A DNA stretch of 64,000 nt, from contig NZ_OY782493.1 in assembly GCF_963677715.1 (NCBI RefSeq), positions 372,001 to 436,000 of the forward strand, given 5' to 3'. The DNA is from an uncultured Bacteroides sp. Lineage in GTDB: Bacteria; Bacteroidota; Bacteroidia; Bacteroidales; Bacteroidaceae. The position numbers and the translations under genes are program-made. Positions 1 through 64,000 of this stretch are shown one piece after another (positions within the stretch are counted from its first letter, which is position 1; every line of letters starts with the position of its first letter). The notes under the pieces were generated by a model. That model saw only the letters and a program-made list of their open reading frames with translations, ran no database searches and was not told where the DNA came from.

Positions 1-59
1 AATAATTCTTTATAACTAGTATATTTTCGAGGAATAAACTCTGCCAAGTTTATTTAAGG

Positions 60-89
60 AAGCCCGGTCGAAGTGATTCGATCGGGCTT
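60..89. terminator. Intrinsic terminator of a gene left of the window
   Basis: A 13-bp stem (60-72 with 77-89, one G-T pair) encloses a 4-nt loop and ends in a short T-run on the plus strand. It probably ends a plus-strand gene lying left of the window. No coding region is seen in 1-263. Confidence 0.6.
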
Positions 90-198
90 TACACACAAAG
101 ACAAGTAGCTAAACAATTGAAATTAGACTACAATCATAATGATGCATTAGTGCTGTCTATTATTATTTACTAATAATATTTTGCTTTAATATAGTCGC

Positions 199-227
199 CA
201 TTACATGTGCTGTCAGCAAATGTAATG
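199..227. terminator. Hairpin downstream of the flavodoxin gene
   Basis: CATTACAT and ATGTAATG arms surround inner TGCT/AGCA arms with a 3-nt loop; one mismatch separates the two parts. It lies 36 nt past the flavodoxin stop on the minus strand. No strong T-run follows, so it may be a 3'-end stabilising hairpin rather than a complete terminator. Confidence 0.45.
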
Positions 228-263
228 AAACTACTATGATCTGCATCCGTGGTTTATCAGCGG

Positions 264-773
264 TTAATTCAAACATTCTTTTTTAAGAATCTCAATCCAA
301 TTGTCTATGCGGCCGTCGGTTTTATCATCTTCATTGACTTCATCAATGGCAAGCCCGACGAACTTATCGTTGACCACAGATCCTGATGCACTGAAAGAAT
401 ATCCGTCGGTATCTGTTGCTCCGCAAAATGTGCAGCCTGTATCTTTCAGGTCCTCGTAGAGATTACCCATGCCACCGCAAAAAGTATCGCTATACGATTC
501 AGCATCTCCGCAGCCGAACAAGGCCACATATTTATGGGATATGCCTGCCGCTTTAAGAACTTTGACTCCATCATACCAATCGTCTTGCAATTCGCCATCT
601 CCCCAGGTTGAGGTTCCTAACAGCAATACATCGTATTGCTTCACTAATTCTTCGGTAATTTTTGATGCATCATAAATATCCGTTTTAGGAAGGTTCAGCT
701 TTGCTGCAATTTTACGCGCTATGTCTTCGGCAGTTCCGGTTGTGGAACCATAAAATATGCCAATCTTATTCAT
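264..773 (-). CDS. fldA: Flavodoxin (long-chain type)
   Basis: 169 aa. A small FMN-binding electron carrier of the cytoplasm. The N-terminus has the phosphate-binding loop GSTTGTAE (residues 9-16) after a hydrophobic strand. STWGDGELQDDW (around 56-67) and the GCGDAESY segment (around 88-95) match the two isoalloxazine-flanking loops. The insertion near residues 100-130 places it in the long-chain class. It is a single gene, divergent from the di-iron protein at 967. A Bacteroides promoter lies immediately upstream, and its -33 region overlaps a repeated AATACCTAT motif, so it may be co-regulated with the divergent pair. In anaerobes flavodoxin can replace ferredoxin; the specific partner here is not visible. 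Confidence 0.93.
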   Translation of the reverse strand: MNKIGIFYGSTTGTAEDIARKIAAKLNLPKTDIYDASKITEELVKQYDVLLLGTSTWGDGELQDDWYDGVKVLKAAGISHKYVALFGCGDAESYSDTFCGGMGNLYEDLKDTGCTFCGATDTDGYSFSASGSVVNDKFVGLAIDEVNEDDKTDGRIDNWIEILKKECLN

Positions 774-802
774 AATTTAATTATTTTTTATTTAGTATCT
801 TG

Positions 803-833
803 CAAAGATAGACTGCTTACTTAATATATGAAA
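803..833 (-). promoter_or_regulatory. Promoter of the flavodoxin gene
   Basis: On the minus strand the sequence reads TATCTTTG (803-810), an exact match to the Bacteroides -7 consensus TAnnTTTG. TTTC lies exactly 19 nt upstream (830-833), one base off the -33 TTTG. The start codon is at 773. Confidence 0.65.
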
Positions 834-964
834 TACCTATTTATGTGTATTTGTGTTGTTTTGGTCACTATAAATAGTGATTATTTGAAAAATACCTATT
901 TATAGTGATTGTGTGCGCACAAAATAATGTGTTATTTTGCAATATATAATATAATATAGGTATT
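832..964. promoter_or_regulatory. Operator-like array between flavodoxin and RIC-like genes
   Basis: TCACTATAAATAGTGA (865-880) is a perfect palindrome apart from its AA centre. A second imperfect copy, TACCTATTTATAGTGA, lies at 893-908. The short motif AATACCTAT occurs at 832-840 and 891-899, and inverted (ATAGGTATT) at 956-964. GTGCGCAC at 913-920 is another palindrome. A weak -7-like TTATTTTG (932-939) would put the 893-908 site near -45 for the plus-strand gene. The layout suggests dimeric regulator binding for both divergent genes. The regulator is unproven; the LuxR protein encoded next door is one candidate. Confidence 0.5.
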
Positions 965-966
965 TT

Positions 967-1671
967 ATGGATAAGTTGCAAAAATATAAATCTACGGATA
1001 AGATGAGTGATCTTATTTGCGATAACTATTCATTGCTGCAGGTTATGAGTCGCTTCGGATTATCGCTTGGATTTGGCGATAAAACGGTGAAGGAGGTTTG
1101 CGAAATGAATAAGGTAGATTATCATACTTTTCTAACTGTGGTGAATTTTATGGAAGAAGGGTTCTCGCGAATGAACGATGAAACGGAAGATATATCTATA
1201 CCTGCCTTGGTCGATTATCTTCGTCAGGCGCATGTTTATTTTCTTGATTTTTCTCTGCCAAGCATACGACGTAAATTAATAGATGCTATAGATTATTCGG
1301 AAAAAGATGTTGTATCTCTTATTCTTAATTTCTTCGATGTATATGTGCGTGAAGTAAGAAAGCACATGGAATATGAAGAAAAAACGGTTTTTAAGTATGT
1401 TGATGATTTGCTCTGCAATCAGGCAAAAAAAGATTATCAGATAAGTACTTTTTCTAAACACCACGATCAGATTAGCGAGATGCTTACTGAGCTGAAAAAT
1501 ATTATAATTAAATATTGCCCTTCAAAAGCTAATAATAATTTATTAAATGCAGTTCTTTTTGATATATTTGCTTGCGAGGAAGCGCTTGATTCTCATTGTA
1601 AAGTAGAAGACTACCTCTTTGTTCCGGCTATTCTGAAATTGGAAAGGAGGATCTGCAGTGATAAAAAATAA
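967..1671 (+). CDS. RIC/YtfE-like hemerythrin-fold di-iron protein
   Basis: 234 aa. The six metal ligands of the RIC (repair of iron centers, YtfE/ScdA) family can be placed by spacing: His89, His133, Glu137, His165 or 166, His210 and Glu214, against His84/129/160/204 and Glu133/208 in E. coli YtfE. The N-terminal ~60 residues align with the ScdA_N domain (FGLSLGFGDKTVKEVC against the usual GIDFCCGGK...L..AC), but the Cys-Cys pair is replaced by Gly-Phe. Family members act in repair of Fe-S clusters after nitrosative or oxidative stress. The missing cysteines make the exact activity uncertain. The 3' end overlaps the LuxR gene by 14 nt, so the two are co-transcribed and probably translationally coupled. 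Confidence 0.8.
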   Translation: MDKLQKYKSTDKMSDLICDNYSLLQVMSRFGLSLGFGDKTVKEVCEMNKVDYHTFLTVVNFMEEGFSRMNDETEDISIPALVDYLRQAHVYFLDFSLPSIRRKLIDAIDYSEKDVVSLILNFFDVYVREVRKHMEYEEKTVFKYVDDLLCNQAKKDYQISTFSKHHDQISEMLTELKNIIIKYCPSKANNNLLNAVLFDIFACEEALDSHCKVEDYLFVPAILKLERRICSDKK

Positions 1672-2269
1672 CGAAACAATTCGTATAGCCATAGCGGAAG
1701 CATCTGTCATTATTCGTAGTGGTTTGACGGTTGCTCTGAGGAGATTACCGAATCTTAAAATACAGCCTATAGAACTTGGCTCTATTGACGCGCTAAATGA
1801 TTGTTTACGCACTCAGCCTCCCGATATTTTAATTGTAAATCCTGCTTTTGGTAACTATTTTGATGTCAGCCGTTTTCGTGAAGATGTATATGGAAAAGGC
1901 ATTCGAGTGGTTGCTTTGGTTAGCTCGTTTATTGATGCGGCACTGCTGAGTAAATATGATGATTCGATTGCTATTTGCGATGATCTGGAGTTGATTGCGG
2001 TTAAAATAAGTCGCTTGCAAAACATAGAACCGGCTGAAGATAATGACAATCAGGAGACATTGAGTTTGCGCGAGAGAGAGATTGTGGTTTGTGTAGTTAA
2101 GGGGATGACCAATAAGGAGATTGCCGAACAATTGTTTCTGTCTATTCACACGGTCATTACTCATAGGAGGAATATCAGCAGAAAGTTACAAATTCATAGT
2201 GCTGCAGGTTTAACAATTTATGCCATTGTTAATAAATTGGTGGAAATAGGTGAGATAAAAGATTTATAG
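1658..2269 (+). CDS. LuxR-family regulator with degenerate receiver domain
   Basis: 203 aa. The C-terminal ~65 residues are a LuxR/NarL helix-turn-helix (LSLREREIVVCVVKGMTNKE..., about 135-180). The N-terminal ~120 residues resemble a response-regulator receiver, but the phospho-acceptor position reads LIVNP (Asn61) and the usual N-terminal acidic pair is absent (AIAEAS), so phosphorylation is unlikely. The start is GTG, preceded by a strong Shine-Dalgarno GGAAAGGAGG at 1641-1650, which is rare in this group. It overlaps the di-iron gene by 14 nt. It may sense the state of that protein or an unknown signal and act on the palindromes at 865-908; this is inference. Confidence 0.82.
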   Translation: MIKNNETIRIAIAEASVIIRSGLTVALRRLPNLKIQPIELGSIDALNDCLRTQPPDILIVNPAFGNYFDVSRFREDVYGKGIRVVALVSSFIDAALLSKYDDSIAICDDLELIAVKISRLQNIEPAEDNDNQETLSLREREIVVCVVKGMTNKEIAEQLFLSIHTVITHRRNISRKLQIHSAAGLTIYAIVNKLVEIGEIKDL

Positions 2270-2279
2270 CCCAAAAAAA

Positions 2280-2307
2280 TCCCCGCACGATTTTCTTTAT
2301 GCGGGGA
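2280..2307. terminator. Bidirectional terminator between regulator and gpmA
   Basis: TCCCCGCA and TGCGGGGA arms form an 8-bp GC-rich stem with a 12-nt loop, flanked by A-rich DNA on the left that gives a T-run on the minus strand. It serves the convergent LuxR and gpmA genes. Confidence 0.8.
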
Positions 2308-2322
2308 ATATTGTATCTAAAC

Positions 2323-3012
2323 TCATTTCAAGTAATAATGCTTAAGGGGTTTTAAAGAGTTGTCGAGCTCATAAACCTGAGGAATTCCTGTAGGTATTTC
2401 AAGACTGACTATGTTATCGTCACTTATTTGATCTAAATACTTAATCAATGCCCTAAGACTGTTGCCATGTGCTACCACTAATACCGTTTTATCATCAAGT
2501 AGGGCAGGAGCAATGCTGTCATACCAAAAAGGAAGTACTCGCTTGATGGTCAGCTTCAATGATTCTCCTAAAGGAAGCATGCTTTGATCGAGCTTTTTAT
2601 ATTTGTTTTCATGAAACGCACAGCGTTCATCCTCGGACGATAACAACGGAGGGACAATATCATAGCTTCTTCTCCAGATATGTACTTGTTCGTCTCCATA
2701 TTTTTGGGCTGTTTCTGCCTTATTGAGGCCTTGTAAGGCGCCGTAATGGCGTTCGTTTAAGCGCCAATGGTGAATTTCCGGTATCCACATCTGATCGGCT
2801 TCCTCTTGTAAAAGATGTTGGGTCTTTATAGCCCGTTTTAAAATGGATGAAAATGCAATGTCAAAGCTGAGCCCGGCTTCTTTTATTAATCTTCCTGCTT
2901 CACGGGCTTCTTTTTCTCCTTTTTCACTCAGAGCCACGTCTGCCCATCCTGTGAAACGGTTTTGTTGATTCCATTGGCTCTCGCCATGTCTTACTAAAAC
3001 TAGTTTTCTCAT
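2323..3012 (-). CDS. gpmA: 2,3-bisphosphoglycerate-dependent phosphoglycerate mutase
   Basis: 229 aa, a little shorter than E. coli GpmA. It interconverts 3- and 2-phosphoglycerate in glycolysis and gluconeogenesis in the cytoplasm. The phosphohistidine motif LVRHGES is at residues 6-12 with catalytic His9. The dPGM signature [11 protein letters not shown] follows near residue 85, and the second catalytic histidine is in VVAHGNS near 182. It is a single gene between a convergent terminator and a terminator belonging to the upstream polysaccharide unit, so it needs its own promoter; only a weak TACATTTA -7-like element is seen upstream. Confidence 0.95.
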
Positions 3013-3114
3013 AATTGTTATTGTCTTATATTATTATACTAATATATTAAATGTATAACATTTGTAGGCAAATAATGTTTTTGAATCAGGTCAAGCTAAG
3101 ATTTGAAAAACAAA

Positions 3115-3141
3115 ATCCCGACGAAATCACTTTGGCGGGAT
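3115..3141 (-). terminator. Terminator of the polysaccharide gene unit
   Basis: ATCCCG (3115-3120) pairs with CGGGAT (3136-3141); additional CGAAA/TTT pairing is possible inside. On the minus strand the stem is followed by TTTTGTTTTT, so it terminates transcription coming from 3304 and above. Confidence 0.75.
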
Positions 3142-3203
3142 CTGTCTAATCTTACTTAAATGTGGCTACGTAATAAAATTATGACTAATTAATTAAATTC
3201 TGA

Positions 3204-3232
3204 TACGTGCAAAGATAATAGCTTTGCACGTA
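3204..3232. repeat. Perfect 11-bp palindrome with promoter-like arms
   Basis: TACGTGCAAAG (3204-3214) is the exact reverse complement of CTTTGCACGTA (3222-3232), with 7 nt between them. Each arm completes a -7-like element: TAGCTTTG on the plus strand and TATCTTTG on the minus strand. It lies between the acyltransferase stop and that unit's terminator. It may be an operator, a bidirectional promoter or a 3'-UTR hairpin. Confidence 0.5.
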
Positions 3233-3303
3233 GGGCACAATCCCTTATATAGGGTATATTATGGTGATTTACTAACTATATATGGTTACGGATGTACTGT
3301 TAT

Positions 3304-3924
3304 TCAGACTTTTTCCCATTTTTTGTTCTCGAAATTATATTGTTTAATCACGCGAGCGGGAATTCCGGCACAGACAGAATAAGAAGGCATGGAGCGGCTA
3401 ACCACACTTCCGGCTGAGACAACGCAATGTCTGCCCAATGTAACTCCCGGCAGGATGATGGCATTGGCTCCTATCCATACATCATCTTCAATAGTGATAG
3501 GGAGTGTTGTTACACCTTGCTCGTCTATCCGCATATCTACATTTTGATAGTTATGATTGAGTCCGCTTACGGTTATATTTTGTGCAAGGTTAACGTAGTT
3601 CCCGATGGTAACCGGCCCGATGATGGTGTTCCTTAATCCAATCCGCGTGTAATCTCCAATAATTATGTCGCCTACGGCATTGTTTAGGCAGCAGAAATCT
3701 TCAACAACAGAATAGCAACCTAATGCGAATCGATTGAAAGGGGGCAGATCTTTTCTTACGCTACGATAAATAACCGATCCTTTACTCCTTTTTAAATAGA
3801 TGAAGTAGAATAGATGAATCCACCACCGGGGTTTTGCTTTGACGGGATGCATAATAAAATTGTGCAGTGCCGATTTTAAAGCAGGATGTTGATCTATTTT
3901 TTGTTTAAAAGTACTTAGGTTCAT
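3304..3924 (-). CDS. Left-handed beta-helix O-acyltransferase
   Basis: 206 aa. From about residue 85 to the end the protein carries hexapeptide repeats ([LIV]-G-x-x-x-x), including IIGDYTRIG, IGPVTIGNYVNLAQ and WIGANAIILPGVTLG, followed by the GIPARVIK tail typical of serine/maltose-type acetyltransferases. The NHNY segment near residue 125 supplies the usual catalytic histidine. It probably acetylates a sugar of a surface or exopolysaccharide. It is the last gene of a minus-strand unit, starting 1 nt after the glycosyltransferase stop. Donor and acceptor cannot be read from the sequence. Confidence 0.85.
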   Translation of the reverse strand: MNLSTFKQKIDQHPALKSALHNFIMHPVKAKPRWWIHLFYFIYLKRSKGSVIYRSVRKDLPPFNRFALGCYSVVEDFCCLNNAVGDIIIGDYTRIGLRNTIIGPVTIGNYVNLAQNITVSGLNHNYQNVDMRIDEQGVTTLPITIEDDVWIGANAIILPGVTLGRHCVVSAGSVVSRSMPSYSVCAGIPARVIKQYNFENKKWEKV

Positions 3925-3925
3925 T

Positions 3926-4828
3926 TTATTTAGTTAGTTTATTGGGTAACCACATGAATGCCATAATCCCTTTATAAGTAGCCGCTGCCAGATCAAATCG
4001 TTTTTTGATGATGAATTGGATGCTGTTTTTAGTTGCCGCTATGGTTGTCAGGTATAATATTGTAATCCATTGCACAATCCCTTTTTTGTGTCTTAAAGCG
4101 TATAATAACCTGTTTCTTGTCATATAAAAGGTGCGCAGAGCACTTAACTGCCCGGTACTTTGGCTTTCCTTATGAAATACGGTGCAGTGTCCATTATACC
4201 AAATTTCATATCCATGTTCTTTAGCTGATGTACTCCAGTCTATTTCTTCGTAGTACAGAAAAAAGATTTCAGGCATTAAGCCTATTGCATTTATTGCCTC
4301 TCGGCTTATCATTAAAGCTGCGCCATGAGCATAAGCTGTGTTGTACGGATTGTCATACTGTCCGTTGTCTTCTTCTCCCAGACCAATGGTTTTATTTCTT
4401 AATGTAATGTTGCTTAGTGGGGTGTAGCCTGCATATTGAATGCATTGTCGTTCTGTAGCAAAACATATTTTGGGGCAAACTATTCCTATAGAAGGGCTTT
4501 TAGCAAATGTTTCTATCAAATAATGGAAACTATCATCAGCTACGTAAGTGTCATTATTAAGGAGTAGAATAAATATCCCTTTGGCTTGCTTAATGCCTAA
4601 ATTGTTGCCTCCCGAAAAACCTCGGTTAACCTTGCTGCTAATTACATTAATGGATGGATATTTTTCTTTGAGTTTAGTTGCCTCATCTTCTTTAGATGCA
4701 TTGTCAACTACTATAATTTCGTAGCTTACCGAATGTACATGTGTGTGGATAGACTCAATCAGCTCGGAGGTATCATTCAGGCCGTTGTAGTTTATAGTAA
4801 TAATCGATATGAGAGGATTTGGAGGCAT
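3926..4828 (-). CDS. Family 2 glycosyltransferase
   Basis: 300 aa. The GT-A fold begins with ISIITINYNGLNDTSELI and continues with IIVVDNASKEDE (near 40) and NRGFSGGNNLGI (near 69). NNDTYVADD (near 94) is the metal/nucleotide-binding acidic motif. YYEEIDWSTSAKEHGYEIW (about 190-210) matches the acceptor region of rhamnosyltransferase-like GT2 enzymes. The last ~60 residues include a hydrophobic segment (IVQWITILYLTTIAATK) that may attach it to the membrane. It lies 2 nt after the sugar transferase and 1 nt before the acyltransferase, so it should add the second sugar of the same glycan. Confidence 0.9.
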   Translation of the reverse strand: MPPNPLISIITINYNGLNDTSELIESIHTHVHSVSYEIIVVDNASKEDEATKLKEKYPSINVISSKVNRGFSGGNNLGIKQAKGIFILLLNNDTYVADDSFHYLIETFAKSPSIGIVCPKICFATERQCIQYAGYTPLSNITLRNKTIGLGEEDNGQYDNPYNTAYAHGAALMISREAINAIGLMPEIFFLYYEEIDWSTSAKEHGYEIWYNGHCTVFHKESQSTGQLSALRTFYMTRNRLLYALRHKKGIVQWITILYLTTIAATKNSIQFIIKKRFDLAAATYKGIMAFMWLPNKLTK

Positions 4829-4830
4829 AT

Positions 4831-5976
4831 TTAAACATCTTCTTTTTGAATAAATGCAGTTAAAGTTCTAAATATGATTTTTAGGTCAAGCCAGAAAGAG
4901 AAGTTTTTGGCATATAATATATCAAATTGTTTCCTTTCCTCGGCCGATAGTGTACCTGCTTCACCTCTTTTTTCTACTTGCCACAGACCTGTGAGCCCGG
5001 CAGGAGCCATAAAACGATCAATATATTCATCACTGGTTAGTAATTCCGCTTCATAGAGAGGGAGCGGACGATTACCAACAATCGACATATCACCTTTCAG
5101 GATATTTATGAGTTGAGGAAGTTCGTCAATACTGTATTTTCTGATGAAATGGCCTATTTTAGTGATTCGGGGATCGTGTTCTAACTTCTTGAAAGAACTA
5201 TCCTTTTCGTGTGATTTTTGACTTATATAATCTTGTTCGGAAATCACAAAATCATCTGAAATGAGAACTGCATCATTTAAGCTACCTGCTCCAATATTTT
5301 CTTTTTTATCAGAATTTGGTGAATCTTCTTCTGATTGATATTGATTAAGAGTCTCGAGTTCTTTAAGCCGTTTATCGGCATTGATATACATTGATCGAAA
5401 TTTCAAAAAATCGAAGATCAGATAGTTGCTTCCTACCCGTTTTGATTTATAAATGATTCCTCCTTTACTCTCTATTAGAATGGCTATAGCAGTGAGGATT
5501 AATAAGGGAGATAGGCATACAAGAGCAATAAAAGAAAAAAAAATGTCAAAGAGCCTTTTCCATATGGGCAATTTAAAAGTTTGAATAGTTGGTCTCTTTT
5601 CTCTTTTATTTATGCTTTGCTTTCTTTTGTTTATAAATTCGGCCATAATATTGATAACAGTCTTATTAGCATCAGGAGAAATTGTATTATTTATTCCCGC
5701 TTTCAGGTATTTTAATCCTTCCTCTTTATTGAGTGATTTTGTTATCAGTATCATATAAACTTTAGGATATTTTTTTCTTAAGTAGATGATATCCGAAAGA
5801 TCTTCGTTTGTACTTTTCTGTTCATACAAAAGTGCAATTTTTTCTTTTTCTTTTATATTGTCAATTAGTTTTGTAGCTTTAGAACATGATGGTGTAGCGC
5901 AGAAAACCCCTTCAGACATCTCCGTAAAATGTTCGATAGTATCATTGTTTTCTCCGATATAAATAAGGTATTGCAT
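4831..5976 (-). CDS. Undecaprenyl-phosphate sugar transferase fused to a receiver-like domain
   Basis: 381 aa. The C-terminal part (from about residue 135) is a WcaJ/PglC-type phosphoglycosyl transferase. It has KRLFDIFFSFIALVCLSP (membrane re-entrant helix), FLKFRSM, DPRITKIGHFIRKYSIDELPQ and GDMSIVGNRPLP. It starts a glycan by moving a sugar phosphate onto undecaprenyl phosphate. The N-terminal ~120 residues resemble a receiver fold but lack a clear phospho-acceptor Asp. A charged insertion (about 200-265) sits inside the catalytic half before DPRITK and is unusually long for the family. The upstream neighbour is a stand-alone receiver, which suggests that signalling is coupled to glycan initiation. 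Confidence 0.9.
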   Translation of the reverse strand: MQYLIYIGENNDTIEHFTEMSEGVFCATPSCSKATKLIDNIKEKEKIALLYEQKSTNEDLSDIIYLRKKYPKVYMILITKSLNKEEGLKYLKAGINNTISPDANKTVINIMAEFINKRKQSINKREKRPTIQTFKLPIWKRLFDIFFSFIALVCLSPLLILTAIAILIESKGGIIYKSKRVGSNYLIFDFLKFRSMYINADKRLKELETLNQYQSEEDSPNSDKKENIGAGSLNDAVLISDDFVISEQDYISQKSHEKDSSFKKLEHDPRITKIGHFIRKYSIDELPQLINILKGDMSIVGNRPLPLYEAELLTSDEYIDRFMAPAGLTGLWQVEKRGEAGTLSAEERKQFDILYAKNFSFWLDLKIIFRTLTAFIQKEDV

Positions 5977-5986
5977 AGACGCTTAT

Positions 5987-6352
5987 TTATTCTATAATTT
6001 TTTTTATGCGGACTTTTAATTCGAGAGGGTTGAATGGTTTAAGTATATAGTCGGCTGCTCCTTCTTCTAATAACCGAATTCTTTCAGTGGTACTTTCTTC
6101 GCTGGATAACATGATGATGGGGATAGATTTGAATAGCTCATTTTTCTTCATATAGCTCAGAAATTCATCACCTCTCATTTCGGGCATGCGAATGTCTGAA
6201 ATTATCAGATCAGGAAATTCCCCCTTTTGAAGCCATGCGATAGCTTTTATAGGATTCTCAAAATAAATAAAGTCATACTCTACACTGAGATAAATGGAGA
6301 TTACTTTTCCTATGGATGCTTTATCATCAATAAGTACAATTTTTTTTTTCAT
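5987..6352 (-). CDS. Single-domain response regulator (receiver only)
   Basis: 121 aa from the ATG at 6352. A longer in-frame start at 6445 adds 31 residues with no receiver homology, so the inner ATG is preferred. All receiver residues are present: Asp9-Asp10 in VLIDDKA, phospho-acceptor Asp53 in LIISDIRMPEM, Ser83/Ser84 in the switch position and Lys105 in ILKPFNP. There is no output domain. It is the first gene of the polysaccharide unit, 10 nt before the receiver-sugar transferase fusion, and may act on it by protein contact. The cognate kinase is not in this cluster. Confidence 0.88.
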   Translation of the reverse strand: MKKKIVLIDDKASIGKVISIYLSVEYDFIYFENPIKAIAWLQKGEFPDLIISDIRMPEMRGDEFLSYMKKNELFKSIPIIMLSSEESTTERIRLLEEGAADYILKPFNPLELKVRIKKIIE

Positions 6353-6491
6353 ATTGATTATAAATTTTACGCTATTCTTTCGAATAATTATTTGTTCTGT
6401 TGGGTTTGTATGGTCACAAAGATATATAATCTTTTTAAAATTCAATCTGTTGAACTACTATTTGTTGAAAATATGCTTTTATTCGTTCAAA

Positions 6492-6522
6492 AAAATGCGA
6501 GAATTATAAGTTCTCGCATTTT
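6492..6522 (-). terminator. Terminator of the LruC lipoprotein gene
   Basis: AAAATGCGAGAA (6492-6503) and TTCTCGCATTTT (6511-6522) form a perfect 12-bp stem with a 7-nt loop. On the minus strand it runs into a T7 tract, 27 nt past the lipoprotein stop. Confidence 0.88.
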
Positions 6523-6548
6523 CAATAATTATATTTATATAATTCTTA

Positions 6549-8915
6549 TTATTGATAAATTTCATTTGAATCATAGGTATTATACCAATCTTTATCCTGC
6601 GTACCTCCTGTCTTTAGCCAATTTGAAAATTTACTGTATACGTCAGAAATCTTTTTATATTCTTTTGGATATTTAAAATTACTCGGTACAATAATGCCCC
6701 ACGCTAGGTTGTCCTTGCTGATATAATACCTATTGGCAGAAGCTGACGAGTTGTCATTGTTATTTCCAAAATATTGTGTGTTAGCTTTATCTGTAGGCTT
6801 ATAACCCGCTATATGAATTTCTTTCCGACTATCGCTTCTTTGATCAGTGATGATGAAGAAATTCAATTTACTATTTACGAAATCAGCAGCAGTAAGATTT
6901 GTATTTCCAAACTTTATATCAATATTGATACTTGGCGTTTTTTTGACGTTATTTGCGCTACCCTCTACTGTATTTACGAAAGTGTAAGTAGAGCTACCCA
7001 ATAGTTTATGGGCATCAGCAAATAATGGAATCACAGCTTTCGATTGACCTGCTTCTATATTCATAGATGTAAAATCGAACAAAGAAGTAGGTTTAGTATC
7101 ATAGCCCACTGCTTGGGTAATATCAGAAACTGAAACATTATCTAGTTGTAAACCAGCAGCTAATACCTTTGTTGCTCCTGCTGCAGCCAGTTCTATTTCT
7201 AGTTTTACTTCTTTTACTGTATTATCTTGGTTCAAATAAATGTTCTTTTTATTTAGCTTTAAAACGAGATCATTCATATCGTAGTCTCCGTATAGAGGCC
7301 ATTGATCTTCAAATACATATGTATAATTTGTATTATCTTCTACGCTAATTGGGAATGTAGGGTCTTGCGGGTCTGTTCCAGGATTCCCGGGGTTAGCTGT
7401 TCCTGTGCAAACTTCAATGATAACATTTGATTTACCGTATGCGGCCATTTGAGCGGGACTATTAAGGTAATAGTTGGCCCACCATGGATTTAATGCAGGG
7501 TGATTATCTACTTCAACCATTAGGTTACCATTATATGAAAATCCTTGCCCCGTCATTGTTGGAGCTTTCAATAAAGACCAACCGGTGGTGCCTCCATTAT
7601 AAGTATCAGGGTTAGATGTATGATCTAAGGCGTTGGTCGCCTCTATCATAGAGCCATTACTGAAATTTACAGTTGTTCCCTGAATTGTTAAATTTTGTGC
7701 TTTGATATATCCTTTATTTAAATTAATTATAGAGCCGCTAATGTTTGCAGTTGACTTGCTCTCAATATAGCAGTTGTTATTTACGGTAGCGTTGTTCCAA
7801 GCTGATATTTTATCAAAGGTCATTTTACCATCATTTGTAATGACTGCATTGCTTTGGGTGTTCATGTCTGCAGCAGATAATTCTCCGCTATTGTTTAGAG
7901 TAGAAGTTGATGGCATTATTAGTGTACCACTGAGTGTAATTGTTCCTTCGTTTTGTATTGGAGAAGAACTCTGAAAAGATGCATCCTTAGCTGTGATTGT
8001 GCCTTTTGTATAGAATAAGGCTCCGGCACTAGCAGTAAAGGTATTTGTTATATTAGCTGTTCCCCAGTTTTTAAATTCACCACTTGCATTGGATAGTGTG
8101 AGAGCATTTGAACTTACTATTCCGTTAGGCATGATAGTCAAGAATGAACTGCCTATGAACGTTAATGTATGCGTTGTCTCTATTTTTCCTCCAGCCATGA
8201 CTATAATTTCCAGGCCTGTTTCTGCCTGAAAATCGGAAGGAATATTCCATGTACCTGATATGTATAATTTTGTGCCTCCGGTAGTTCCCCAATGAGTGAC
8301 TGTACCATTGTAATTCCCCGTGATTTTATAGTTGCTATTGGCTTGCAGTGCGGTGCTTGAATTAGCACTGCTGATTTCAGTAGCATTTGTGGGGATAGTG
8401 GTATAATCTGGCATAGTTACAGTAGCCCGGGTCGAAATAGACCGAGTGGCTACACTTGCTTTTGTTGTAATTGCCGTACTGAAATCACATGATATAGATT
8501 CTGAAACCGGATATGATTTAATAACACTCCTGCCTCTTGGATCTGTTTGCTGAATATATATATATTTATATCCGGCAGGTACTGTTACTTCTGTATAGAA
8601 AGGTTCTCCCTTTTTAGCCGTTCCTGTAGATAATGCATTAACTATAGTATCAGTAGCTAAGGGGTTGTTATCGAATATTTTCACAGTGTAATAGTATTGT
8701 CCGTCAAATTCATCATTAACGTCCACATTCACATTTATGGTTGATGTAGTGGAAAAGTCAAATCCATTAGGAGCAGACAGATCTCCCAGCGGGTTCTCTG
8801 TTGTAACAGTTGGATCATAGAGATCTTTTTCAGAATCTACGCAACTACTAAACGCGGTAGTTAGTGCTAATAGTGCGATAGTTATAATCTGCTTCGGGGT
8901 AATTTTCATATTCAA
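6549..8915 (-). CDS. LruC-domain lipoprotein with beta-helix-like middle
   Basis: 788 aa. A lipoprotein signal (hydrophobic stretch then FSSC, Cys25) predicts surface or outer-membrane anchoring. Residues about 40-130 form a beta-sandwich-like region. Residues about 170-440 are a low-complexity Asn/Ser/Thr/Gly-rich series (NSGEL, NEGTI, NNATVNNN, FSNGS) like a right-handed parallel beta-helix. The C-terminal ~270 residues hold the LruC domain beginning WPLYGDYDMNDLVLKL, an acidic and probably Ca-binding motif. Function is unknown; such proteins are common surface proteins in Bacteroidetes. The start could be this Met or the Met two codons later. It is monocistronic, with its own promoter and terminator. 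Confidence 0.85.
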   Translation of the reverse strand: MNMKITPKQIITIALLALTTAFSSCVDSEKDLYDPTVTTENPLGDLSAPNGFDFSTTSTINVNVDVNDEFDGQYYYTVKIFDNNPLATDTIVNALSTGTAKKGEPFYTEVTVPAGYKYIYIQQTDPRGRSVIKSYPVSESISCDFSTAITTKASVATRSISTRATVTMPDYTTIPTNATEISSANSSTALQANSNYKITGNYNGTVTHWGTTGGTKLYISGTWNIPSDFQAETGLEIIVMAGGKIETTHTLTFIGSSFLTIMPNGIVSSNALTLSNASGEFKNWGTANITNTFTASAGALFYTKGTITAKDASFQSSSPIQNEGTITLSGTLIMPSTSTLNNSGELSAADMNTQSNAVITNDGKMTFDKISAWNNATVNNNCYIESKSTANISGSIINLNKGYIKAQNLTIQGTTVNFSNGSMIEATNALDHTSNPDTYNGGTTGWSLLKAPTMTGQGFSYNGNLMVEVDNHPALNPWWANYYLNSPAQMAAYGKSNVIIEVCTGTANPGNPGTDPQDPTFPISVEDNTNYTYVFEDQWPLYGDYDMNDLVLKLNKKNIYLNQDNTVKEVKLEIELAAAGATKVLAAGLQLDNVSVSDITQAVGYDTKPTSLFDFTSMNIEAGQSKAVIPLFADAHKLLGSSTYTFVNTVEGSANNVKKTPSINIDIKFGNTNLTAADFVNSKLNFFIITDQRSDSRKEIHIAGYKPTDKANTQYFGNNNDNSSASANRYYISKDNLAWGIIVPSNFKYPKEYKKISDVYSKFSNWLKTGGTQDKDWYNTYDSNEIYQ

Positions 8916-8963
8916 TTATGATTTTTTATTAAATGATAATTTGCTAAATCTGTAATTATGCGG

Positions 8964-8971
8964 CAAAATTA
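8964..8971 (-). promoter_or_regulatory. -7 promoter element of the LruC gene
   Basis: On the minus strand TAATTTTG matches TAnnTTTG exactly, 48 nt before the start codon at 8915. No clear -33 TTTG at 19 nt spacing. Confidence 0.55.
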
Positions 8972-9114
8972 GTTTAAATCTTTAATAGTAAAATGAAAAA
9001 TATTGCTTATTGTTTACCATATTAACTTATTTTATGTATATACTGACCAGATATGGCAACTTTAGAAATGAAAGTATAACTTACTATAATAAAAAGGATT
9101 ATACTTATATGAAG

Positions 9115-9178
9115 AATCTTCTTTTAAGGGTAGCCTGATATAAAAGTTGTATATTCTGTCTATTTTTAAAAGAAGATT
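9115..9178. repeat. 13-bp inverted repeat downstream of the asparaginase gene
   Basis: AATCTTCTTTTAA (9115-9127) is repeated inverted at 9166-9178 with a 38-nt loop. A T-run follows on the plus strand, where no gene needs ending. It may still form the 3' end hairpin of the asparaginase mRNA. The rest of 8916-9213 is AT-rich with no supported gene. Confidence 0.4.
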
Positions 9179-9213
9179 TTTTATTCGTATATAATACGTT
9201 TAGCCAAAAATAC

Positions 9214-10266
9214 CTAACGTTTTATTTTGGTTATTTCACCAACAAGAGAAGAATTCATTTTATACCTGATTTCCTGATTGCTTAATTCGTGACCTAACAA
9301 GAACATCAGTTTGGTTACTGCCGATTCGGAAGTACTGTCATATCCGCTTATTACGCCTGCTTGGAGTAGTTGAATGCCGGTTTCATATCGCTCCATCTCT
9401 ACAGATCCGGAGGTGCATTGGGTAATGTTCACAATGATTATCCCTCTGTCATTAGCTTCTTTCAACTCACGGATAAACCATTCTTTTTGTGGAGCATTAC
9501 CGGACCCAAATGTTTTGAGAACAACAGCTTTGAGGCCTGGTACATGTAATAAAGAAGAGACAATGCTTTCCTGAATACCCGGGAAAAGGGTTAAAATAAC
9601 TACATTGGTGTCAAAAAGGTAATGCGGCTTTAATGGAAGGGAAGAATCTCGCTTTAGAATTAAATTGGGTTCATATTTAATGTGGATGCCTACACGGGCT
9701 AAAGCGGGATGGTTGAAAGAACGAAAAGCGTTGAAATTTTCGGCATTAATCTTTGTTGTGCGATTGCCTCGCATCAAATGGTTTTCAAAGAAGATGCAGA
9801 CTTCAGGGACAATAGGAGTACTGTCAGGATTCTTTGCTGCTGCTATTTCAATAGCAGTTATTAAATTTTCTTTTCCGTCGGTGCGGAGAGTTCCTATTGG
9901 CAGCTGTGACCCGGTGAGTATAACCGGTTTATTTAGATTTTCTAACATAAAACTGAGAGCAGAGGCCGTATAAGCCATAGTGTCTGTTCCATGCAAAATC
10001 ACAAAGCCGTCAAAATAGTCATAATTGTAATTAATGATTTTCACTAATTTCGCCCAGAATGTGGGTTCCATATCTGAAGAATCAATAGGAGGATCGAATT
10101 GATAAGAGGCTATGCGATAATTAAATCTTTTTAGTTCAGGTACATGTTTTAATAGGTGGTCGAAGTTAAAATTCTCAAGAGCGCCCGTCTCTTGATTCTC
10201 TATCATTCCGATTGTTCCACCGGTATAGATTAACAAAACGGAAGGGTAATCAGTAATCATATACAT
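9214..10266 (-). CDS. ansA: Type I (cytoplasmic) L-asparaginase
   Basis: 350 aa, normal for the family. It hydrolyses L-asparagine to aspartate and ammonia. The first catalytic threonine lies in LLIYTGGTIGM (residues about 11-21) and the second in ILHGTDTMAYTAS (about 92-104). TGSQLPIG follows near residue 140. There is no signal peptide, which fits the cytosolic type I enzyme rather than the periplasmic type II. The start may be this Met or Met3. It is alone, with its own promoter. The ammonia it releases connects with the nitrogen genes further along, but no operon link is seen. Confidence 0.93.
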   Translation of the reverse strand: MYMITDYPSVLLIYTGGTIGMIENQETGALENFNFDHLLKHVPELKRFNYRIASYQFDPPIDSSDMEPTFWAKLVKIINYNYDYFDGFVILHGTDTMAYTASALSFMLENLNKPVILTGSQLPIGTLRTDGKENLITAIEIAAAKNPDSTPIVPEVCIFFENHLMRGNRTTKINAENFNAFRSFNHPALARVGIHIKYEPNLILKRDSSLPLKPHYLFDTNVVILTLFPGIQESIVSSLLHVPGLKAVVLKTFGSGNAPQKEWFIRELKEANDRGIIIVNITQCTSGSVEMERYETGIQLLQAGVISGYDSTSESAVTKLMFLLGHELSNQEIRYKMNSSLVGEITKIKR

Positions 10267-10289
10267 GGCTATTTTTGTTAATTCATGTG

Positions 10290-10297
10290 CAAATATA
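10290..10297 (-). promoter_or_regulatory. -7 promoter element of the asparaginase gene
   Basis: TATATTTG on the minus strand, followed by C, lies 23 nt upstream of the start codon. It matches TAnnTTTG. Confidence 0.6.
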
Positions 10298-10372
10298 CAA
10301 TTTTATACCTAAAAAAGGGTGAGAAATTGTTTATTACTTTATTGGCGGAATTTATACGGGGATTTAAAGCGA

Positions 10373-10415
10373 ATCGGCTCCGATTATTAACAATTAAGAA
10401 ATAATTAGAGCCGAT
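10373..10415 (-). terminator. Probable terminator of the trp operon
   Basis: ATCGGCTC (10373-10380) pairs with GAGCCGAT (10408-10415), with additional ATTATT/AATAAT pairing inside the loop. It lies 36 nt past the trpA stop. The following T-tract on the minus strand is weak (CTTT). Confidence 0.5.
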
Positions 10416-10451
10416 AGGTATAAATCTGGTTTTAGTAAATTAGTAGGAAAG

Positions 10452-11225
10452 TTATTCTTTAAGCCCTTGAATTAGTTTCTCTATGGCTTTTTCCGGATCT
10501 TTTTCTTCATCTAACAGAGTCACAAAACGGCTGCCGATAATAGCGCCGGTTGCATATTCGCATGCTGATTTAAAAGTGGCCTTATTGCTGATACCAAAAC
10601 CTATCATGCGTGGGTTACGCAATTTCATATCTTCAATCTTTTTGAAGTATGCGCGCTTTTGAGCATCAAAATCTTGTTGGGCACCTGTGATTGATGCTGA
10701 AGAAACCATATAAATAAATCCTTCTGTGTGCGCATCAATTTCACGTATTCGCTCTTCACTTGTTTCGGATGTGATAAGCATAATGATGCGTAGGTTATAC
10801 CGTTCTGCTATAAGGCGATAGCGTTCTTGGTAATCTTTAAAAGGCAGGTCAGGAATTATCATGCCATCAATGCCACACTCTACACATTGCCGGCAAAAGC
10901 GTTCGAAACCGAACTGCATGATAGGATTTAGATACCCCATCAATATCAATGGAATTTTTACATTACGACGGATATTTCGTAATTGTTCAAAAAGTAATTT
11001 GAGTGACATTCCGTTTTGTAGAGCTTGCGTAGCTGCATTTTGAATTACAACACCATCAGCCATCGGGTCGCTAAAGGGTATGCCAATTTCTACCATACTA
11101 ACTCCACTGGCTTCTAATGCACGTACTACATCGACGGTTCCATTGAGCGTAGGGTGACCCGCACAAAAGTAGATTGATAAAAGATCTTTTTTATTTCCGT
11201 TGAATAATTGATTAATTCTGTTCAT
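10452..11225 (-). CDS. trpA: Tryptophan synthase alpha subunit
   Basis: 257 aa. It cleaves indole-3-glycerol phosphate to indole, which is channelled to the beta subunit. The signature VEIGIPFSDPMADGVVIQ (about 46-63) contains the catalytic Glu and the Asp of the active site. MGYLNPIMQFG follows near 107, and the phosphate-binding GFGISNK and GAIIGSRFV lie near 210-235. It is the last gene of the trp operon, 48 nt after trpF, and distant from trpB, which is first; this split is usual for Bacteroidetes trp operons. Confidence 0.96.
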   Translation of the reverse strand: MNRINQLFNGNKKDLLSIYFCAGHPTLNGTVDVVRALEASGVSMVEIGIPFSDPMADGVVIQNAATQALQNGMSLKLLFEQLRNIRRNVKIPLILMGYLNPIMQFGFERFCRQCVECGIDGMIIPDLPFKDYQERYRLIAERYNLRIIMLITSETSEERIREIDAHTEGFIYMVSSASITGAQQDFDAQKRAYFKKIEDMKLRNPRMIGFGISNKATFKSACEYATGAIIGSRFVTLLDEEKDPEKAIEKLIQGLKE

Positions 11226-11273
11226 TGTTTCTTTATTTTATGATCAAGATAAAACTGTCTATTGATATTGTTT

Positions 11274-11888
11274 TTAAATTTGTTGTAGAAAGGTTTGCAA
11301 TCTCTTAACATCTTTTTTAGCCGGAGAGAATTCAAAACGGCTATTAAGATCAAAGCCTGCAAGTTTTGGATGGGAGAACTCTTTTAGAGCTTTAGCACTG
11401 TATGAATTAATGCCGCCACTTAGCAAAAAAGGAGTTTGTCCTGTATATTGATCTAAAAGACTCCAGTCAAATTGATTGCCTGATCCACCGTGTTGTTGGC
11501 ATTTAGTATCAAACAGAAAATAATCGCAGATGCCTTCGTAAGATTTTGTAGCGTGCAAATCTTTTTCCTTGTCTATAGAAAAAGCTTTAATGAGTCGTAA
11601 TCCCTCATTTTTTAATGATTGGCAGTATCCGGGTGATTCATCTCCGTGCAATTGAATGTAGTCTAGTCCAAAGCGGTCGGCTATGATGTTAACCATTTCT
11701 TTGCTTTCATTGACAAAAACGCCTGCTCGCTTTGCACGTGTTGGGAGGTATGCAGGTATTTCAAACATATAGCGAGGAGATTTGTAGTAGAAAATAAAGC
11801 CTATAATGTCTACTCCCAATTGCTCTACTTCTTGAATGTTTTTGGCCTCGCGCATGCCACATACTTTTATCAATTTACCGTTCATCAT
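11274..11888 (-). CDS. trpF: Phosphoribosylanthranilate isomerase
   Basis: 204 aa. It catalyses the Amadori rearrangement of phosphoribosylanthranilate to CdRP. Conserved elements are LIKVCGMREAKNI (general-base Cys near residue 10), IIGFIFYYKSPRY, VQLHGDE-like YIQLHGDESP near 76, and the general-acid Asp in YFLFDTKCQQHGGSG (near 130). LLSGGIN and the phosphate loop follow. It is stand-alone, not fused to trpC as in enterics. It begins 14 nt after trpC. Met2 is an alternative start. Confidence 0.95.
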   Translation of the reverse strand: MMNGKLIKVCGMREAKNIQEVEQLGVDIIGFIFYYKSPRYMFEIPAYLPTRAKRAGVFVNESKEMVNIIADRFGLDYIQLHGDESPGYCQSLKNEGLRLIKAFSIDKEKDLHATKSYEGICDYFLFDTKCQQHGGSGNQFDWSLLDQYTGQTPFLLSGGINSYSAKALKEFSHPKLAGFDLNSRFEFSPAKKDVKRLQTFLQQI

Positions 11889-11902
11889 TTTAAAGATTCT
11901 TT

Positions 11903-12694
11903 TTACAGATTAAGTTGTTCGATGAAAATGCTTAACGATTTTCCGGGATCTTTTGTTTTCATAAAGTTTTCACCTATTAGAAATCCCTTAAATCCAGCTT
12001 TTCGAAGTCTGATTACGGTTTCATAATTAGATATGCCACTTTCTGAAACCAAAACAGCTTCCGGGGGTAATTGTTCTGCTAAACGGAAAGAGTTGTCTAC
12101 GTCCGTGAAGAATGTTCCGAGATTTCTGTTGTTGATTCCTACCACATCTATATTTGTGCGAAGGTACGATAATTCTTCGGTATTATGAATTTCCAGCAAT
12201 ACTTCTAAACCTAATTCGTGTGCTTTTTCAACTAAAGCATGGTATTTTTCTATTTCTAGTGCTGCAGCGATAAGCAATATTGCATCGGCCCCTACAATTT
12301 TGGCTTGGTATAGTTGGTATTCATCGATAATAAAATCCTTACGTAGTATAGGAATGTTCACTAATGGGCGTGCTACTTTTATATCTTTCAGGCTTCCTCC
12401 AAAGAATTTTTCATCGGTAAGGATAGAGATAGCTGCTGCTCCGGCATCTTTATAGGCTGGAATTATATCTGTTATTGAAGCATTTTCTTTTATCCAGCCT
12501 TTTGATGGCGAACGGCGTTTGAATTCAGTTATTATCCCTGAAGGTGAGTTAATCAAAGCTTGGCGTAGAGAAAATTGATGGTCGGATTCATTAATCCCTT
12601 CTTGTAGCTGCTCGGAAGAAATAGTTTGTTTTTGCAAGTCTATTTCAAAGCGCTTATTGGCGATGATTTCAGATAAAATATCTTTCATTTTCAA
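11903..12694 (-). CDS. trpC: Indole-3-glycerol phosphate synthase
   Basis: 263 aa. It closes the indole ring from CdRP. The substrate-binding motif ITEFKRRSPSKGWI (about 55-68) contains one catalytic Lys, and ILRKDFIIDEYQLYQ (about 114-128) the other. LEIHNTEEL, GINNRNL and VSESGI mark the following barrel strands. Met3 (MKDILSEII) is an alternative start. The 5' end overlaps trpD by 4 nt, implying translational coupling. Confidence 0.96.
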   Translation of the reverse strand: MKMKDILSEIIANKRFEIDLQKQTISSEQLQEGINESDHQFSLRQALINSPSGIITEFKRRSPSKGWIKENASITDIIPAYKDAGAAAISILTDEKFFGGSLKDIKVARPLVNIPILRKDFIIDEYQLYQAKIVGADAILLIAAALEIEKYHALVEKAHELGLEVLLEIHNTEELSYLRTNIDVVGINNRNLGTFFTDVDNSFRLAEQLPPEAVLVSESGISNYETVIRLRKAGFKGFLIGENFMKTKDPGKSLSIFIEQLNL

Positions 12695-13686
12695 CTATTT
12701 AAATCAATAAATTTTTTCAATGTAAGTAGCGCTTTTCCACTTTCTAATGATTCTCTGGCTATATCGATACATTCGTATATCGATTTTTCGGATTGGATAA
12801 TATTTATGGCAAATGCCGCATTAATTATAACTACATTCTTTTGTGCTTCTGTGGCTATATTATTCATTACATTATCAAAGATTCTGGCAGCATCTTCAGG
12901 TTTATCTCCTCCGTATAACTCGCTTTCATTGTAGCGAGGGAAGCCGAGAGATTCCGGCGTATAAATTTTCTCGTTGGCGTTGGTTGCGATCTTAAATTCG
13001 GCGGTAAGAGAGATTTCATCATATCCGTCCAAACTGTGGACTATTGCATAATTAGCAGAACTTTCTTGAAATATATAATTGTATAGGCGTAGTAAGGATA
13101 GATTATACACCCCTAATAGTTGATATTTAGGTAAAACAGGATTTACCAGAGGCCCCAATATGTTGAAGAATGTTCGTACAGCAAGTGCCTTGCGAACAGG
13201 GGCTACCGCTTTCATGGCCGGATTGAAGAGAGGGGCGTGTAAATAGGCAATGTTGCACATCTCTAAACTGCGACGTAACTTGTCATTTTCTGTTGTAAAT
13301 TTAATGCCATGTTGTTCCATAACATTGCTGGCACCACTAACTGATGTGGCACCGTAATTGCCGTGTTTTACTACAGGGAAGCCGGCTCCTGCAACAGTGA
13401 AGCAAGAAGCAGTTGAGATATTAAATGTGTTTTTGCCGTCGCCTCCGGTTCCTACAATGTCTATTGGCGAAAATTCGTCTAGATTGACTGGAATGCGCAT
13501 CTCGAGAAGTGCATCCCTAAAACCGCACAGTTCTTCTACAGAGATGTTGCGCATTAGAAAAACAGTAATAAGCGACGCTACTTGTGCCTCGCTATATTTC
13601 GCTTGTACTATGTTTTGAAGTATTTCACGAGCTTCTTCGCGGCCCAGATATTGGTGCTCAAAGAGCTTATATAGAATATTTTTCAT
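12691..13686 (-). CDS. trpD: Anthranilate phosphoribosyltransferase
   Basis: 331 aa. It transfers the phosphoribosyl group of PRPP to anthranilate. The PRPP loop DIVGTGGDGKNTFNIST (about 77-93), KHGNYGATS (near 111) and the acidic Mg-binding stretch near residue 220 (LDGYDEISLTAE) are present. It is a separate polypeptide, not fused to TrpG. It starts 4 nt after trpG and overlaps trpC by 4 nt. Confidence 0.96.
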   Translation of the reverse strand: MKNILYKLFEHQYLGREEAREILQNIVQAKYSEAQVASLITVFLMRNISVEELCGFRDALLEMRIPVNLDEFSPIDIVGTGGDGKNTFNISTASCFTVAGAGFPVVKHGNYGATSVSGASNVMEQHGIKFTTENDKLRRSLEMCNIAYLHAPLFNPAMKAVAPVRKALAVRTFFNILGPLVNPVLPKYQLLGVYNLSLLRLYNYIFQESSANYAIVHSLDGYDEISLTAEFKIATNANEKIYTPESLGFPRYNESELYGGDKPEDAARIFDNVMNNIATEAQKNVVIINAAFAINIIQSEKSIYECIDIARESLESGKALLTLKKFIDLNS

Positions 13687-13690
13687 GATT

Positions 13691-14257
13691 TTATAAATTT
13701 AAGAAGTTTGCGATAATAATTTTACCTTGTGGCGTTAGCACTGATTCAGGATGGAATTGTATGCCGTAAATGTTATATTGTTTATGATGTAGTGCCATTA
13801 TTTCGCCTTCGTTACTTTCTGCCGTAATTTGTAAGCAATCGGGGAAATTATTTCGACTAACGATCCAAGAATGGTAGCGTCCTACAAGGATTTCTTCATT
13901 AAGGCCTTTGAATAGTTGATCTTCTTTTGATATTTGTATAGGCGTTTGTATTCCATGATGTACTTCTTTTAAATTTTCAAGTGTAGCTCCAAAGGCTTCT
14001 CCAATGGCTTGATGTCCCAAACAGACGCCTAAAATACTTTTTTTAGGTGCATATTGCTTAATAATAGGAAGAAGCAGTCCGGCTTCTCTTGGAATGCCCG
14101 GCCCCGGAGAAAGGATGATTTTATCAAAGTAGTTAACATCTTCAAGTGCTATCTGATCGTTACGAATGACTTCAACATCGGTCGCACCCAGCTCTTTCAC
14201 TAAATGAAGAAGATTGTAGGTGAAGGAGTCGTAATTATCCAATATTAATATTTTCAT
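13691..14257 (-). CDS. trpG: Anthranilate synthase glutamine amidotransferase subunit
   Basis: 188 aa. A class I glutamine amidotransferase that supplies ammonia to TrpE. The triad is readable: Cys in GVCLGHQAIG near residue 78, and His and Glu in IQFHPESVL near 171-173. ILILDNYDSFTYNL at the N-terminus and SPGPGIPREAG (oxyanion region) are typical of the TrpG/PabA family. It could also serve PabB, as in organisms with one shared subunit; its place inside the trp operon makes tryptophan the main role. The gap to trpE is 51 nt. Confidence 0.95.
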   Translation of the reverse strand: MKILILDNYDSFTYNLLHLVKELGATDVEVIRNDQIALEDVNYFDKIILSPGPGIPREAGLLLPIIKQYAPKKSILGVCLGHQAIGEAFGATLENLKEVHHGIQTPIQISKEDQLFKGLNEEILVGRYHSWIVSRNNFPDCLQITAESNEGEIMALHHKQYNIYGIQFHPESVLTPQGKIIIANFLNL

Positions 14258-14308
14258 TTTTCTTGTTTTTTAAAACTATTTTTTGAGACTGTTTTTATTG
14301 ATTTCCGG

Positions 14309-15715
14309 TCAGTTCTTTAAGTTGATAGCTAAATCTATGGCTCTTTTGAGTGCTCCTAGCTTATTGTTTACTTCTTGTAGTTCATATTCGTCTTGGCTGT
14401 GAGCTACTATTCCTCCGCCGGCCTGAAACCACAATTCGTTGTTACGACTAACAAAAGTGCGGATAGTGATGGCTTGATTTAGATCACCGTTCAAACCAAT
14501 GAAACCGATGCAACCGCCATATGCTCCGCGGTTATGGGGTTCTATTTCACTAATGAGCTGCATGGCTCTTACTTTGGGGGCACCGCTCAGTGTACCTGCC
14601 GGGAAGGTATCTATGAAAGATTTGATCGTATTAGCTTCTTTGTTCAATATGCCGCTAACCCGAGATACAAGATGAATAACGTGACTGTAATATTGTGGTT
14701 CTTTGTAGAATACAACTCGCACATCGTGGCAATTTCGGCTCAGATCATTTCTTGCTAGGTCGACAAGCATCACGTGTTCTGCGTTTTCTTTTGGATCTGC
14801 TAGCAAGGCATCGGTTAGTTCTTTATCTTTTAAAGCGTCGCCTGTGCGTCTGGTTGTTCCGGCAATAGGATCTATATAGGCCTTTCTTTCCTCAATTTTA
14901 CAGTGCGTTTCGGGCGAGGAGCCGAAAATGCGGTAACCGCCAAAATCGAAATAAAATAGATAAGGAGAAGGATTGATACTTCTTAAAGCACGGTATACTT
15001 TAAAATCGTCACCGACATATGGTTGAATAAAACGACGGGAAAGTACTATTTGAAATACGTCGCCACGAAGGCAATGAGCAATTCCTTTACGTACGTTGGC
15101 TTTATGCTCTTCATCGGAAATGGTACTTGTAGCCGGACCGGTTACAGAGAAGTTATACGATGCGTAGTTTCTATTTTCTATAACGGTTTCTAGTTGGCTG
15201 AGTCCGCTCTCTTCATTTTCATTTATCATTTCAACAAGAGTTAGTTCATTTTTGAAATGATTAAAGATAATGATGTATTTGTATAAAATGTAGAGCATAT
15301 CAGGTGCGTCATTCCGCTCATCGTGACTTTCTTTTACAGGTATATGCTCAAAGTATTTTACGGCATTGAACGTGGTATATCCGTAAAGTCCGCAAACGTT
15401 ACTGTTTGCACCGTTTACTTTAAACTGGCTTATGAATTTATTAAGTTCGGTTTCTATCGAGAGTTCCTTGCTTAGCGGCTTTTCTTCCCGCGTATTATCC
15501 GGGTAAGTCATGGTAACTATGCCACTATTTATTCCGATACTGGCCAGCGGACAAAGAGCGATGAATGATTGGCTGTTTTCGCTGGCATGGAAATCAGAGC
15601 TTTCCATCAGCGCTGATTGAGGGTACATATCTCTTACTTTCAGGTAAATGCTTACGGGAGTGTGCAAGTCGCCAAGGACTTGTTTGCTATTTGTTTGGTA
15701 TAAGAATTGTTTCAT
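14309..15715 (-). CDS. trpE: Anthranilate synthase component I
   Basis: 468 aa. It converts chorismate to anthranilate with TrpG. The N-terminal domain contains LMESSDFHASENSQS (about 37-51), matching the LLES...S tryptophan feedback-binding element, which argues for TrpE rather than PabB. Catalytic motifs follow: FGSSPETHCKIE, IDPIAGTTRRTGD, ELLADP-like ALLADPKENAEHVMLVDLARND, and FPAGTLSGAPKVRAM. The last part (AYGGCIGF, GGGIVAHSQDEYELQE) carries the Mg and chorismate ligands. It begins 6 nt after trpB. Activity should be feedback-inhibited by tryptophan in addition to the attenuation signals upstream of the operon. Confidence 0.96.
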   Translation of the reverse strand: MKQFLYQTNSKQVLGDLHTPVSIYLKVRDMYPQSALMESSDFHASENSQSFIALCPLASIGINSGIVTMTYPDNTREEKPLSKELSIETELNKFISQFKVNGANSNVCGLYGYTTFNAVKYFEHIPVKESHDERNDAPDMLYILYKYIIIFNHFKNELTLVEMINENEESGLSQLETVIENRNYASYNFSVTGPATSTISDEEHKANVRKGIAHCLRGDVFQIVLSRRFIQPYVGDDFKVYRALRSINPSPYLFYFDFGGYRIFGSSPETHCKIEERKAYIDPIAGTTRRTGDALKDKELTDALLADPKENAEHVMLVDLARNDLSRNCHDVRVVFYKEPQYYSHVIHLVSRVSGILNKEANTIKSFIDTFPAGTLSGAPKVRAMQLISEIEPHNRGAYGGCIGFIGLNGDLNQAITIRTFVSRNNELWFQAGGGIVAHSQDEYELQEVNNKLGALKRAIDLAINLKN

Positions 15716-15721
15716 AATGAT

Positions 15722-16903
15722 TTATTTAATGTTATCCAAATATGTTTCTATATCTTTATCTCCACGGCCGGATACGGTAAGCACTACTACATCTTTTGGG
15801 CCGAAATCTATTTTTTTCAGGGCTCCTAGTGCATGAGCTGATTCCAATGCGGGAATAATACCTTCCAAGCGGGTTAATTCGTATGCGGCACTGATAGCTT
15901 CATCATCATTAATAGCTAAGACTGTTGCCCTGTGCTGTGCGGCCAGATTGGCATGAATGGGCCCAATGCCCGGATAATCAAGTCCGGCAGAAATGGAATA
16001 GGGTTCTTCTATTTGTCCGTCTTCATTTTGAATAACAAATGTGCACGCACCATGTATAATCCCCATTTTACCAAGTTGAATGGTAGCAGCCGTCATGCCT
16101 GTTTCTATGCCTTTTCCTCCGGCTTCGGCCAATACTATCTTTACACGCTCGTCGTTTATATAATGGTAGATGGTTCCGGCGGCATTGCTTCCCCCACCTA
16201 CACAGGCCACCAGATAATCGGGGTATTCGCGCCCTTCTTTTTCGATAAGTTGTTTTTTTATCTCTTCGCTGATAACCGATTGCAGTCGTGCTACCATGTC
16301 GGGGTAAGGATGAGGACCTACCGTAGAGCCAATAATGTAAAACGTATCTGCCGGATGGCAGCACCAATCGCGTATGGCCTCATTTGTTGCATCTTTCAAC
16401 GTCATGTTTCCTGAAGTAACAGGAATAACGGTAGCACCCAGCATCTTCATCTTTTCTACATTGATGTGCTGTCTTTCCACATCCGTTTTTCCCATGTAAA
16501 CAATGCACTCCATGTTCATTAATGCACATACGGTAGCCGTTGCCACACCATGTTGACCAGCTCCTGTTTCGGCTATAATACGTTTTTTGCCCATGCGTCT
16601 GGCGAGTAATATCTGCCCTATGGTATTATTAATTTTGTGAGCACCTGTGTGGTTCAAATCTTCTCGTTTTAGATATATTTTGCACCCGTATTGTGCAGAT
16701 AGGCGCTTGGCTAAGTAGAGTGGAGAGGGACGGCCTACATAGTCTCTTAGTAATTGTTCAAATTCTTGTTTGAAATCGTCACTCTGCAATACATCCAGGT
16801 AGGTGTTCTTTAAATCTTCTACACATTTATAAAGAATTTCAGGGACGTATGCACCACCAAATTCTCCGTAATAACCATCTTTGTCTACTAAATAAGTCTT
16901 CAT
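15722..16903 (-). CDS. trpB: Tryptophan synthase beta subunit
   Basis: 393 aa, the usual length for TrpB1. It joins indole and serine with [12 protein letters not shown] opens the protein. The PLP lysine lies in [15 protein letters not shown] (near residue 88), with [13 protein letters not shown] (near 111) and the phosphate loop [10 protein letters not shown] (near 233). [11 protein letters not shown] is also conserved. As the first structural gene, it follows directly behind the leader-peptide/terminator region, so it and all six downstream genes come under that control. Confidence 0.97.
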
Positions 16904-16946
16904 ATTACTACTATATATATTGTTACTGTATTTAAATAAAAAGAAA

Positions 16947-16974
16947 GAGCCCCATCGCAGGTGCGACGGGGCTC
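16947..16974 (-). terminator. Attenuator terminator before trpB
   Basis: A 13-bp stem (16962-16974 with 16947-16959, one G-U pair, tiny loop) is followed on the minus strand by a U-rich tract (TTTCTTTTTATTT). It sits 42 nt downstream of the leader-peptide stop and 44 nt before trpB, where a regulated terminator is expected. The alternative antiterminator pairing is not obvious by eye; GGTGGCG over the Trp codons could partly pair with the CGCACC of the terminator's 5' arm and loop. Confidence 0.85.
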
Positions 16975-17016
16975 TTAGTTATATTTTACTATTAGTATAT
17001 ATACGAGACAGGTACC

Positions 17017-17079
17017 TTACGACTTTTTTAAAAGTTGCAAGAAACGCCACCAACATGCATTTACTAATATCGTTCTCAT
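17017..17079 (-). CDS. trpL: trp operon leader peptide with tandem Trp codons
   Basis: A 20-codon reading frame reads MRTILVNACWWRFLQLLKKS and stops with TAA. Two adjacent TGG codons lie at positions 10 and 11. Tryptophan is rare, so a double Trp codon in a 20-codon frame placed between the promoter and a strong terminator is a specific signature of ribosome-mediated attenuation. The start lies about 17 nt after the predicted transcription start. When charged tRNA-Trp is scarce, the ribosome should stall at the Trp pair and favour read-through into trpB-E-G-D-C-F-A. A longer overlapping frame (16979-17227) lacks these properties. Confidence 0.88.
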   Translation of the reverse strand: MRTILVNACWWRFLQLLKKS

Positions 17080-17102
17080 TGTATTTTGCTTCTATCTGGC
17101 GG

Positions 17103-17134
17103 CAAATATAGAAACATTGTTTTAAATAACAAAA
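17103..17134 (-). promoter_or_regulatory. Promoter of the trp operon
   Basis: On the minus strand TTTG (17130-17133), preceded by another T, is followed after exactly 19 nt by TATATTTG (17103-17110). Both match the Bacteroides -33/-7 consensus. The predicted transcript starts near 17096, just before the leader peptide. Confidence 0.85.
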
Positions 17135-17328
17135 CATTTGTGACTTTTTTTGTTTAGTGGTTTGAATATGAATAAAACATTTTATCATTTTGGCTGTTTT
17201 AAGTCTATAAGAGGAAATTCGGAACATAATTTGCTGTGTGTTAAGTTATGATTCTGTTTTAAGCTATTGTTTGGCGGAAGTGGCATTGAAATAATATATG
17301 TTTGAGTAAAAATCAATCTTTTTAATAT

Positions 17329-18474
17329 ATGTATAATTTTGTTTTTCAAAATCCCGTAAAGCTAATAATGGGCAAGGGAATGATTGCTGAGTTGAGTAAG
17401 GAAATACCTTCTGATAAGCGTGTGATGATAACCTTTGGTGGTGGAAGTGTTAAGAATAATGGCGTGTATGATCAAGTAAAAGAGGCACTCAAGGATTATG
17501 ATACTGTCGAATTCTGGGGCATTGAGCCCAATCCCTCCATTGAAACGCTTCGCAAGGCTATTGTGCTTGGCAAGGAGAAGAAAGTTGACTTTTTACTGGC
17601 GGTAGGAGGTGGTTCTGTTGTTGATGGAACGAAATTGATCGCTGCGGGTTTGCTCTATGACGGAGATGCGTGGGATTTGGTGCTTGCCCATGAGCCAATA
17701 TTAAAAACCGTACCTTTGGCCACCGTACTTACACTTCCTGCCACAGGCTCGGAAATGAATAATGGCGCTGTTATTTCGTGTCGCAAAACAAAAGAAAAAT
17801 ATCCGTTCTCTGCAGGTTATCCTGTTTTTTCTATTCTTGATCCGGAAGTTACTTTCACTCTTCCTCCTCATCAGATAGCATGCGGCATAGCTGATACATT
17901 TGTACATGTGATGGAGCAGTATATGACAACAACCAGCCAATCACGTTTAATGGATCGGTGGTCGGAAGGCATTTTGCAAACATTGGTAGAAATTGCGCCG
18001 AAGATTCGTCAAAATCAACTTGATTATCAATTAATGGCTGATTTTATGCTTTCTGCTACAATGGCATTAAATGGTTTTATTTCTCTTGGTGTATCGCAAG
18101 ATTGGGCCACTCATATGATTGGTCATGAACTTACAGCACTTCATGGACTTTCGCATGGTCATACATTAGCTATTGTTTTTCCGGGTACATTACGCATTTT
18201 ACGTGATTTTAAAGGAGATAAGATTTTGCAATATGGCGAGCGTGTATGGAATATAACTTCCGGCTCGCGTGACGAGCGTATTGATGCGATTATTTTACGC
18301 ACGGAAGAATTTTTCCGTTCACTTGGTCTTACTACCCGCTTGAATCAGGAAAGAATAGGTTTGGATACAATTGATGAAATAGAACGTCGTTTTAATATTC
18401 GTAACGCTGCTTACGGTGAGAATAGCAATGTTACCGGTAAAATGGCAAGAACAATTTTAGAAAGTTGCTTATAA
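17329..18474 (+). CDS. Iron-containing alcohol dehydrogenase (YqhD/BDH-like)
   Basis: 381 aa. An NAD(P)H-dependent alcohol/aldehyde oxidoreductase of the group III (iron) family. VGGGSVVDGTKLIAAG (about 92-107) is the nucleotide-binding signature. Metal ligands appear in CGIADTFVHVMEQYM (Asp and His near 190) and in HELTALHGLSHGHTLAIVFPG (His residues near 260-275). Length and N-terminus (FVFQNPVKLIMGKG) are closest to the YqhD/butanol dehydrogenase branch, usually NADPH-preferring and active on aldehydes. Substrate is not defined by context: it is monocistronic, divergent from the trp operon, with its own terminator. Confidence 0.92.
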   Translation: MYNFVFQNPVKLIMGKGMIAELSKEIPSDKRVMITFGGGSVKNNGVYDQVKEALKDYDTVEFWGIEPNPSIETLRKAIVLGKEKKVDFLLAVGGGSVVDGTKLIAAGLLYDGDAWDLVLAHEPILKTVPLATVLTLPATGSEMNNGAVISCRKTKEKYPFSAGYPVFSILDPEVTFTLPPHQIACGIADTFVHVMEQYMTTTSQSRLMDRWSEGILQTLVEIAPKIRQNQLDYQLMADFMLSATMALNGFISLGVSQDWATHMIGHELTALHGLSHGHTLAIVFPGTLRILRDFKGDKILQYGERVWNITSGSRDERIDAIILRTEEFFRSLGLTTRLNQERIGLDTIDEIERRFNIRNAAYGENSNVTGKMARTILESCL

Positions 18475-18481
18475 TTTTAAG

Positions 18482-18549
18482 AAACCGTTTTGACTTTTAT
18501 GAATTTCTTGACTAATTTGCTCTTTAATGAAAGTCAAAGCGGTTTTTCT
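18482..18549 (+). terminator. Terminator of the alcohol dehydrogenase gene
   Basis: A 16-nt arm (18482-18497) pairs with 18530-18545 with one G-T pair. The 32-nt loop is long, and the right arm runs into TTTTT. Confidence 0.75.
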
Positions 18550-18601
18550 AAATAGTTTATTGGATATGTAATATCGTAATTAATTTAAAAATGGAAGATA
18601 T

Positions 18602-19168
18602 ATGAAGGCAATAAATAGTTCTCTGATACGAATAGTTTTTGCTCTTATTATTGGCTTGGTTTTAATTATATGGCCTGATGCTGCCGCCGATTATATAGTT
18701 ATTACAGTAGGAATTTTGTTTATTATTCCGGGGGCGATTGTCACTATTGGCTATTTTGCAAGGAAGTCTGTTCCGGAAACTTCTCGTCGTTTCCCTATAG
18801 AAGGGGTAGGAAGTTTTCTTTTGGGATTATGGCTCGTTATTATGCCCGGTTTTTTTGCTAACGTGCTGATGTTTCTTTTAGGTTTTATTTTAATAGTGGG
18901 CGGCATTCAGCAAATAACATCGCTTGTTATTGCCCGGCAATGGATTACTGTATCTGCTTCTTTTTACATTATACCTATTCTTATTCTTTTAGCAGGGATC
19001 TCAGTACTCTTTTATCCTACCCAAACACGAAATACAGCTTTTATTATTATTGGCATAACAAGCTTAGTCTATGCTTTTTCCGAATTACTGAATTGGTTGA
19101 AGTTTCTTCGTTTCAAACCAAAACCATCCGTTTCTAGCGAGGTTGTTGATGCTGAATTTATTGATTGA
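18602..19168 (+). CDS. HdeD/DUF308-family membrane protein
   Basis: 188 aa, an integral inner-membrane protein. About six hydrophobic helices appear in pairs: IRIVFALIIGLVLIIWP, YIVITVGILFIIPGAIV, VGSFLLGLWLVIMPGFF, NVLMFLLGFILIVGGIQ, FYIIPILILLAGISVLF and NTAFIIIGITSLVYAFS. The repeated W-P/G-x-hydrophobic pattern is characteristic of HdeD-like (DUF308) proteins, linked to acid or envelope stress in enterics. The C-terminal ~25 residues are hydrophilic. No partner gene is adjacent, so the physiological role is not known. Confidence 0.85.
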   Translation: MKAINSSLIRIVFALIIGLVLIIWPDAAADYIVITVGILFIIPGAIVTIGYFARKSVPETSRRFPIEGVGSFLLGLWLVIMPGFFANVLMFLLGFILIVGGIQQITSLVIARQWITVSASFYIIPILILLAGISVLFYPTQTRNTAFIIIGITSLVYAFSELLNWLKFLRFKPKPSVSSEVVDAEFID

Positions 19169-19480
19169 AAACGGCTTATCTATAAATCATTTATTTGATG
19201 AAATTTTATTAGTATATGGTGAAAATAGAAATTAGTCAAAAACATATTGCTAATATTCCCGATATATCGTAATGCATATCTTGCATGAAGTTTTTCATTT
19301 GAATATCTCTTGCTTGTTTTACCAAATTAATGCACAATGCTTTCGTTCGCATACTGGTTCAAGAATAAAATGTAAAAGTGCTTATTTGAATTTTATTAAC
19401 AATTTTAGTAATACAATCTTTTTGTAATAGGCTATATACATGCTTATCTGTTCAAGCTGTGATAATGTCTGTATGTATAC

Positions 19481-19610
19481 TATTTTTGTAGTTTAAATCT
19501 GAATAACGAACCCGATTAGTTGCGGGAGATAGCACGGGAGTGTCTTTTTGGTTTATGAAATTGCAAATGTTTTATCTATTGATTATCAGTATTCTAACTC
19601 AAATCGGGAG
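19481..19610 (+). other. Promoter-like element followed by structured non-coding stretch
   Basis: TATTTTTG (19481-19488) matches the -7 consensus, but no open frame follows. Downstream, CCCGATT (19511-19517) can pair with AATCGGG (19602-19608), and CGGGAGTG occurs twice (near 19535 and 19605). This could be a small RNA or debris. The remainder of 19169-19480 holds no feature that I can support. Confidence 0.25.
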
Positions 19611-19626
19611 TGCTAAAAAAGGGGGA

Positions 19627-20207
19627 TAGGGTTCACAAGGTTCAGGGTTCACCTATGGGTGGTGAGTCGTGCGAGGGATCAGGTAAGGAAGAGGATGATT
19701 TGTTGGGATAAGTAACAAGTTAATGATCGATTTGCCTTTCTATTAGGAAGAGGGGTGCAATTATCTTTTTGTCTTTCTGAAAACGCAACAAATATGGTCG
19801 GGATATTCATGAACGAAATATGCTTCTCATGAGCATGATAGATAGCTGAGATGAACACCACTCTTTTCTATGTGTGCTTTAACTATGATCGGCAGGAAAT
19901 ACCCCCCCCCGCAACTGTATTACGTTTGTATGGCTCCCGCTACAAGTGGACAGGGAATCTTATTGCAACTCTTGAATGTATTCTATCTAAATAGAAAGTA
20001 TTCTAGCTGTTTTTGATGTTATTTTTTACCTACGTCAGATTTCTACAGGCAGGGTTCATTTTATCCTTCTCAATGAGTTCATGCAAGGCATTGCCCAATG
20101 GCTATTAAGACGAATTATGCCGGTAATAAAGGGTTTAAGCACATTAAACAGAAAAATGCACGTACGGTGTACCACCCAAAGGTGAACCCTGAACCCTGTG
20201 AACCCTA
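19627..20207. mobile_element. MITE-like element with 37-bp terminal inverted repeats
   Basis: A 37-bp sequence at 19627-19663 recurs inverted at 20171-20207 with 35 of 37 positions identical. The repeats begin and end with TA, as in elements with TA target sites. Each contains three GGTTCA units. The 507-bp interior has no credible gene (longest frame 60 codons) and a C9 run at 19902-19910. Size, inverted ends and lack of transposase fit a miniature non-autonomous element, or two solo repeats flanking a decayed gene. No parent transposase is in the window. Confidence 0.6.
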
Positions 20208-20451
20208 ATGCTCTCTTAAAAAAGATTCAAATGCGGCTATCTTGTAATTATTAATTTAAATTTATTCATTCTATGACATCATTAAATTTCAAATGAATAG
20301 CTTCATTCAACCTGAAATCCCTAGGTGTTTCAGGGAAAGACTTAGGTGTTTTTAGAAAACCTGGAAGACTTTTTTTTATTTTACTGCGTCTGCTTAGTTT
20401 CTTATGATATCTGAAGAGTGATTTTTCGTATTGTGTTAGGTATATAAAAAG
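20208..20451. other. Non-coding stretch with short hairpins
   Basis: CCTGAAA (20311-20317) pairs with TTTCAGG (20328-20334). A nearby AGGTGTTTTTAGAAAACCT segment is followed by a T8 tract (20371-20378), a plus-strand terminator-like layout with no gene in front of it. The motif TTAGGTGTTT/CTAGGTGTTT occurs twice (20321-20330 and 20342-20351). No gene is seen here. Confidence 0.3.
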
Positions 20452-20483
20452 AGGAGAGGACTACCTCACGGCACTCCTCTCCT
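20452..20483 (-). terminator. Terminator of glnN
   Basis: AGGAGAGGA (20452-20460) and TCCTCTCCT (20475-20483) form a perfect 9-bp stem with a 14-nt loop. On the minus strand it is followed by CTTTTTATATA, 60 nt after the glnN stop. Confidence 0.85.
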
Positions 20484-20542
20484 GCAAACTTAAAACAACC
20501 AACAAAAGAAATAGATAATCGTTAAATTACCTATTTTTTTCT

Positions 20543-22732
20543 TTATCTTATAAATAAGAGTTCTCTGTATTTAGGAAGAGTCCATATTTGATCATCAACA
20601 ATAAGCTCCAGCTTATCGATATGATAGCGGATTTCTTCTAACATTGGGACGATTTTATCATGATACTCAATTGCTTTTTCGCGTTCACATTCTATCTTGT
20701 TGGCTACTTTGCGAGTTTCAATCATTGCGTCAACATGTTCCATGATGAAAGCTGTGCGATTGGCTATTTCTTCGATAAGTTCCATGTTTTTGGCAGATAG
20801 TTTGGTAGCCTTATCTCCAGGGAACAAATCTTTCATCTTGTATACATTGTCAATCAAATCACTTTGGTATTGTGTAGCGACAGGAATAATATGATTCATG
20901 GCTAAATCACCTAATACACGTGCTTCAATTTGAATTTTCTTTGTGTAGGTTTCCCATTTTACTTCGTTACGTGCTTCTAATTCTTTTTTAGTCAACACAC
21001 CGCTAAGCTCGAACATAGCTATAGATTCTGGCTTTAAGTAGTTGTCAAAGATAACAGGAACACTTGTTTCACAATCCAAACCACGTTTTTCAGCCTCTAC
21101 TTTCCATTCATCGCTGTAGCCGTTGCCATCAAAATGAATCGCTTTGCATTCTTTGATGTAACCACGTACAATTTCAAGAATAGCTGAAATCTTAGGTTCG
21201 CCTTTTTCGACAAGAGCGTCTACATCTTTTTTAAACTTGATTAATTGTTCGGCAAGAGCTGCATTAAGTACAATCATTGCTGATGCACAGTTTGCTTCGG
21301 AACCTACTGCACGAAATTCAAAACGATTTCCGGTGAAAGCAAAAGGAGAAGTACGGTTACGATCAGTGTTGTCTATTAACAATTCGGGAATTTGAGGTAT
21401 ATCAAGTTTTAATCCTTGTTTACCACTCAGACTAATTAAGTCATCTTTAGTGCTTTCCTCAATGTGTTTCAATACTTGAGATAGTTGCTTACCTAAAAAA
21501 GATGAGATAATTGCGGGAGGTGCTTCATTGGCTCCCAAACGGTGAGCGTTAGTTGCACTGGAGATGCTGGCTTTCAATACACCGTTGTGTTTGTAAACAG
21601 CCATGAGGGTATTTACTATAAATGTAATGAAACGAAGATTGTCTTCCGGCGTTTTACCCGGACCCATCAAAAGAATGCCCGTATCAGTTCCAAGTGACCA
21701 GTTATTGTGTTTACCTGAGCCATTAATGCCTTTAAATGGCTTTTCGTGTAACAGTACACGGAATCCATGGCGGCGAGAAACTTTACGCATTACAGCCATG
21801 ATGAGCATGTTGTGATCCACAGCTAAATTACATTCTTCATAAATAGGAGCTAATTCAAATTGATTAGGTGCAACCTCATTATGACGAGTCTTTACAGGTA
21901 TGCCGAGTTTTAATGACTCAATTTCAAGTTCTTTCATGAATGCGGCCACACGTGTTGGAATTGCACCGAAGTAATGATCTTCTAATTGCTGATTTTTAGC
22001 ACTGTCGTGTCCCATTAAGGTACGTCCTGTAAGTAGTAAGTCAGGACGAGCTGCGTATAATCCTTCGTCAACAAGGAAATATTCTTGTTCCCATCCTAAA
22101 TATGCAACTACTTTGTTTACATCGGGATTGAAATAGCGACATACATCAACAGCAGCTTTGTCAACAGCTCTCAGTGCTTTTAGAAGTGGTGCCTTATAAT
22201 CTAATGACTCTCCTGTATAAGCAATAAAAATGGTAGGAATACAAAGAGTATCATCTATAATAAATGCGGGAGAAGAGGGATCCCAAGCAGAGTAACCTCT
22301 AGCTTCAAATGTGTTGCGAATGCCACCATTAGGAAAGCTTGATGCATCTGGCTCTTGTTGTACAAGTAGTTTTCCTGAAAATTCTTCCATCATACCGCCT
22401 TTGCCATCGTGTTCTACAAAAGCATCATGTTTTTCGGCTGTTCCTTCTGTTAAAGGGTGAAACCAGTGTGTATAATGTGTTACACCCATTTCGGTTGCCC
22501 ATTTCTTCATGCCTGCTGCTATGTCGTCTGCAATGGAACGATCTAACGGAGAACCGTTATCAATAGCATCAATAAGTTTCTCGTATACCTTGCTTGGAAG
22601 GTATTTAAACATTTTCGCACGATTGAAGACATACTTTCCGAAGTATTCTGACGGGCGTTCTGCCGGCACAGGTACTTCCACTGCTTTCTTTTTGAAAGCT
22701 GTCTCTACTACTCTGAATCTTAGTTTTGACAT
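20543..22732 (-). CDS. glnN: Type III glutamine synthetase
   Basis: 729 aa, the length of GSIII, much larger than GSI. It makes glutamine from glutamate and ammonia with ATP in the cytoplasm. Conserved blocks include GWEQEYFLVDE (near 222), RHNEVAPNQFELAPIYEE (near 288), and the ATP/glutamate-binding HEKPFKGINGSGKHNNWSLG (near 331-350). NRTSPFAFTGNRFEFRAVG follows near 459. GSIII was first described from Bacteroides, which supports the lineage. It sits downstream of the ammonium transporter and P-II gene, all on the minus strand, separated from amt by 116 nt that contain a hairpin. Confidence 0.97.
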   Translation of the reverse strand: MSKLRFRVVETAFKKKAVEVPVPAERPSEYFGKYVFNRAKMFKYLPSKVYEKLIDAIDNGSPLDRSIADDIAAGMKKWATEMGVTHYTHWFHPLTEGTAEKHDAFVEHDGKGGMMEEFSGKLLVQQEPDASSFPNGGIRNTFEARGYSAWDPSSPAFIIDDTLCIPTIFIAYTGESLDYKAPLLKALRAVDKAAVDVCRYFNPDVNKVVAYLGWEQEYFLVDEGLYAARPDLLLTGRTLMGHDSAKNQQLEDHYFGAIPTRVAAFMKELEIESLKLGIPVKTRHNEVAPNQFELAPIYEECNLAVDHNMLIMAVMRKVSRRHGFRVLLHEKPFKGINGSGKHNNWSLGTDTGILLMGPGKTPEDNLRFITFIVNTLMAVYKHNGVLKASISSATNAHRLGANEAPPAIISSFLGKQLSQVLKHIEESTKDDLISLSGKQGLKLDIPQIPELLIDNTDRNRTSPFAFTGNRFEFRAVGSEANCASAMIVLNAALAEQLIKFKKDVDALVEKGEPKISAILEIVRGYIKECKAIHFDGNGYSDEWKVEAEKRGLDCETSVPVIFDNYLKPESIAMFELSGVLTKKELEARNEVKWETYTKKIQIEARVLGDLAMNHIIPVATQYQSDLIDNVYKMKDLFPGDKATKLSAKNMELIEEIANRTAFIMEHVDAMIETRKVANKIECEREKAIEYHDKIVPMLEEIRYHIDKLELIVDDQIWTLPKYRELLFIR

Positions 22733-22802
22733 AATACTACCTAATTTTGATTTGTTGTTAAATATGTTAGAGTAAAAATCCTCTAATTGGTTTATACCTT
22801 GT

Positions 22803-22832
22803 TCCCGGAAAGGCGATCAAACCCGTCCGGGA
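22803..22832. other. Hairpin between amt and glnN
   Basis: TCCCGG (22803-22808) pairs with CCGGGA (22827-22832) around an 18-nt loop. The T-run follows on the plus strand, so in the minus-strand mRNA it is preceded by A's, not followed by U's. It is therefore more likely an mRNA-processing or stability hairpin than a terminator. Confidence 0.4.
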
Positions 22833-22848
22833 TGTTTTTTATTAATTA

Positions 22849-24279
22849 TCAGTTATAAGCAGATTCACCATGCTCATAAATATCGAGTCCTTCTTCTTCG
22901 ATGCGAGCCGGAACACGGAGACCGTGAACAGCATTAAGTATTTTGAATAAAATAAAGCCCATTCCGGCAGCCCATAGCCCGATAACTACGGCACCAAATA
23001 TCTGAGCTTCCAGAAGTCCTGCACCACCACCAAAAAGCAATCCTCCGTTAGTAGCAAAAAAGCCGGTCAACACAGTGCCTAGGAATCCACAAACTCCGTG
23101 AACTGATGAGGCTCCGACTGGATCGTCTATTTTAAGTGTTTTTTCAATAAATTCAACTGAATAAATCATTACTACACCGCAAATAGCGCCTATGATAACT
23201 GCACTTCCGGCAGATACGGCATCACAGCCGGCTGTGATGCCCACCAATCCTGCTAATATTCCATTAAGAGTAAGCGACAATGACGGTTTACCGAATTTCA
23301 TCCAGCTCACAGCCAAGGCTAAACACCCTCCTGCACAAGCCGCTAAATTTGTAGTAAGAAAAACATGTGAAATAGCGAAACGATCGGCTTCACCTGCTGC
23401 TGCCAGTTGAGATCCGGGGTTGAACCCAAACCATCCGAACCAGAGGATGAATACTCCTAGTGATGCAATCGTTAGACTATGCCCGGGGATAGCTCTGGAT
23501 TTACCTTCTTTACTGTATTTTCCAATACGTGGTCCTAAGATGGCTGCGCCAACCAAGGCTATCCATCCACCAACAGAATGAACAACAGTTGATCCGGCAA
23601 AGTCGTGGAAAGTAGCTCCGAAGGTGTTCATCATGAAGCTTCCTGCTTCACCGTTCATCAGCCAGCCACCACCCCATGTCCAGTGCCCTGAAACAGGATA
23701 AATTACTGCACTGATAAAGATTGTATATACAATGTACATGGAGAATTTAGTACGTTCTGCCATAGCTCCTGATACAATAGTTGCAGCTGTTGCACAGAAT
23801 ACGGTTTGGAAAATCAAGAATCCTTCTGTAGGTAGACTGCCATGATAGAAAGACAGGTCAAATATGTGAGGCATTCCTACAAAGCTTCCTACACCGAACA
23901 TCAAGCCGAATCCGATTGCCCAATAAAGAAGTGAGCCAAGTAGGAAGTCTACAAAGTTTTTCATTAGGATGTTTGCTGTATTCTTGGAACGGGTAAAACC
24001 AGCTTCCACTAAGGCAAATCCGGGCTGCATAAAAAATACAAGTGCAGCAGCTATTAACATCCATACGGTATTTAATCCTAAAACAAGGTCTCCTACAGTA
24101 TCTGGAGCCTTTTCGGCAGGAGCAACTACAGCAGCAGCCTCTGTTACAGCGGAGGATACAGCAGTACTATCTACAGCGGCAGAGTCTTGTGCAAATGCAC
24201 TGGTTGCGAAAAAGAATGCCATCATCAAGGCACCTGCCACCCACAGTTTCGCAATCGTATGTTTTTTATATCTATCCAT
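22849..24279 (-). CDS. amt: Ammonium transporter (Amt/MEP family)
   Basis: 476 aa. An N-terminal hydrophobic segment ending ATSAFA-Q (about 15-30) acts as a signal sequence, then a ~30-residue Ala-rich linker, then eleven membrane helices. The twin pore histidines lie in STVVHSVGGW (near 210) and ASSVHGVCGFLG (near 375). DFAGSTVVH and the ERTKFSMY segment are typical of Amt. It brings NH4+/NH3 across the inner membrane. It lies 44 nt after a P-II gene, whose product probably gates it, and upstream of glutamine synthetase, which consumes the ammonium. Confidence 0.96.
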   Translation of the reverse strand: MDRYKKHTIAKLWVAGALMMAFFFATSAFAQDSAAVDSTAVSSAVTEAAAVVAPAEKAPDTVGDLVLGLNTVWMLIAAALVFFMQPGFALVEAGFTRSKNTANILMKNFVDFLLGSLLYWAIGFGLMFGVGSFVGMPHIFDLSFYHGSLPTEGFLIFQTVFCATAATIVSGAMAERTKFSMYIVYTIFISAVIYPVSGHWTWGGGWLMNGEAGSFMMNTFGATFHDFAGSTVVHSVGGWIALVGAAILGPRIGKYSKEGKSRAIPGHSLTIASLGVFILWFGWFGFNPGSQLAAAGEADRFAISHVFLTTNLAACAGGCLALAVSWMKFGKPSLSLTLNGILAGLVGITAGCDAVSAGSAVIIGAICGVVMIYSVEFIEKTLKIDDPVGASSVHGVCGFLGTVLTGFFATNGGLLFGGGAGLLEAQIFGAVVIGLWAAGMGFILFKILNAVHGLRVPARIEEEGLDIYEHGESAYN

Positions 24280-24323
24280 AATTGTGTAATCTTATTTATT
24301 GATACCTATTGTTACATTAAGAT

Positions 24324-24680
24324 TTATTTTTCTTGTTCTGCATTATATAATGCAATGTCTCCCCGTTCTCCGGTACGAATTCTAATAGAATCGTCTATCG
24401 GTATGATGAAGATTCGTCCATCACCTATTTCACCGGTCTGGGCAGATTTAAGAATAGCTTGGACCGTTTTTTCTGTATTTTTGTCGCGTACAACAATAGA
24501 AATTAAAATTCTCTCAATATAACTGGTGTCATACACTACACCGCGGTAAATGCGCCCTTGTCTTGCTTTCCCTACACCTCTTACATCATAGTAAGAGAAC
24601 CATTCAATGTCCGCTTCAAGGAGTGCATCTTTCACTTCTTCGAACTTTGTTTTACGGATAATCGCTTCAATTTTTTTCAT
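24324..24680 (-). CDS. glnK: P-II family nitrogen regulatory protein
   Basis: 118 aa from the ATG at 24680; an upstream in-frame start at 24758 adds 26 residues outside the family and is rejected. MKKIEAIIRKTKFEEVKDAL is a typical P-II start, and GEIGDGRIFIIP (near 86-97) is the C-terminal signature. The T-loop segment (VGKARQGRIYRGVVYDTSYIE... read in parts) differs from enteric GlnB, and the uridylylated Tyr51 context (EYRGAEY) is not conserved, so control by uridylylation is doubtful. The gene directly precedes amt, the standard GlnK-AmtB pairing. It should sense ATP/ADP and 2-oxoglutarate and block Amt when nitrogen is plentiful. Confidence 0.93.
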   Translation of the reverse strand: MKKIEAIIRKTKFEEVKDALLEADIEWFSYYDVRGVGKARQGRIYRGVVYDTSYIERILISIVVRDKNTEKTVQAILKSAQTGEIGDGRIFIIPIDDSIRIRTGERGDIALYNAEQEK

Positions 24681-24711
24681 ATGCTTTAAAATTAGTATGT
24701 CGTAAACTAAA

Positions 24712-24805
24712 AAAGAGGTATAAAGTGTTGGTGGCCATAGCAGGTTACCATACAACAAACCGATAAAATCAATAAACTCTAACTACCTCACTTTATACGC
24801 TCTTT
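24712..24805 (-). promoter_or_regulatory. Long-range inverted repeat in front of the P-II gene
   Basis: AAAGAGGTATAAAGTG (24712-24727) matches the reverse complement of 24789-24805 apart from one inserted base, with ~61 nt between. In the minus-strand transcript the second arm runs into TTTTTTAG. The arrangement could be a terminator/attenuator between the porin and glnK, or two binding sites for one regulator. Confidence 0.4.
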
Positions 24806-24838
24806 ATCTCTGATTATAGTTTTTCTATTTTTACTTTT

Positions 24839-25558
24839 TTAAAAACTTACGCCAAACACCAGGAAAGTTTTGTCATATGCAGGTGCTACAATAGCTTGCA
24901 CAAATACCGGCAAAGAAAAACTATCTGTTATTTTCAATTCTTTAGATGCTTTTATCGATATATCTGTGATCGCACCATCTTTGCCATTGCTATATAAACT
25001 CTTGTGAGGCGTGAAACCTATTGCAGGAGTTAAGCTCACCTCGCCTACAGTAAAGTCGTAGGAAGCGCTAATATATGTTGAGAAATTCTGTTTGTCTGCA
25101 TCATCAGCTTTCTTGTCTGCTCCGGCAAACATTGTTGCTACTGATAAAGTCAACGGGCAGCTTTCTCCGAAATTATAGCTCAATGCTCCTTCCAAGTAAT
25201 GCGTATTATCATAATATCCGTATGGCTGGCTTTCCCCCGCCCACCAATAGTCGGTGAGCGCTATACCCAAACCTCCGATGCTGTAGCCCAAAGTTACATC
25301 AAATTCTTTCGGATCTAACTCCGACAGGCTACTGCTTCCCCAGGCTGAAAGTGATAATCCCTTATATGCAAATCCAAGCGTAGGCTGTATTGATGCTCCG
25401 GATGCCTGATCCTGACCTCTCCATACATACTTGTTTATTACATCTGCTCCAAGAGAAACCTCCACTTTGTCTTGTGCCTTCATTGTTAACGGAACAAGGA
25501 TTGTTAGTAACGCTGCTGCTATTACCCCCCATTTTTTGTAAATCGTCGTTTTTCTCAT
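24839..25558 (-). CDS. Putative outer-membrane porin (TorF-like beta-barrel)
   Basis: 239 aa. A signal peptide (MRKTTIYKKWGVIAAALLTILVPLTMKA-Q) leads to a beta-barrel protein: alternating hydrophobic strands, many Tyr/Ser/Gly, and a C-terminal Phe (LVFGVSF). YVWRGQDQASGASIQPTLGF near residue 45 matches the start of the TorF/gcw_chp putative porin family. It precedes glnK, amt and glnN on the same strand, which suggests an outer-membrane channel for ammonium or another small nitrogen compound. That role is inference from context only. Confidence 0.75.
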   Translation of the reverse strand: MRKTTIYKKWGVIAAALLTILVPLTMKAQDKVEVSLGADVINKYVWRGQDQASGASIQPTLGFAYKGLSLSAWGSSSLSELDPKEFDVTLGYSIGGLGIALTDYWWAGESQPYGYYDNTHYLEGALSYNFGESCPLTLSVATMFAGADKKADDADKQNFSTYISASYDFTVGEVSLTPAIGFTPHKSLYSNGKDGAITDISIKASKELKITDSFSLPVFVQAIVAPAYDKTFLVFGVSF

Positions 25559-25608
25559 CGTTTTTTTCTTTTAAGTTAGAATAATTGTGGATTTATAGTC
25601 CATTTTAT

Positions 25609-25629
25609 ATAGTAGCGCGCAAATACTAT
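25609..25629. promoter_or_regulatory. Palindrome upstream of the porin gene
   Basis: ATAGTA (25609-25614) and TACTAT (25624-25629) flank 9 nt containing GCGCGC and a minus-strand TATTTG, which resembles a -7 element one base short. It lies 51 nt before the porin start and may be an operator for the nitrogen unit. Confidence 0.35.
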
Positions 25630-25666
25630 CGTTTTTTTAGAACTTGGTTTTTTTCCTCATACACCT

Positions 25667-26899
25667 TTATTTTATCCAATTTCGCAATCTCCTCATAGCT
25701 TCTATACAATTTTCACGTTCTCCAAATGCAGTTAGTCGAATATATCCTTCTCCGCTTGGTCCAAATCCAACTCCGGGTGTTCCAACGACATTGGCTTCGT
25801 AAAGCATTTGATCAAAGAAACGCCATGAACCGATATCGTTCGGCGTTTTTGCCCAGAGATAAGGTGCGTTCACTCCACCATAAACTTTTAATCCGGTGGC
25901 TTCAAGTCCTTCTTTCATTATTTTGGCATTTGCCATATAGTAATCAATAGTCTCTTTTACTTGCTCTTTTCCCTCCGGACTGTAAATGGCTTCTGCTCCA
26001 CGTTGTGTAATGTACGATGTTCCATTAAATTTTGTGCATTGACGTCGGTTCCATAGTCGATTCAAAGGTATCCTATCTCCGGTAAGTGTGGCGGCAGTTA
26101 CTTCTTTTGGTACAATTGTATATCCGCAACGCACTCCTGTAAAACCAGCTGTTTTAGAGAAACTGCGAAATTCAATTGCACATTTTTTTGCTCCTTTTAT
26201 TTCATAAATAGAGTGGGGAACGTCCGGGTCCTGTATATAGGCTTCGTATGCTGCATCAAATAGTATAAGTGTATCATTAGCTAAAGCATAATTCACCCAT
26301 TTTTTTAGTTCATCTTTTGTCAGTGTTGTACCCGTTGGATTATTAGGATAGCACAGATACAAAACGTCAATTCGCTTATTGGGAATTTGAGGTATAAAAT
26401 CATTTTCACTTGTGCACGGTATGTATACCACATTGCTCCATTTCCCATTTTCCTGTAATGTGCCTGCACGTCCACTCATTACGTTACTGTCTATATATAC
26501 AGGATATATAGGGTCGGTTACTCCGACACTATTGTCATGGCGAATGATATCGCCAATATTTCCTGTGTCACTTTTTGCTCCGTCACTCACGAAAACCTCT
26601 GTTGGGCTAAGGTGTATGCCCCGGGAGGCGTAATCATTCTTGATGATAGCTTCTATTAAAAAATCATATCCTTGCTCCGGGCCATATCCGCGGAATGTGC
26701 TTTTATTGGCTAACTCATCAACGGCTTTGTGCATGGCTTCAATGGAAGCTTGAGGCAGAGGACGCGTCACATCTCCTATACCCATGCGTATTATATCTTG
26801 CTTAGGATGCGTTATTTTGAATGTATTTACTTTCTTTGCAATATCCGAGAATAAATAACTTCCCGGTAATTTTAAATAGTTTTCATTTACTAATGCCAT
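25667..26899 (-). CDS. dapL: LL-diaminopimelate aminotransferase
   Basis: 410 aa. A class I/II PLP aminotransferase that converts tetrahydrodipicolinate directly to LL-diaminopimelate, by-passing the succinylase route. The N-terminus [17 protein letters not shown] is diagnostic of Dap[12 protein letters not shown] (near 105), CYPNNPTGT (near 189) and the PLP lysine in [15 protein letters not shown] (near 247) are readable. It lies 79 nt after dapF on the same strand, giving consecutive steps for lysine and peptidoglycan. Plants, Chlamydia and Bacteroidetes share this enzyme. Confidence 0.95.
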
Positions 26900-26978
26900 G
26901 GTTGTTTTTTTGTTTTAAGTTTTTCGGTATTTCCTAATCAATTTAGGACACTACTTTTTGTTGGCTTGCTATTATTCA

Positions 26979-27830
26979 TTAGTTGTTTATCTCTATTTCT
27001 CCCTCAAAAACTTTAGTGGCGGTTCCTGTCATGAATACATGTTCCGATTTCTCATCCCACTCTATGGTGAGTGTTCCTCCATCCATGATTATATCAGCTT
27101 TACGCCCTTTGATCTTTTTGTTTTTGATCGCAGCTACTATTGTAGCACAAGCTCCTGTTCCACATGCCTGAGTGATGCCCGATCCTCTTTCCCATACGCG
27201 CATACGGATCTCATTTTCATTAAGAACCTGAGCAAATTCTACATTTATACGGTCAGGGAAGATAGGCAGATTTTCTATTTTAGGGCCTATATCGGAGAGG
27301 TGCACTGTTGCGATGTCTTCAACAAAGATAACCAGGTGCGGATTTCCCATAGATACGGCTGTGGTAATGAATGTGGCACCGTTCACCGTGAGGGGCTCGG
27401 AGATCATCTCTTTTTTACCGTCTCCTGCAAAATTCACTAATTCCGAAGAAGGTACGCCCATATCTACTGTTACGGCCGTCACTGTTTTATTTTTGATTTG
27501 AAGCTTTAGTATTTTTATACCTGAAAGGGTGTCTAACGAGATTTCAGATTTATCTGACAAACCATTCTCGTAAATATATTTGGCAATGCAACGAGTAGCA
27601 TTGCCGCACATCATGGCTTCTGAGCCGTCAGCGTTAAAGATGCGCATGCTGAAGTCTGCTTTATCCGTTTTATCTATTAAAACTAAACCGTCGCTACCGA
27701 TACCGGTATGTGGTTTGCTCCATAGAATAGATAGTTCTTCCGGATTGAGGATGGGGTATTTGGTACAATCTACATATATGTAATCATTACCCGCTCCATG
27801 CATCTTTGTGAACTTAATCTTTCTTGTCAT
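26979..27830 (-). CDS. dapF: Diaminopimelate epimerase
   Basis: 283 aa from the ATG at 27830; an in-frame start 51 nt upstream adds an unrelated 17-residue tail. It interconverts LL- and meso-diaminopimelate. The two catalytic cysteines are in [10 protein letters not shown] (near 75) and [11 protein letters not shown] (near 220). [15 protein letters not shown] is the typical opening and GNPHLVIFV follows near 160. It is the first gene of the dapF-dapL pair, needed for lysine and cell-wall synthesis. Confidence 0.95.
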
Positions 27831-28099
27831 TTTGAGGTCTATTGATTGGTTGTTGTATCCTTTTGTATTATTCATTGGCAAATATACGACTTTTTGAGTA
27901 TTGTTTTAGATTAAAAGCTTTCTTATATCTATTTTTTTATAGAATGTTTCAGTTTTTAAAAATAATAGGGGTAAAATGTTATATTAGTCGTTTTTACAGC
28001 TATTATTAAAAAAAAACTGTAACTAAATAGGCGTTTTATGTATATTAATTCTTTAAATATGAATATCTGGATATAATTCTAACTCTTTATTCATTGCGT

Positions 28100-28867
28100 T
28101 TATTCAGTCATTCTAAGCATTTTCTTTAGGATAGCAGGTTCATTGGTCGTGATAAAATCTACTTTTTGCAGAATTAACCATTTGAAATCTTTTTCTTTAT
28201 CAACTGTCCAAACGTTCACTTTCATCCCTGAATTATGACATTCTGTTATCCACTCAGGATTTTTCTTGAACACATCTAACTGATAGTCAGCACCTGTCGC
28301 ACCGATTTCTTTGAGCTGTTGTGGGGATAAATCGCCTTTTAAATATAAAACGGGGGTTCCGGCAGGAGCGAGGCGGATAAATTCTTTCACCGCATGCAGA
28401 GAGAAACTGATATAATCCATTCGTGTTTCTAATCCCATACGTTTAACTATCGCAATAATTTTCTTCACTGCCTCCGTTTCTCGTTCCGGCTTGCTATGCT
28501 CTTTCAGTTCTAAGATGAAATGAGTTTTAAACGTTTTGCCGGTTTCTAAATAACTCTTTAGAGAAGGGAGGTTTTCTCCGTTGTCTAGTTTCAATTCTGT
28601 GAGTTCCGCCAGAGACGTTTTCTCCATGCTTTTTCCTCTAAAAGAAGAATCATGGTTAACGACCAACTGATTGTCTTTTGTAAGCCATACGTCGAACTCG
28701 CTACCATAACAACCTAGAGAATCGGCCTTAGTAAGCGAGGTAAGACTGTTCATTGCAGAACCACTTGTTTTCCAGAAGCCTCTGTGGGCTATTACCTGAG
28801 TTTGAGATGCCACATTAGAGGCAAAAAAGAGTGACATTGCCAAGGGAATAATTTTTCTAATCTTCAT
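28100..28867 (-). CDS. Exported glycerophosphodiester phosphodiesterase
   Basis: 255 aa from the ATG at 28867. An in-frame ATG at 28900 lies on the -7 promoter element, so it should not be transcribed. A signal peptide (MKIRKIIPLAMSLFFASNVAS-Q) leads to the GDPD barrel: VIAHRGFW (catalytic His and Arg), SEFDVWLTKDNQLVVNHD (metal-binding Glu/Asp and second His near 65-80), HFILELKEH (Glu near 125) and MKVNVWTVDKE near the end. It hydrolyses glycerophosphodiesters to glycerol-3-phosphate and an alcohol in the periplasm. It is monocistronic. Confidence 0.9.
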   Translation of the reverse strand: MKIRKIIPLAMSLFFASNVASQTQVIAHRGFWKTSGSAMNSLTSLTKADSLGCYGSEFDVWLTKDNQLVVNHDSSFRGKSMEKTSLAELTELKLDNGENLPSLKSYLETGKTFKTHFILELKEHSKPERETEAVKKIIAIVKRMGLETRMDYISFSLHAVKEFIRLAPAGTPVLYLKGDLSPQQLKEIGATGADYQLDVFKKNPEWITECHNSGMKVNVWTVDKEKDFKWLILQKVDFITTNEPAILKKMLRMTE

Positions 28868-28897
28868 AGCTAATAAATTAATTATAATGGTATCGAA

Positions 28898-28905
28898 CAA
28901 AGATA
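28898..28905 (-). promoter_or_regulatory. -7 promoter element of the phosphodiesterase gene
   Basis: TATCTTTG on the minus strand matches TAnnTTTG, 30 nt before the ATG at 28867. It rules out the upstream ATG at 28900. Confidence 0.65.
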
Positions 28906-28918
28906 GGTAAAAAAAAGA

Positions 28919-28973
28919 CAGATGACATAGAATTTACAAATTCATAATTAATTCGTAATTTCTATGTCATCTG
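28919..28973 (-). terminator. Terminator of the gltB-gltD-asnB unit
   Basis: A perfect 14-bp stem (28919-28932 with 28960-28973) with further TAC/GTA pairing in the loop is followed on the minus strand by an eight-T tract. It lies 28 nt after the asnB stop. Confidence 0.88.
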
Positions 28974-29000
28974 CGTGTCAAAGATGAAATCTCGTTTGTC

Positions 29001-30665
29001 TTAGTATGCTTCGGTATGCACTCCTTTTACAGCACGTCCTGAGGGATCGTTCATGTTTTTAAAGGTAGCATCCCATGCAAGAGCTTCTGCCGTGGAACAT
29101 GCTACACTTGGAACACTTGGCACAGAGCGTGCAGCGCTATCGCTGGGGAAATGTTCTTCGAAAATAGTTCTGTAATAATATTCCTCTTTATTCTGGGGCG
29201 TATTGATTGGGAAACGTTTGGCAGCTTGCGCCATCTGTTCGTCCGTTACTGCGGCAGAAGTTATTTCTTTTAAAGAATCAATCCAGTTGTATCCCACACC
29301 ATCGCTAAATTGTTCTTTCTGTCTCCATGCTACACTCTCTGGCAAAACACTGGCAAAAGCTTCACGAACAATCTTCTTCTCGATGACTTTTCCGGGAGCC
29401 ATCTTAGCTTCCGGATTTAGCCTCATGGCTATATCAAGGAATTCTTTATCCAAAAAGGGTACGCGACCTTCAACTCCCCAGGCAGCCAAGCTTTTATTTG
29501 CTCTGAGGCAATCATATAGATGAAGTTTACTGATCTTACGTACCGTTTCTTCATGAAAGGACTTCGCATCTGGTGCTTTGTGGAAATATAAATATCCGCC
29601 AAAAATTTCATCGGCGCCTTCACCGCTCAGTACCATCTTGATACCCATTGATTTGATTACACGTGCCAGAAGATACATTGGGGTAGAAGCTCTCACGGTA
29701 GTAACGTCGTAAGTCTCAATGAAATAAATAACATCACGAATAGCATCAAGGCCTTCTTGAACGGTATAGTTTATTTCATGGTGTACGGTTCCTATATAGT
29801 CGGCTACTTCGCGGGCTTTAGATAAATCGGGTGCATCCTTCAGGCCTATGGCGAAAGAGTGTAATTGTGGCCACCAAGCTTCGCTGGCTCCGTTAGTTTC
29901 CACTCGTTTGGCGGCATATTTTTTTGCCACAGCTGAGATCACACTGCTATCCAATCCTCCGCTAAGTAATACCCCGTAAGGTACGTCGCTCATCAGTTGT
30001 CTTTGCACGGCATCTTCCAAAGCATCATGCACATCACTAACTTTTGCATCATTGTTTTTTACAGCCTCATAGTCAGTCCAATCACGTTTATACCAGCGTT
30101 TCATTTCACCTTCTCTGCTCCAGTAATAATGTCCGGGTAAGAAAGGTTTATATTCATCACAGAAGCCTTCAAGTGCTTTCAGTTCACTGGCGCAATAAAT
30201 TTTTCCGTCAGCATCTTTGCCTATATATAAAGGAATAACGCCGATTGGGTCACGAGCTATCAGAAATTCATCTTTTTCTTCGTCGTAAAGTGCAAAAGCA
30301 AAGATGCCACTTAAATTTTCAAGGAAGTTGATGCCTTTATCTTTGTACAAAGCTAATATAACTTCACAGTCAGAACCAGTTTGAAAATCATATTTTCCTG
30401 CATATTGCTCACGGATTTCGCGATGATTATATATTTCACCGTTTACGGCAAGAATTTGCTTCTTGTCAGGTGAATAGAGCGGCTGGCCGCCGCTTTGAGG
30501 ATCAACGATAGATAGGCGTTCGTGGGCAAGTATTGCTGAACCGCCAACATATATACCGCTCCAATCTGGTCCGCGATGGCGTATTTTTTGTGCCATTTTA
30601 AGGGCTTTTTGTCTGAGCTCTTTGTTCTGCTCTTTTATCTTAAATATTCCGGCTATTCCACACAT
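29001..30665 (-). CDS. asnB: Asparagine synthetase B (glutamine-hydrolysing)
   Basis: 554 aa, the same length as the E. coli enzyme. MCGIAGIF places the nucleophile Cys2 directly after the initiator Met. The glutaminase domain covers about 1-200 (RHRGPDWSG, HERLSIVDPQSGGQP, NGEIYNH). The ATP-pyrophosphatase domain has VLLSGGLDSSVISA (near 235) and LSGEGADEIFGGY (near 345). It makes asparagine from aspartate. It lies 48 nt after gltD, so it is read with glutamate synthase; the pairing of Gln-using enzymes suggests shared nitrogen control. Confidence 0.96.
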   Translation of the reverse strand: MCGIAGIFKIKEQNKELRQKALKMAQKIRHRGPDWSGIYVGGSAILAHERLSIVDPQSGGQPLYSPDKKQILAVNGEIYNHREIREQYAGKYDFQTGSDCEVILALYKDKGINFLENLSGIFAFALYDEEKDEFLIARDPIGVIPLYIGKDADGKIYCASELKALEGFCDEYKPFLPGHYYWSREGEMKRWYKRDWTDYEAVKNNDAKVSDVHDALEDAVQRQLMSDVPYGVLLSGGLDSSVISAVAKKYAAKRVETNGASEAWWPQLHSFAIGLKDAPDLSKAREVADYIGTVHHEINYTVQEGLDAIRDVIYFIETYDVTTVRASTPMYLLARVIKSMGIKMVLSGEGADEIFGGYLYFHKAPDAKSFHEETVRKISKLHLYDCLRANKSLAAWGVEGRVPFLDKEFLDIAMRLNPEAKMAPGKVIEKKIVREAFASVLPESVAWRQKEQFSDGVGYNWIDSLKEITSAAVTDEQMAQAAKRFPINTPQNKEEYYYRTIFEEHFPSDSAARSVPSVPSVACSTAEALAWDATFKNMNDPSGRAVKGVHTEAY

Positions 30666-30713
30666 AAATTTTCTTAGTTTTGGGGGTTATAGATTAATTC
30701 TTTCTTGTGTTTT

Positions 30714-32054
30714 TTATTTGCTTAAAAAAGCATCTACTTTTTTAACCATGACTTTCGCATCAGCCATAGCTTTTACCACAAGGCTAGGGCCATGTACAAA
30801 ATCTCCGGCTAAGAAAACATTTTCAGGGAATTTGGGAATTTCCGGTTTGAGGAATCCCATAGCCAGCAATACCAGATCGACTTCAATTATTTCAGTTTTT
30901 CCGGTTGGTTTCATCGTAGAGCGTCCACCGTCTTTTGCTGGTATCCATTCTACTTCTTCTACTTCAACGCCTGTTACTTTTCCGTTCTTACCGATAAATT
31001 GATTAGATGTTAGGCTCCAACGACGAAGACAGCCTTCTTCATGGCTACTGCTTGTCTTTAGCACTAATGGCCATTGCGGCCATGGAGTGGCATCATTATG
31101 TCCAACAGGAGGCTGTGGCATGATCTCTATTTGAGTGACACTGGTAGCTCCCTGACGTACGCTTGTTCCTATACAATCAGATCCGGTATCACCACCACCA
31201 ATCACAAGTACTTTCTTTCCTTTGGCATTAATAAGTTGATCTTTAGGGAATGTTTGACCTTCAAGAATGCGATTTTGTTGACTCAATATTTCAAGTGCAA
31301 AATGGATACCTTTCAATTCACGTCCCGGTATATTCAAATTTCTGGGAGTTTCAGCACCTAAGCAAAAGCAATAAGCATCAAAGCCAGCCGGCAATTTTTG
31401 AGGATCTATTTCTATACCCATTTCAAACTTAATTCCTTCAGCCTTAAGTATATTCATGCGGCGATCGATAATATTCTTATTCAGCTTAAAGTTAGGAATG
31501 CCAAAACGCAATAATCCTCCCGGTGCTTCTGCTTTATCAAAGATAGTAACCAGATACCCTTTGCGATTCAGCCTATTAGCAGCAGTAAGTCCGGCTGGAC
31601 CGGCTCCGATTACTGCTATTTTTTTTCCGTTCCTTTTGGGCAAAACAGGGACAATGAGCCCTTCGCGGAATGCGGCTTCCACAATAGAAGCCTCATTCTC
31701 ACGTATAGTAACAGGCTCGTCACATGATAACTTCAACACACAGCTCTTCTCGCAAGGAGCCGGACAAATTCTTCCTGTAAATTCAGGAAAGTCACAAGTC
31801 GAAGAAAGAATTTCATAGGCCTCTTTCCAATTTCCTCTATATAATGCATCCTGCCATTCCGGTTGCTTGTTGGCCACAGGGCAAGCCCAATGACAGAAGG
31901 GTATTCCACAGTCCATGCACCGCGAAGCCTGAAGTTTGCGATCATGTGTGTTTAACGTCTGCTCTACTTCACCAAAATCCGTTATTCTTTCATGAATTGG
32001 CCTGTAGCCGGCTTCATGTCTTTCTATCTTTAGAAAAGCTTTAGGATCTCCCAT
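30714..32054 (-). CDS. gltD: Glutamate synthase small subunit
   Basis: 446 aa. An NAD(P)H-dependent FAD flavoprotein that feeds electrons to GltB. N-terminal cysteines for 4Fe-4S clusters are in CMDCGIPFCHWACP (about 42-55) and CPAPCEKSCVL (about 97-107). The FAD fold is IAVIGAGPAGLTAANRL (near 145) and the NAD(P)H fold VLVIGGGDTGSDC (near 285). The closing LAGDFVHGPSLVVKAM is typical. It starts 38 nt after gltB. Confidence 0.96.
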   Translation of the reverse strand: MGDPKAFLKIERHEAGYRPIHERITDFGEVEQTLNTHDRKLQASRCMDCGIPFCHWACPVANKQPEWQDALYRGNWKEAYEILSSTCDFPEFTGRICPAPCEKSCVLKLSCDEPVTIRENEASIVEAAFREGLIVPVLPKRNGKKIAVIGAGPAGLTAANRLNRKGYLVTIFDKAEAPGGLLRFGIPNFKLNKNIIDRRMNILKAEGIKFEMGIEIDPQKLPAGFDAYCFCLGAETPRNLNIPGRELKGIHFALEILSQQNRILEGQTFPKDQLINAKGKKVLVIGGGDTGSDCIGTSVRQGATSVTQIEIMPQPPVGHNDATPWPQWPLVLKTSSSHEEGCLRRWSLTSNQFIGKNGKVTGVEVEEVEWIPAKDGGRSTMKPTGKTEIIEVDLVLLAMGFLKPEIPKFPENVFLAGDFVHGPSLVVKAMADAKVMVKKVDAFLSK

Positions 32055-32092
32055 AACTATTTTCCTTTCAAAATCTTTTGTACTGGTTTGTT

Positions 32093-35000
32093 TTAATAAT
32101 CTCTCTGCATATCGGCAATCTTTTGCTGTAATTTGCGCATTTGCTCTTCTTGCAGCACCTTCTTATATTCTATCGGGACTATTTGGATAAACTCATCCAC
32201 ATAGCGCCCCCAGTCGTCAAGTATTGTACGGGCCAGTTTAGAACCGGTGTACAAATAATGTTGACGTATTAACTCGTGTAACTCCTTGCGGTAACTAGCT
32301 TCTTCAATTAGAGAAAGCTCTACCATTTCCATGTTGCAGAAGAAGTCGAAATTACCTTTTTTGTTCCATACATAAGCTACACCACCACTCATACCTGCTG
32401 CAAAGTTTTTCCCTGTTTCTCCCAGAACAACTACACGACCACCGGTCATGTATTCACAGCAGTGATCACCTACACCTTCGACAACGGCAGTTGCTCCCGA
32501 ATTACGTACTGCGAAACGTTCTCCTACTCGTCCGTTTATATATACTTCTCCCGAGGTAGCTCCGTATAACAGTGTATTGCCGGCTATCGTATTACATTCA
32601 GCCTCAAAATTACTTCTTACAGGAGGTAACACGGCTATTCGTCCGCCGCTAAGACCTTTGCCCAAATAGTCATTGGCCTCGCCTTCCAATTTGAAGCTCA
32701 CACCCGGTACCAGAAATGCCCCGAAACTTTGTCCGGCAGATCCCTTAAACTTGATGCTTAATGTATGCTCTGGAAGTCCTTTCTCGCCATGCTTACTTGC
32801 GATGGCACCGGATAACATGGCACCCACGGCACGGTCGGTATTGGCTATGGTATATTCCAGAGACATTTCTTTTTCTTTTTCTATGGCATCAGTAGCGGCC
32901 CGGATAATTTCTACATCCTTAACTTTGGAGACGCCATGATCCTGGTTGATCATGTGACGTATTGATGCCCCGTTATCTATGTTAGCCAATAATTTAGAGA
33001 AGTTCAGTAAAGAATGTTTTTCAATACCGTCATCGGCTTTACGTTCAATCAAATCTGTACGCCCGATAATATCATCCAACTTTTCAAATCCTATCTCGGC
33101 AAGATGTTCGCGAACCTCTTGTGCCAGGTAAGTGAAGAAATTTATCAGATATTCGCTTCTTCCATGGAAACGTTTTCTGAGTTCTTCATTTTGTGTAGCG
33201 ACACCAACGGGACAAGTATTCATGTGGCATTTGCGCATCATAACGCAACCTAATACGATGAGTGCCGAAGTGGCGAAACCAAATTCTTCAGCTCCCAACA
33301 TCGCCATCAGTACAATATCACGTCCGGTTTTTAGCTGACCGTCTGTTTGCAATTTGATCTGTCCGCGTAGTCCGTTGATAACCAATGTCTGTTGAGTTTC
33401 GCTAAGACCTAGTTCAGGAGATATTCCTGCGTAGCGAATAGAAGAGGCGGGAGAAGCACCTGTACCCCCTTCAGCACCCGATATGACAATCAGGTCAGCT
33501 TTAGCTTTAGCCACACCTGCGGCAATTGTGCCTACACCTGTTTCTGCAACAAGTTTAACAGCAATAACCGCTTTTGGGTTTACATTTTTGAGGTCAAAGA
33601 TCAGCTGAGCCAGATCTTCGATAGAATAGATGTCATGGTGTGGGGGAGGAGATATTAATGAAATCCCCGGTATGCTATGTCTTGTTTTGGCAATAACTTG
33701 ATCCACTTTGTAACCCGGCAATTGGCCACCTTCTCCGGGTTTTGCACCCTGAGCTATTTTGATTTGAATTTCATCCGCATTAACCAGATATTCAGTGGTA
33801 ACTCCGAAGCGCCCCGATGCCACCTGTTTGATAGCACTCCGCAGGCTTGTTCCGTCTTCACGTGGGATGAAGCGAGAAGAATCTTCGCCTCCTTCACCAG
33901 TGTTGCTGCGGCCGTGTATCTTGTTCATTGCAATAGCCATGGTTTCGTGAGCTTCTCTGCTGATGGAACCGTATGACATTGCACCCGTGACAAAGCGTTT
34001 CATGATGTTCTCTATCGGTTCCACTTTGTCAATGCTTATCGGTTTACGTTTATAAGTAAGGAAATCTCTCAGGAAGATAGAATTTTCCTTTTCATCAACC
34101 ATCTTGGTGAATTCCTTGAATTTCTTATAGCTCCCCAGACGGGTAGCCAATTGTAGTGTGCTGATAGTTTCCGGATTCCATGCGTGATGTTCTCCATCTG
34201 TACGGTAAGCATATAAACCTTTGTTTACTAATAATCCTTCTATCTTTTCCGGTATAAAACCTTCATCATGGAAAATGATGGCATCTTTAGCTATCTCATC
34301 CAAGCGAATGCCACCGATACTTGAAGATATCCCTCCAAAATAAGCATTACTTAATTCTTCACTCAAACCTACAGCTTCAAATATTTTTGCACCGCGGTAG
34401 GAGCGGATTGTGCTGATACCCATTTTACTAATAACTTTTAGCAATCCTTTGCATATTGCTTTTGTATAATTTTTTTCAGCAGTAGCATAATCCAGTTGGA
34501 TACTCTTACTGTTTACCAATTTATCGAGAATGGCAAAAGCCATGTAAGGATTGATAGCACTGGCACCAAATCCGAGAAGTAGAGCGGCATGCATCACTTC
34601 ACGAATTTCACCCGACTCAACGATAAGAGCGGTTTGCACACGCTTTCCTACGGAAATAAGATGATGATGCACGGCACTAACGGCAAGTAAGGATGGAATA
34701 GCGGCATGAGTAGCATCTATTCCACGATCTGTCAACACAATATAGTTCACTCCCTCTGTGACAGAATCCTCAGCCATTTTACATAGATCAGTTAGAGACT
34801 CCTGTAAGCCGTTCTTTCCTTTAGCTACTTCAAACAGCATTGTTAATTTAACGGTGTTAAACCCTTTATACCTGATGTTGCATAAAATGTCCAGTTGTGT
34901 ATTGCTTAATATCGGATGATTGATACAGACCATCTTGCAATGGCTTTCACTTGGAGTCAGAATATTCATTCCCACCGCACCTATATATTCTGTGAGAGAC

Positions 35001-36637
35001 ATTACTAATTCTTCTCTGATGGGGTCGATAGGAGGGTTTGTCACTTGAGCAAATTGCTGCCGGAAATAGTTGTATAATAATTGCGGTTTATCTGAAAGAA
35101 CAGCTAATGGAGTATCATTGCCCATAGAGGCCATTGGTTCGGCACCAGTAGTACTCATCGGAGTAATGATTTTCTCTATATCCTCTTTTGAATATCCGAA
35201 AGCACGCAACATACGATCATAATTATCAACCGTATGTGAAACTTTACGTCCGCTTTTCAGCTCATCCAACTCTATGCGGTTGCTGGCCAGCCACATACGA
35301 TAAGGTTTAGCTTTTGCTAATACTTCTTTCAACTCATCATCGTAATATATTTTTCCTTCTTCCGTGTCGACTAATAATATTTTACCCGGTTGTAAACGTC
35401 CTTTTTCTTTAATATCTGCAGGCTCAAAATCCATTACCCCCACTTCAGATGCCACTACCATCATATCGTTGTGAGTGATTAAATAGCGTGCGGGGCGCAA
35501 TCCGTTTCTGTCTAGCATTCCACCTGCATATCTTCCGTCACTGAATAATAGCGCAGCAGGACCATCCCACGGCTCCATCAGAATGGAATGATATTCGTAG
35601 AAAGCTTTTAGTTCATCGCTGATAGGATTCTTATCATTAAAAGACTCAGGTACAAGCATAGCCATAGCATGTGGCAGACTCATCCCGGAAGCTATTAAGA
35701 ATTCCAATACATTATCTAGAGAAGCACTATCACTCATGCCCGGTTGGATAATGGGATGTATATCTTTGATATCTCCTAATTTCGAAGATGACAATACACT
35801 CTCTCTTGCCTCCATCCATGCACGATTGCCGCGAATGGTATTGATTTCACCGTTATGGGCCAACAAACGGAAGGGCTGTGCTAGGCTCCAGGTTGGAAAT
35901 GTGTTTGTACTGAAACGAGAGTGTACCAACGCCAGTCCGCTGGTGAAATAATTATTCGTTAAATCCGGAAAATAATTTCTTAATTGCAGGGAAGAAAGCA
36001 TCCCCTTATATATAATGTTTCTCGTAGAAAGAGAAACCACATAAAAATCTTTTTTGGTAGCAATTGAAGACGCTTCAATTTTGTTTTCTATTTTTTTACG
36101 TATTAAGTATAGTTTACATTCGGCCGTGTTTGTATCTGCAAACCCAGTGATGAATATTTGTTTAATATCTGGTTCGCTAGCTAAAGCGTCATGTCCGAGA
36201 ATAACTGGATTAGTCGGAACATTTCTTAAATGCATTAAAGTAAGTCCTTCCTTTTCTATTTCCTCGATAATGATACTGAGAATGCCGGCCTGATCCTTTT
36301 CATCTTTAGGCAGGAATAATAATCCGGTTCCATATTTTCCTTTTTCAGGAACCGGAATGCCTTGTAATAAAATAAATTCGTGAGGAATTTGAAGCATGAT
36401 GCCCGCGCCGTCTCCGGTTTTGTTATCTGCACCTTCTGCTCCGCGATGGCGCATGTTTTCAAGCACCTTTAATGCAGATTCAACAAGATCATGAGATTTA
36501 CCCCCATGAATATTTACTAACATGCCAACCCCACATGCATCATGCTCGTTGGCAGCACTGTATAGGCCTCGCTGCTCGGGCTGTTGCTGGTAAGGTATTG
36601 TGTCTGTTGCGTTGTTAAAAAGTTCTTTTTCTTTCAT
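32093..36637 (-). CDS. gltB: Glutamate synthase large subunit
   Basis: 1514 aa. It makes two glutamates from glutamine and 2-oxoglutarate. The nucleophile is Cys35 in DACGVGMLV, so a 34-residue propeptide must be removed. The order is glutaminase domain (to about 430), central domain, FMN/2-oxoglutarate synthase domain with a 3Fe-4S motif CVMMRKCHMNTCPVG (near 1135-1150) and GAKPGEGGQLPG, then a C-terminal GXGXG beta-helix (GGRIAVLPP, GGRVVVLGETG). It heads the gltB-gltD-asnB unit and is divergent from glmS across a 363-nt gap. Confidence 0.97.
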   Translation of the reverse strand: MKEKELFNNATDTIPYQQQPEQRGLYSAANEHDACGVGMLVNIHGGKSHDLVESALKVLENMRHRGAEGADNKTGDGAGIMLQIPHEFILLQGIPVPEKGKYGTGLLFLPKDEKDQAGILSIIIEEIEKEGLTLMHLRNVPTNPVILGHDALASEPDIKQIFITGFADTNTAECKLYLIRKKIENKIEASSIATKKDFYVVSLSTRNIIYKGMLSSLQLRNYFPDLTNNYFTSGLALVHSRFSTNTFPTWSLAQPFRLLAHNGEINTIRGNRAWMEARESVLSSSKLGDIKDIHPIIQPGMSDSASLDNVLEFLIASGMSLPHAMAMLVPESFNDKNPISDELKAFYEYHSILMEPWDGPAALLFSDGRYAGGMLDRNGLRPARYLITHNDMMVVASEVGVMDFEPADIKEKGRLQPGKILLVDTEEGKIYYDDELKEVLAKAKPYRMWLASNRIELDELKSGRKVSHTVDNYDRMLRAFGYSKEDIEKIITPMSTTGAEPMASMGNDTPLAVLSDKPQLLYNYFRQQFAQVTNPPIDPIREELVMSLTEYIGAVGMNILTPSESHCKMVCINHPILSNTQLDILCNIRYKGFNTVKLTMLFEVAKGKNGLQESLTDLCKMAEDSVTEGVNYIVLTDRGIDATHAAIPSLLAVSAVHHHLISVGKRVQTALIVESGEIREVMHAALLLGFGASAINPYMAFAILDKLVNSKSIQLDYATAEKNYTKAICKGLLKVISKMGISTIRSYRGAKIFEAVGLSEELSNAYFGGISSSIGGIRLDEIAKDAIIFHDEGFIPEKIEGLLVNKGLYAYRTDGEHHAWNPETISTLQLATRLGSYKKFKEFTKMVDEKENSIFLRDFLTYKRKPISIDKVEPIENIMKRFVTGAMSYGSISREAHETMAIAMNKIHGRSNTGEGGEDSSRFIPREDGTSLRSAIKQVASGRFGVTTEYLVNADEIQIKIAQGAKPGEGGQLPGYKVDQVIAKTRHSIPGISLISPPPHHDIYSIEDLAQLIFDLKNVNPKAVIAVKLVAETGVGTIAAGVAKAKADLIVISGAEGGTGASPASSIRYAGISPELGLSETQQTLVINGLRGQIKLQTDGQLKTGRDIVLMAMLGAEEFGFATSALIVLGCVMMRKCHMNTCPVGVATQNEELRKRFHGRSEYLINFFTYLAQEVREHLAEIGFEKLDDIIGRTDLIERKADDGIEKHSLLNFSKLLANIDNGASIRHMINQDHGVSKVKDVEIIRAATDAIEKEKEMSLEYTIANTDRAVGAMLSGAIASKHGEKGLPEHTLSIKFKGSAGQSFGAFLVPGVSFKLEGEANDYLGKGLSGGRIAVLPPVRSNFEAECNTIAGNTLLYGATSGEVYINGRVGERFAVRNSGATAVVEGVGDHCCEYMTGGRVVVLGETGKNFAAGMSGGVAYVWNKKGNFDFFCNMEMVELSLIEEASYRKELHELIRQHYLYTGSKLARTILDDWGRYVDEFIQIVPIEYKKVLQEEQMRKLQQKIADMQRDY

Positions 36638-36689
36638 TACCTTTAGCTTATTTGTATGATAATACCTGTTGTTGTATCAAAATGTCCTG

Positions 36690-36697
36690 CAAATATA
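36690..36697 (-). promoter_or_regulatory. -7 promoter element of gltB
   Basis: TATATTTG followed by C on the minus strand, 52 nt upstream of the gltB start. The 363-nt divergent gap to glmS is otherwise very AT-rich with no supported gene or riboswitch. Confidence 0.55.
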
Positions 36698-36966
36698 TGA
36701 AATTAATTTCATAATGTTATGATTATATTGTTTTTGTCTTTTATTAAATGACTTTTAAATTGATTTTAATTATGATTTATAACAAAATTAACTATATAAA
36801 TAACATTGTGTAACCAGTTTGGTTTATTTCTGTTTTAATTCGGATATTCGCTTGTTGATGCTTTCTGTTTATATATTGATAGCTATTTCATCAAAAAAGT
36901 TATATTTGTGTATGTTTATGTCAAATTTTTAATTGGTATTATAATCTTTATGTTATTCATAATATG

Positions 36967-36974
36967 TATCTTTG
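36967..36974 (+). promoter_or_regulatory. -7 promoter element of glmS
   Basis: TATCTTTG followed by C, 26 nt before the glmS ATG. It matches TAnnTTTG. The leader is too short for a glmS ribozyme. Confidence 0.65.
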
Positions 36975-37000
36975 CCCTCGAAATAAAAACATAATAGAAT

Positions 37001-38845
37001 ATGTGCGGAATAGTAGGCTATATTGGTAAAAGAGATGCCTATCCCATACTTATCAAGGGGTTGAAACGACTGGAATACCGTGGGTATGATAGTGCAGGGG
37101 TAGCGTTAATCAGTAATAACCAGGAATTAAACGTTTATAAGACTAAAGGGAAAGTGTCCGATCTCGAAAATTTCGTTGTTCAAAAAGATATTTCCGGTAA
37201 CATAGGCATTGCTCATACGCGTTGGGCTACACATGGAGAGCCTTGTTCCCAAAACGCTCATCCTCATTTCTCCTCTTCAGAATCACTTGCTCTTATCCAT
37301 AACGGCATTATTGAAAACTATGCTGTTCTCAAAGAAAAACTTCAGGCTAAAGGTTATACATTTAAAAGCAGTACCGATACAGAGGTACTCGTTCAACTTA
37401 TTGAATACATCAAAGTAACCAATAAGCTTGATTTACTAACAGCTGTTCAGCTTGCATTGAGTCAGGTAATAGGAGCTTATGCAATTGCTATATTGGAAAA
37501 AAATCATCCGGATGAGATTATTGCGGCTCGCAAAAGCAGTCCATTAGTTGTCGGCATCGGGAAGGATGAATTCTTTTTGGCATCAGATGCTACTCCTATT
37601 GTAGAGTATACGGATAAAGTGGTGTACTTAGAAGATGAAGAGATCGCCCTGATTCATCGTAATAAAGACTTTAAAGTGGTGAATCTTAATAATGTAGAGA
37701 TGACACCTGAAATTAAGAGTGTGAAACTTAATTTGGGGCAATTAGAAAAGGGTGGCTATCCGCATTTCATGCTGAAGGAAATAGCCGAGCAACCCGATTG
37801 CATTCATGATTGCATGCGTGGTCGTATTAACGTTGAGGGCTCAAGCGTAGTGCTTTCTGCTGTAATAGATTATAAAGAGAAGTTGCTTAATGCAAAGCGT
37901 TTTATTATTGTTGCTTGCGGAACGTCGTGGCATGCCGGATTAATTGGTAAGCATTTGATAGAAAGTTTTTGCCGTATCCCTGTGGAGGTAGAGTATGCAT
38001 CCGAGTTTCGATACCGTGATCCGGTCATCAATTCAGATGATGTTGTCATTGCTATCTCTCAATCGGGCGAGACAGCTGATACGTTGGCTGCCATAGAGTT
38101 GGCAAAGAGTAAAGGAGCTTTTATCTATGGTATATGTAATGCCATTGGTTCTTCTATTCCGCGTGCTACAAACACCGGTTCGTATATACATGTTGGTCCT
38201 GAAATAGGTGTAGCATCTACAAAAGCTTTTACAGGGCAGGTAACCGTACTCACTATGTTAGCTCTGACACTTGCCAGAGAGAAGAAAACAATCACTGATG
38301 AAGAATTCTTTCGAATAGTGAAAGAACTTAATGGTGTTCCTGCTAAGATGAAAGAGGTACTGAAATTGAACGATAAAATAGCTGAATTAGCTAAAATATT
38401 CACATATGCTCATAACTTCATCTATTTAGGTCGCGGATATAATTATCCGGTGGCATTAGAGGGGGCGTTGAAGCTTAAGGAAATATCTTATATACATGCC
38501 GAGGGTTATCCCGCAGCAGAAATGAAGCATGGACCCATTGCGTTGATTGATGCTGAAATGCCTGTAGTTGTCATTGCTACTCATAATGGGCTATACGAAA
38601 AAGTGCTCAGTAATATTCAGGAGATTAAAGCACGTAAGGGCAAGGTTATAGCTCTGGTAACACAGGGCGATACCTTTATAAGTAAGATAGCCGATTTTTG
38701 TATCGAATTGCCGAAAACAATAGAATGTCTCGATCCGTTAATTACCACTGTGCCGCTTCAATTACTTGCTTATCACATAGCTGTGTGCAAAGGTATGGAT
38801 GTTGATCAGCCCAGAAATCTGGCAAAATCAGTAACAGTGGAATGA
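37001..38845 (+). CDS. glmS: Glutamine-fructose-6-phosphate aminotransferase
   Basis: 614 aa. It makes glucosamine-6-phosphate for peptidoglycan and other glycans. MCGIVGYIG gives nucleophile Cys2. The glutaminase part has YRGYDSAG, HTRWATHGEP and NGIIENY. Two SIS domains follow (CGTSWHAGLIGKHL, ISQSGETADTLAA near 350, and a second near 470-600), ending QPRNLAKSVTVE as in all GlmS. It is the first gene of a plus-strand unit with a PurF-like gene, carA and carB, with 63 nt to the next gene. Confidence 0.97.
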   Translation: MCGIVGYIGKRDAYPILIKGLKRLEYRGYDSAGVALISNNQELNVYKTKGKVSDLENFVVQKDISGNIGIAHTRWATHGEPCSQNAHPHFSSSESLALIHNGIIENYAVLKEKLQAKGYTFKSSTDTEVLVQLIEYIKVTNKLDLLTAVQLALSQVIGAYAIAILEKNHPDEIIAARKSSPLVVGIGKDEFFLASDATPIVEYTDKVVYLEDEEIALIHRNKDFKVVNLNNVEMTPEIKSVKLNLGQLEKGGYPHFMLKEIAEQPDCIHDCMRGRINVEGSSVVLSAVIDYKEKLLNAKRFIIVACGTSWHAGLIGKHLIESFCRIPVEVEYASEFRYRDPVINSDDVVIAISQSGETADTLAAIELAKSKGAFIYGICNAIGSSIPRATNTGSYIHVGPEIGVASTKAFTGQVTVLTMLALTLAREKKTITDEEFFRIVKELNGVPAKMKEVLKLNDKIAELAKIFTYAHNFIYLGRGYNYPVALEGALKLKEISYIHAEGYPAAEMKHGPIALIDAEMPVVVIATHNGLYEKVLSNIQEIKARKGKVIALVTQGDTFISKIADFCIELPKTIECLDPLITTVPLQLLAYHIAVCKGMDVDQPRNLAKSVTVE

Positions 38846-38908
38846 TGTTTATTCAATTCAAAATGATTATCTCTGATTGTAAGAATCGCTTAATAGTAAA
38901 TAGATAAG

Positions 38909-40792
38909 ATGGAACAGTTGAAACATGAATGTGGCGTTGCCATGATTCGCTTACTTAAGCCCCTGGAATATTATCAGCAAAAATACGGGACTTGGATGTA
39001 CGGTTTGAATAAGCTCTATCTTCTGATGGAGAAACAACATAACCGTGGGCAAGAGGGTGCTGGTTTGGCATGTGTCAAGTTAGAGTCTAATCCAGGAGAA
39101 GAGTATATGTTTCGTGAGCGTGCTTTGGGGTCGGGAGCCATTACCGAGATATTTGGTAATGTGCAAAGCTATTTTAAAGATATTGCGCCGGATTTACTAA
39201 GCAATGCTGATTATGCAAAGCGATGCCTGCCTTTTGCCGGAGAGGTTTATATGGGGCATTTAAGATACAGCACTACGGGGAAATCGGGTATAACATATGT
39301 ACACCCTTTCTTACGGCGAAACAATTGGCGGGCTAAAAATCTGGCTTTGTGCGGGAACTTTAATATGACGAATGTGGATGAAATCTTCTCGAAGATTACT
39401 GCCATTGGTCAGCATCCACGTAAGTATGCCGATACCTATATTATGCTCGAACAGATGGGGCATCGACTGGATAGGGAGGTCGAACGTTTATATCGTGCGT
39501 GCGAAGATGAAGGTTTGACCGGAATGGATATAACTCATCAAATAGAGGAACGTATTGATCTGTCCAATGTTCTTAAAACGACAACCAAGGAATGGGACGG
39601 CGGCTATGTGGTTTCCGGAATGACAGGTAGCGGTGAATCTTTTGCTGTACGCGATCCTTGGGGCATTCGCCCTGCTTTTTGGTATATGGATGATGAGGTT
39701 GCTGTCTTAGCCTCTGAGCGTCCGGTTATTCAAACAGCTTTTAATGTTCCGGTAGAATCAATCAAAGAACTTCAGCCCGGCGAAGCCATTATTTTGAATA
39801 AAGCGGGCAAGATGCATCTTTCTCAAATAAATAAAGTCCAAGAAATCAGATCATGCTCTTTTGAGCGCATCTATTTTTCACGTGGTAGTGATGTCGACAT
39901 ATATAAAGAGAGAAAGAGGCTGGGAGAGAAACTGGTGGAACCGATATTGAAAGCCATTAATCATGATGTAGAACATACTGTTTTTTCTTTCATTCCTAAT
40001 ACTGCTGAAGTGGCTTTTTATGGTATGCTTGAGGGATTTGATAATTATTTAAATGAACTTAAGGTGCAGCGTATCGAGGCTTTAAAGCATAATCCTACGC
40101 ATGAGGAGTTGGAGAAGATTCTTTCTATGCGCATACGTAGTGAAAAAGTGGCGATAAAAGATATTAAACTTCGCACGTTTATAGCTGAAGGTAACAGTCG
40201 CAACGACTTAGCTGCACATGTTTATGATATTACGTATGGTAGTTTGAAGCCTCATGAAGATAATCTGGTGATCATTGATGATAGTATTGTGCGTGGAACC
40301 ACATTGAAGCAGAGTATTATAGGTATTCTGGACCGTTTGAATCCTAAAAAGATTGTTATTGTTTCTTCTTCACCGCAAGTACGTTTTCCCGATTATTATG
40401 GTATTGACATGGCCCGAATGAATGAATTCATTGCTTTTAAAGCAGCTGTTGAACTACTCAAAGAAAGAGATATGAAAGACGTCATTGAACGTGCATATAA
40501 TAAGGCGAAAGAACAACTCAGATTACCTAAAGAGCAGATGGTGAATTATGTGAAGGAAATATATGCACCTTATACTGATGAAGAGATTTCTGCTAAAATG
40601 GTAGAGCTTCTTACACCCAAAGGTACACATGCCAAAGTCGAAATAGTCTATCAGCACTTGGAAGGGTTGCATGAGGCTTGTCCGAATCACAGAGGCGATT
40701 GGTATTTTAGCGGCGATTATCCGACTCCTGGAGGTGTGAAGATGGTGAATGAGGCGTTTATAGATTATATTGAACAGGTATATCAATTTTAA
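38909..40792 (+). CDS. PurF-like amidophosphoribosyltransferase, long form
   Basis: 627 aa, longer than the ~470-510 aa usual for PurF. The N-terminal glutaminase has nucleophile Cys8 (HECGVAM), needing removal of a 7-residue propeptide, then HNRGQEGAG, GHLRYSTTG and a CGNFN segment. FAVRDPWGIRP and CSFERIYFSRGSDVD match PurF. The phosphoribosyltransferase PRPP motif VIIDDSIVRGTT lies near 452. An insertion of ~50 residues before it and an extra C-terminal ~100 residues are unlike classical PurF. It may be the first enzyme of purine synthesis or a paralog tied to this amidotransferase operon; I favour a PurF-type activity but not certainty. Confidence 0.8.
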   Translation: MEQLKHECGVAMIRLLKPLEYYQQKYGTWMYGLNKLYLLMEKQHNRGQEGAGLACVKLESNPGEEYMFRERALGSGAITEIFGNVQSYFKDIAPDLLSNADYAKRCLPFAGEVYMGHLRYSTTGKSGITYVHPFLRRNNWRAKNLALCGNFNMTNVDEIFSKITAIGQHPRKYADTYIMLEQMGHRLDREVERLYRACEDEGLTGMDITHQIEERIDLSNVLKTTTKEWDGGYVVSGMTGSGESFAVRDPWGIRPAFWYMDDEVAVLASERPVIQTAFNVPVESIKELQPGEAIILNKAGKMHLSQINKVQEIRSCSFERIYFSRGSDVDIYKERKRLGEKLVEPILKAINHDVEHTVFSFIPNTAEVAFYGMLEGFDNYLNELKVQRIEALKHNPTHEELEKILSMRIRSEKVAIKDIKLRTFIAEGNSRNDLAAHVYDITYGSLKPHEDNLVIIDDSIVRGTTLKQSIIGILDRLNPKKIVIVSSSPQVRFPDYYGIDMARMNEFIAFKAAVELLKERDMKDVIERAYNKAKEQLRLPKEQMVNYVKEIYAPYTDEEISAKMVELLTPKGTHAKVEIVYQHLEGLHEACPNHRGDWYFSGDYPTPGGVKMVNEAFIDYIEQVYQF

Positions 40793-40825
40793 GAAAATTA
40801 GTGATTTAGAATATTGAAGACTGTA

Positions 40826-41911
40826 ATGCAACAAAGAAATGTAACTTTAATCCTTGACGACGGGAGCCGTTTCCACGGGAAGTCGTTTGGCTACGAGAAG
40901 CCAGTGGCAGGTGAAGTAGTTTTTAATACAGCCATGACCGGATATCCGGAAAGTTTAACTGATCCTTCTTATGCCGGCCAATTAATGACACTTACCTATC
41001 CATTGATTGGTAACTATGGAGTTCCGCCTCTTATGTTGGAGTCTAATGGGTTATCCACTTTTATGGAAAGTGAGAGGATTCATGCCGAAGCTATAATTGT
41101 GAGCGACTATTCTTGTGAATATAGTCATTGGAATGCTCAGGAGAGCCTTTCTGAATGGCTAAAGCGTGAACATATTCCCGGCATAACCGGCATTGATACA
41201 CGTGAACTCACCAAAGTTCTTCGCGAACATGGTGTAATGATGGGCAAGATTATTTTTGACGATGATGCTCAAAATGTACCAGAGGCAATTTATAGTGGAG
41301 TGAACTATGTTGATAAGGTCTCTTGCAAAAAGGTGATTCGCTATAATGAAGGTGAAGATAAGAAAAAAGTCGTGCTCGTTGATTGTGGAGTAAAAAGCAA
41401 TATCATTCGGTGTTTCCTTAAACGGGATGTAGAGGTGATTCGTGTACCTTGGAATTATGATTTCACCGTTTTACAATATGATGGATTATTTATTAGTAAC
41501 GGGCCGGGTGATCCTGATACGTGTGATGCTGCTGTGCAAAACATACGTAAAGCTATGCAGAATCCTAAATTACCCATCTTTGGAATATGTATGGGGAATC
41601 AATTACTCTCTAAGGCCGGAGGCGCTACAATTTATAAATTGAAATACGGTCATCGTAGTCATAACCAGCCGGTACGTATGGTAGGCACTAACCGTTGTTT
41701 TATTACCAGTCAGAACCACGGTTATGCAGTAGATAATAATACGTTGGGAGTTGATTGGGAGCCGCTTTTTATTAATATGAACGATGGGTCTAACGAAGGA
41801 ATCAGGCACAAATCAAATCCTTGGTTCTCGGCTCAGTTTCACCCTGAAGCAGCAAGTGGGCCTAAAGATACCGAATTTTTGTTCGATGAGTTTGTTAACC
41901 TGCTAAAATAA
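40826..41911 (+). CDS. carA: Carbamoyl-phosphate synthase small subunit
   Basis: 361 aa from the ATG at 40826; an in-frame TTG at 40814 would add four residues. It hydrolyses glutamine for carbamoyl phosphate. The N-terminal CarA domain opens VTLILDDGSRFHGKSFG and has FNTAMTGYPESLTDPSY. The class I amidotransferase triad is Cys in IFGICMGNQLL and His/Glu in SAQFHPEAASGP. It is 33 nt after the PurF-like gene and 6 nt before carB. Confidence 0.96.
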   Translation: MQQRNVTLILDDGSRFHGKSFGYEKPVAGEVVFNTAMTGYPESLTDPSYAGQLMTLTYPLIGNYGVPPLMLESNGLSTFMESERIHAEAIIVSDYSCEYSHWNAQESLSEWLKREHIPGITGIDTRELTKVLREHGVMMGKIIFDDDAQNVPEAIYSGVNYVDKVSCKKVIRYNEGEDKKKVVLVDCGVKSNIIRCFLKRDVEVIRVPWNYDFTVLQYDGLFISNGPGDPDTCDAAVQNIRKAMQNPKLPIFGICMGNQLLSKAGGATIYKLKYGHRSHNQPVRMVGTNRCFITSQNHGYAVDNNTLGVDWEPLFINMNDGSNEGIRHKSNPWFSAQFHPEAASGPKDTEFLFDEFVNLLK

Positions 41912-41917
41912 TCGACA

Positions 41918-44900
41918 ATGATAATAAGAGAAGATATAAAAAAAGTATTGCTGTTAGGTTCCGGTGCTTTGAAAATTGGCGAAGCCGGTGAGTTTGATTA
42001 TTCCGGTTCCCAGGCACTGAAAGCCCTCAAAGAAGAGGGGATAGAGACAGTTCTTATCAATCCTAATATCGCTACAGTACAAACAAGTGAAGGAGTGGCC
42101 GATCAGATTTATTTCTTACCTGTCACTCCTTATTTTGTAGAGAAGGTGATTCAGAAAGAAAAGCCACAGGGCATTCTGCTTGCTTTTGGAGGACAGACAG
42201 CACTCAACTGCGGCGTTGAACTTTACAAATCGGGCGCTCTTGAAAAATATAATCTCGAGGTACTTGGTACCCCTGTACAGGCTATTATTGATACGGAAGA
42301 TCGCGAATTGTTTGTTAACAAACTAAATGAAATCAATGTAAAAACCATAAAGAGCCAAGCAGTAAAGAATATCATTGATGCACGTCGTGCAGCTAAAGAG
42401 CTTGGTTATCCGGTTATTATTCGTGCAGCTTATGCATTGGGTGGCTTAGGCTCAGGGTTTTGCGATAATGAAGCAGAACTGGATCGAATTTCCGAGAAAG
42501 CATTTTCATTCTCTCCTCAGGTATTGGTAGAGAAGAGCTTGAAAGGGTGGAAGGAAGTAGAATATGAAGTTGTGCGTGATCGTTTTGATAATTGCATTAC
42601 GGTTTGTAATATGGAGAATTTTGATCCGCTAGGTATTCATACGGGCGAATCAATCGTTATTGCTCCATCTCAGACCCTTACTAATGCCGAATATCATAAA
42701 CTTCGTGAACTTGCCATTCGCATCATCCGTCACATAGGTATTGTGGGCGAATGCAATGTGCAATACGCTTTTGACCCCGAATCCGAAGATTATCGGGTCA
42801 TTGAAGTAAATGCCCGTTTGAGTCGTTCTTCTGCCTTAGCTTCCAAAGCTACCGGCTACCCGCTTGCTTTTGTTGCTGCCAAGTTAGGGCTGGGCTATGG
42901 ATTATTTGATTTAAAAAACTCAGTTACCAAAACTACATCAGCATTCTTTGAACCTGCACTCGACTATGTGGTTTGTAAAATACCACGTTGGGATTTAGGT
43001 AAGTTCCATGGGGTAGATCGCGAGTTGGGCTCTTCCATGAAATCGGTTGGTGAAGTGATGGCTATTGGCCGTACTTTCGAGGAAGCCATACAGAAAGGAC
43101 TTCGAATGATTGGTCAGGGTATGCACGGTTTTGTAGGCAATAAAGAACTGGTTATCTCCGATATCGATAAGTCTTTGCGCGAACCTACTGACAATCGTAT
43201 ATTTGTTATATCGAAGGCGTTTCGTGCCGGATATACGGTCGATCAAATTCATGAACTAACCAAGATTGATAAATGGTTTCTTCAGAAATTGATGAATATT
43301 ATCCGAACCTCCAGTGAGTTGCATCAATGGGAGAAAGAGAAAAAGCCACTTTCTACGCTTCCGGCAGAATTATTGCTGAAGGCTAAAAAAGAAGGCTTTT
43401 CCGATTTTCAGATAGCTCGTGCTACCGGATTTGATGGAGAAATGGAAAAAGGTATTCTAGAAGTTCGTGACTATCGCAAGAGCATTGGTATTATTCCGGT
43501 AGTGAAGCAAATTGATACGCTTGCTGCCGAATATCCTGCACAGACCAATTACTTATATCTTACTTATAACGGTACTGCCAATGACGTGACTTATCTGGGC
43601 GATCATAAATCTATCGTGGTGTTGGGCTCGGGAGCTTACCGAATAGGCTCCTCTGTAGAATTCGATTGGTGCGGAGTACAGGCTTTAAATACAATCCGCA
43701 AAGAAGGTTGGCGCAGTGTAATGATCAACTACAATCCCGAAACTGTTTCTACCGACTATGATATGTGCGATCGTCTTTACTTTGACGAACTTACTTTTGA
43801 ACGTGTAATGGATATTTTAGAGTTGGAGAATCCGCACGGAGTGATCGTGTCTACCGGCGGACAGATACCAAATAATCTTGCCATGCGCCTAGATGAGCAG
43901 GAGGTTCATATTTTAGGTACTACTGCTAAGAGCATTGATAATGCTGAAGATCGTGAGAAATTCTCGGCTATGCTCGATCGTATAGGGGTAGACCAACCCC
44001 GTTGGCGCGAACTGACTTCACTGGAAGATATTAATCTATTTGTTGAAGAAGTGGGCTTTCCTGTATTGGTGCGCCCTTCATACGTCCTTTCGGGTGCAGC
44101 GATGAATGTTTGTTCCAATGATGAAGAGCTGGAACGTTTTCTAAAGTTGGCAGCCAATGTTAGTAAGAAACATCCTGTGGTAGTAAGCCAATTTATCGAA
44201 CATGCCAAAGAGGTGGAAATGGATGCGGTGGCCAAAGACGGTGATATCGTGGCTTATGCTATTAGTGAGCATATAGAGTTTGCTGGAGTGCATAGCGGAG
44301 ATGCTACTATACAATTTCCTCCGCAAAAACTCTATGTAGAAACCGTGCGACGTATTAAACGTATTAGCCGGGAGATAGCAAAAGAGCTCAATATTTCAGG
44401 CCCGTTCAATATTCAATTCCTTGCTCGTGAGAATGATATTAAGGTAATAGAATGTAACCTTCGTGCTTCCCGTAGTTTTCCTTTTGTTAGTAAGGTATTG
44501 AAGATTAACTTCATAGAATTGGCTACTAAAGTTATGCTTGGCTTGCCGGTAGAGAAACCTTCAAAAAATCTTTTCGATCTGGATTATGTGGGCATCAAAG
44601 CCTCTCAGTTCTCCTTTAATCGTTTGCAAAAGGCTGATCCGGTGTTGGGCGTGGATATGGCTTCTACAGGTGAAGTGGGCTGTATCGGTTCTGATACTTC
44701 CAGCGCTGTACTTCAGTCTATGTTATCCGTAGGGCAACGTATACCGAAGAAAAGTATTCTTCTTTCTACAGGAACGCCAAAGCAGAAAGCCGATATGATA
44801 GACGCAGCCCGATTACTGGAGGAGAAAGGATATAAATTATTCGCTACGCGAGGTACGCATAATGCATTGCTCGAAAATAATATTGAAAGCACCTTGGTTT

Positions 44901-45154
44901 ACTGGCCTAGTGAAAGTGATCGCCACCCTCAGGCGCTTGATCTTCTCCGCAAGAAAGAGATAGATATGGTGGTTAATGTGCCTAAGAATCTAACCGCCGG
45001 AGAATTGGATAACGGCTATAAAATTCGTCGTGCGGCTATAGATCTGAACATTCCGCTTATAACCAATGCTCGTTTGGCCAGTGCTTTTATTTTAGCTTTC
45101 TGTACCATGAGTATAGATGATATTGCCATAAAAAGTTGGGAAGAATACAAATAA
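41918..45154 (+). CDS. carB: Carbamoyl-phosphate synthase large subunit
   Basis: 1078 aa, full length. It makes carbamoyl phosphate for pyrimidines and arginine. Two homologous ATP-grasp halves are visible: [20 protein letters not shown] near the start and [20 protein letters not shown] near residue 570, each followed by its own ATP-grasp core ([15 protein letters not shown] and [16 protein letters not shown]). The C-terminal ~140 residues are an MGS-like regulatory domain ([17 protein letters not shown]). It is the last gene of the glmS unit and is followed by a very long hairpin. Confidence 0.97.
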   Translation: [1078 protein letters not shown]

Positions 45155-45173
45155 TTATTTTTTATCTTCCCAA

Positions 45174-45239
45174 TTTATCAAATAAGAAACAGCTTACCTT
45201 TCATTAATGAAATCGGTAAGCTGTTTCTTATTTGATAAA
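45174..45239. terminator. 25-bp perfect inverted repeat after carB
   Basis: The 25 nt at 45174-45198 are the exact reverse complement of 45215-45239. The 16-nt loop is itself a palindrome (TTTCATTAATGAAA) apart from TC. No strong T-run follows on either strand, so despite its place after carB it is not a textbook terminator. The rest of 45240-45418 has no supported gene. Confidence 0.7.
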
Positions 45240-45418
45240 GCGCTTGTTTTTTAATTGGAATCTTTCAATAGTGGGATTTCTTCTTTTGAAAAAAATCCCT
45301 AAAATAGTTAATGTTGTTCTAAATATTATCCTTATTATACTTGTATAGCTTAATTGAATCATTTATATTTGTCTATATATAGTCTATCGTTTTGTTAGTA
45401 CTTGAAATAATAAATAAT

Positions 45419-46354
45419 ATGAAGAGGATTCTGGTTAGTGGAGGTGCCGGGTTTATTGGTTCACATCTTTGTACGCGATTAATAAATGAGGGACACGATG
45501 TGATATGCCTCGATAACTTTTTCACAGGTTCAAAAAACAATATAATTCATCTGATGGATAACCATCATTTTGAACTTGTTCGTCATGATGTAACCCATCC
45601 TTATACTGCCGAAGTTGATGAAATATATAATTTGGCATGCCCTGCTTCACCTATATATTATCAGTATGATGCTATACAAACCGCTAAAACTTCTGTAATG
45701 GGAGCTATTAATATGTTGGGCCTTGCTCAACGGTTAAATGCCCGAATTCTACAAGCTTCTACCAGTGAAGTGTATGGCGATCCTATTGTACATCCACAAA
45801 CCGAGGACTATTGGGGCAATGTGAATCCTATTGGCATACGCTCTTGCTACGATGAGGGGAAACGATGTGCCGAAACTTTATTCATGGACTATCACCGGCA
45901 GAACAAAGTACGCATAAAAATTATCCGCATTTTTAATACGTATGGTCCCAAGATGTTACCCCATGATGGTAGGGTGGTATCTAATTTTGTAGTTCAAGCG
46001 CTATGTAACAATGATATTACTATCTATGGTAGCGGAGAGCAAACCCGTAGCTTTCAGTATATAGACGATTTGATTGAGGGTATGGTGAGAATGATGAACA
46101 CAGACGATGATTTTGTGGGGCCAGTCAATATAGGGAATCCTAATGAATTTTCCATATTAGAACTTGCAGAGAAAGTGATTAGGCTCACCAATTCGAGTTC
46201 GAAAATAATATTTAAGCCTTTGCCGTTTGATGATCCGAAACAGAGACAGCCGGATATCTCATTAGCAAAAGAAAAACTTAATTGGCACCCAACGGTTCAA
46301 TTGGAAGAAGGGCTTGAAAATATGATTGAGTATTTTAAATATATAGCATGTTAG
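45419..46354 (+). CDS. UDP-glucuronate decarboxylase (UDP-xylose synthase)
   Basis: 311 aa from the ATG at 45419; an upstream in-frame start adds nine residues before the Rossmann strand. It belongs to the extended short-chain dehydrogenase family. [15 protein letters not shown] (residues 4-18) binds NAD. Active-site features are STSEVYGD (near 122) and the Y-x3-K catalytic pair in [11 protein letters not shown] (near 148). [16 protein letters not shown] (near 80) is characteristic of UXS-type enzymes. It makes UDP-xylose from UDP-glucuronate for surface glycans. The kinase gene follows after 32 nt. Confidence 0.92.
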
Positions 46355-46386
46355 TTTTAAACTTATAAAATCCATATATAATAATC

Positions 46387-47508
46387 ATGAAAATAACTCC
46401 CTCAGAATATAGAATTCTCATTGTTGATGACGTGACGTCTAATGTCTTGTTACTGAAGGTCCTTTTAACAAATGAGAAATTTAAGACTATAACGGCTAAT
46501 AGCGGTAGACAAGCCATAGAATTGGTGGAAAAAGAACATCCTGACCTGATTTTACTCGATGTTATGATGCCCGAAATGAATGGATTTGAAGTAGCTCATT
46601 ATTTGAAAAAGGATCCTGTAACAGCAGAGATACCAATCATATTTTTAACTGCACTCAATGCTACTTCTGATGTGGTAAAAGGTTTTCAAGAGGGGGGTAA
46701 TGATTTTATTTCCAAGCCGTTTAATAAAGAAGAGTTAATCATTCGCATTACTCATCAAATTTCACTTGTTGCAGCGAAACGCATTATTCTGGCTCAGACA
46801 GAGGAGTTACAGAAAACTATTATGGGGCGTGATAAACTTTATTCGGTTATAGCTCATGACCTTCGTTCTCCTGTGGGGTCTATTAAAATGGTCTTGAATA
46901 TGCTTATCTTGAATTTGCCCAGTTCCAAGATCGGTACGGAAATGTATGAGCTGTTAACAATGGCAAATCAAACAACGGAAGATGTTTTTTCGTTATTGGA
47001 TAACTTGCTGAAATGGACAAAAAGTCAGATTGGCCGGATGAAGGTGGTATATCAGGATATTGATGTGGTTGAGGTAATTGAAGGGGTTGTTGAGGTTTTC
47101 TCTATGGTAGCCGCTGCAAAGAAAATAAATATTCATTCTCAGTTGCCTGATGAATTAATAGCGCATGGTGATATTGACATGGTAAAAACTGTTATTCGGA
47201 ATCTTTTGAGCAATGCCATTAAATTTAGTAATGAAGGAGCTGATATTTGGGTTATTGTGGAGGCAGAGAATGATATGGCAGTTATAAGTGTCAAAGACCA
47301 GGGTTGCGGTATTGATGAAGAAGGGCAGAAGAAATTACTGCATACAGACACGCACTTCAGTACTTTTGGCACGAATAATGAAGAAGGGTCCGGCTTGGGG
47401 CTGCTTCTTTGCAAGGATTTTGCACAGAAGAACGGTGGTGATTTGTGGTTTGTTTCGGCCAAGGGCAAAGGATCAACGTTTAGTTTTTCGGTTCCTTTGA
47501 AAAAATAG
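46387..47508 (+). CDS. Hybrid receiver-histidine kinase
   Basis: 373 aa. The order is receiver (1-125), HisKA (about 145-215) and HATPase (about 255-373), with no membrane helix, so it is cytosolic. The receiver has Asp-Asp in LIVDDV (14-15), phospho-acceptor Asp58 in LILLDVMMPEM and Lys110 in FISKPFNK. The phospho-His is His157 in YSVIAHDLRSP. ATP-binding boxes are NLLSNAIKFS, VKDQGCGID and GSGLGLLLCKDF. Receiver first, kinase second is the reverse of common hybrid kinases. Because it takes phosphate at both ends, it may sit in the middle of a relay. It is 32 nt after the UDP-xylose synthase; a glycan connection is only suggested. Confidence 0.92.
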   Translation: MKITPSEYRILIVDDVTSNVLLLKVLLTNEKFKTITANSGRQAIELVEKEHPDLILLDVMMPEMNGFEVAHYLKKDPVTAEIPIIFLTALNATSDVVKGFQEGGNDFISKPFNKEELIIRITHQISLVAAKRIILAQTEELQKTIMGRDKLYSVIAHDLRSPVGSIKMVLNMLILNLPSSKIGTEMYELLTMANQTTEDVFSLLDNLLKWTKSQIGRMKVVYQDIDVVEVIEGVVEVFSMVAAAKKINIHSQLPDELIAHGDIDMVKTVIRNLLSNAIKFSNEGADIWVIVEAENDMAVISVKDQGCGIDEEGQKKLLHTDTHFSTFGTNNEEGSGLGLLLCKDFAQKNGGDLWFVSAKGKGSTFSFSVPLKK

Positions 47509-47519
47509 TATTTTGAAAT

Positions 47520-47561
47520 CATTGCCTATTGTGTGAAACTTATTTTACACAATAGGCAATG
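47520..47561. terminator. Bidirectional terminator between kinase and addB-like gene
   Basis: A perfect 15-bp stem (47520-47534 with 47547-47561) with a 12-nt loop leads into T8 on the plus strand. It separates two convergent genes. Confidence 0.88.
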
Positions 47562-47571
47562 ATTTTTTTTG

Positions 47572-50433
47572 TTATCTTCTGCACAAGGATTTGAAGTCAC
47601 AGTATTCGCATGTTTTGACGAATTCTGTTTGAGAAAAGGCCTCTTCAGGGTTATAAATTTCTTCGAGCAGAATTTGCAGGTGGTTGCGAAACTCATCTTC
47701 GAAAAGCGAAAAGTCATTCACCGGCATTTTGGGCTTGCGGGGTTCTCCTATTTCAATGACGGGTGAGTAGGTTTCTGACGCGGCGCGATGTATATACAAT
47801 AGAGACGGCGCTACCTTTAATGATTGCTTACGACTCATGATGGCTGCATATAGAAATGTTTGAAAGATGTAATTGGGGCGCCCTTCGGCAGGGGTGAATA
47901 GTTGTTCTACATTGGCCGGTGTTTTGGGGGTTCCTCCTGTTTTGTAATCTACGATGCGCAGTGTGCCGTCTTTGCTATCTATTCGATCAATAATGCCACC
48001 TATCTTGAGTGTAATGTTACCGTTAGTGGCTTTTATTTCCATCTTTTCGCTTACCCGTTCTTCCATGGCTATCATCTCAAAGGGGGCATATAGTAAATCG
48101 TTGCGTAGCAACTGGCGGAGATAGGATACTATTACCTTTGAATTGATTTGCTGCGTTCCGTTATATTCGGGCTTCTCCGACGGATCAACATGAAAGAATT
48201 CTTTTTTAAAGGCAGCATCTACGTAGCTTTGCAATTTAACGTCATTGCGTAGTGTTTTCTCTAAATCTTCCTTGCGTATTAACTTTCCATTTTTTGTTAA
48301 TTCGGTATAAATTAATTGTGCCGCAAGGTGAAAGATACTTCCAAACTTAGCGGAATCTATTTCGGCATTTACTTCGTCTTGAACTTTTAAACGGGCTACG
48401 TATCGATAATAAAACCTCAGCTGGCAGTCCAGATACGTATTTAAGGCTGATGGAGAGAAGCTGGCTTTGGGATTGCGCTGAGTGTCGTAATTCTCATGCA
48501 GTACTTGCATCACATCGGCCGTTTTTTCTATGCGAATCTTCGTTCCACTTTGCGGTGATTGTCCGGCTTCAAGGAACTCCCTACTTATGGGATGTGGCCA
48601 TTCGATTAGGAATTGAAGCATGAAGCGCGACCATTCTCCCCGGTTTAATCCGTTAGAAGAGGTGTTATACAACAACGTAATATCCTCTGCACGCTGTATG
48701 AGCCTGTAAAAATAGTAAGCGTAGACAGCATTCTTGTGCTCAATGGTAGTCATGCCGAAGGCTTTACGCAGATTGTACGGAATAAAGGATGACTCTCCAC
48801 TGGTCTTGGGCAATTGCCCTTCATTGAGAGACATGATAATCAGGTTCTTGAAGTCGAGGTTACGAGTTTCAAGTACCCCCATTACCTGCATACCAATAGC
48901 CGGCTCGCCGTGAAACGGGATGTTGGCGGCAGATAACAGCTTGCTTAGCAGCCTTTTAAAAGTATCTGTTTGTATTTGTAATTCTTTGCTCTCTATCAAA
49001 CTCAGCAGGCGGTTTACCATCGTAAAACTCTTAAAAAGCGATTCACGATACAGCTGATTGAAGATGTCATCTGCTTCATGTTCCTGTCTGTATAAAGTAG
49101 CCACTTCTTTTAGCAGTTCAATGAGGTATTTGCAAAGATCGGGCAGGTTATTGCAGGGAGTAAAAAGCCTGCTCAAGAAATCATCTTGCTTTAGTTCCGA
49201 TGGTAGCGGGTAGAATCGGTTGTTATGTGTCAGGTCCTTCTCCAGCATTTCTGCCTGCTTGGATAATTGACGGGTATAAGGGTGCTTCAAAACCGATAGT
49301 ACGGAGGCATAAGTGTAACGTCCTGTTTCCGGTCGATAGCCGGTGGTTTGCAATTCCAGCAAAGCATTGATATAACTGAATGCAGGTGTTTGTGCCAGTG
49401 GAAACCCCATGGTGATATTTACGTTTTTTACTTCAGCCGGAATGGAGTGGAGCACGGGGAGTAACAACGTTTCGTTGCACAACACTACGGCATTTTCTTT
49501 CTCCTTTTCAGTCAGTGTAGAACGTACCCATTCGGGCAGGTAGCGCGCTTGTGCATTTTCGGTAGGCGAGGAGATGAAACGTACCTTCTTGGGTTTGCGC
49601 AGAATATCGAAATGTTCCTCGGAAAGCTGTGAAGGAAAACGTTTCAGGTTGCGGTTGATAAACTCTCCGGCTTCGTGCTTATAATGAGGCATACGGGTGT
49701 AAAACACATCATAATCCCAATAGAAAAGAGCTTTACCGGCTTCTTGCAGCTTGTCGAAGAATTTTGTTTCGACTTTGTTTAACACGTTAAATCCCACAAA
49801 TACATATTTGTCATACTTCAGCGTCTCCACATCCAGTTGTTCTATCACACTGCGGTAAAGCATGCCTTCGTAGGCAATACCCAATGAGGCTAAATTTTCG
49901 TGATAACGGTTGTAAATGCTGTTAAGTTTATCCCACAGGGAGATGAACTTCTCTTTTAGTTGTGTGCGGCGTTCGATGGAGAAATTCTGAAAGAATTGTT
50001 GAATGGCCTCTTCTTGTTCCTCATCCAGAAAGTCGTATCCATCCATGATGTTTTTCAAGTCTTGTAAGTTGCTGAATAGTTTATCTGCATCTACCAGATT
50101 CTTGTCAACATCATCAAAGTCACTAATGAGCAGTTCGCCCCAGAAATAAAATTCATCAAGTGATTCTTCGCTTTTGGTCTCTTCACGGAATACTTTGTAC
50201 AGCTCGCACACTAACCGGATGGGATCGCCCAGTTTCAGTGTGGCGAGCTGTTGAAACAGTTCGCTGATGCTGACATAAGCAGGAGACCAAATCGGACGAT
50301 TTGACTCATCGGCCAGATATTCGTTAAAGAAGAGACCGGCACGTTTATTGGGAAATACAATCGCTACGCGAGACAGATCGTTTCCTGTTTTTGCATAAAT
50401 ATCTTTGGCTACTAGTTGTAGAAATGTTTCCAT
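47572..50433 (-). CDS. addB: AddB-like PD-(D/E)XK nuclease of a recombination complex
   Basis: 953 aa. The N-terminal part has VAIVFPNKRAGLFFNEYLA, a degenerate helicase-like fold as in AddB. The C-terminal RecB-type nuclease domain has IDSKDGTLRIVDYKTGG (Asp and Lys of the nuclease). One Cys near residue 670 and three in the last 16 residues (CEYCDFKSLC) can hold the 4Fe-4S cluster of AddB nucleases. It starts 27 nt after the AddA-like gene, so the two form a double-strand-break resection complex. Sequence divergence from Firmicutes AddB is large, as usual in Bacteroidetes. Confidence 0.88.
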   Translation of the reverse strand: METFLQLVAKDIYAKTGNDLSRVAIVFPNKRAGLFFNEYLADESNRPIWSPAYVSISELFQQLATLKLGDPIRLVCELYKVFREETKSEESLDEFYFWGELLISDFDDVDKNLVDADKLFSNLQDLKNIMDGYDFLDEEQEEAIQQFFQNFSIERRTQLKEKFISLWDKLNSIYNRYHENLASLGIAYEGMLYRSVIEQLDVETLKYDKYVFVGFNVLNKVETKFFDKLQEAGKALFYWDYDVFYTRMPHYKHEAGEFINRNLKRFPSQLSEEHFDILRKPKKVRFISSPTENAQARYLPEWVRSTLTEKEKENAVVLCNETLLLPVLHSIPAEVKNVNITMGFPLAQTPAFSYINALLELQTTGYRPETGRYTYASVLSVLKHPYTRQLSKQAEMLEKDLTHNNRFYPLPSELKQDDFLSRLFTPCNNLPDLCKYLIELLKEVATLYRQEHEADDIFNQLYRESLFKSFTMVNRLLSLIESKELQIQTDTFKRLLSKLLSAANIPFHGEPAIGMQVMGVLETRNLDFKNLIIMSLNEGQLPKTSGESSFIPYNLRKAFGMTTIEHKNAVYAYYFYRLIQRAEDITLLYNTSSNGLNRGEWSRFMLQFLIEWPHPISREFLEAGQSPQSGTKIRIEKTADVMQVLHENYDTQRNPKASFSPSALNTYLDCQLRFYYRYVARLKVQDEVNAEIDSAKFGSIFHLAAQLIYTELTKNGKLIRKEDLEKTLRNDVKLQSYVDAAFKKEFFHVDPSEKPEYNGTQQINSKVIVSYLRQLLRNDLLYAPFEMIAMEERVSEKMEIKATNGNITLKIGGIIDRIDSKDGTLRIVDYKTGGTPKTPANVEQLFTPAEGRPNYIFQTFLYAAIMSRKQSLKVAPSLLYIHRAASETYSPVIEIGEPRKPKMPVNDFSLFEDEFRNHLQILLEEIYNPEEAFSQTEFVKTCEYCDFKSLCRR

Positions 50434-50460
50434 GGTGATGCTACGGATTATATTGATTCA

Positions 50461-53400
50461 TTATCTATCGGTTGGTGTTACACTCTCTATTGTGCCCTCT
50501 TCTACGTACCATAAGTACCCTGAGATGTTTGTATAGCTCATTTGAGAAAGCAACGACATGTATCCCTGAACCTGCTTGTTATATTTCTTGTTTTTTTTAC
50601 CGAATTTAAAGTCCACTACTACCACCTGATTGTTTTTCATCATCACGCGGTCGGGACGCCGGGTTTGGAGCGTTCCGTCTTCTTTGTAAAGAATGGCACA
50701 TTCATTAAACAACAACCATTCGCCCGAATACCAATTGCGTATGAGAGGTAGTAAGAAGGCTCTCTGAGTGATGCTTCGTATCTCTTCTTCTGCTTCCTCA
50801 CTCCCTATAACACCCTCGAATATTAAACGCTGTATGGCAGGCTCAATGTCTGCTTCCGTTTCAATGGCAGAAAACAGTGTGTGTAATAGCTTTCCGCGAT
50901 CAATGAATCTGTTTTCGGATTCCTCCTCACCAACGCCCTGAATAAAATCGGCCGAGCGGTTAGACTGCCTGAACTCAATGTCGTGTCGCATCGATTCCAT
51001 ACTGACAGGCCTTTTATCAGGTTTTTGCAGCAGTTTATTGGTTATTTCGGTGGTCTTTTCTTCCTCGGAAGCACAAAGCTGTCCGTATTCATAAGGCATC
51101 TCTTCGTCCCATTCTGCATTCTCTTGTGCAGCTACCTGCGGCAGTGCTTTTTGCAATAAATCAGAGACCGTATTTCGCTGTCCTTTCTTTGACCATATAA
51201 TTAAGTTTTTACCCGCACGGGTAAAGGCCACATAAAGAAGATTGAGGTTATCCACCCACAACTGTAACTGTTCGCGCAGGTAATCGTCATGATAGGCGGA
51301 CTCAGCCATTTGCGAAGAGTAATTGACGGGTACAATATCGAGACCGTTAAGCGGTTCTTCTTCGGGGATGCACCATACCAGTTGGTTGTTCGTTTCGTTT
51401 TCCAGTTTCCAATCGCAAAAAGGAAGGAGTACGGTGTGAAACTCCAACCCTTTAGATTTATGAATGGAGAAGATGCGAATGCCCTCTATCTCACCGCTGG
51501 GGATGGTTTTGCTGCAAAGCGTCTCTTCCCAAAAGCGGATAAAGGCATCCGGATCGGAGGAGTTGCTTTGCAGGTAATCCGTCACAGCATCGAAGAAGGC
51601 AAACAGGTAGGCATCTTGCTGCACAATCTTGTTCATTTCGAAGATACTGAAAAGTTCTTCCAACACTTCGTACAGAGGCATGAGGCGCAATGCATTTCTG
51701 TTGTCGATGAATGACTTAGGTAGAAACTCCTCTGCCGGGCGGAGCAGAAGAGTGTTCATGTCGGTTTCTTTTTTCAACACTTCTGTTTGGTAAGCTACGG
51801 CCAGTTGTGCACAAGCTATTTTATTGTCCGGGTTGGAGAGGTAACGCAAAGCATCTACCATCATGCAGACAGAGAGCGAAGCATCGAGCCGGAAAGCTTC
51901 ATCGGAAACTATTTTGCAATTCATCTCCTTATCGAAATAATCGGCTATGCGGGGGATGTTTTTGTTTTTGCGCACCAAAATAGCCATGTCGTTCATGCGG
52001 ACGCCGCTGCTAAGCAGGTGCCGTACTTCTTCGCTCAGACTAACGAGTGTCTGCTCCGTATAGTCGCGTTCTTCATCGGGCTCCAGAAAAGAGACCTTGA
52101 CATATCCTTTCACCTCTTTGCGGGGAGATTCCTGCTCCACATCCGCATAAGCTTTTTGCAATGCTTCGCAGTTGGTACCCTGTTGTGCCTGATACAAATC
52201 GTTGAAGTATCCCACTGCCGCTTTGAATATCCGATTATTGAAACGTATAATGTTTGTTTCGCTTCGTCGGTTGGTTTTCAGCGTTTCCTCGCGGATAGGA
52301 AAATGCCCGATGTGGTCGTTTAATCCGTTCAGAATGCCCCAGTCGCCGTTCCTCCAGCGATAGATAGATTGCTTTACGTCGCCCACAATAAGGCTGTCGG
52401 CCCCCTGAGAAAGACCTTCCAGTAATAATAGTTTGAAATTATCCCACTGCATGCGGCTGGTGTCCTGAAACTCATCAATCATCACGTTGCGGATGTTTGT
52501 CCCGATTTTCTCGAATACAAATGATGAATCACCGTCTTTCACTAATCGGTGCAGCAATGCGTTGGTATCTGATAGCAGGAAACGATTATTCTCTTTATTC
52601 AGTTCGCGCACCTCTTCGTCGATGCCTGCCAGCAGTTGCACTTTGTTGAGGTGCTGCATGGAGAGGCGGCAGCTGTTTACTATCCGGTTGTTACGGATGC
52701 GGAACTCTTCGGCATCTTTTAGCAAAGGCAGCAGGCTCGATGAGGCGAGCTCAAGAATATCGGCATAGCGTGGCGAACTTTTGGCTGCCCAGTTCAGTTC
52801 ATCTTCCAGGCATTTTTCTACCGTTGCGTTGCGAATATCATTGCCCAACAGGCCATTGTTTAATTTGCGAAAGTAGCTGCCTATGCCGCGTGAGCCTCCT
52901 TTCAAATCGTCGGCATTGAGGCCATGTCCATCCAGCTCCCCTTCAAACTGATCATAGAATCCCTTCATTTGTTCCAATGCCTCTTTGAGCATCTCGTTCA
53001 GTTGCCGGCGATATTCTTTGATAACATTCGGATCTTTCAACCGTTTGCGCAACCCTTCCCCCTTCTCTATGTATCCTTCGTCGAATATGTTGCGGCCGAA
53101 ACTTTTCACTTCATCAGCCACGTTCCAGCGTTTGTCGTCGGCTATTCGTTCATTGATATAATCGAGCAACCATGTCAGCATCGGAGAGGTAGGGCCGAGC
53201 TTCTCAATCATTGAATCTACCGCATCGCTAAGTACCTCGGCATTGTTTAACTCTATATTCAGGTTGGGGCTCAATTCCAGTTCGCGTGCCAGGTTGCGCA
53301 TCACCGACTGAAAGAAAGAATCGATAGTCTCTACCCGAAAACGACTGTAATCGTGCAGCATGTAGTTGAGTGCTTTTCCGGCAGCTTCGCCTACTTCTGT

Positions 53401-53646
53401 TTCTGTTCTGCCGGTTTCTTCAGTAATTCTTTGCAGATAGTGATCGGAGTCTTTATCTTTAGTCCATATGCCATACAGCTGACTAAGAATACGCTCTTTC
53501 ATCTCCGCCGTGGCTTTGTTCGTAAACGTCACGGCGAGTATTTGCCGGTAGGCATGCGGGTTGAGAATCAGCAATTTAATATACTCAACGGCCAACGTAA
53601 ATGTTTTGCCCGATCCAGCAGATGCTTTGTATACAAGGAGTTCCAT
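50461..53646 (-). CDS. addA: AddA-like UvrD/Rep helicase-nuclease
   Basis: 1061 aa. The UvrD-family helicase has Walker A ASAGSGKTFTLA (residues 8-19), TFTNKATAEMK near 41, DEFQDTS (motif II, near 392), VGDVKQSIYRWR, and HKSKGLEF (motif V). A RecB-type nuclease ends the protein with VVVVDFKFGKK (near 1010). It pairs with the AddB-like gene downstream. Function is processing of double-strand breaks for RecA loading. The start at MELLVYKASAGSGK leaves almost no residues before Walker A, as in this family. Confidence 0.92.
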   Translation of the reverse strand: MELLVYKASAGSGKTFTLAVEYIKLLILNPHAYRQILAVTFTNKATAEMKERILSQLYGIWTKDKDSDHYLQRITEETGRTETEVGEAAGKALNYMLHDYSRFRVETIDSFFQSVMRNLARELELSPNLNIELNNAEVLSDAVDSMIEKLGPTSPMLTWLLDYINERIADDKRWNVADEVKSFGRNIFDEGYIEKGEGLRKRLKDPNVIKEYRRQLNEMLKEALEQMKGFYDQFEGELDGHGLNADDLKGGSRGIGSYFRKLNNGLLGNDIRNATVEKCLEDELNWAAKSSPRYADILELASSSLLPLLKDAEEFRIRNNRIVNSCRLSMQHLNKVQLLAGIDEEVRELNKENNRFLLSDTNALLHRLVKDGDSSFVFEKIGTNIRNVMIDEFQDTSRMQWDNFKLLLLEGLSQGADSLIVGDVKQSIYRWRNGDWGILNGLNDHIGHFPIREETLKTNRRSETNIIRFNNRIFKAAVGYFNDLYQAQQGTNCEALQKAYADVEQESPRKEVKGYVKVSFLEPDEERDYTEQTLVSLSEEVRHLLSSGVRMNDMAILVRKNKNIPRIADYFDKEMNCKIVSDEAFRLDASLSVCMMVDALRYLSNPDNKIACAQLAVAYQTEVLKKETDMNTLLLRPAEEFLPKSFIDNRNALRLMPLYEVLEELFSIFEMNKIVQQDAYLFAFFDAVTDYLQSNSSDPDAFIRFWEETLCSKTIPSGEIEGIRIFSIHKSKGLEFHTVLLPFCDWKLENETNNQLVWCIPEEEPLNGLDIVPVNYSSQMAESAYHDDYLREQLQLWVDNLNLLYVAFTRAGKNLIIWSKKGQRNTVSDLLQKALPQVAAQENAEWDEEMPYEYGQLCASEEEKTTEITNKLLQKPDKRPVSMESMRHDIEFRQSNRSADFIQGVGEEESENRFIDRGKLLHTLFSAIETEADIEPAIQRLIFEGVIGSEEAEEEIRSITQRAFLLPLIRNWYSGEWLLFNECAILYKEDGTLQTRRPDRVMMKNNQVVVVDFKFGKKNKKYNKQVQGYMSLLSQMSYTNISGYLWYVEEGTIESVTPTDR

Positions 53647-53838
53647 GTTTTATTTTATCAGTGGTGAGTGATTCAAATTCATTCTTGCAAATATACAAAA
53701 TAATCGTTTAATAACAACGGATAAAAACAATATACTATTTTCTGTAACATGCCTGCAAAAATAAGCACAAGCCTCAGCACTAGATTATTCCGTGCATCTT
53801 TGTCGTTCCTTTACGAATAACTACAAAATTCAGAACGT

Positions 53839-54102
53839 ATGAATGCAAAAGAAAACTTATTGCTGTTTGTAGCACACATTGTTCGGTTCAATCGGCTTCG
53901 GGCTCGCCAGGATAGAGACCGGTTACAATACGTCCGATGGCCCATAATACACTATGTTATGACGATAACAAAGCATGTAATCCGAATAACAAGAGAGGTA
54001 ATTAAAACAGGTTTACATATAATGGGTACCGTAGTAGCATCTATTCATGACAGCGAGGCAGCCTATCTGTTGATGCGACCCAAGAAACAGTCAAAATTGT
54101 AG
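53839..54102 (+). CDS. Small basic protein of unknown function
   Basis: 87 aa. I do not recognise it. It is rich in Arg, Lys, His and Ile/Val; MTITKHVIRITREVIKTGLHI is amphipathic, and there is no signal peptide or metal motif. A -7-like CATCTTTG lies about 39 nt upstream. The next gene (map) has its own promoter. Composition fits a real small gene but conservation cannot be judged here; it could be a chance frame in a 580-nt gap. Confidence 0.45.
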   Translation: MNAKENLLLFVAHIVRFNRLRARQDRDRLQYVRWPIIHYVMTITKHVIRITREVIKTGLHIMGTVVASIHDSEAAYLLMRPKKQSKL

Positions 54103-54160
54103 CTATGAAATTATTAATTAATAAAATTTAAACAGGCTCTTGGCATAAAAGAATTATCCG

Positions 54161-54168
54161 TACTTTTG
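54161..54168 (+). promoter_or_regulatory. -7 promoter element of map
   Basis: TACTTTTG matches TAnnTTTG and lies 60 nt before the map start, between the small gene and map. Confidence 0.6.
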
Positions 54169-54228
54169 TAGCACGATAATAAAAATAAGATCTCAACAAA
54201 GACCCGTTACAGAAAAACAGAATAAAGA

Positions 54229-55083
54229 ATGAAAAAAGAATCAAAAGGGGCCCGGTTTACTCCTTCAAATTATCCGGAAGCGGTAGAAGCTAATATTCAA
54301 AAATATAAACGAGAGGGTATACGTTTACCTATGCGCCACATGCTGCGTACCGGCGAACAACTGGCTGGAATCAGGGAAAGTGCCCAAATTAATACAGCTT
54401 TATTGGAATACATTTCAGCCAACATCCACGAAGGAATGTCTACGGCGGAAATTGATCATATGGTATACGCTTTTACGACTGACCACGATGCAATTCCGGC
54501 GGATTTTCTTTATGAGGGGTATACTAAAAGTGTTTGTGTAAGCATCAATGATGTGGTATGTCACGGTGTACCCAGTACAAAAGAATTTTTAAAGAATGGA
54601 GATATTGTAAACGTAGATGTATCTACTATTTACAAAGGTTACTTTTCGGATGCATCACGAATGTATCTGATAGGGGAAGTAAGTCCGGAAATGCAACGAT
54701 TGGTGCAAATAAGCAAGGAATGCAGGGACATCGGTGTCGCTACTGCACAGCCTTGGGCGCGTTTGGGTGATGTGGGCGCTGCTATTCAGGAACATGCCGA
54801 GAAGAACGGTTACAGCGTGGTACAAGAATTCTGCGGACATGGCGTAGGCCTGAAATTTCATGAAGATCCGGATGTAGAGCCTATTGGTAAACGGGGAACG
54901 GGAATGATGATTGTGCCGGGGATGACATTTACTGTTGAACCGATGATTAATATGGGGCGACGTGAAATATTTATTGACGAAGCGGACGGATGGACAGTGT
55001 GCACGGACGACGGCTTACCTTCTGCTCAATGGGAAAGTATGATTCTGATTACAGAAAGCGGAAATGAGGTGCTGACGGAATAA
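54229..55083 (+). CDS. map: Methionine aminopeptidase (type I)
   Basis: 284 aa, with a ~35-residue N-terminal extension before the catalytic core. It removes initiator Met. The five metal ligands are visible: Asp in VNVDVSTI and SDASRMY, His in GHGVGLKFHEDP, Glu in FTVEPMINMG, and Glu in WESMILIT. CVSINDVVCHGVPS near 103 is the substrate loop. Bacteroidetes often have more than one Map; another copy near the ribosomal genes is possible outside this window. Confidence 0.95.
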   Translation: MKKESKGARFTPSNYPEAVEANIQKYKREGIRLPMRHMLRTGEQLAGIRESAQINTALLEYISANIHEGMSTAEIDHMVYAFTTDHDAIPADFLYEGYTKSVCVSINDVVCHGVPSTKEFLKNGDIVNVDVSTIYKGYFSDASRMYLIGEVSPEMQRLVQISKECRDIGVATAQPWARLGDVGAAIQEHAEKNGYSVVQEFCGHGVGLKFHEDPDVEPIGKRGTGMMIVPGMTFTVEPMINMGRREIFIDEADGWTVCTDDGLPSAQWESMILITESGNEVLTE

Positions 55084-55240
55084 AATATATTCGGTGCTGA
55101 CAGGTAAGTTGACGACGATAGTCAATTGCGGATCATGGTCTATAAATATAAGTCGTGGCAGTGTAACAGCCACAAGCGAAACTACTCAGTGAAATTATTC
55201 GTTTTTGATATTGAAAGGAGTTGAGCTGGGGTATGGTCAT

Positions 55241-55304
55241 AAAAAAAGGAGCAACGCTTTGCTCCAACCTTTGTTAACCTTAAATCTAATACTATGAAAA
55301 ACAC
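55241..55304 (-). ncRNA. Candidate DonS-like antisense small RNA
   Basis: A near-ideal promoter at 55309-55339 faces left. The predicted ~64-nt RNA ends with a 7-bp hairpin (GGAGCAA/TTTGCTCC arms, 55248-55265) followed by seven U's (55241-55247). No open frame is inside. On the opposite strand the DNA reads TTAACCTTAAATCTAATACT then ATGAAAAACAC, which I recall as a common leader/start of susC-type genes. DonS-type sRNAs of Bacteroides are antisense to exactly such leaders. Family membership is by layout and remembered sequence, not by alignment. The hairpin also could end the exported YhcH-type gene transcript. Confidence 0.55.
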
Positions 55305-55368
55305 ACTGCAAATATACGGGTTTTTGAGTAACCTGCAAATAATAGAGCAGATAACGTGTGTTATATAA
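55294..55368 (+). pseudogene. Vestigial SusC-like start (24 codons)
   Basis: ATG at 55294 opens MKNTLQIYGFLSNLQIIEQI and stops at 55366-55368. The first codons and the leader before them resemble starts of SusC transporters, but no TonB-barrel follows. It may be the remnant of a polysaccharide-utilization gene after deletion, or simply the complementary strand of a conserved sRNA. No plus-strand promoter is evident. Confidence 0.3.
55309..55339 (-). promoter_or_regulatory. Consensus promoter of the small RNA
   Basis: On the minus strand TTTG (55336-55339), exactly 19 nt, then TATATTTG (55309-55316). Both boxes and the spacing match the Bacteroides consensus without deviation. Confidence 0.75.
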
Positions 55369-55447
55369 CATAGATTAATATTTGTTGCTTCCAATTCTAT
55401 TTTTATTAAGGAAATAGGCGGTGCAATGCTTGGCTGTATAACTTTTT

Positions 55448-56068
55448 TTAAGGTAAATACTCAATCTTGGCTACTATAAGCCGTACAACCTCTTCTTTCT
55501 TTGCTTTGACCATTGCCAGATGATAGTTTTGAGGGAAGAATAAAAAGAAGAAATCGGGGCGGGAATCTACAAATTTAATCTTTTTCGCTTTATAATGAAT
55601 GACATCCGGTTTATATTCACTTATGGGAGTGGCATCTTTCGGATTAATCAACCCGAAGCGTTCGGTTCCTCTGGCTACGTACTGAAAATCAATATACTGA
55701 CGATGTGATTCTATTTGGCTTTTGCTTGCATCGCGCGTTTTGCTGTCGGATACCTTGATAAAACAGCGTTTGCCATCTATTTCGTATGTTCCTTCGGGCA
55801 TGGTAAGCAGGTCGTTCTGGGCAAGCCAGCGGAACATTTTATCCCAGAGTTCTTTGTTTTTGTGATACTGCGTGGCAAACTCTACGCAGTTGGTAGCCTT
55901 GTAAGGCACGGGTGCGAAGCCATTGGCCCATTCTTTTGTTTTGCACCATTTTTTAGCCTCTTTCTTGTTCCATGATGGATTTTCGGCCAGGGCATTAGAT
56001 AAGAAAGCACACAGAACGAAGAGTAAGCCGACGCTTAGCAATCTTCTTGAAAAGGATTTGTTTTTCAT
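55448..56068 (-). CDS. Exported YhcH/YjgK/YiaL (DUF386) family protein
   Basis: 206 aa from the ATG at 56068 (a start six codons upstream is less likely because it delays the signal peptide). Residues about 5-28 (RRLLSVGLLFVLCAFLSNALA) are a signal peptide, so it is periplasmic or lipid-independent secreted. The mature part, from about 55 on, has the family's cupin-like features: ESHRQYIDFQYVARGTERFG and FFLFFPQNYHLAMV, with the histidines that bind metal. Relatives are often cytoplasmic and near sialic-acid or sugar-acid genes; the export signal is unusual. The substrate is unknown. Confidence 0.85.
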   Translation of the reverse strand: MKNKSFSRRLLSVGLLFVLCAFLSNALAENPSWNKKEAKKWCKTKEWANGFAPVPYKATNCVEFATQYHKNKELWDKMFRWLAQNDLLTMPEGTYEIDGKRCFIKVSDSKTRDASKSQIESHRQYIDFQYVARGTERFGLINPKDATPISEYKPDVIHYKAKKIKFVDSRPDFFFLFFPQNYHLAMVKAKKEEVVRLIVAKIEYLP

Positions 56069-56196
56069 TTTACGGGTTTTTATCAATAAACATATTTTTC
56101 TTCTCAGCGCGCTAAGTTACGTATTTTTAAAAAATAAAAGAGCGTGTTTTACGTTCATTTCTTTGTGAATTTGGTAGGAAAACAGCTTTTAAATTG

Positions 56197-56204
56197 TACT
56201 TTTG
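56197..56204 (+). promoter_or_regulatory. -7 promoter element of uraA
   Basis: TACTTTTG followed by C, 26 nt before the ATG at 56231. It excludes the in-frame start at 56144, which lies upstream. Confidence 0.65.
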
Positions 56205-56230
56205 CCCTCAAAACACACTTATCTTCATTT

Positions 56231-57418
56231 ATGGATTCAAACAATCTTTCTCCTTTGCGTAAAGGGGTGGTAGGAGTACAGTTTCTTTTTGTGGCTTTTG
56301 GTGCCACGGTACTTGTACCTTTACTCGTGGGGCTCGACCCATCTACAGCCCTGTTCACAGCCGGTATCGGTACTCTTATCTTCCATTTGGTAACGAAGGG
56401 AAAAGTTCCTATTTTCTTAGGCAGTAGCTTTGCTTTTATAGCTCCGATTGTTAAGGCTACGGAACTTTACGGATTATCAGGAACCCTGTCGGGCATGGTG
56501 GGCGTGGCGTTGGTCTATTTTTTGATGAGTGCGCTGGTTAAATGGCAGGGAATAAAACTGATTGACCGGCTGTTTCCGCCGGTGGTTATCGGTCCGGTAA
56601 TTATGCTTATCGGTTTGTCTCTGGCCGGCACGGGTGTGAACATGGCAAAGGAAAACTGGACACTGGCTTTGTTGTCTTTGGGCACAGCCGTTGTGGTAAC
56701 CATTCGTGCTAAGGGACTTTTGAAATTAATACCTATATTCTGTGGCATTATAGTGGGCTATGTGTCTGCCTTGCTGTTCTTTAACGTCGATTTATCGGGA
56801 ATACGCGATGCTGCCTGGTTCAGCCTGCCTCAATTTACCTTTCCCGCTTTCTCATGGGAACCCATATTGTATATGATGCCTGTAGCTATAGCCCCTGTAA
56901 TAGAGCATATCGGTGATGTGTATGTAGTGAATACTGTGACCGGAAAGGATTTTGTGAAAGATCCCGGCTTGCACCGCACTTTGTTGGGCGACGGATTGGC
57001 TTGCTTTGTTGCCGGATTCCTTGGAGGACCTCCTGTTACCACTTATTCGGAAGTAACGGGTGCCATGTCGCTCACGAAGGTAACCAATCCGCAGGTTATT
57101 CGTATTGCTGCCGTTTCAGCTATCGTATTTTCTGTTATCGGTAAGGTTAGTGCTTTGCTGAAATCAATACCCAATGCAGTGTTGGGCGGCATTATGCTTT
57201 TGCTTTTCGGTACCATTGCCTCTGCGGGAGTGGCCAATATAGTGAATAATTGCGTGGATTTGAGCCGTACACGTAATATTATCATTTTTTCGCTGACACT
57301 TACAATCGGTATTGGCGGTGTTGTACTTACTTGGGGCAATTTCTCCCTTTCGGGCATTGGGCTTTCGGCTCTTGTGGGAGTAGGGCTGAATTTGATCTTA
57401 CCTCAGGAGAAAGCATAA
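56231..57418 (+). CDS. uraA: Uracil permease (NCS2 family)
   Basis: 395 aa from the ATG at 56231. An integral membrane uracil-proton symporter. About 14 hydrophobic segments are visible. The NCS2 substrate-site acidic residues are in [14 protein letters not shown] (near 215) and the following loop has [20 protein letters not shown] (near 261-280), which is diagnostic of uracil/xanthine carriers. [22 protein letters not shown] at the N-terminus is typical of UraA. It is monocistronic. Confidence 0.95.
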
Positions 57419-57444
57419 AGGAATTATTTTTGTACAAACGCAAT

Positions 57445-57502
57445 AAAGCCGAAACATCAACGCATTGAATTCTTAAGTTCTGTGCGTCGACGTTTCGGCT
57501 TT
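57445..57502. terminator. Bidirectional terminator between uraA and hcp
   Basis: AAAGCCGAAAC (57445-57455) pairs perfectly with GTTTCGGCTTT (57492-57502), with ACGCA/TGCGT pairing inside. A T-run follows on the plus strand. The two genes are convergent. Confidence 0.85.
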
Positions 57503-57540
57503 TTTCGTAATAAGGCTATGAAAATAATCTTTTGTGTAAC

Positions 57541-59172
57541 CTAGCTCAGAAATCGGGCAATATCTTCGTCGGCCGTACTGATGCCGCCTATACCGAAATT
57601 ATCTACAAGAACTTGTGTTACGTTGGGCGATAAAAAGGCAGGAAGGGTAGGGCCGAGATGAATTTTTTTCACTCCCAGATGTAGCAGAGCCAATAGCACT
57701 ATGACGGCTTTTTGTTCGTACCAGGCAATGTTATACACAATCGGCAAGTCATTGATGTCATCCAATCCGAATACTTCTTGTAATTTCATTGCAATCACGG
57801 CCAAAGAATAGCTGTCGTTGCATTGGCCTGCATCCAGCACACGTGGAATGCCGTTAATATCGCCCAGCGGAAGCTTGTTATAACGATATTTGGCACAACC
57901 GGCGGTGAGAATTACGGTATCTTTAGGTAATGTCTCGGCAAATTCGGTGTAGTAACTGCGGCTTTTCATACGACCATCACATCCGGCCATAACGAAGAAC
58001 TTACTGATGGCTCCGCTTTTCACTGCATCTACCACCTTGTCTGCCAAAGCCAGTACCTGTGCATGGGCAAAACCGCCGACGATGGTTCCGCTTTCAATCT
58101 CTACAGGCGGTTGGCAACGTTTAGCATGCTCAATGATAGCGGAAAAGTCTTTAGGTTGCCCCCCTTTGCGTTCTGCAATATGAATGGCGCCTTCCAGTCC
58201 TGAAGCACCGGTGGTATAAATGCGATCTTTGTAAGTTGCCTTTGATGTTGGAGGTACAATGCAGTTGGTGGTAAACAGTATGGGGCCGTTAAAACTTTCG
58301 AACTCTTCTTTTTGCTTCCACCAGGCATTTCCATAATTTCCCACCAAGTGTTTATGTTTCTTTAGGTACGGATAGTAGTGTGCCGGAAGCATTTCGCTAT
58401 GGGTATATACGTCGATACCCGTACCTTCGGTTTGTTGTAGCAGTTCCTCTAAATCTTTCAGGTCGTGCCCGCTAACCAGAATGCCCGGATTACCCTGAAC
58501 CCCGATGTTGACTTCGGATAGTTCCGGATTTCCATAGTGGCCGGTATTGGCGGCATCGAGTTGCGCCATGGCTGTTACACCATATTTTCCGGTTTCCAGT
58601 GTGAGAGCAATCAGTTCATCAACCGAAATATCTTCGCGGGTAATTTCGGCTAAGGCACGTTGCATAAAAGCAAATATCTGGGGATCTTCGGAATCCAGAT
58701 TGTAAGCATGCTCTACGTATGCTGCCATGCCTTTGATGCCGTAATGCACCAATTCTTTCAGTGAGCGTATATCTTCGTTTGTAGTGCGCATCACACCTAC
58801 GCTTTTTGATTTCTCTTCAAACTCTTCTTCCGTACCATCCCATACACACTCGTCGGGAGCATTGGCTAATGTTACTTCCTGGGCCAGTTTGTTTCTCAGA
58901 ACCAGTCCGCTCTTTATTTTTTCGATGATGGCTGCTTTGTCAAAATTGGCATTGGTAATGGTGATAAACAATCCGTCGAATACAAATTTATCGGCTTCGG
59001 CCGACGGCTTCCCTGCTTTGCGAAGTTCTTGATTGTAAACAGCAACTCCTCTTACAACGAATAGCAGAAGGTCTTGCATATTGGCCACCTCGGGCGTTTT
59101 TCCACATACACCGCTCAACGTGCAACCGGTGCCTTTGGCGGCTTCCTGACATTGAAAACAGAACATACTCAT
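57541..59172 (-). CDS. hcp: Hydroxylamine reductase (hybrid-cluster protein)
   Basis: 543 aa. The N-terminal cysteines are Cys5, Cys8, Cys17 and Cys23 (C-x2-C-x8-C-x5-C), the 4Fe-4S pattern of class I Hcp from strict anaerobes. Ligands of the hybrid Fe-S-O cluster lie later, including [37 protein letters not shown] and a Glu/Cys in the C-terminal third. The protein reduces hydroxylamine and acts as a nitric-oxide reductase in vivo in enterics. It lies 101 nt after a Crp/Fnr regulator with a palindrome in between, which fits induction by nitrosative stress. Confidence 0.96.
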
Positions 59173-59208
59173 AATCTTTACGTATTAATAGGGTTATTAA
59201 CTTTGATG

Positions 59209-59254
59209 CAAAGATAGAGTGTTGGCATGAGGAAGTTCTGTAACCAATGTTACA
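59209..59254 (-). promoter_or_regulatory. hcp promoter with Crp/Fnr-type operator
   Basis: TATCTTTG on the minus strand (59209-59216) matches the -7 consensus. The palindrome TGTAAC-CAAT-GTTACA lies at 59239-59254. Its centre would be about 45 nt upstream of the transcription start, a position used by Crp/Fnr activators. The adjacent regulator gene is the probable ligand; the motif occurs nowhere else in the window as a full palindrome. Confidence 0.7.
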
Positions 59255-59273
59255 ACACGCAACTTTTATTTCA

Positions 59274-59936
59274 TTACTTAATCAAAATCTTTAGTGCTTC
59301 CTTGTTCAGAATGGTCATTTGTTTTCTGTCGACTAGGATGAGGCCGTCGTGTTGCATGTGCCCCAGTTCCCGTGCCAGAGAAGGTCGGGATATTCCGAAA
59401 TAATCTGCCAGTTCCTGTTGTGAGCGATCCATAAGAAACCTGTCACCCTGTGCCGAAAGTCGTAACAGATAAGAAGCGAGCTTCTGCCGGATGGTTTTGA
59501 AGGAGAGAAAGAAAAGCTTGTCCGCCAACGTATGAGCGTAGTTGGCCGAGAGATTCATGTAGTTTTCCAGAAATGTTTCGTTGCGACGGAATAGGCTCAG
59601 TATGCTTTCTTTGGGAATAACGATTGCTTCCGTCGGTTCATTGGCTGTTACCTCTACCGGATACCGGTTGGCTGCACCAAAGAGAAAAAGGGGAGCGATG
59701 GCCCGTGGAGCGGTAATGTCTTCTATCTTGATCAGCCGGCCCGAATAGTCGATCATTTCGCCACGCACGCTCCCTTTAATCAGAATAACGAGGCGGTTGC
59801 ATACATCGCCCTGGCTGGCAAGGATCTCTCCTTTGGCATATGCCTTTACACGATAAGTCAGTCCGTTAAAATCTTTGTTCAGTTGGGCGGCGGAGATATG
59901 ATGGAAAAGCGGGTTTGATAGTAGTTCTTCTAACAT
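59274..59936 (-). CDS. Crp/Fnr-family transcription regulator (HcpR-like)
   Basis: 220 aa. Residues about 10-130 form a cyclic-nucleotide-type beta-barrel (YAKGEILASQGDVCNRLVILIKGSVRGE), then a long dimer helix, then a winged helix with QQELADYFGISRPSLARELGHMQ (about 168-190). There are no N-terminal cysteines as in Fnr, so it does not hold that 4Fe-4S cluster; an HcpR-type heme or other sensing mode is possible. Location just upstream of hcp on the same strand, with a Crp-type palindrome between, gives it the likely role of controlling hcp. Confidence 0.88.
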   Translation of the reverse strand: MLEELLSNPLFHHISAAQLNKDFNGLTYRVKAYAKGEILASQGDVCNRLVILIKGSVRGEMIDYSGRLIKIEDITAPRAIAPLFLFGAANRYPVEVTANEPTEAIVIPKESILSLFRRNETFLENYMNLSANYAHTLADKLFFLSFKTIRQKLASYLLRLSAQGDRFLMDRSQQELADYFGISRPSLARELGHMQHDGLILVDRKQMTILNKEALKILIK

Positions 59937-60050
59937 TTTTCGACAGGGATTTATTTAAACTTCAACAAAAAAACCGTATCGTTTGTTTGGAAGGGCGGTT
60001 CGGTAACTCACTCGCAGCACGATGCCGGTTTTGCTCATCGCACTATTCAT

Positions 60051-61412
60051 CTATTCGACGGTAGCATAGTGGCGAGCATTACGACGCAGGTAGATTATTA
60101 AACAAAGAATGGCGGTGAAGAAGGCAAAAAAGTCGGAGGTAGGCATGCTCATCCATACTCCGCTAACCCCATAGTGCCGGGGAAGAATAATCAGGAAGGG
60201 TAACAGATATACCAGTTGGCGCGAAAGAGAAAGGAAGATGCTGACTTTTACTTTCCCGATACTCTGAAAGAAGTTGGATATTACAATCTGGCAACCGACA
60301 AATGGGAACAGCATGATGGTGATTCGCAGACCGGCGGCCGCCATGTTTATCAATTCTTTATTGTCTGTAAACATAGATGAAACAAGATGAGGGCAGAATT
60401 CGCAGACAAGAAATCCTGTAGTGGTTATGGATACGCCGGTAATAATGCCTAATCGCAAAGCCTCTTTTACGCGTTTCATCGCCTTCGCCCCGTAGTTATA
60501 GCCTATTATAGGTTGTAAACCCATTGTCAGTCCCATAACGATCATTACAAAGAGTGTCATCAGGCGGTTAATAATGCCGTAAGCGCCGATAGCCATGTCG
60601 CCTCCGTGTTTCTGGAGGCTCACATTGATAACAACGATAATGGTACATGTGCATAGATTCATTAAGAAGGGAGCCAACCCGATGGAGAATATTTTTCCGA
60701 TGATGTGGCGATTCATCTTCCAGAAATCAGCGCGCAGATGAACATAGCTGTTTTGATTGATGAAATGGCTTAATACCCATACCATACCTATGAATTGAGA
60801 TGTTACGGTAGCTATGGCAGCACCACGAATGCCCCAATGAAAATGAAAAATAAAAATAGGAGCGAGAATGATATTAGCCACTACCGTTACCATGGAGGTG
60901 AGCATCGCTTTTTTAGGATAACCTGTGGCACGCATCACATTGTTGAGGCCTATCATAATATATGATATAGGCGTTCCGATGAGAATAACCTGCATAAAGT
61001 CTCGCGCATAAGGTAAGGTTACTGTACTGGCACCAAAGAAAAGAAGAATGTTGTCTAAGTAGATAAATGATAATGTACCGAAGAAAATAGCGTTTGTGAT
61101 GCAGAGCATGAGGGTGTTGCCTAATACCTTCGTTGCCCCGTTCAAATCTTTCTGTCCCAGGCGTATGGAAGAAATCGTAGCTCCACCACCCGCTACAAGG
61201 GTGCAAAAAGCCATTACCAAATTCATAAAAGGAAATGTAATGGCGAGTCCTGATATGGCCATGGCACCTACTCCGTGGCCGATAAAAATGCTGTCTATGA
61301 TGTTGTAAAGTGAAGTGACTGTCATGCCGATAATGGCGGGGATAGAGTATTGTAATAGCAGCTTTGCAATGCTTTCTGTACCGAGCCTATGTGGATTGTT
61401 TTGTTGTGACAT
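60051..61412 (-). CDS. MATE-family efflux transporter
   Basis: 453 aa with twelve membrane helices in two homologous halves, MSQQNNPHRLGTESIAKLLL being the cytosolic start. Motifs such as IPAIIGMTVTSLYNIIDSIFIGHGVG and MGLQPIIGYNYGA (near 160 and 290 for the repeats) are typical of DinF/NorM-type Na+- or H+-coupled exporters of drugs or metabolites. The specific substrate is unknown. It precedes the Crp/Fnr gene on the same strand with a 114-nt gap, so co-transcription is uncertain. Confidence 0.92.
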   Translation of the reverse strand: MSQQNNPHRLGTESIAKLLLQYSIPAIIGMTVTSLYNIIDSIFIGHGVGAMAISGLAITFPFMNLVMAFCTLVAGGGATISSIRLGQKDLNGATKVLGNTLMLCITNAIFFGTLSFIYLDNILLFFGASTVTLPYARDFMQVILIGTPISYIMIGLNNVMRATGYPKKAMLTSMVTVVANIILAPIFIFHFHWGIRGAAIATVTSQFIGMVWVLSHFINQNSYVHLRADFWKMNRHIIGKIFSIGLAPFLMNLCTCTIIVVINVSLQKHGGDMAIGAYGIINRLMTLFVMIVMGLTMGLQPIIGYNYGAKAMKRVKEALRLGIITGVSITTTGFLVCEFCPHLVSSMFTDNKELINMAAAGLRITIMLFPFVGCQIVISNFFQSIGKVKVSIFLSLSRQLVYLLPFLIILPRHYGVSGVWMSMPTSDFFAFFTAILCLIIYLRRNARHYATVE

Positions 61413-61542
61413 GCGTTTTCCTTTTCGATTTTTTAAGTCGACAAAGATAACAAATATTTGTCTCTTCCAATGATTATTCGGAACTTTGGGCTCTTGTAGA
61501 ACGTTCTGTTTAATGATTATTTAGTTTTATAAGGTAAAAGAA

Positions 61543-62187
61543 ATGGATGAATTAAAAACGATAGCTGCATTATTTGATTTTGATGGTGTGATAATGGATA
61601 CCGAAGGACAGTATACTGTTTTTTGGGATGAACAGGGTAGAAAGTATCTTAATGTGGCCGATTTTGGGACACAGATCAAAGGACAAACACTTGGCCAGAT
61701 ATATGATAAGCATTTTGCCGGAATGCATGATGCTCAGCAACAAATACGTTTGGAACTGGATGCTTTTGAGGGAAATATGGTATTTGAATACATACCCGGG
61801 GCTGAGGCTTTCTTAGCAGATTTGCGTAGTAATGGAGTGAAAATAGCAATGGTTACCAGTTCTAATGAAAAGAAGATGGGCAATGTCTATCGTTCTCATC
61901 CGCGATTATCAGAGAAGTTCGATCGCATTATCACGGCCGATCTCTTTACTCATTCGAAGCCTAATCCGGAGTGTTTTTTGCTGGGAATGAACCTGTTTGG
62001 AGCTACTGCGGGGAATACTTTTGTTTTTGAAGATTCCTTTCATGGATTACAGGCGGGCATGTCTTCCGGTGCTACGGTTATTGGCTTGGCCACCACTAAT
62101 ACCCGTGAAGCAATAGCGGCTAAAGCACATTTTATAATTGATGATTTTACCGGAATGAATTTTCACAAATTAATGAGCCTTCTTTAG
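61543..62187 (+). CDS. HAD-superfamily hydrolase (phosphoglucomutase-like)
   Basis: 214 aa. Motif I is FDFDGVIMDTE (residues about 12-22), motif II MVTSSNEKK (near 105), Lys in HSKPNPECFL (near 145) and motif III VFEDSFHGLQAG (near 167). The cap is inserted after motif I, the subclass IA layout of beta-phosphoglucomutases and small-sugar phosphatases. The substrate is not predictable. It is alone between the MATE gene (divergent) and the NADH dehydrogenase gene. Confidence 0.9.
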   Translation: MDELKTIAALFDFDGVIMDTEGQYTVFWDEQGRKYLNVADFGTQIKGQTLGQIYDKHFAGMHDAQQQIRLELDAFEGNMVFEYIPGAEAFLADLRSNGVKIAMVTSSNEKKMGNVYRSHPRLSEKFDRIITADLFTHSKPNPECFLLGMNLFGATAGNTFVFEDSFHGLQAGMSSGATVIGLATTNTREAIAAKAHFIIDDFTGMNFHKLMSLL

Positions 62188-62343
62188 AGTGCACTTTTAT
62201 GCCTTATTAAAATTCTCTCTTGTATTTGGGGAGTGGATTGATTATTTATACTTTGTTGTATTAAAAATATTATATTGTTTTTTTGAACTGTGAACAACGA
62301 TGGTTAGCAAGTGTTTTCATACTATAATTCAAATAATATAATT

Positions 62344-63621
62344 ATGAAAATTCTAGTTCCGGACTCAGATAAAAAAAGAATTATTATTGTTGGTGGTGGT
62401 TTCGGTGGCCTGGCTTTAGCCGATAAATTGTGTAACGGAATCTTTCAGGTAGTTCTGATTGACAGACACAATTACCATCAGTTTCAGCCTTTATTATATC
62501 AAGTGGCATCGGCCGGATTAGAGCCTAGTGCCATCTCTTTTCCTTTTAGAAAGAACTTCAGAAAGAAGAAGGAGTTTTACTTTAGAATGACTGAAGTAAC
62601 GAAAATAAATTCTGATAAACACAGCATTGAAACGCCTATCGGTAGCTTGGATTACGATTATTTGGTGATTGCAGCCGGTACGACGACTAATTTTTTCGGC
62701 AATGAAGTGATAAAGAAGGTTGCACTACCAATGAAAAGTGTAGAAGAGGCTATCAATTTGCGTAATACTTTACTGATAAACCTTGAAAAGGCGCTCGATA
62801 GTCATGATTCTCAGAAGAGACGGTCACTGCTAAATATTGTGATCGTAGGAGGAGGAGCAACAGGGGTTGAAATTGCCGGTGCGCTGTCAGAAATGAAGAG
62901 ATATATTTTGCCTGAGGACTATCCTGATTTGAAAGATGAAGAGATGAATATCTACCTCATTGAGGGTTCCGATCGTTTATTGGCGGTAATGTCTGAAGAA
63001 GCATCTGCTCATGCACTTCGTTTTTTGACCGATATGGGAATAACAGTGATCTTGAATAAGCATGCGATTGATTATCGGGACGGTAATGTGATACTAAGCG
63101 ATGGTGAGTCTTTACTGACCAACACATTGATTTGGGTAAGTGGTGTTATTGCCGAACGTTTTGATAATATTTCTCCTGAATTAATGGGGCATGGAGGCCG
63201 ACTTCTTGTCAATGAATTCAATCAGTTGCAGGGATATCGGGATATATTTGCTATCGGAGATATTTGTTTGCAAACCGAAGCAACGTATCCCAAAGGGCAT
63301 CCTCAGGTGGCTCCGGTAGCTATTCAGCAGGGTGAATTATTGGCTGAAAACTTAAAGAGGATGGAACAGGGAGAGTTATTGAAACCTTTTATGTATAAAG
63401 ATAAAGGGACTTTGGCTACTGTGGGACGGAATAAGGCCGTTGCCGATATAAAAAAGATAAGGTTGCAGGGCTTTCTGGCATGGGCAGTGTGGCTGCTTGT
63501 GCATCTGCGTTCTATTTTGGGCGTGAAGAATAAATTGATGGTTCTCTTTAATTGGATTTGGAATTATGTGATGTATGATCAGTCTGTCAGGTTCATTTTT
63601 CGATCTAATCCTAAGCACTAA
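62344..63621 (+). CDS. ndh: Type II NADH dehydrogenase (non-proton-pumping)
   Basis: 425 aa from the ATG at 62344 (an in-frame start 33 nt upstream lacks a good context). Two dinucleotide folds are present: IIIVGGGFGGLALADKLC (FAD, near 14-31) and NIVIVGGGATGVEIAGAL (NADH, near 170-187). HNYHQFQPLLYQVASAGLEPS near 54 is the NDH-2 quinone-site signature. FAIGDICLQ near 305 binds FAD. The C-terminal ~60 residues have a hydrophobic segment (GFLAWAVWLLVHLRSILG) that anchors it to the inner membrane. It passes electrons from NADH to menaquinone. Confidence 0.93.
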   Translation: MKILVPDSDKKRIIIVGGGFGGLALADKLCNGIFQVVLIDRHNYHQFQPLLYQVASAGLEPSAISFPFRKNFRKKKEFYFRMTEVTKINSDKHSIETPIGSLDYDYLVIAAGTTTNFFGNEVIKKVALPMKSVEEAINLRNTLLINLEKALDSHDSQKRRSLLNIVIVGGGATGVEIAGALSEMKRYILPEDYPDLKDEEMNIYLIEGSDRLLAVMSEEASAHALRFLTDMGITVILNKHAIDYRDGNVILSDGESLLTNTLIWVSGVIAERFDNISPELMGHGGRLLVNEFNQLQGYRDIFAIGDICLQTEATYPKGHPQVAPVAIQQGELLAENLKRMEQGELLKPFMYKDKGTLATVGRNKAVADIKKIRLQGFLAWAVWLLVHLRSILGVKNKLMVLFNWIWNYVMYDQSVRFIFRSNPKH

Positions 63622-63667
63622 TAGTACTATTTTTCGGGATTTATTTCTTCATTCCGTATGAATGCTA

Positions 63668-63675
63668 TAACTTTG
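63668..63675 (+). promoter_or_regulatory. -7 promoter element of panB
   Basis: TAACTTTG followed by C, 31 nt before the panB ATG. Matches TAnnTTTG. The -33 region reads TTTC at about the right distance. Confidence 0.6.
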
Positions 63676-63706
63676 CACGAAATTTGGAACATTAACATTA
63701 TAAGTT

Positions 63707-64000
63707 ATGGCTGGTTATATATCGGATGATACTAGAAAAGTGACGACTCATCGCCTGATTGAAATGAAGCAGAGAGGCGAAAAAATATCTATGCTTACCT
63801 CGTACGACTATACCACTGCTAAGATAGTAGATGGTGCAGGCATTGACGTGATTCTGGTGGGCGACTCCGCATCCAACGTGATGGCGGGCAACGTGACTAC
63901 TCTTCCTATTACGCTTGATCAAATGATTTATCATGGTAAATCAGTGGTGCGTGCTGTGAATCGTGCCATGGTGGTGGTAGATATGCCGTTTGGTTCTTAT
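63707..64000 (+). CDS. panB: 3-methyl-2-oxobutanoate hydroxymethyltransferase, 5' part
   Basis: The first 98 codons; the gene runs off the right edge. It makes ketopantoate for pantothenate/Co[21 protein letters not shown], then [14 protein letters not shown] (metal-binding Asp) and [11 protein letters not shown] are diagnostic PanB motifs. An 18-residue N-terminal extension precedes the core. A promoter lies just upstream. Confidence 0.95.

Follow-up and report, generated by a model that had tools for sequence, protein, structure and literature searches.

The window, a 64,000-nt stretch of the genome of an uncultured Bacteroides sp., contains a complete tryptophan operon on its minus strand in the order trpB-E-G-D-C-F-A, ending at position 10452. 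The operon stands behind a leader with a short open reading frame, two adjacent Trp codons and a terminator hairpin (16976-16945) of 14 pairs, nine of them G-C, that ends about 42 nt before trpB (Table 1). The promoter-like boxes, 20-codon frame with Trp-Trp and terminator before trpB that were described in the initial annotation are all present in the sequence. The two boxes presumably form a Bacteroides promoter, judged by the consensus for such promoters, and the transcript is predicted to start a few nucleotides downstream of them. A divergent alcohol dehydrogenase-like gene (17329-18474, plus strand), whose best model scores below the curated cut-off, lies beside the trp leader, and the FopS sRNA (RF04319, 77.4 bits) is also found in the window (55238-55304, minus strand).

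Table 1. Features of the trp leader region, in window coordinates
Feature	Position	Strand	Basis or remark
Promoter-like boxes	17103..17134	-	TTTTG 17134-17130, 19-nt spacer, TATATTTG 17110-17103; read from sequence
Leader peptide frame MRTILVNACWWRFLQLLKKS*, 20 codons	17017..17079	-	Stop UAA 17019-17017
Tandem Trp codons UGG UGG	17047..17052	-	Predicted stall site; read from sequence
Predicted P1, the long and imperfect Rfam hairpin	16995..17064	-	RF01692 alignment
Segment 2, GUCGUAAGGU, proposed antiterminator strand including the leader stop codon	17014..17023	-	Complementarity
Terminator 5' arm AAGAGCCCCGUCGC	16963..16976	-	Lower stem covaries strongly
Terminator loop ACCU, predicted part of the segment 2 target	16959..16962	-	Covariation between loop columns and segment 2 across relatives
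Terminator 3' arm	16945..16958	-	Top GCGAU (16958-16954) is the remainder of the segment 2 target
U-rich terminator tail	16934..16944	-	Sequence
trpB, first operon gene	15722..16903	-	TIGR00263, 577.6 bits

A catalogued trp leader and its distribution

The leader matches the Rfam family RF01692 (Bacteroid-trp) at 17099-16965 with 53.1 bits against a gathering cut-off of 49 (E = 0.0015 for the whole window). It shares with that family a position before trp genes and a Trp-rich leader frame, and it aligns over the region of the predicted P1 hairpin. The existence of the leader was already known because it belongs to RF01692, and the ribosome-mediated trp attenuator put forward in the initial annotation is therefore not newly found; the assignment itself stands by comparison, since peptide, Trp run, terminator and position recur in the order and class. 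A ribosome-mediated trp attenuator at this leader is well supported by such comparative sequence evidence. At the leader, the Rfam scan passed the gathering cut-off for RF01692 alone, with no T-box or other catalogued riboswitch there. Rfam matches with E ≤ 1 to the PyrG leader, SurA, MicC, GibS, STnc560 and RUF20 were set aside, all being under their own cut-offs. Bacteroid-trp appears as one table row, 'y y n', in the part of Weinberg et al. 2010 covered here (PMC2864571). No description of an antiterminator of the type proposed below, or of attenuation in these bacteria, was found in the covered portions of the literature (including PMC2864571, PMC4833913, PMC2965389, PMC8305728 and PMC10272879). 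The RF01692 model ends within the terminator 5' arm and contains neither the loop nor the 3' arm. Because it stops there, it cannot contain any pairing with the loop and 3' arm.

Relatives were compared in 81 upstream regions, comprising the window and 80 trpB loci with organism names. Conservation of the leader frame and WW codons upstream of trpB, on which the initial annotation had staked its reading beforehand, was borne out: 75 of the 81 regions, window included, keep a short frame that starts with ATG and contains WW or no fewer than two Trp codons. The six misses are four sequences that end 74-109 nt upstream (L104, L105, L123, L136), one frame that starts with GTG (L129) and one region with none (L097). 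The peptide consensus, taken by eye, is about VNTYWWWRPLQLRQS*, with WW or WWW in the parsed relatives, and TAnnTTTG occurs upstream of UGGUGG in 74 of the 81 trpB relatives. RF01692 is present in 20 of 41 relatives, 64 of 249 family genomes and 30 of 296 phylum genomes, counting the window's own genome. A model built from 60 leaders with the terminator as its sole structure (R1) had matches at E ≤ 0.001 in 206 of the 295 order genomes and in 142 of the 394 phylum genomes, where the weak matches, checked in part, include bare terminators; the two phylum counts come from differing genome draws. The strong R1 matches that were fetched all come from the window's order or class. The nearest downstream match was a trp gene in 137 of 138 parses (loci L159-L293), with 81 trpE, 49 trpB or TrpB-like genes, 6 trpD and 1 trpC.

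Several arrangements are of separate interest. Two WWW leaders with terminators stand in tandem before trpE at L241 and L253, and two adjoining model matches occur at G726:C46:21124-21390. In genome G842 the trp pathway is split, and trpB, trpC and trpE each follow an attenuator of their own (L188, L214, L215). Trp-rich leaders also precede a gene with remote similarity to TrpB (E between about 1e-24 and 1e-31 when compared with the window TrpB) at L258, L261, L264, L267, L269, L271 and L272.

Complementarity between the leader and the terminator tip

In the window leader, segment 2 is complementary to 16962-16954, which comprises the terminator loop and the uppermost part of the 3' arm; a single A is bulged (ACCUGCGAU). 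The corresponding complementarity is CUUACGAC in Phocaeicola (L110, L122), CUCACGAC in L020 and AUCACGAC in most leaders of family label f21, which represents another order within the same class and has UGA as the stop at this place. Segment 2 is retained in L083, L116, L121 and L148, in which its UAA is not the stop that is used; coding alone therefore does not explain it. The initial annotation stated that no obvious classical antiterminator was visible. That statement needs correction: a candidate exists, and the sole contiguous covarying helix is directed at the terminator loop and 3' shoulder. The 5'-arm part of the antiterminator is broken by bulges and easily overlooked.

Helix tests were run on 235 leaders of the window's class under 53 labels (52 family labels and one bag of named records that overlaps them). 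Parsing yielded no leader in 7 of 159 sequences; among 135 loci, none came from L171 or L291, and the parses of L229 and L292 scored too low. Copies (L018, L161, L163), secondary or wrong parses (L248b, L252b, L267, L273, L281b) and identical post-Trp sequences were dropped beforehand. Base-pair stacking energies and ribosome footprints in the scripts are assumed values. The best contiguous helix between the post-Trp leader and each terminator region was averaged by label and set against dinucleotide shuffles. For the loop plus 5 nt of the 3' arm it reached -11.30 kcal/mol against -7.04 in shuffles, with p ≤ 0.05 in 30 of 53 labels. The other regions matched their shuffles over the same 235 leaders (lower 5' arm, -7.01 and -7.06; 5' top plus loop, -7.16 and -6.92; lower 3' arm, -7.00 and -6.87). 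When a leader's own terminator was compared with those of other families, pairing with the loop and 3' top was better in 45 of 53 labels (-11.30 versus -8.72, p = 6.8e-8), and p values for the three remaining regions were 0.1, 0.21 and 0.61. Thirteen of the 53 labels (f9, f12, f13, f15, f18, f20, f22, f27, f71, f112, f127, f135, f150) have no leader at p ≤ 0.05 for this helix, some of them consisting of one leader near the threshold.

Own pairing was also compared in a more demanding subset. Seventeen leaders in 12 labels lack GTRA at the expected place, and they still pair better with their own terminators than with swapped ones (-9.99 versus -6.72, p = 0.008; own better in 10 of 12 labels), with just 5 of the 17 in the best 5%. 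The second position of the stop-like triplet pairs as A-U in 8 labels, G-C in 31 and G-U in 4. Covariation was counted in a 102-row alignment fitted to the terminator only (A4: window, L160, L164-L180, L213-L293), in which misses and the antisense L171 (plus strand) were kept. It contains 57 two-sided changes against 25.7 ± 4.0 in shuffles. The three loop pairs alone contribute 24 against 8.2 ± 2.4, and the loop bases have no stem partner. A register shift by 1-3 columns lowers pairing from 79.6% to 20-44%. Shared descent inflates such covariation counts, and the family swap tests are the safer evidence. The count from a 101-row alignment (A3, without L213, L271 and the f18 and f22 loci) was discarded since its omissions favoured the tip-capture reading, and alignment A2, with many partial and antisense matches, was kept out of the counts.

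Ribosome position and predicted folding states

Spacing was examined wherever the helix energy was -8.5 or lower, which holds for 195 of the 235 leaders. Segment 2 starts, by label median, 14-25 nt past the last Trp codon in all 47 labels with such a helix, an interval in which about 20% would be expected under uniform placement, and it begins at +11 or later in 195 of 195 leaders. The stop codon lies 12-42 nt past the last Trp codon by label median and up to 57 nt in single leaders. A terminating ribosome with the assumed footprint would hide segment 2 fully in 180 of the 195 leaders, and in 13 the stop is too far downstream to cover it.

Stalling was modelled by letting the RNA pair only from 11 nt after the last Trp codon onwards. 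At the early stage, when 5 nt of the 3' arm are out, the antiterminator is dominant in 48 of 53 labels, the exceptions being f18, f20, f75, f109 and f158; for stall offsets of 8-20 nt the count ranges from 38 to 49 of 53. The stalled fold is better with the leader's own terminator than with a grafted one in 50 of 53 labels (up to 4 leaders per label for the grafts). At the late stage, when all but about 6 nt of the 3' arm are out, the antiterminator persists under stalling in 33 of the 53 labels; by leaders, it persists in 127 of 235 overall and in 39 of 100 within f1, f147 and the named bag. In the window, where the helix is weak, the antiterminator lasts until 5-6 nucleotides of the 3' arm are exposed, and from 7 onwards the equilibrium favours the terminator. 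Since the window leader and many others lose the antiterminator at equilibrium at the late stage, kinetic capture has to be assumed. Without a ribosome, the antiterminator is still preferred at the early stage in 8 of 53 labels. With the ribosome at the stop it is dominant in 0 of 53, a count that is not independent evidence because segment 2 is mostly excluded by construction.

Stalled folds contain two helices of similar size, with mean pairs of 7.6 for the 5'-arm helix and 6.5 for the loop/3' helix (6.45 as the label mean). The former arises from the leader segment that follows segment 2 and exceeds shuffles in 44 of 47 labels (7.57 versus 5.96) and swapped spacers in 38 of 47 (7.56 versus 6.77). 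Pairing chiefly with the 5' arm is the classical pattern; here the contiguous signal is at the loop and 3' top only, yet the folds contain both helices. An antiterminator formed on the loop and 3' arm alone was set aside in view of the 5'-arm helix of similar size, and the design extends the classical attenuator rather than replacing it because the 5'-arm helix is as large by predicted pairs. The antiterminator leans on the 5' arm instead in L275, L282, L285, L286 and L288 (f18) and in L076/L213 (f20). Stalled 5'-arm pairs are 9.8 and 10.7 in f18 and f20, respectively, and loop/3' pairs 3.0 and 0.4, which suggests a change of design within the class.

The P1 hairpin is predicted to enclose the Trp codons and segment 2 as a 1:2 structure. 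Its alignment to RF01692 in the window includes some non-standard pairs. Upstream pairing of segment 2 is modestly above shuffles, in 9 of 47 labels (p ≤ 0.05), and RNAalifold recovered the terminator alone, and no P1, from alignment A1.

Interpretation and comparison with other attenuators

These comparisons indicate that the RF01692 leader is probably a ribosome-mediated attenuator in which stalling at UGG would free GUCGUAAGGU, which would pair with the loop and the top of the 3' arm, block the terminator and allow trpBEGDCFA to be transcribed. When tryptophan is plentiful, the ribosome would reach the stop codon inside segment 2 and cover that segment, and the terminator would form. When it is scarce, the ribosome would stall so that its front ends just before segment 2; the freed segment would then capture the hairpin tip as it emerges from RNA polymerase. 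Farther along the leader, another helix of lower specificity would take the 5' arm. Without translation, P1 would hold segment 2 and the terminator would again form, which is the weakest step. The parts of the leader, its family membership, conservation, covariation and spacing come directly from the sequence analysis; for this proposed switch, stalling, kinetics, read-through and the tryptophan response are what we infer. On balance, we favour extending the scheme to the trp leaders of the class, as an antiterminator in which the segment freed by stalling, besides the engagement of the 5' arm, may seize the loop and 3' shoulder where the hairpin nucleates. Compensatory change would have preserved such pairing across most families of the window's order and in further orders of its class, with segment 2 at 14-25 nt and the stop placed so that a finishing ribosome hides it. 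Tip capture appears to mark most, and not all, of the trp leaders examined, a limit drawn from the controls and the f18 and f20 exceptions. The locus combines a known family and a correct initial observation with a new candidate antiterminator mechanism for which comparative sequence support is strong.

Pairing of the leader with the 5' arm lies above shuffled and swapped controls with as many pairs as the loop/3' helix, and stalled E. coli trp, his and ilv leaders fold with the 5' arm. Both points would fit a purely classical attenuator in which the 5'-arm helix does the work and the loop/3' complementarity is a secondary pseudoknot or a by-product of the resemblance of segment 2 to the top of the 5' arm. 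We regard this as unlikely, given that the loop bases covary with the leader though they have no partner in the terminator stem, that shuffle and swap tests give no contiguous 5'-arm helix signal and that the loop/3' helix outlasts sequence turnover in several distant families.

The same turnover bears on the idea that GUCGURAG is a protein or small-RNA site, or that the terminated leader, or else the peptide it encodes, has a trans-acting role, with the leader-terminator complementarity being incidental. Strong conservation of the segment in the window's order, even where UAA is unused as a stop (the four loci named above), speaks for such a role, as does the trans-acting trp leader peptide reported in Sinorhizobium in the part of that study covered here (PMC7298713). 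However, distant families swap the sequence and keep the pairing (GCAGGGAG/CUCCCUGU, GUUGCCGCU/AGCGGCGAC, UCGGGAG/UUCCCGG, CGCUGUGA/UCACAGCG), which makes such a role with incidental complementarity highly improbable. Action through translation or Rho instead of antitermination at an intrinsic hairpin would agree with a leader stop codon near the hairpin; we give it a very small chance, as the terminator stem covaries strongly, has a U-rich tail and ends 42 nt before trpB in the window.

The proposed tip-capturing antiterminator would complete a catalogued RNA family of which half has been missing, and would offer a mechanism of trp control, open to testing, for a large group of gut and environmental bacteria. 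Blocking an intrinsic terminator by tip capture would be unusual, and the design could serve as the basis of a synthetic switch. If the switch relies on a stalled ribosome and on spacing, ribosome and polymerase would have to move in step at these leaders; to our knowledge, such pacing has been little studied in this bacterial group.

Other attenuators place the trp leaders in context. In the window's genome, the one genome looked at for this purpose, hisG is preceded by the frame MIYTTTHHHHSPDE* (L295:1205-1249, contig C1) with a terminator at 1290-1314, and ilvD by the frame MYRNTSINLSLLHIISVVVVPLGA* (L296:1224-1298, contig C3) with a terminator at 1341-1371. The two resemble the trp leaders in having a peptide, with HHHH or VVVV, and a terminator, and in the 5'-arm pairing of their stalled folds, with 7.4 pairs for hisG and 11.3 for ilvD; they differ in their little stalled loop/3' pairing (2.6 and 0.0). 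The former is likely a his attenuator of the 5'-arm type when stalled, and the latter likely an ilv attenuator of the 5'-arm type. In the ribosome-free fold, the his leader forms up to 8.6 pairs with the loop/3' arm. The trp leaders share with E. coli K-12 trpL a short peptide with tandem Trp codons, an intrinsic terminator before the first gene and, as predicted here, the stalled-ribosome logic and an antiterminator that pairs with the 5' arm. Two marks of the E. coli trp type, a conserved run of Trp codons and an intrinsic terminator between peptide and first gene, are found in these leaders, and a third, a competing antiterminator freed on stalling, is seen in the computed folds alone, in 48 of 53 labels at the early stage and 33 at the late one. 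The difference lies at the hairpin tip: the stalled E. coli K-12 trp leader has 4.8 pairs with the 5' arm and 0.0 with the loop and 3' arm, whereas the trp leaders described here have 6.45 loop/3' pairs in addition to their 5'-arm pairing.
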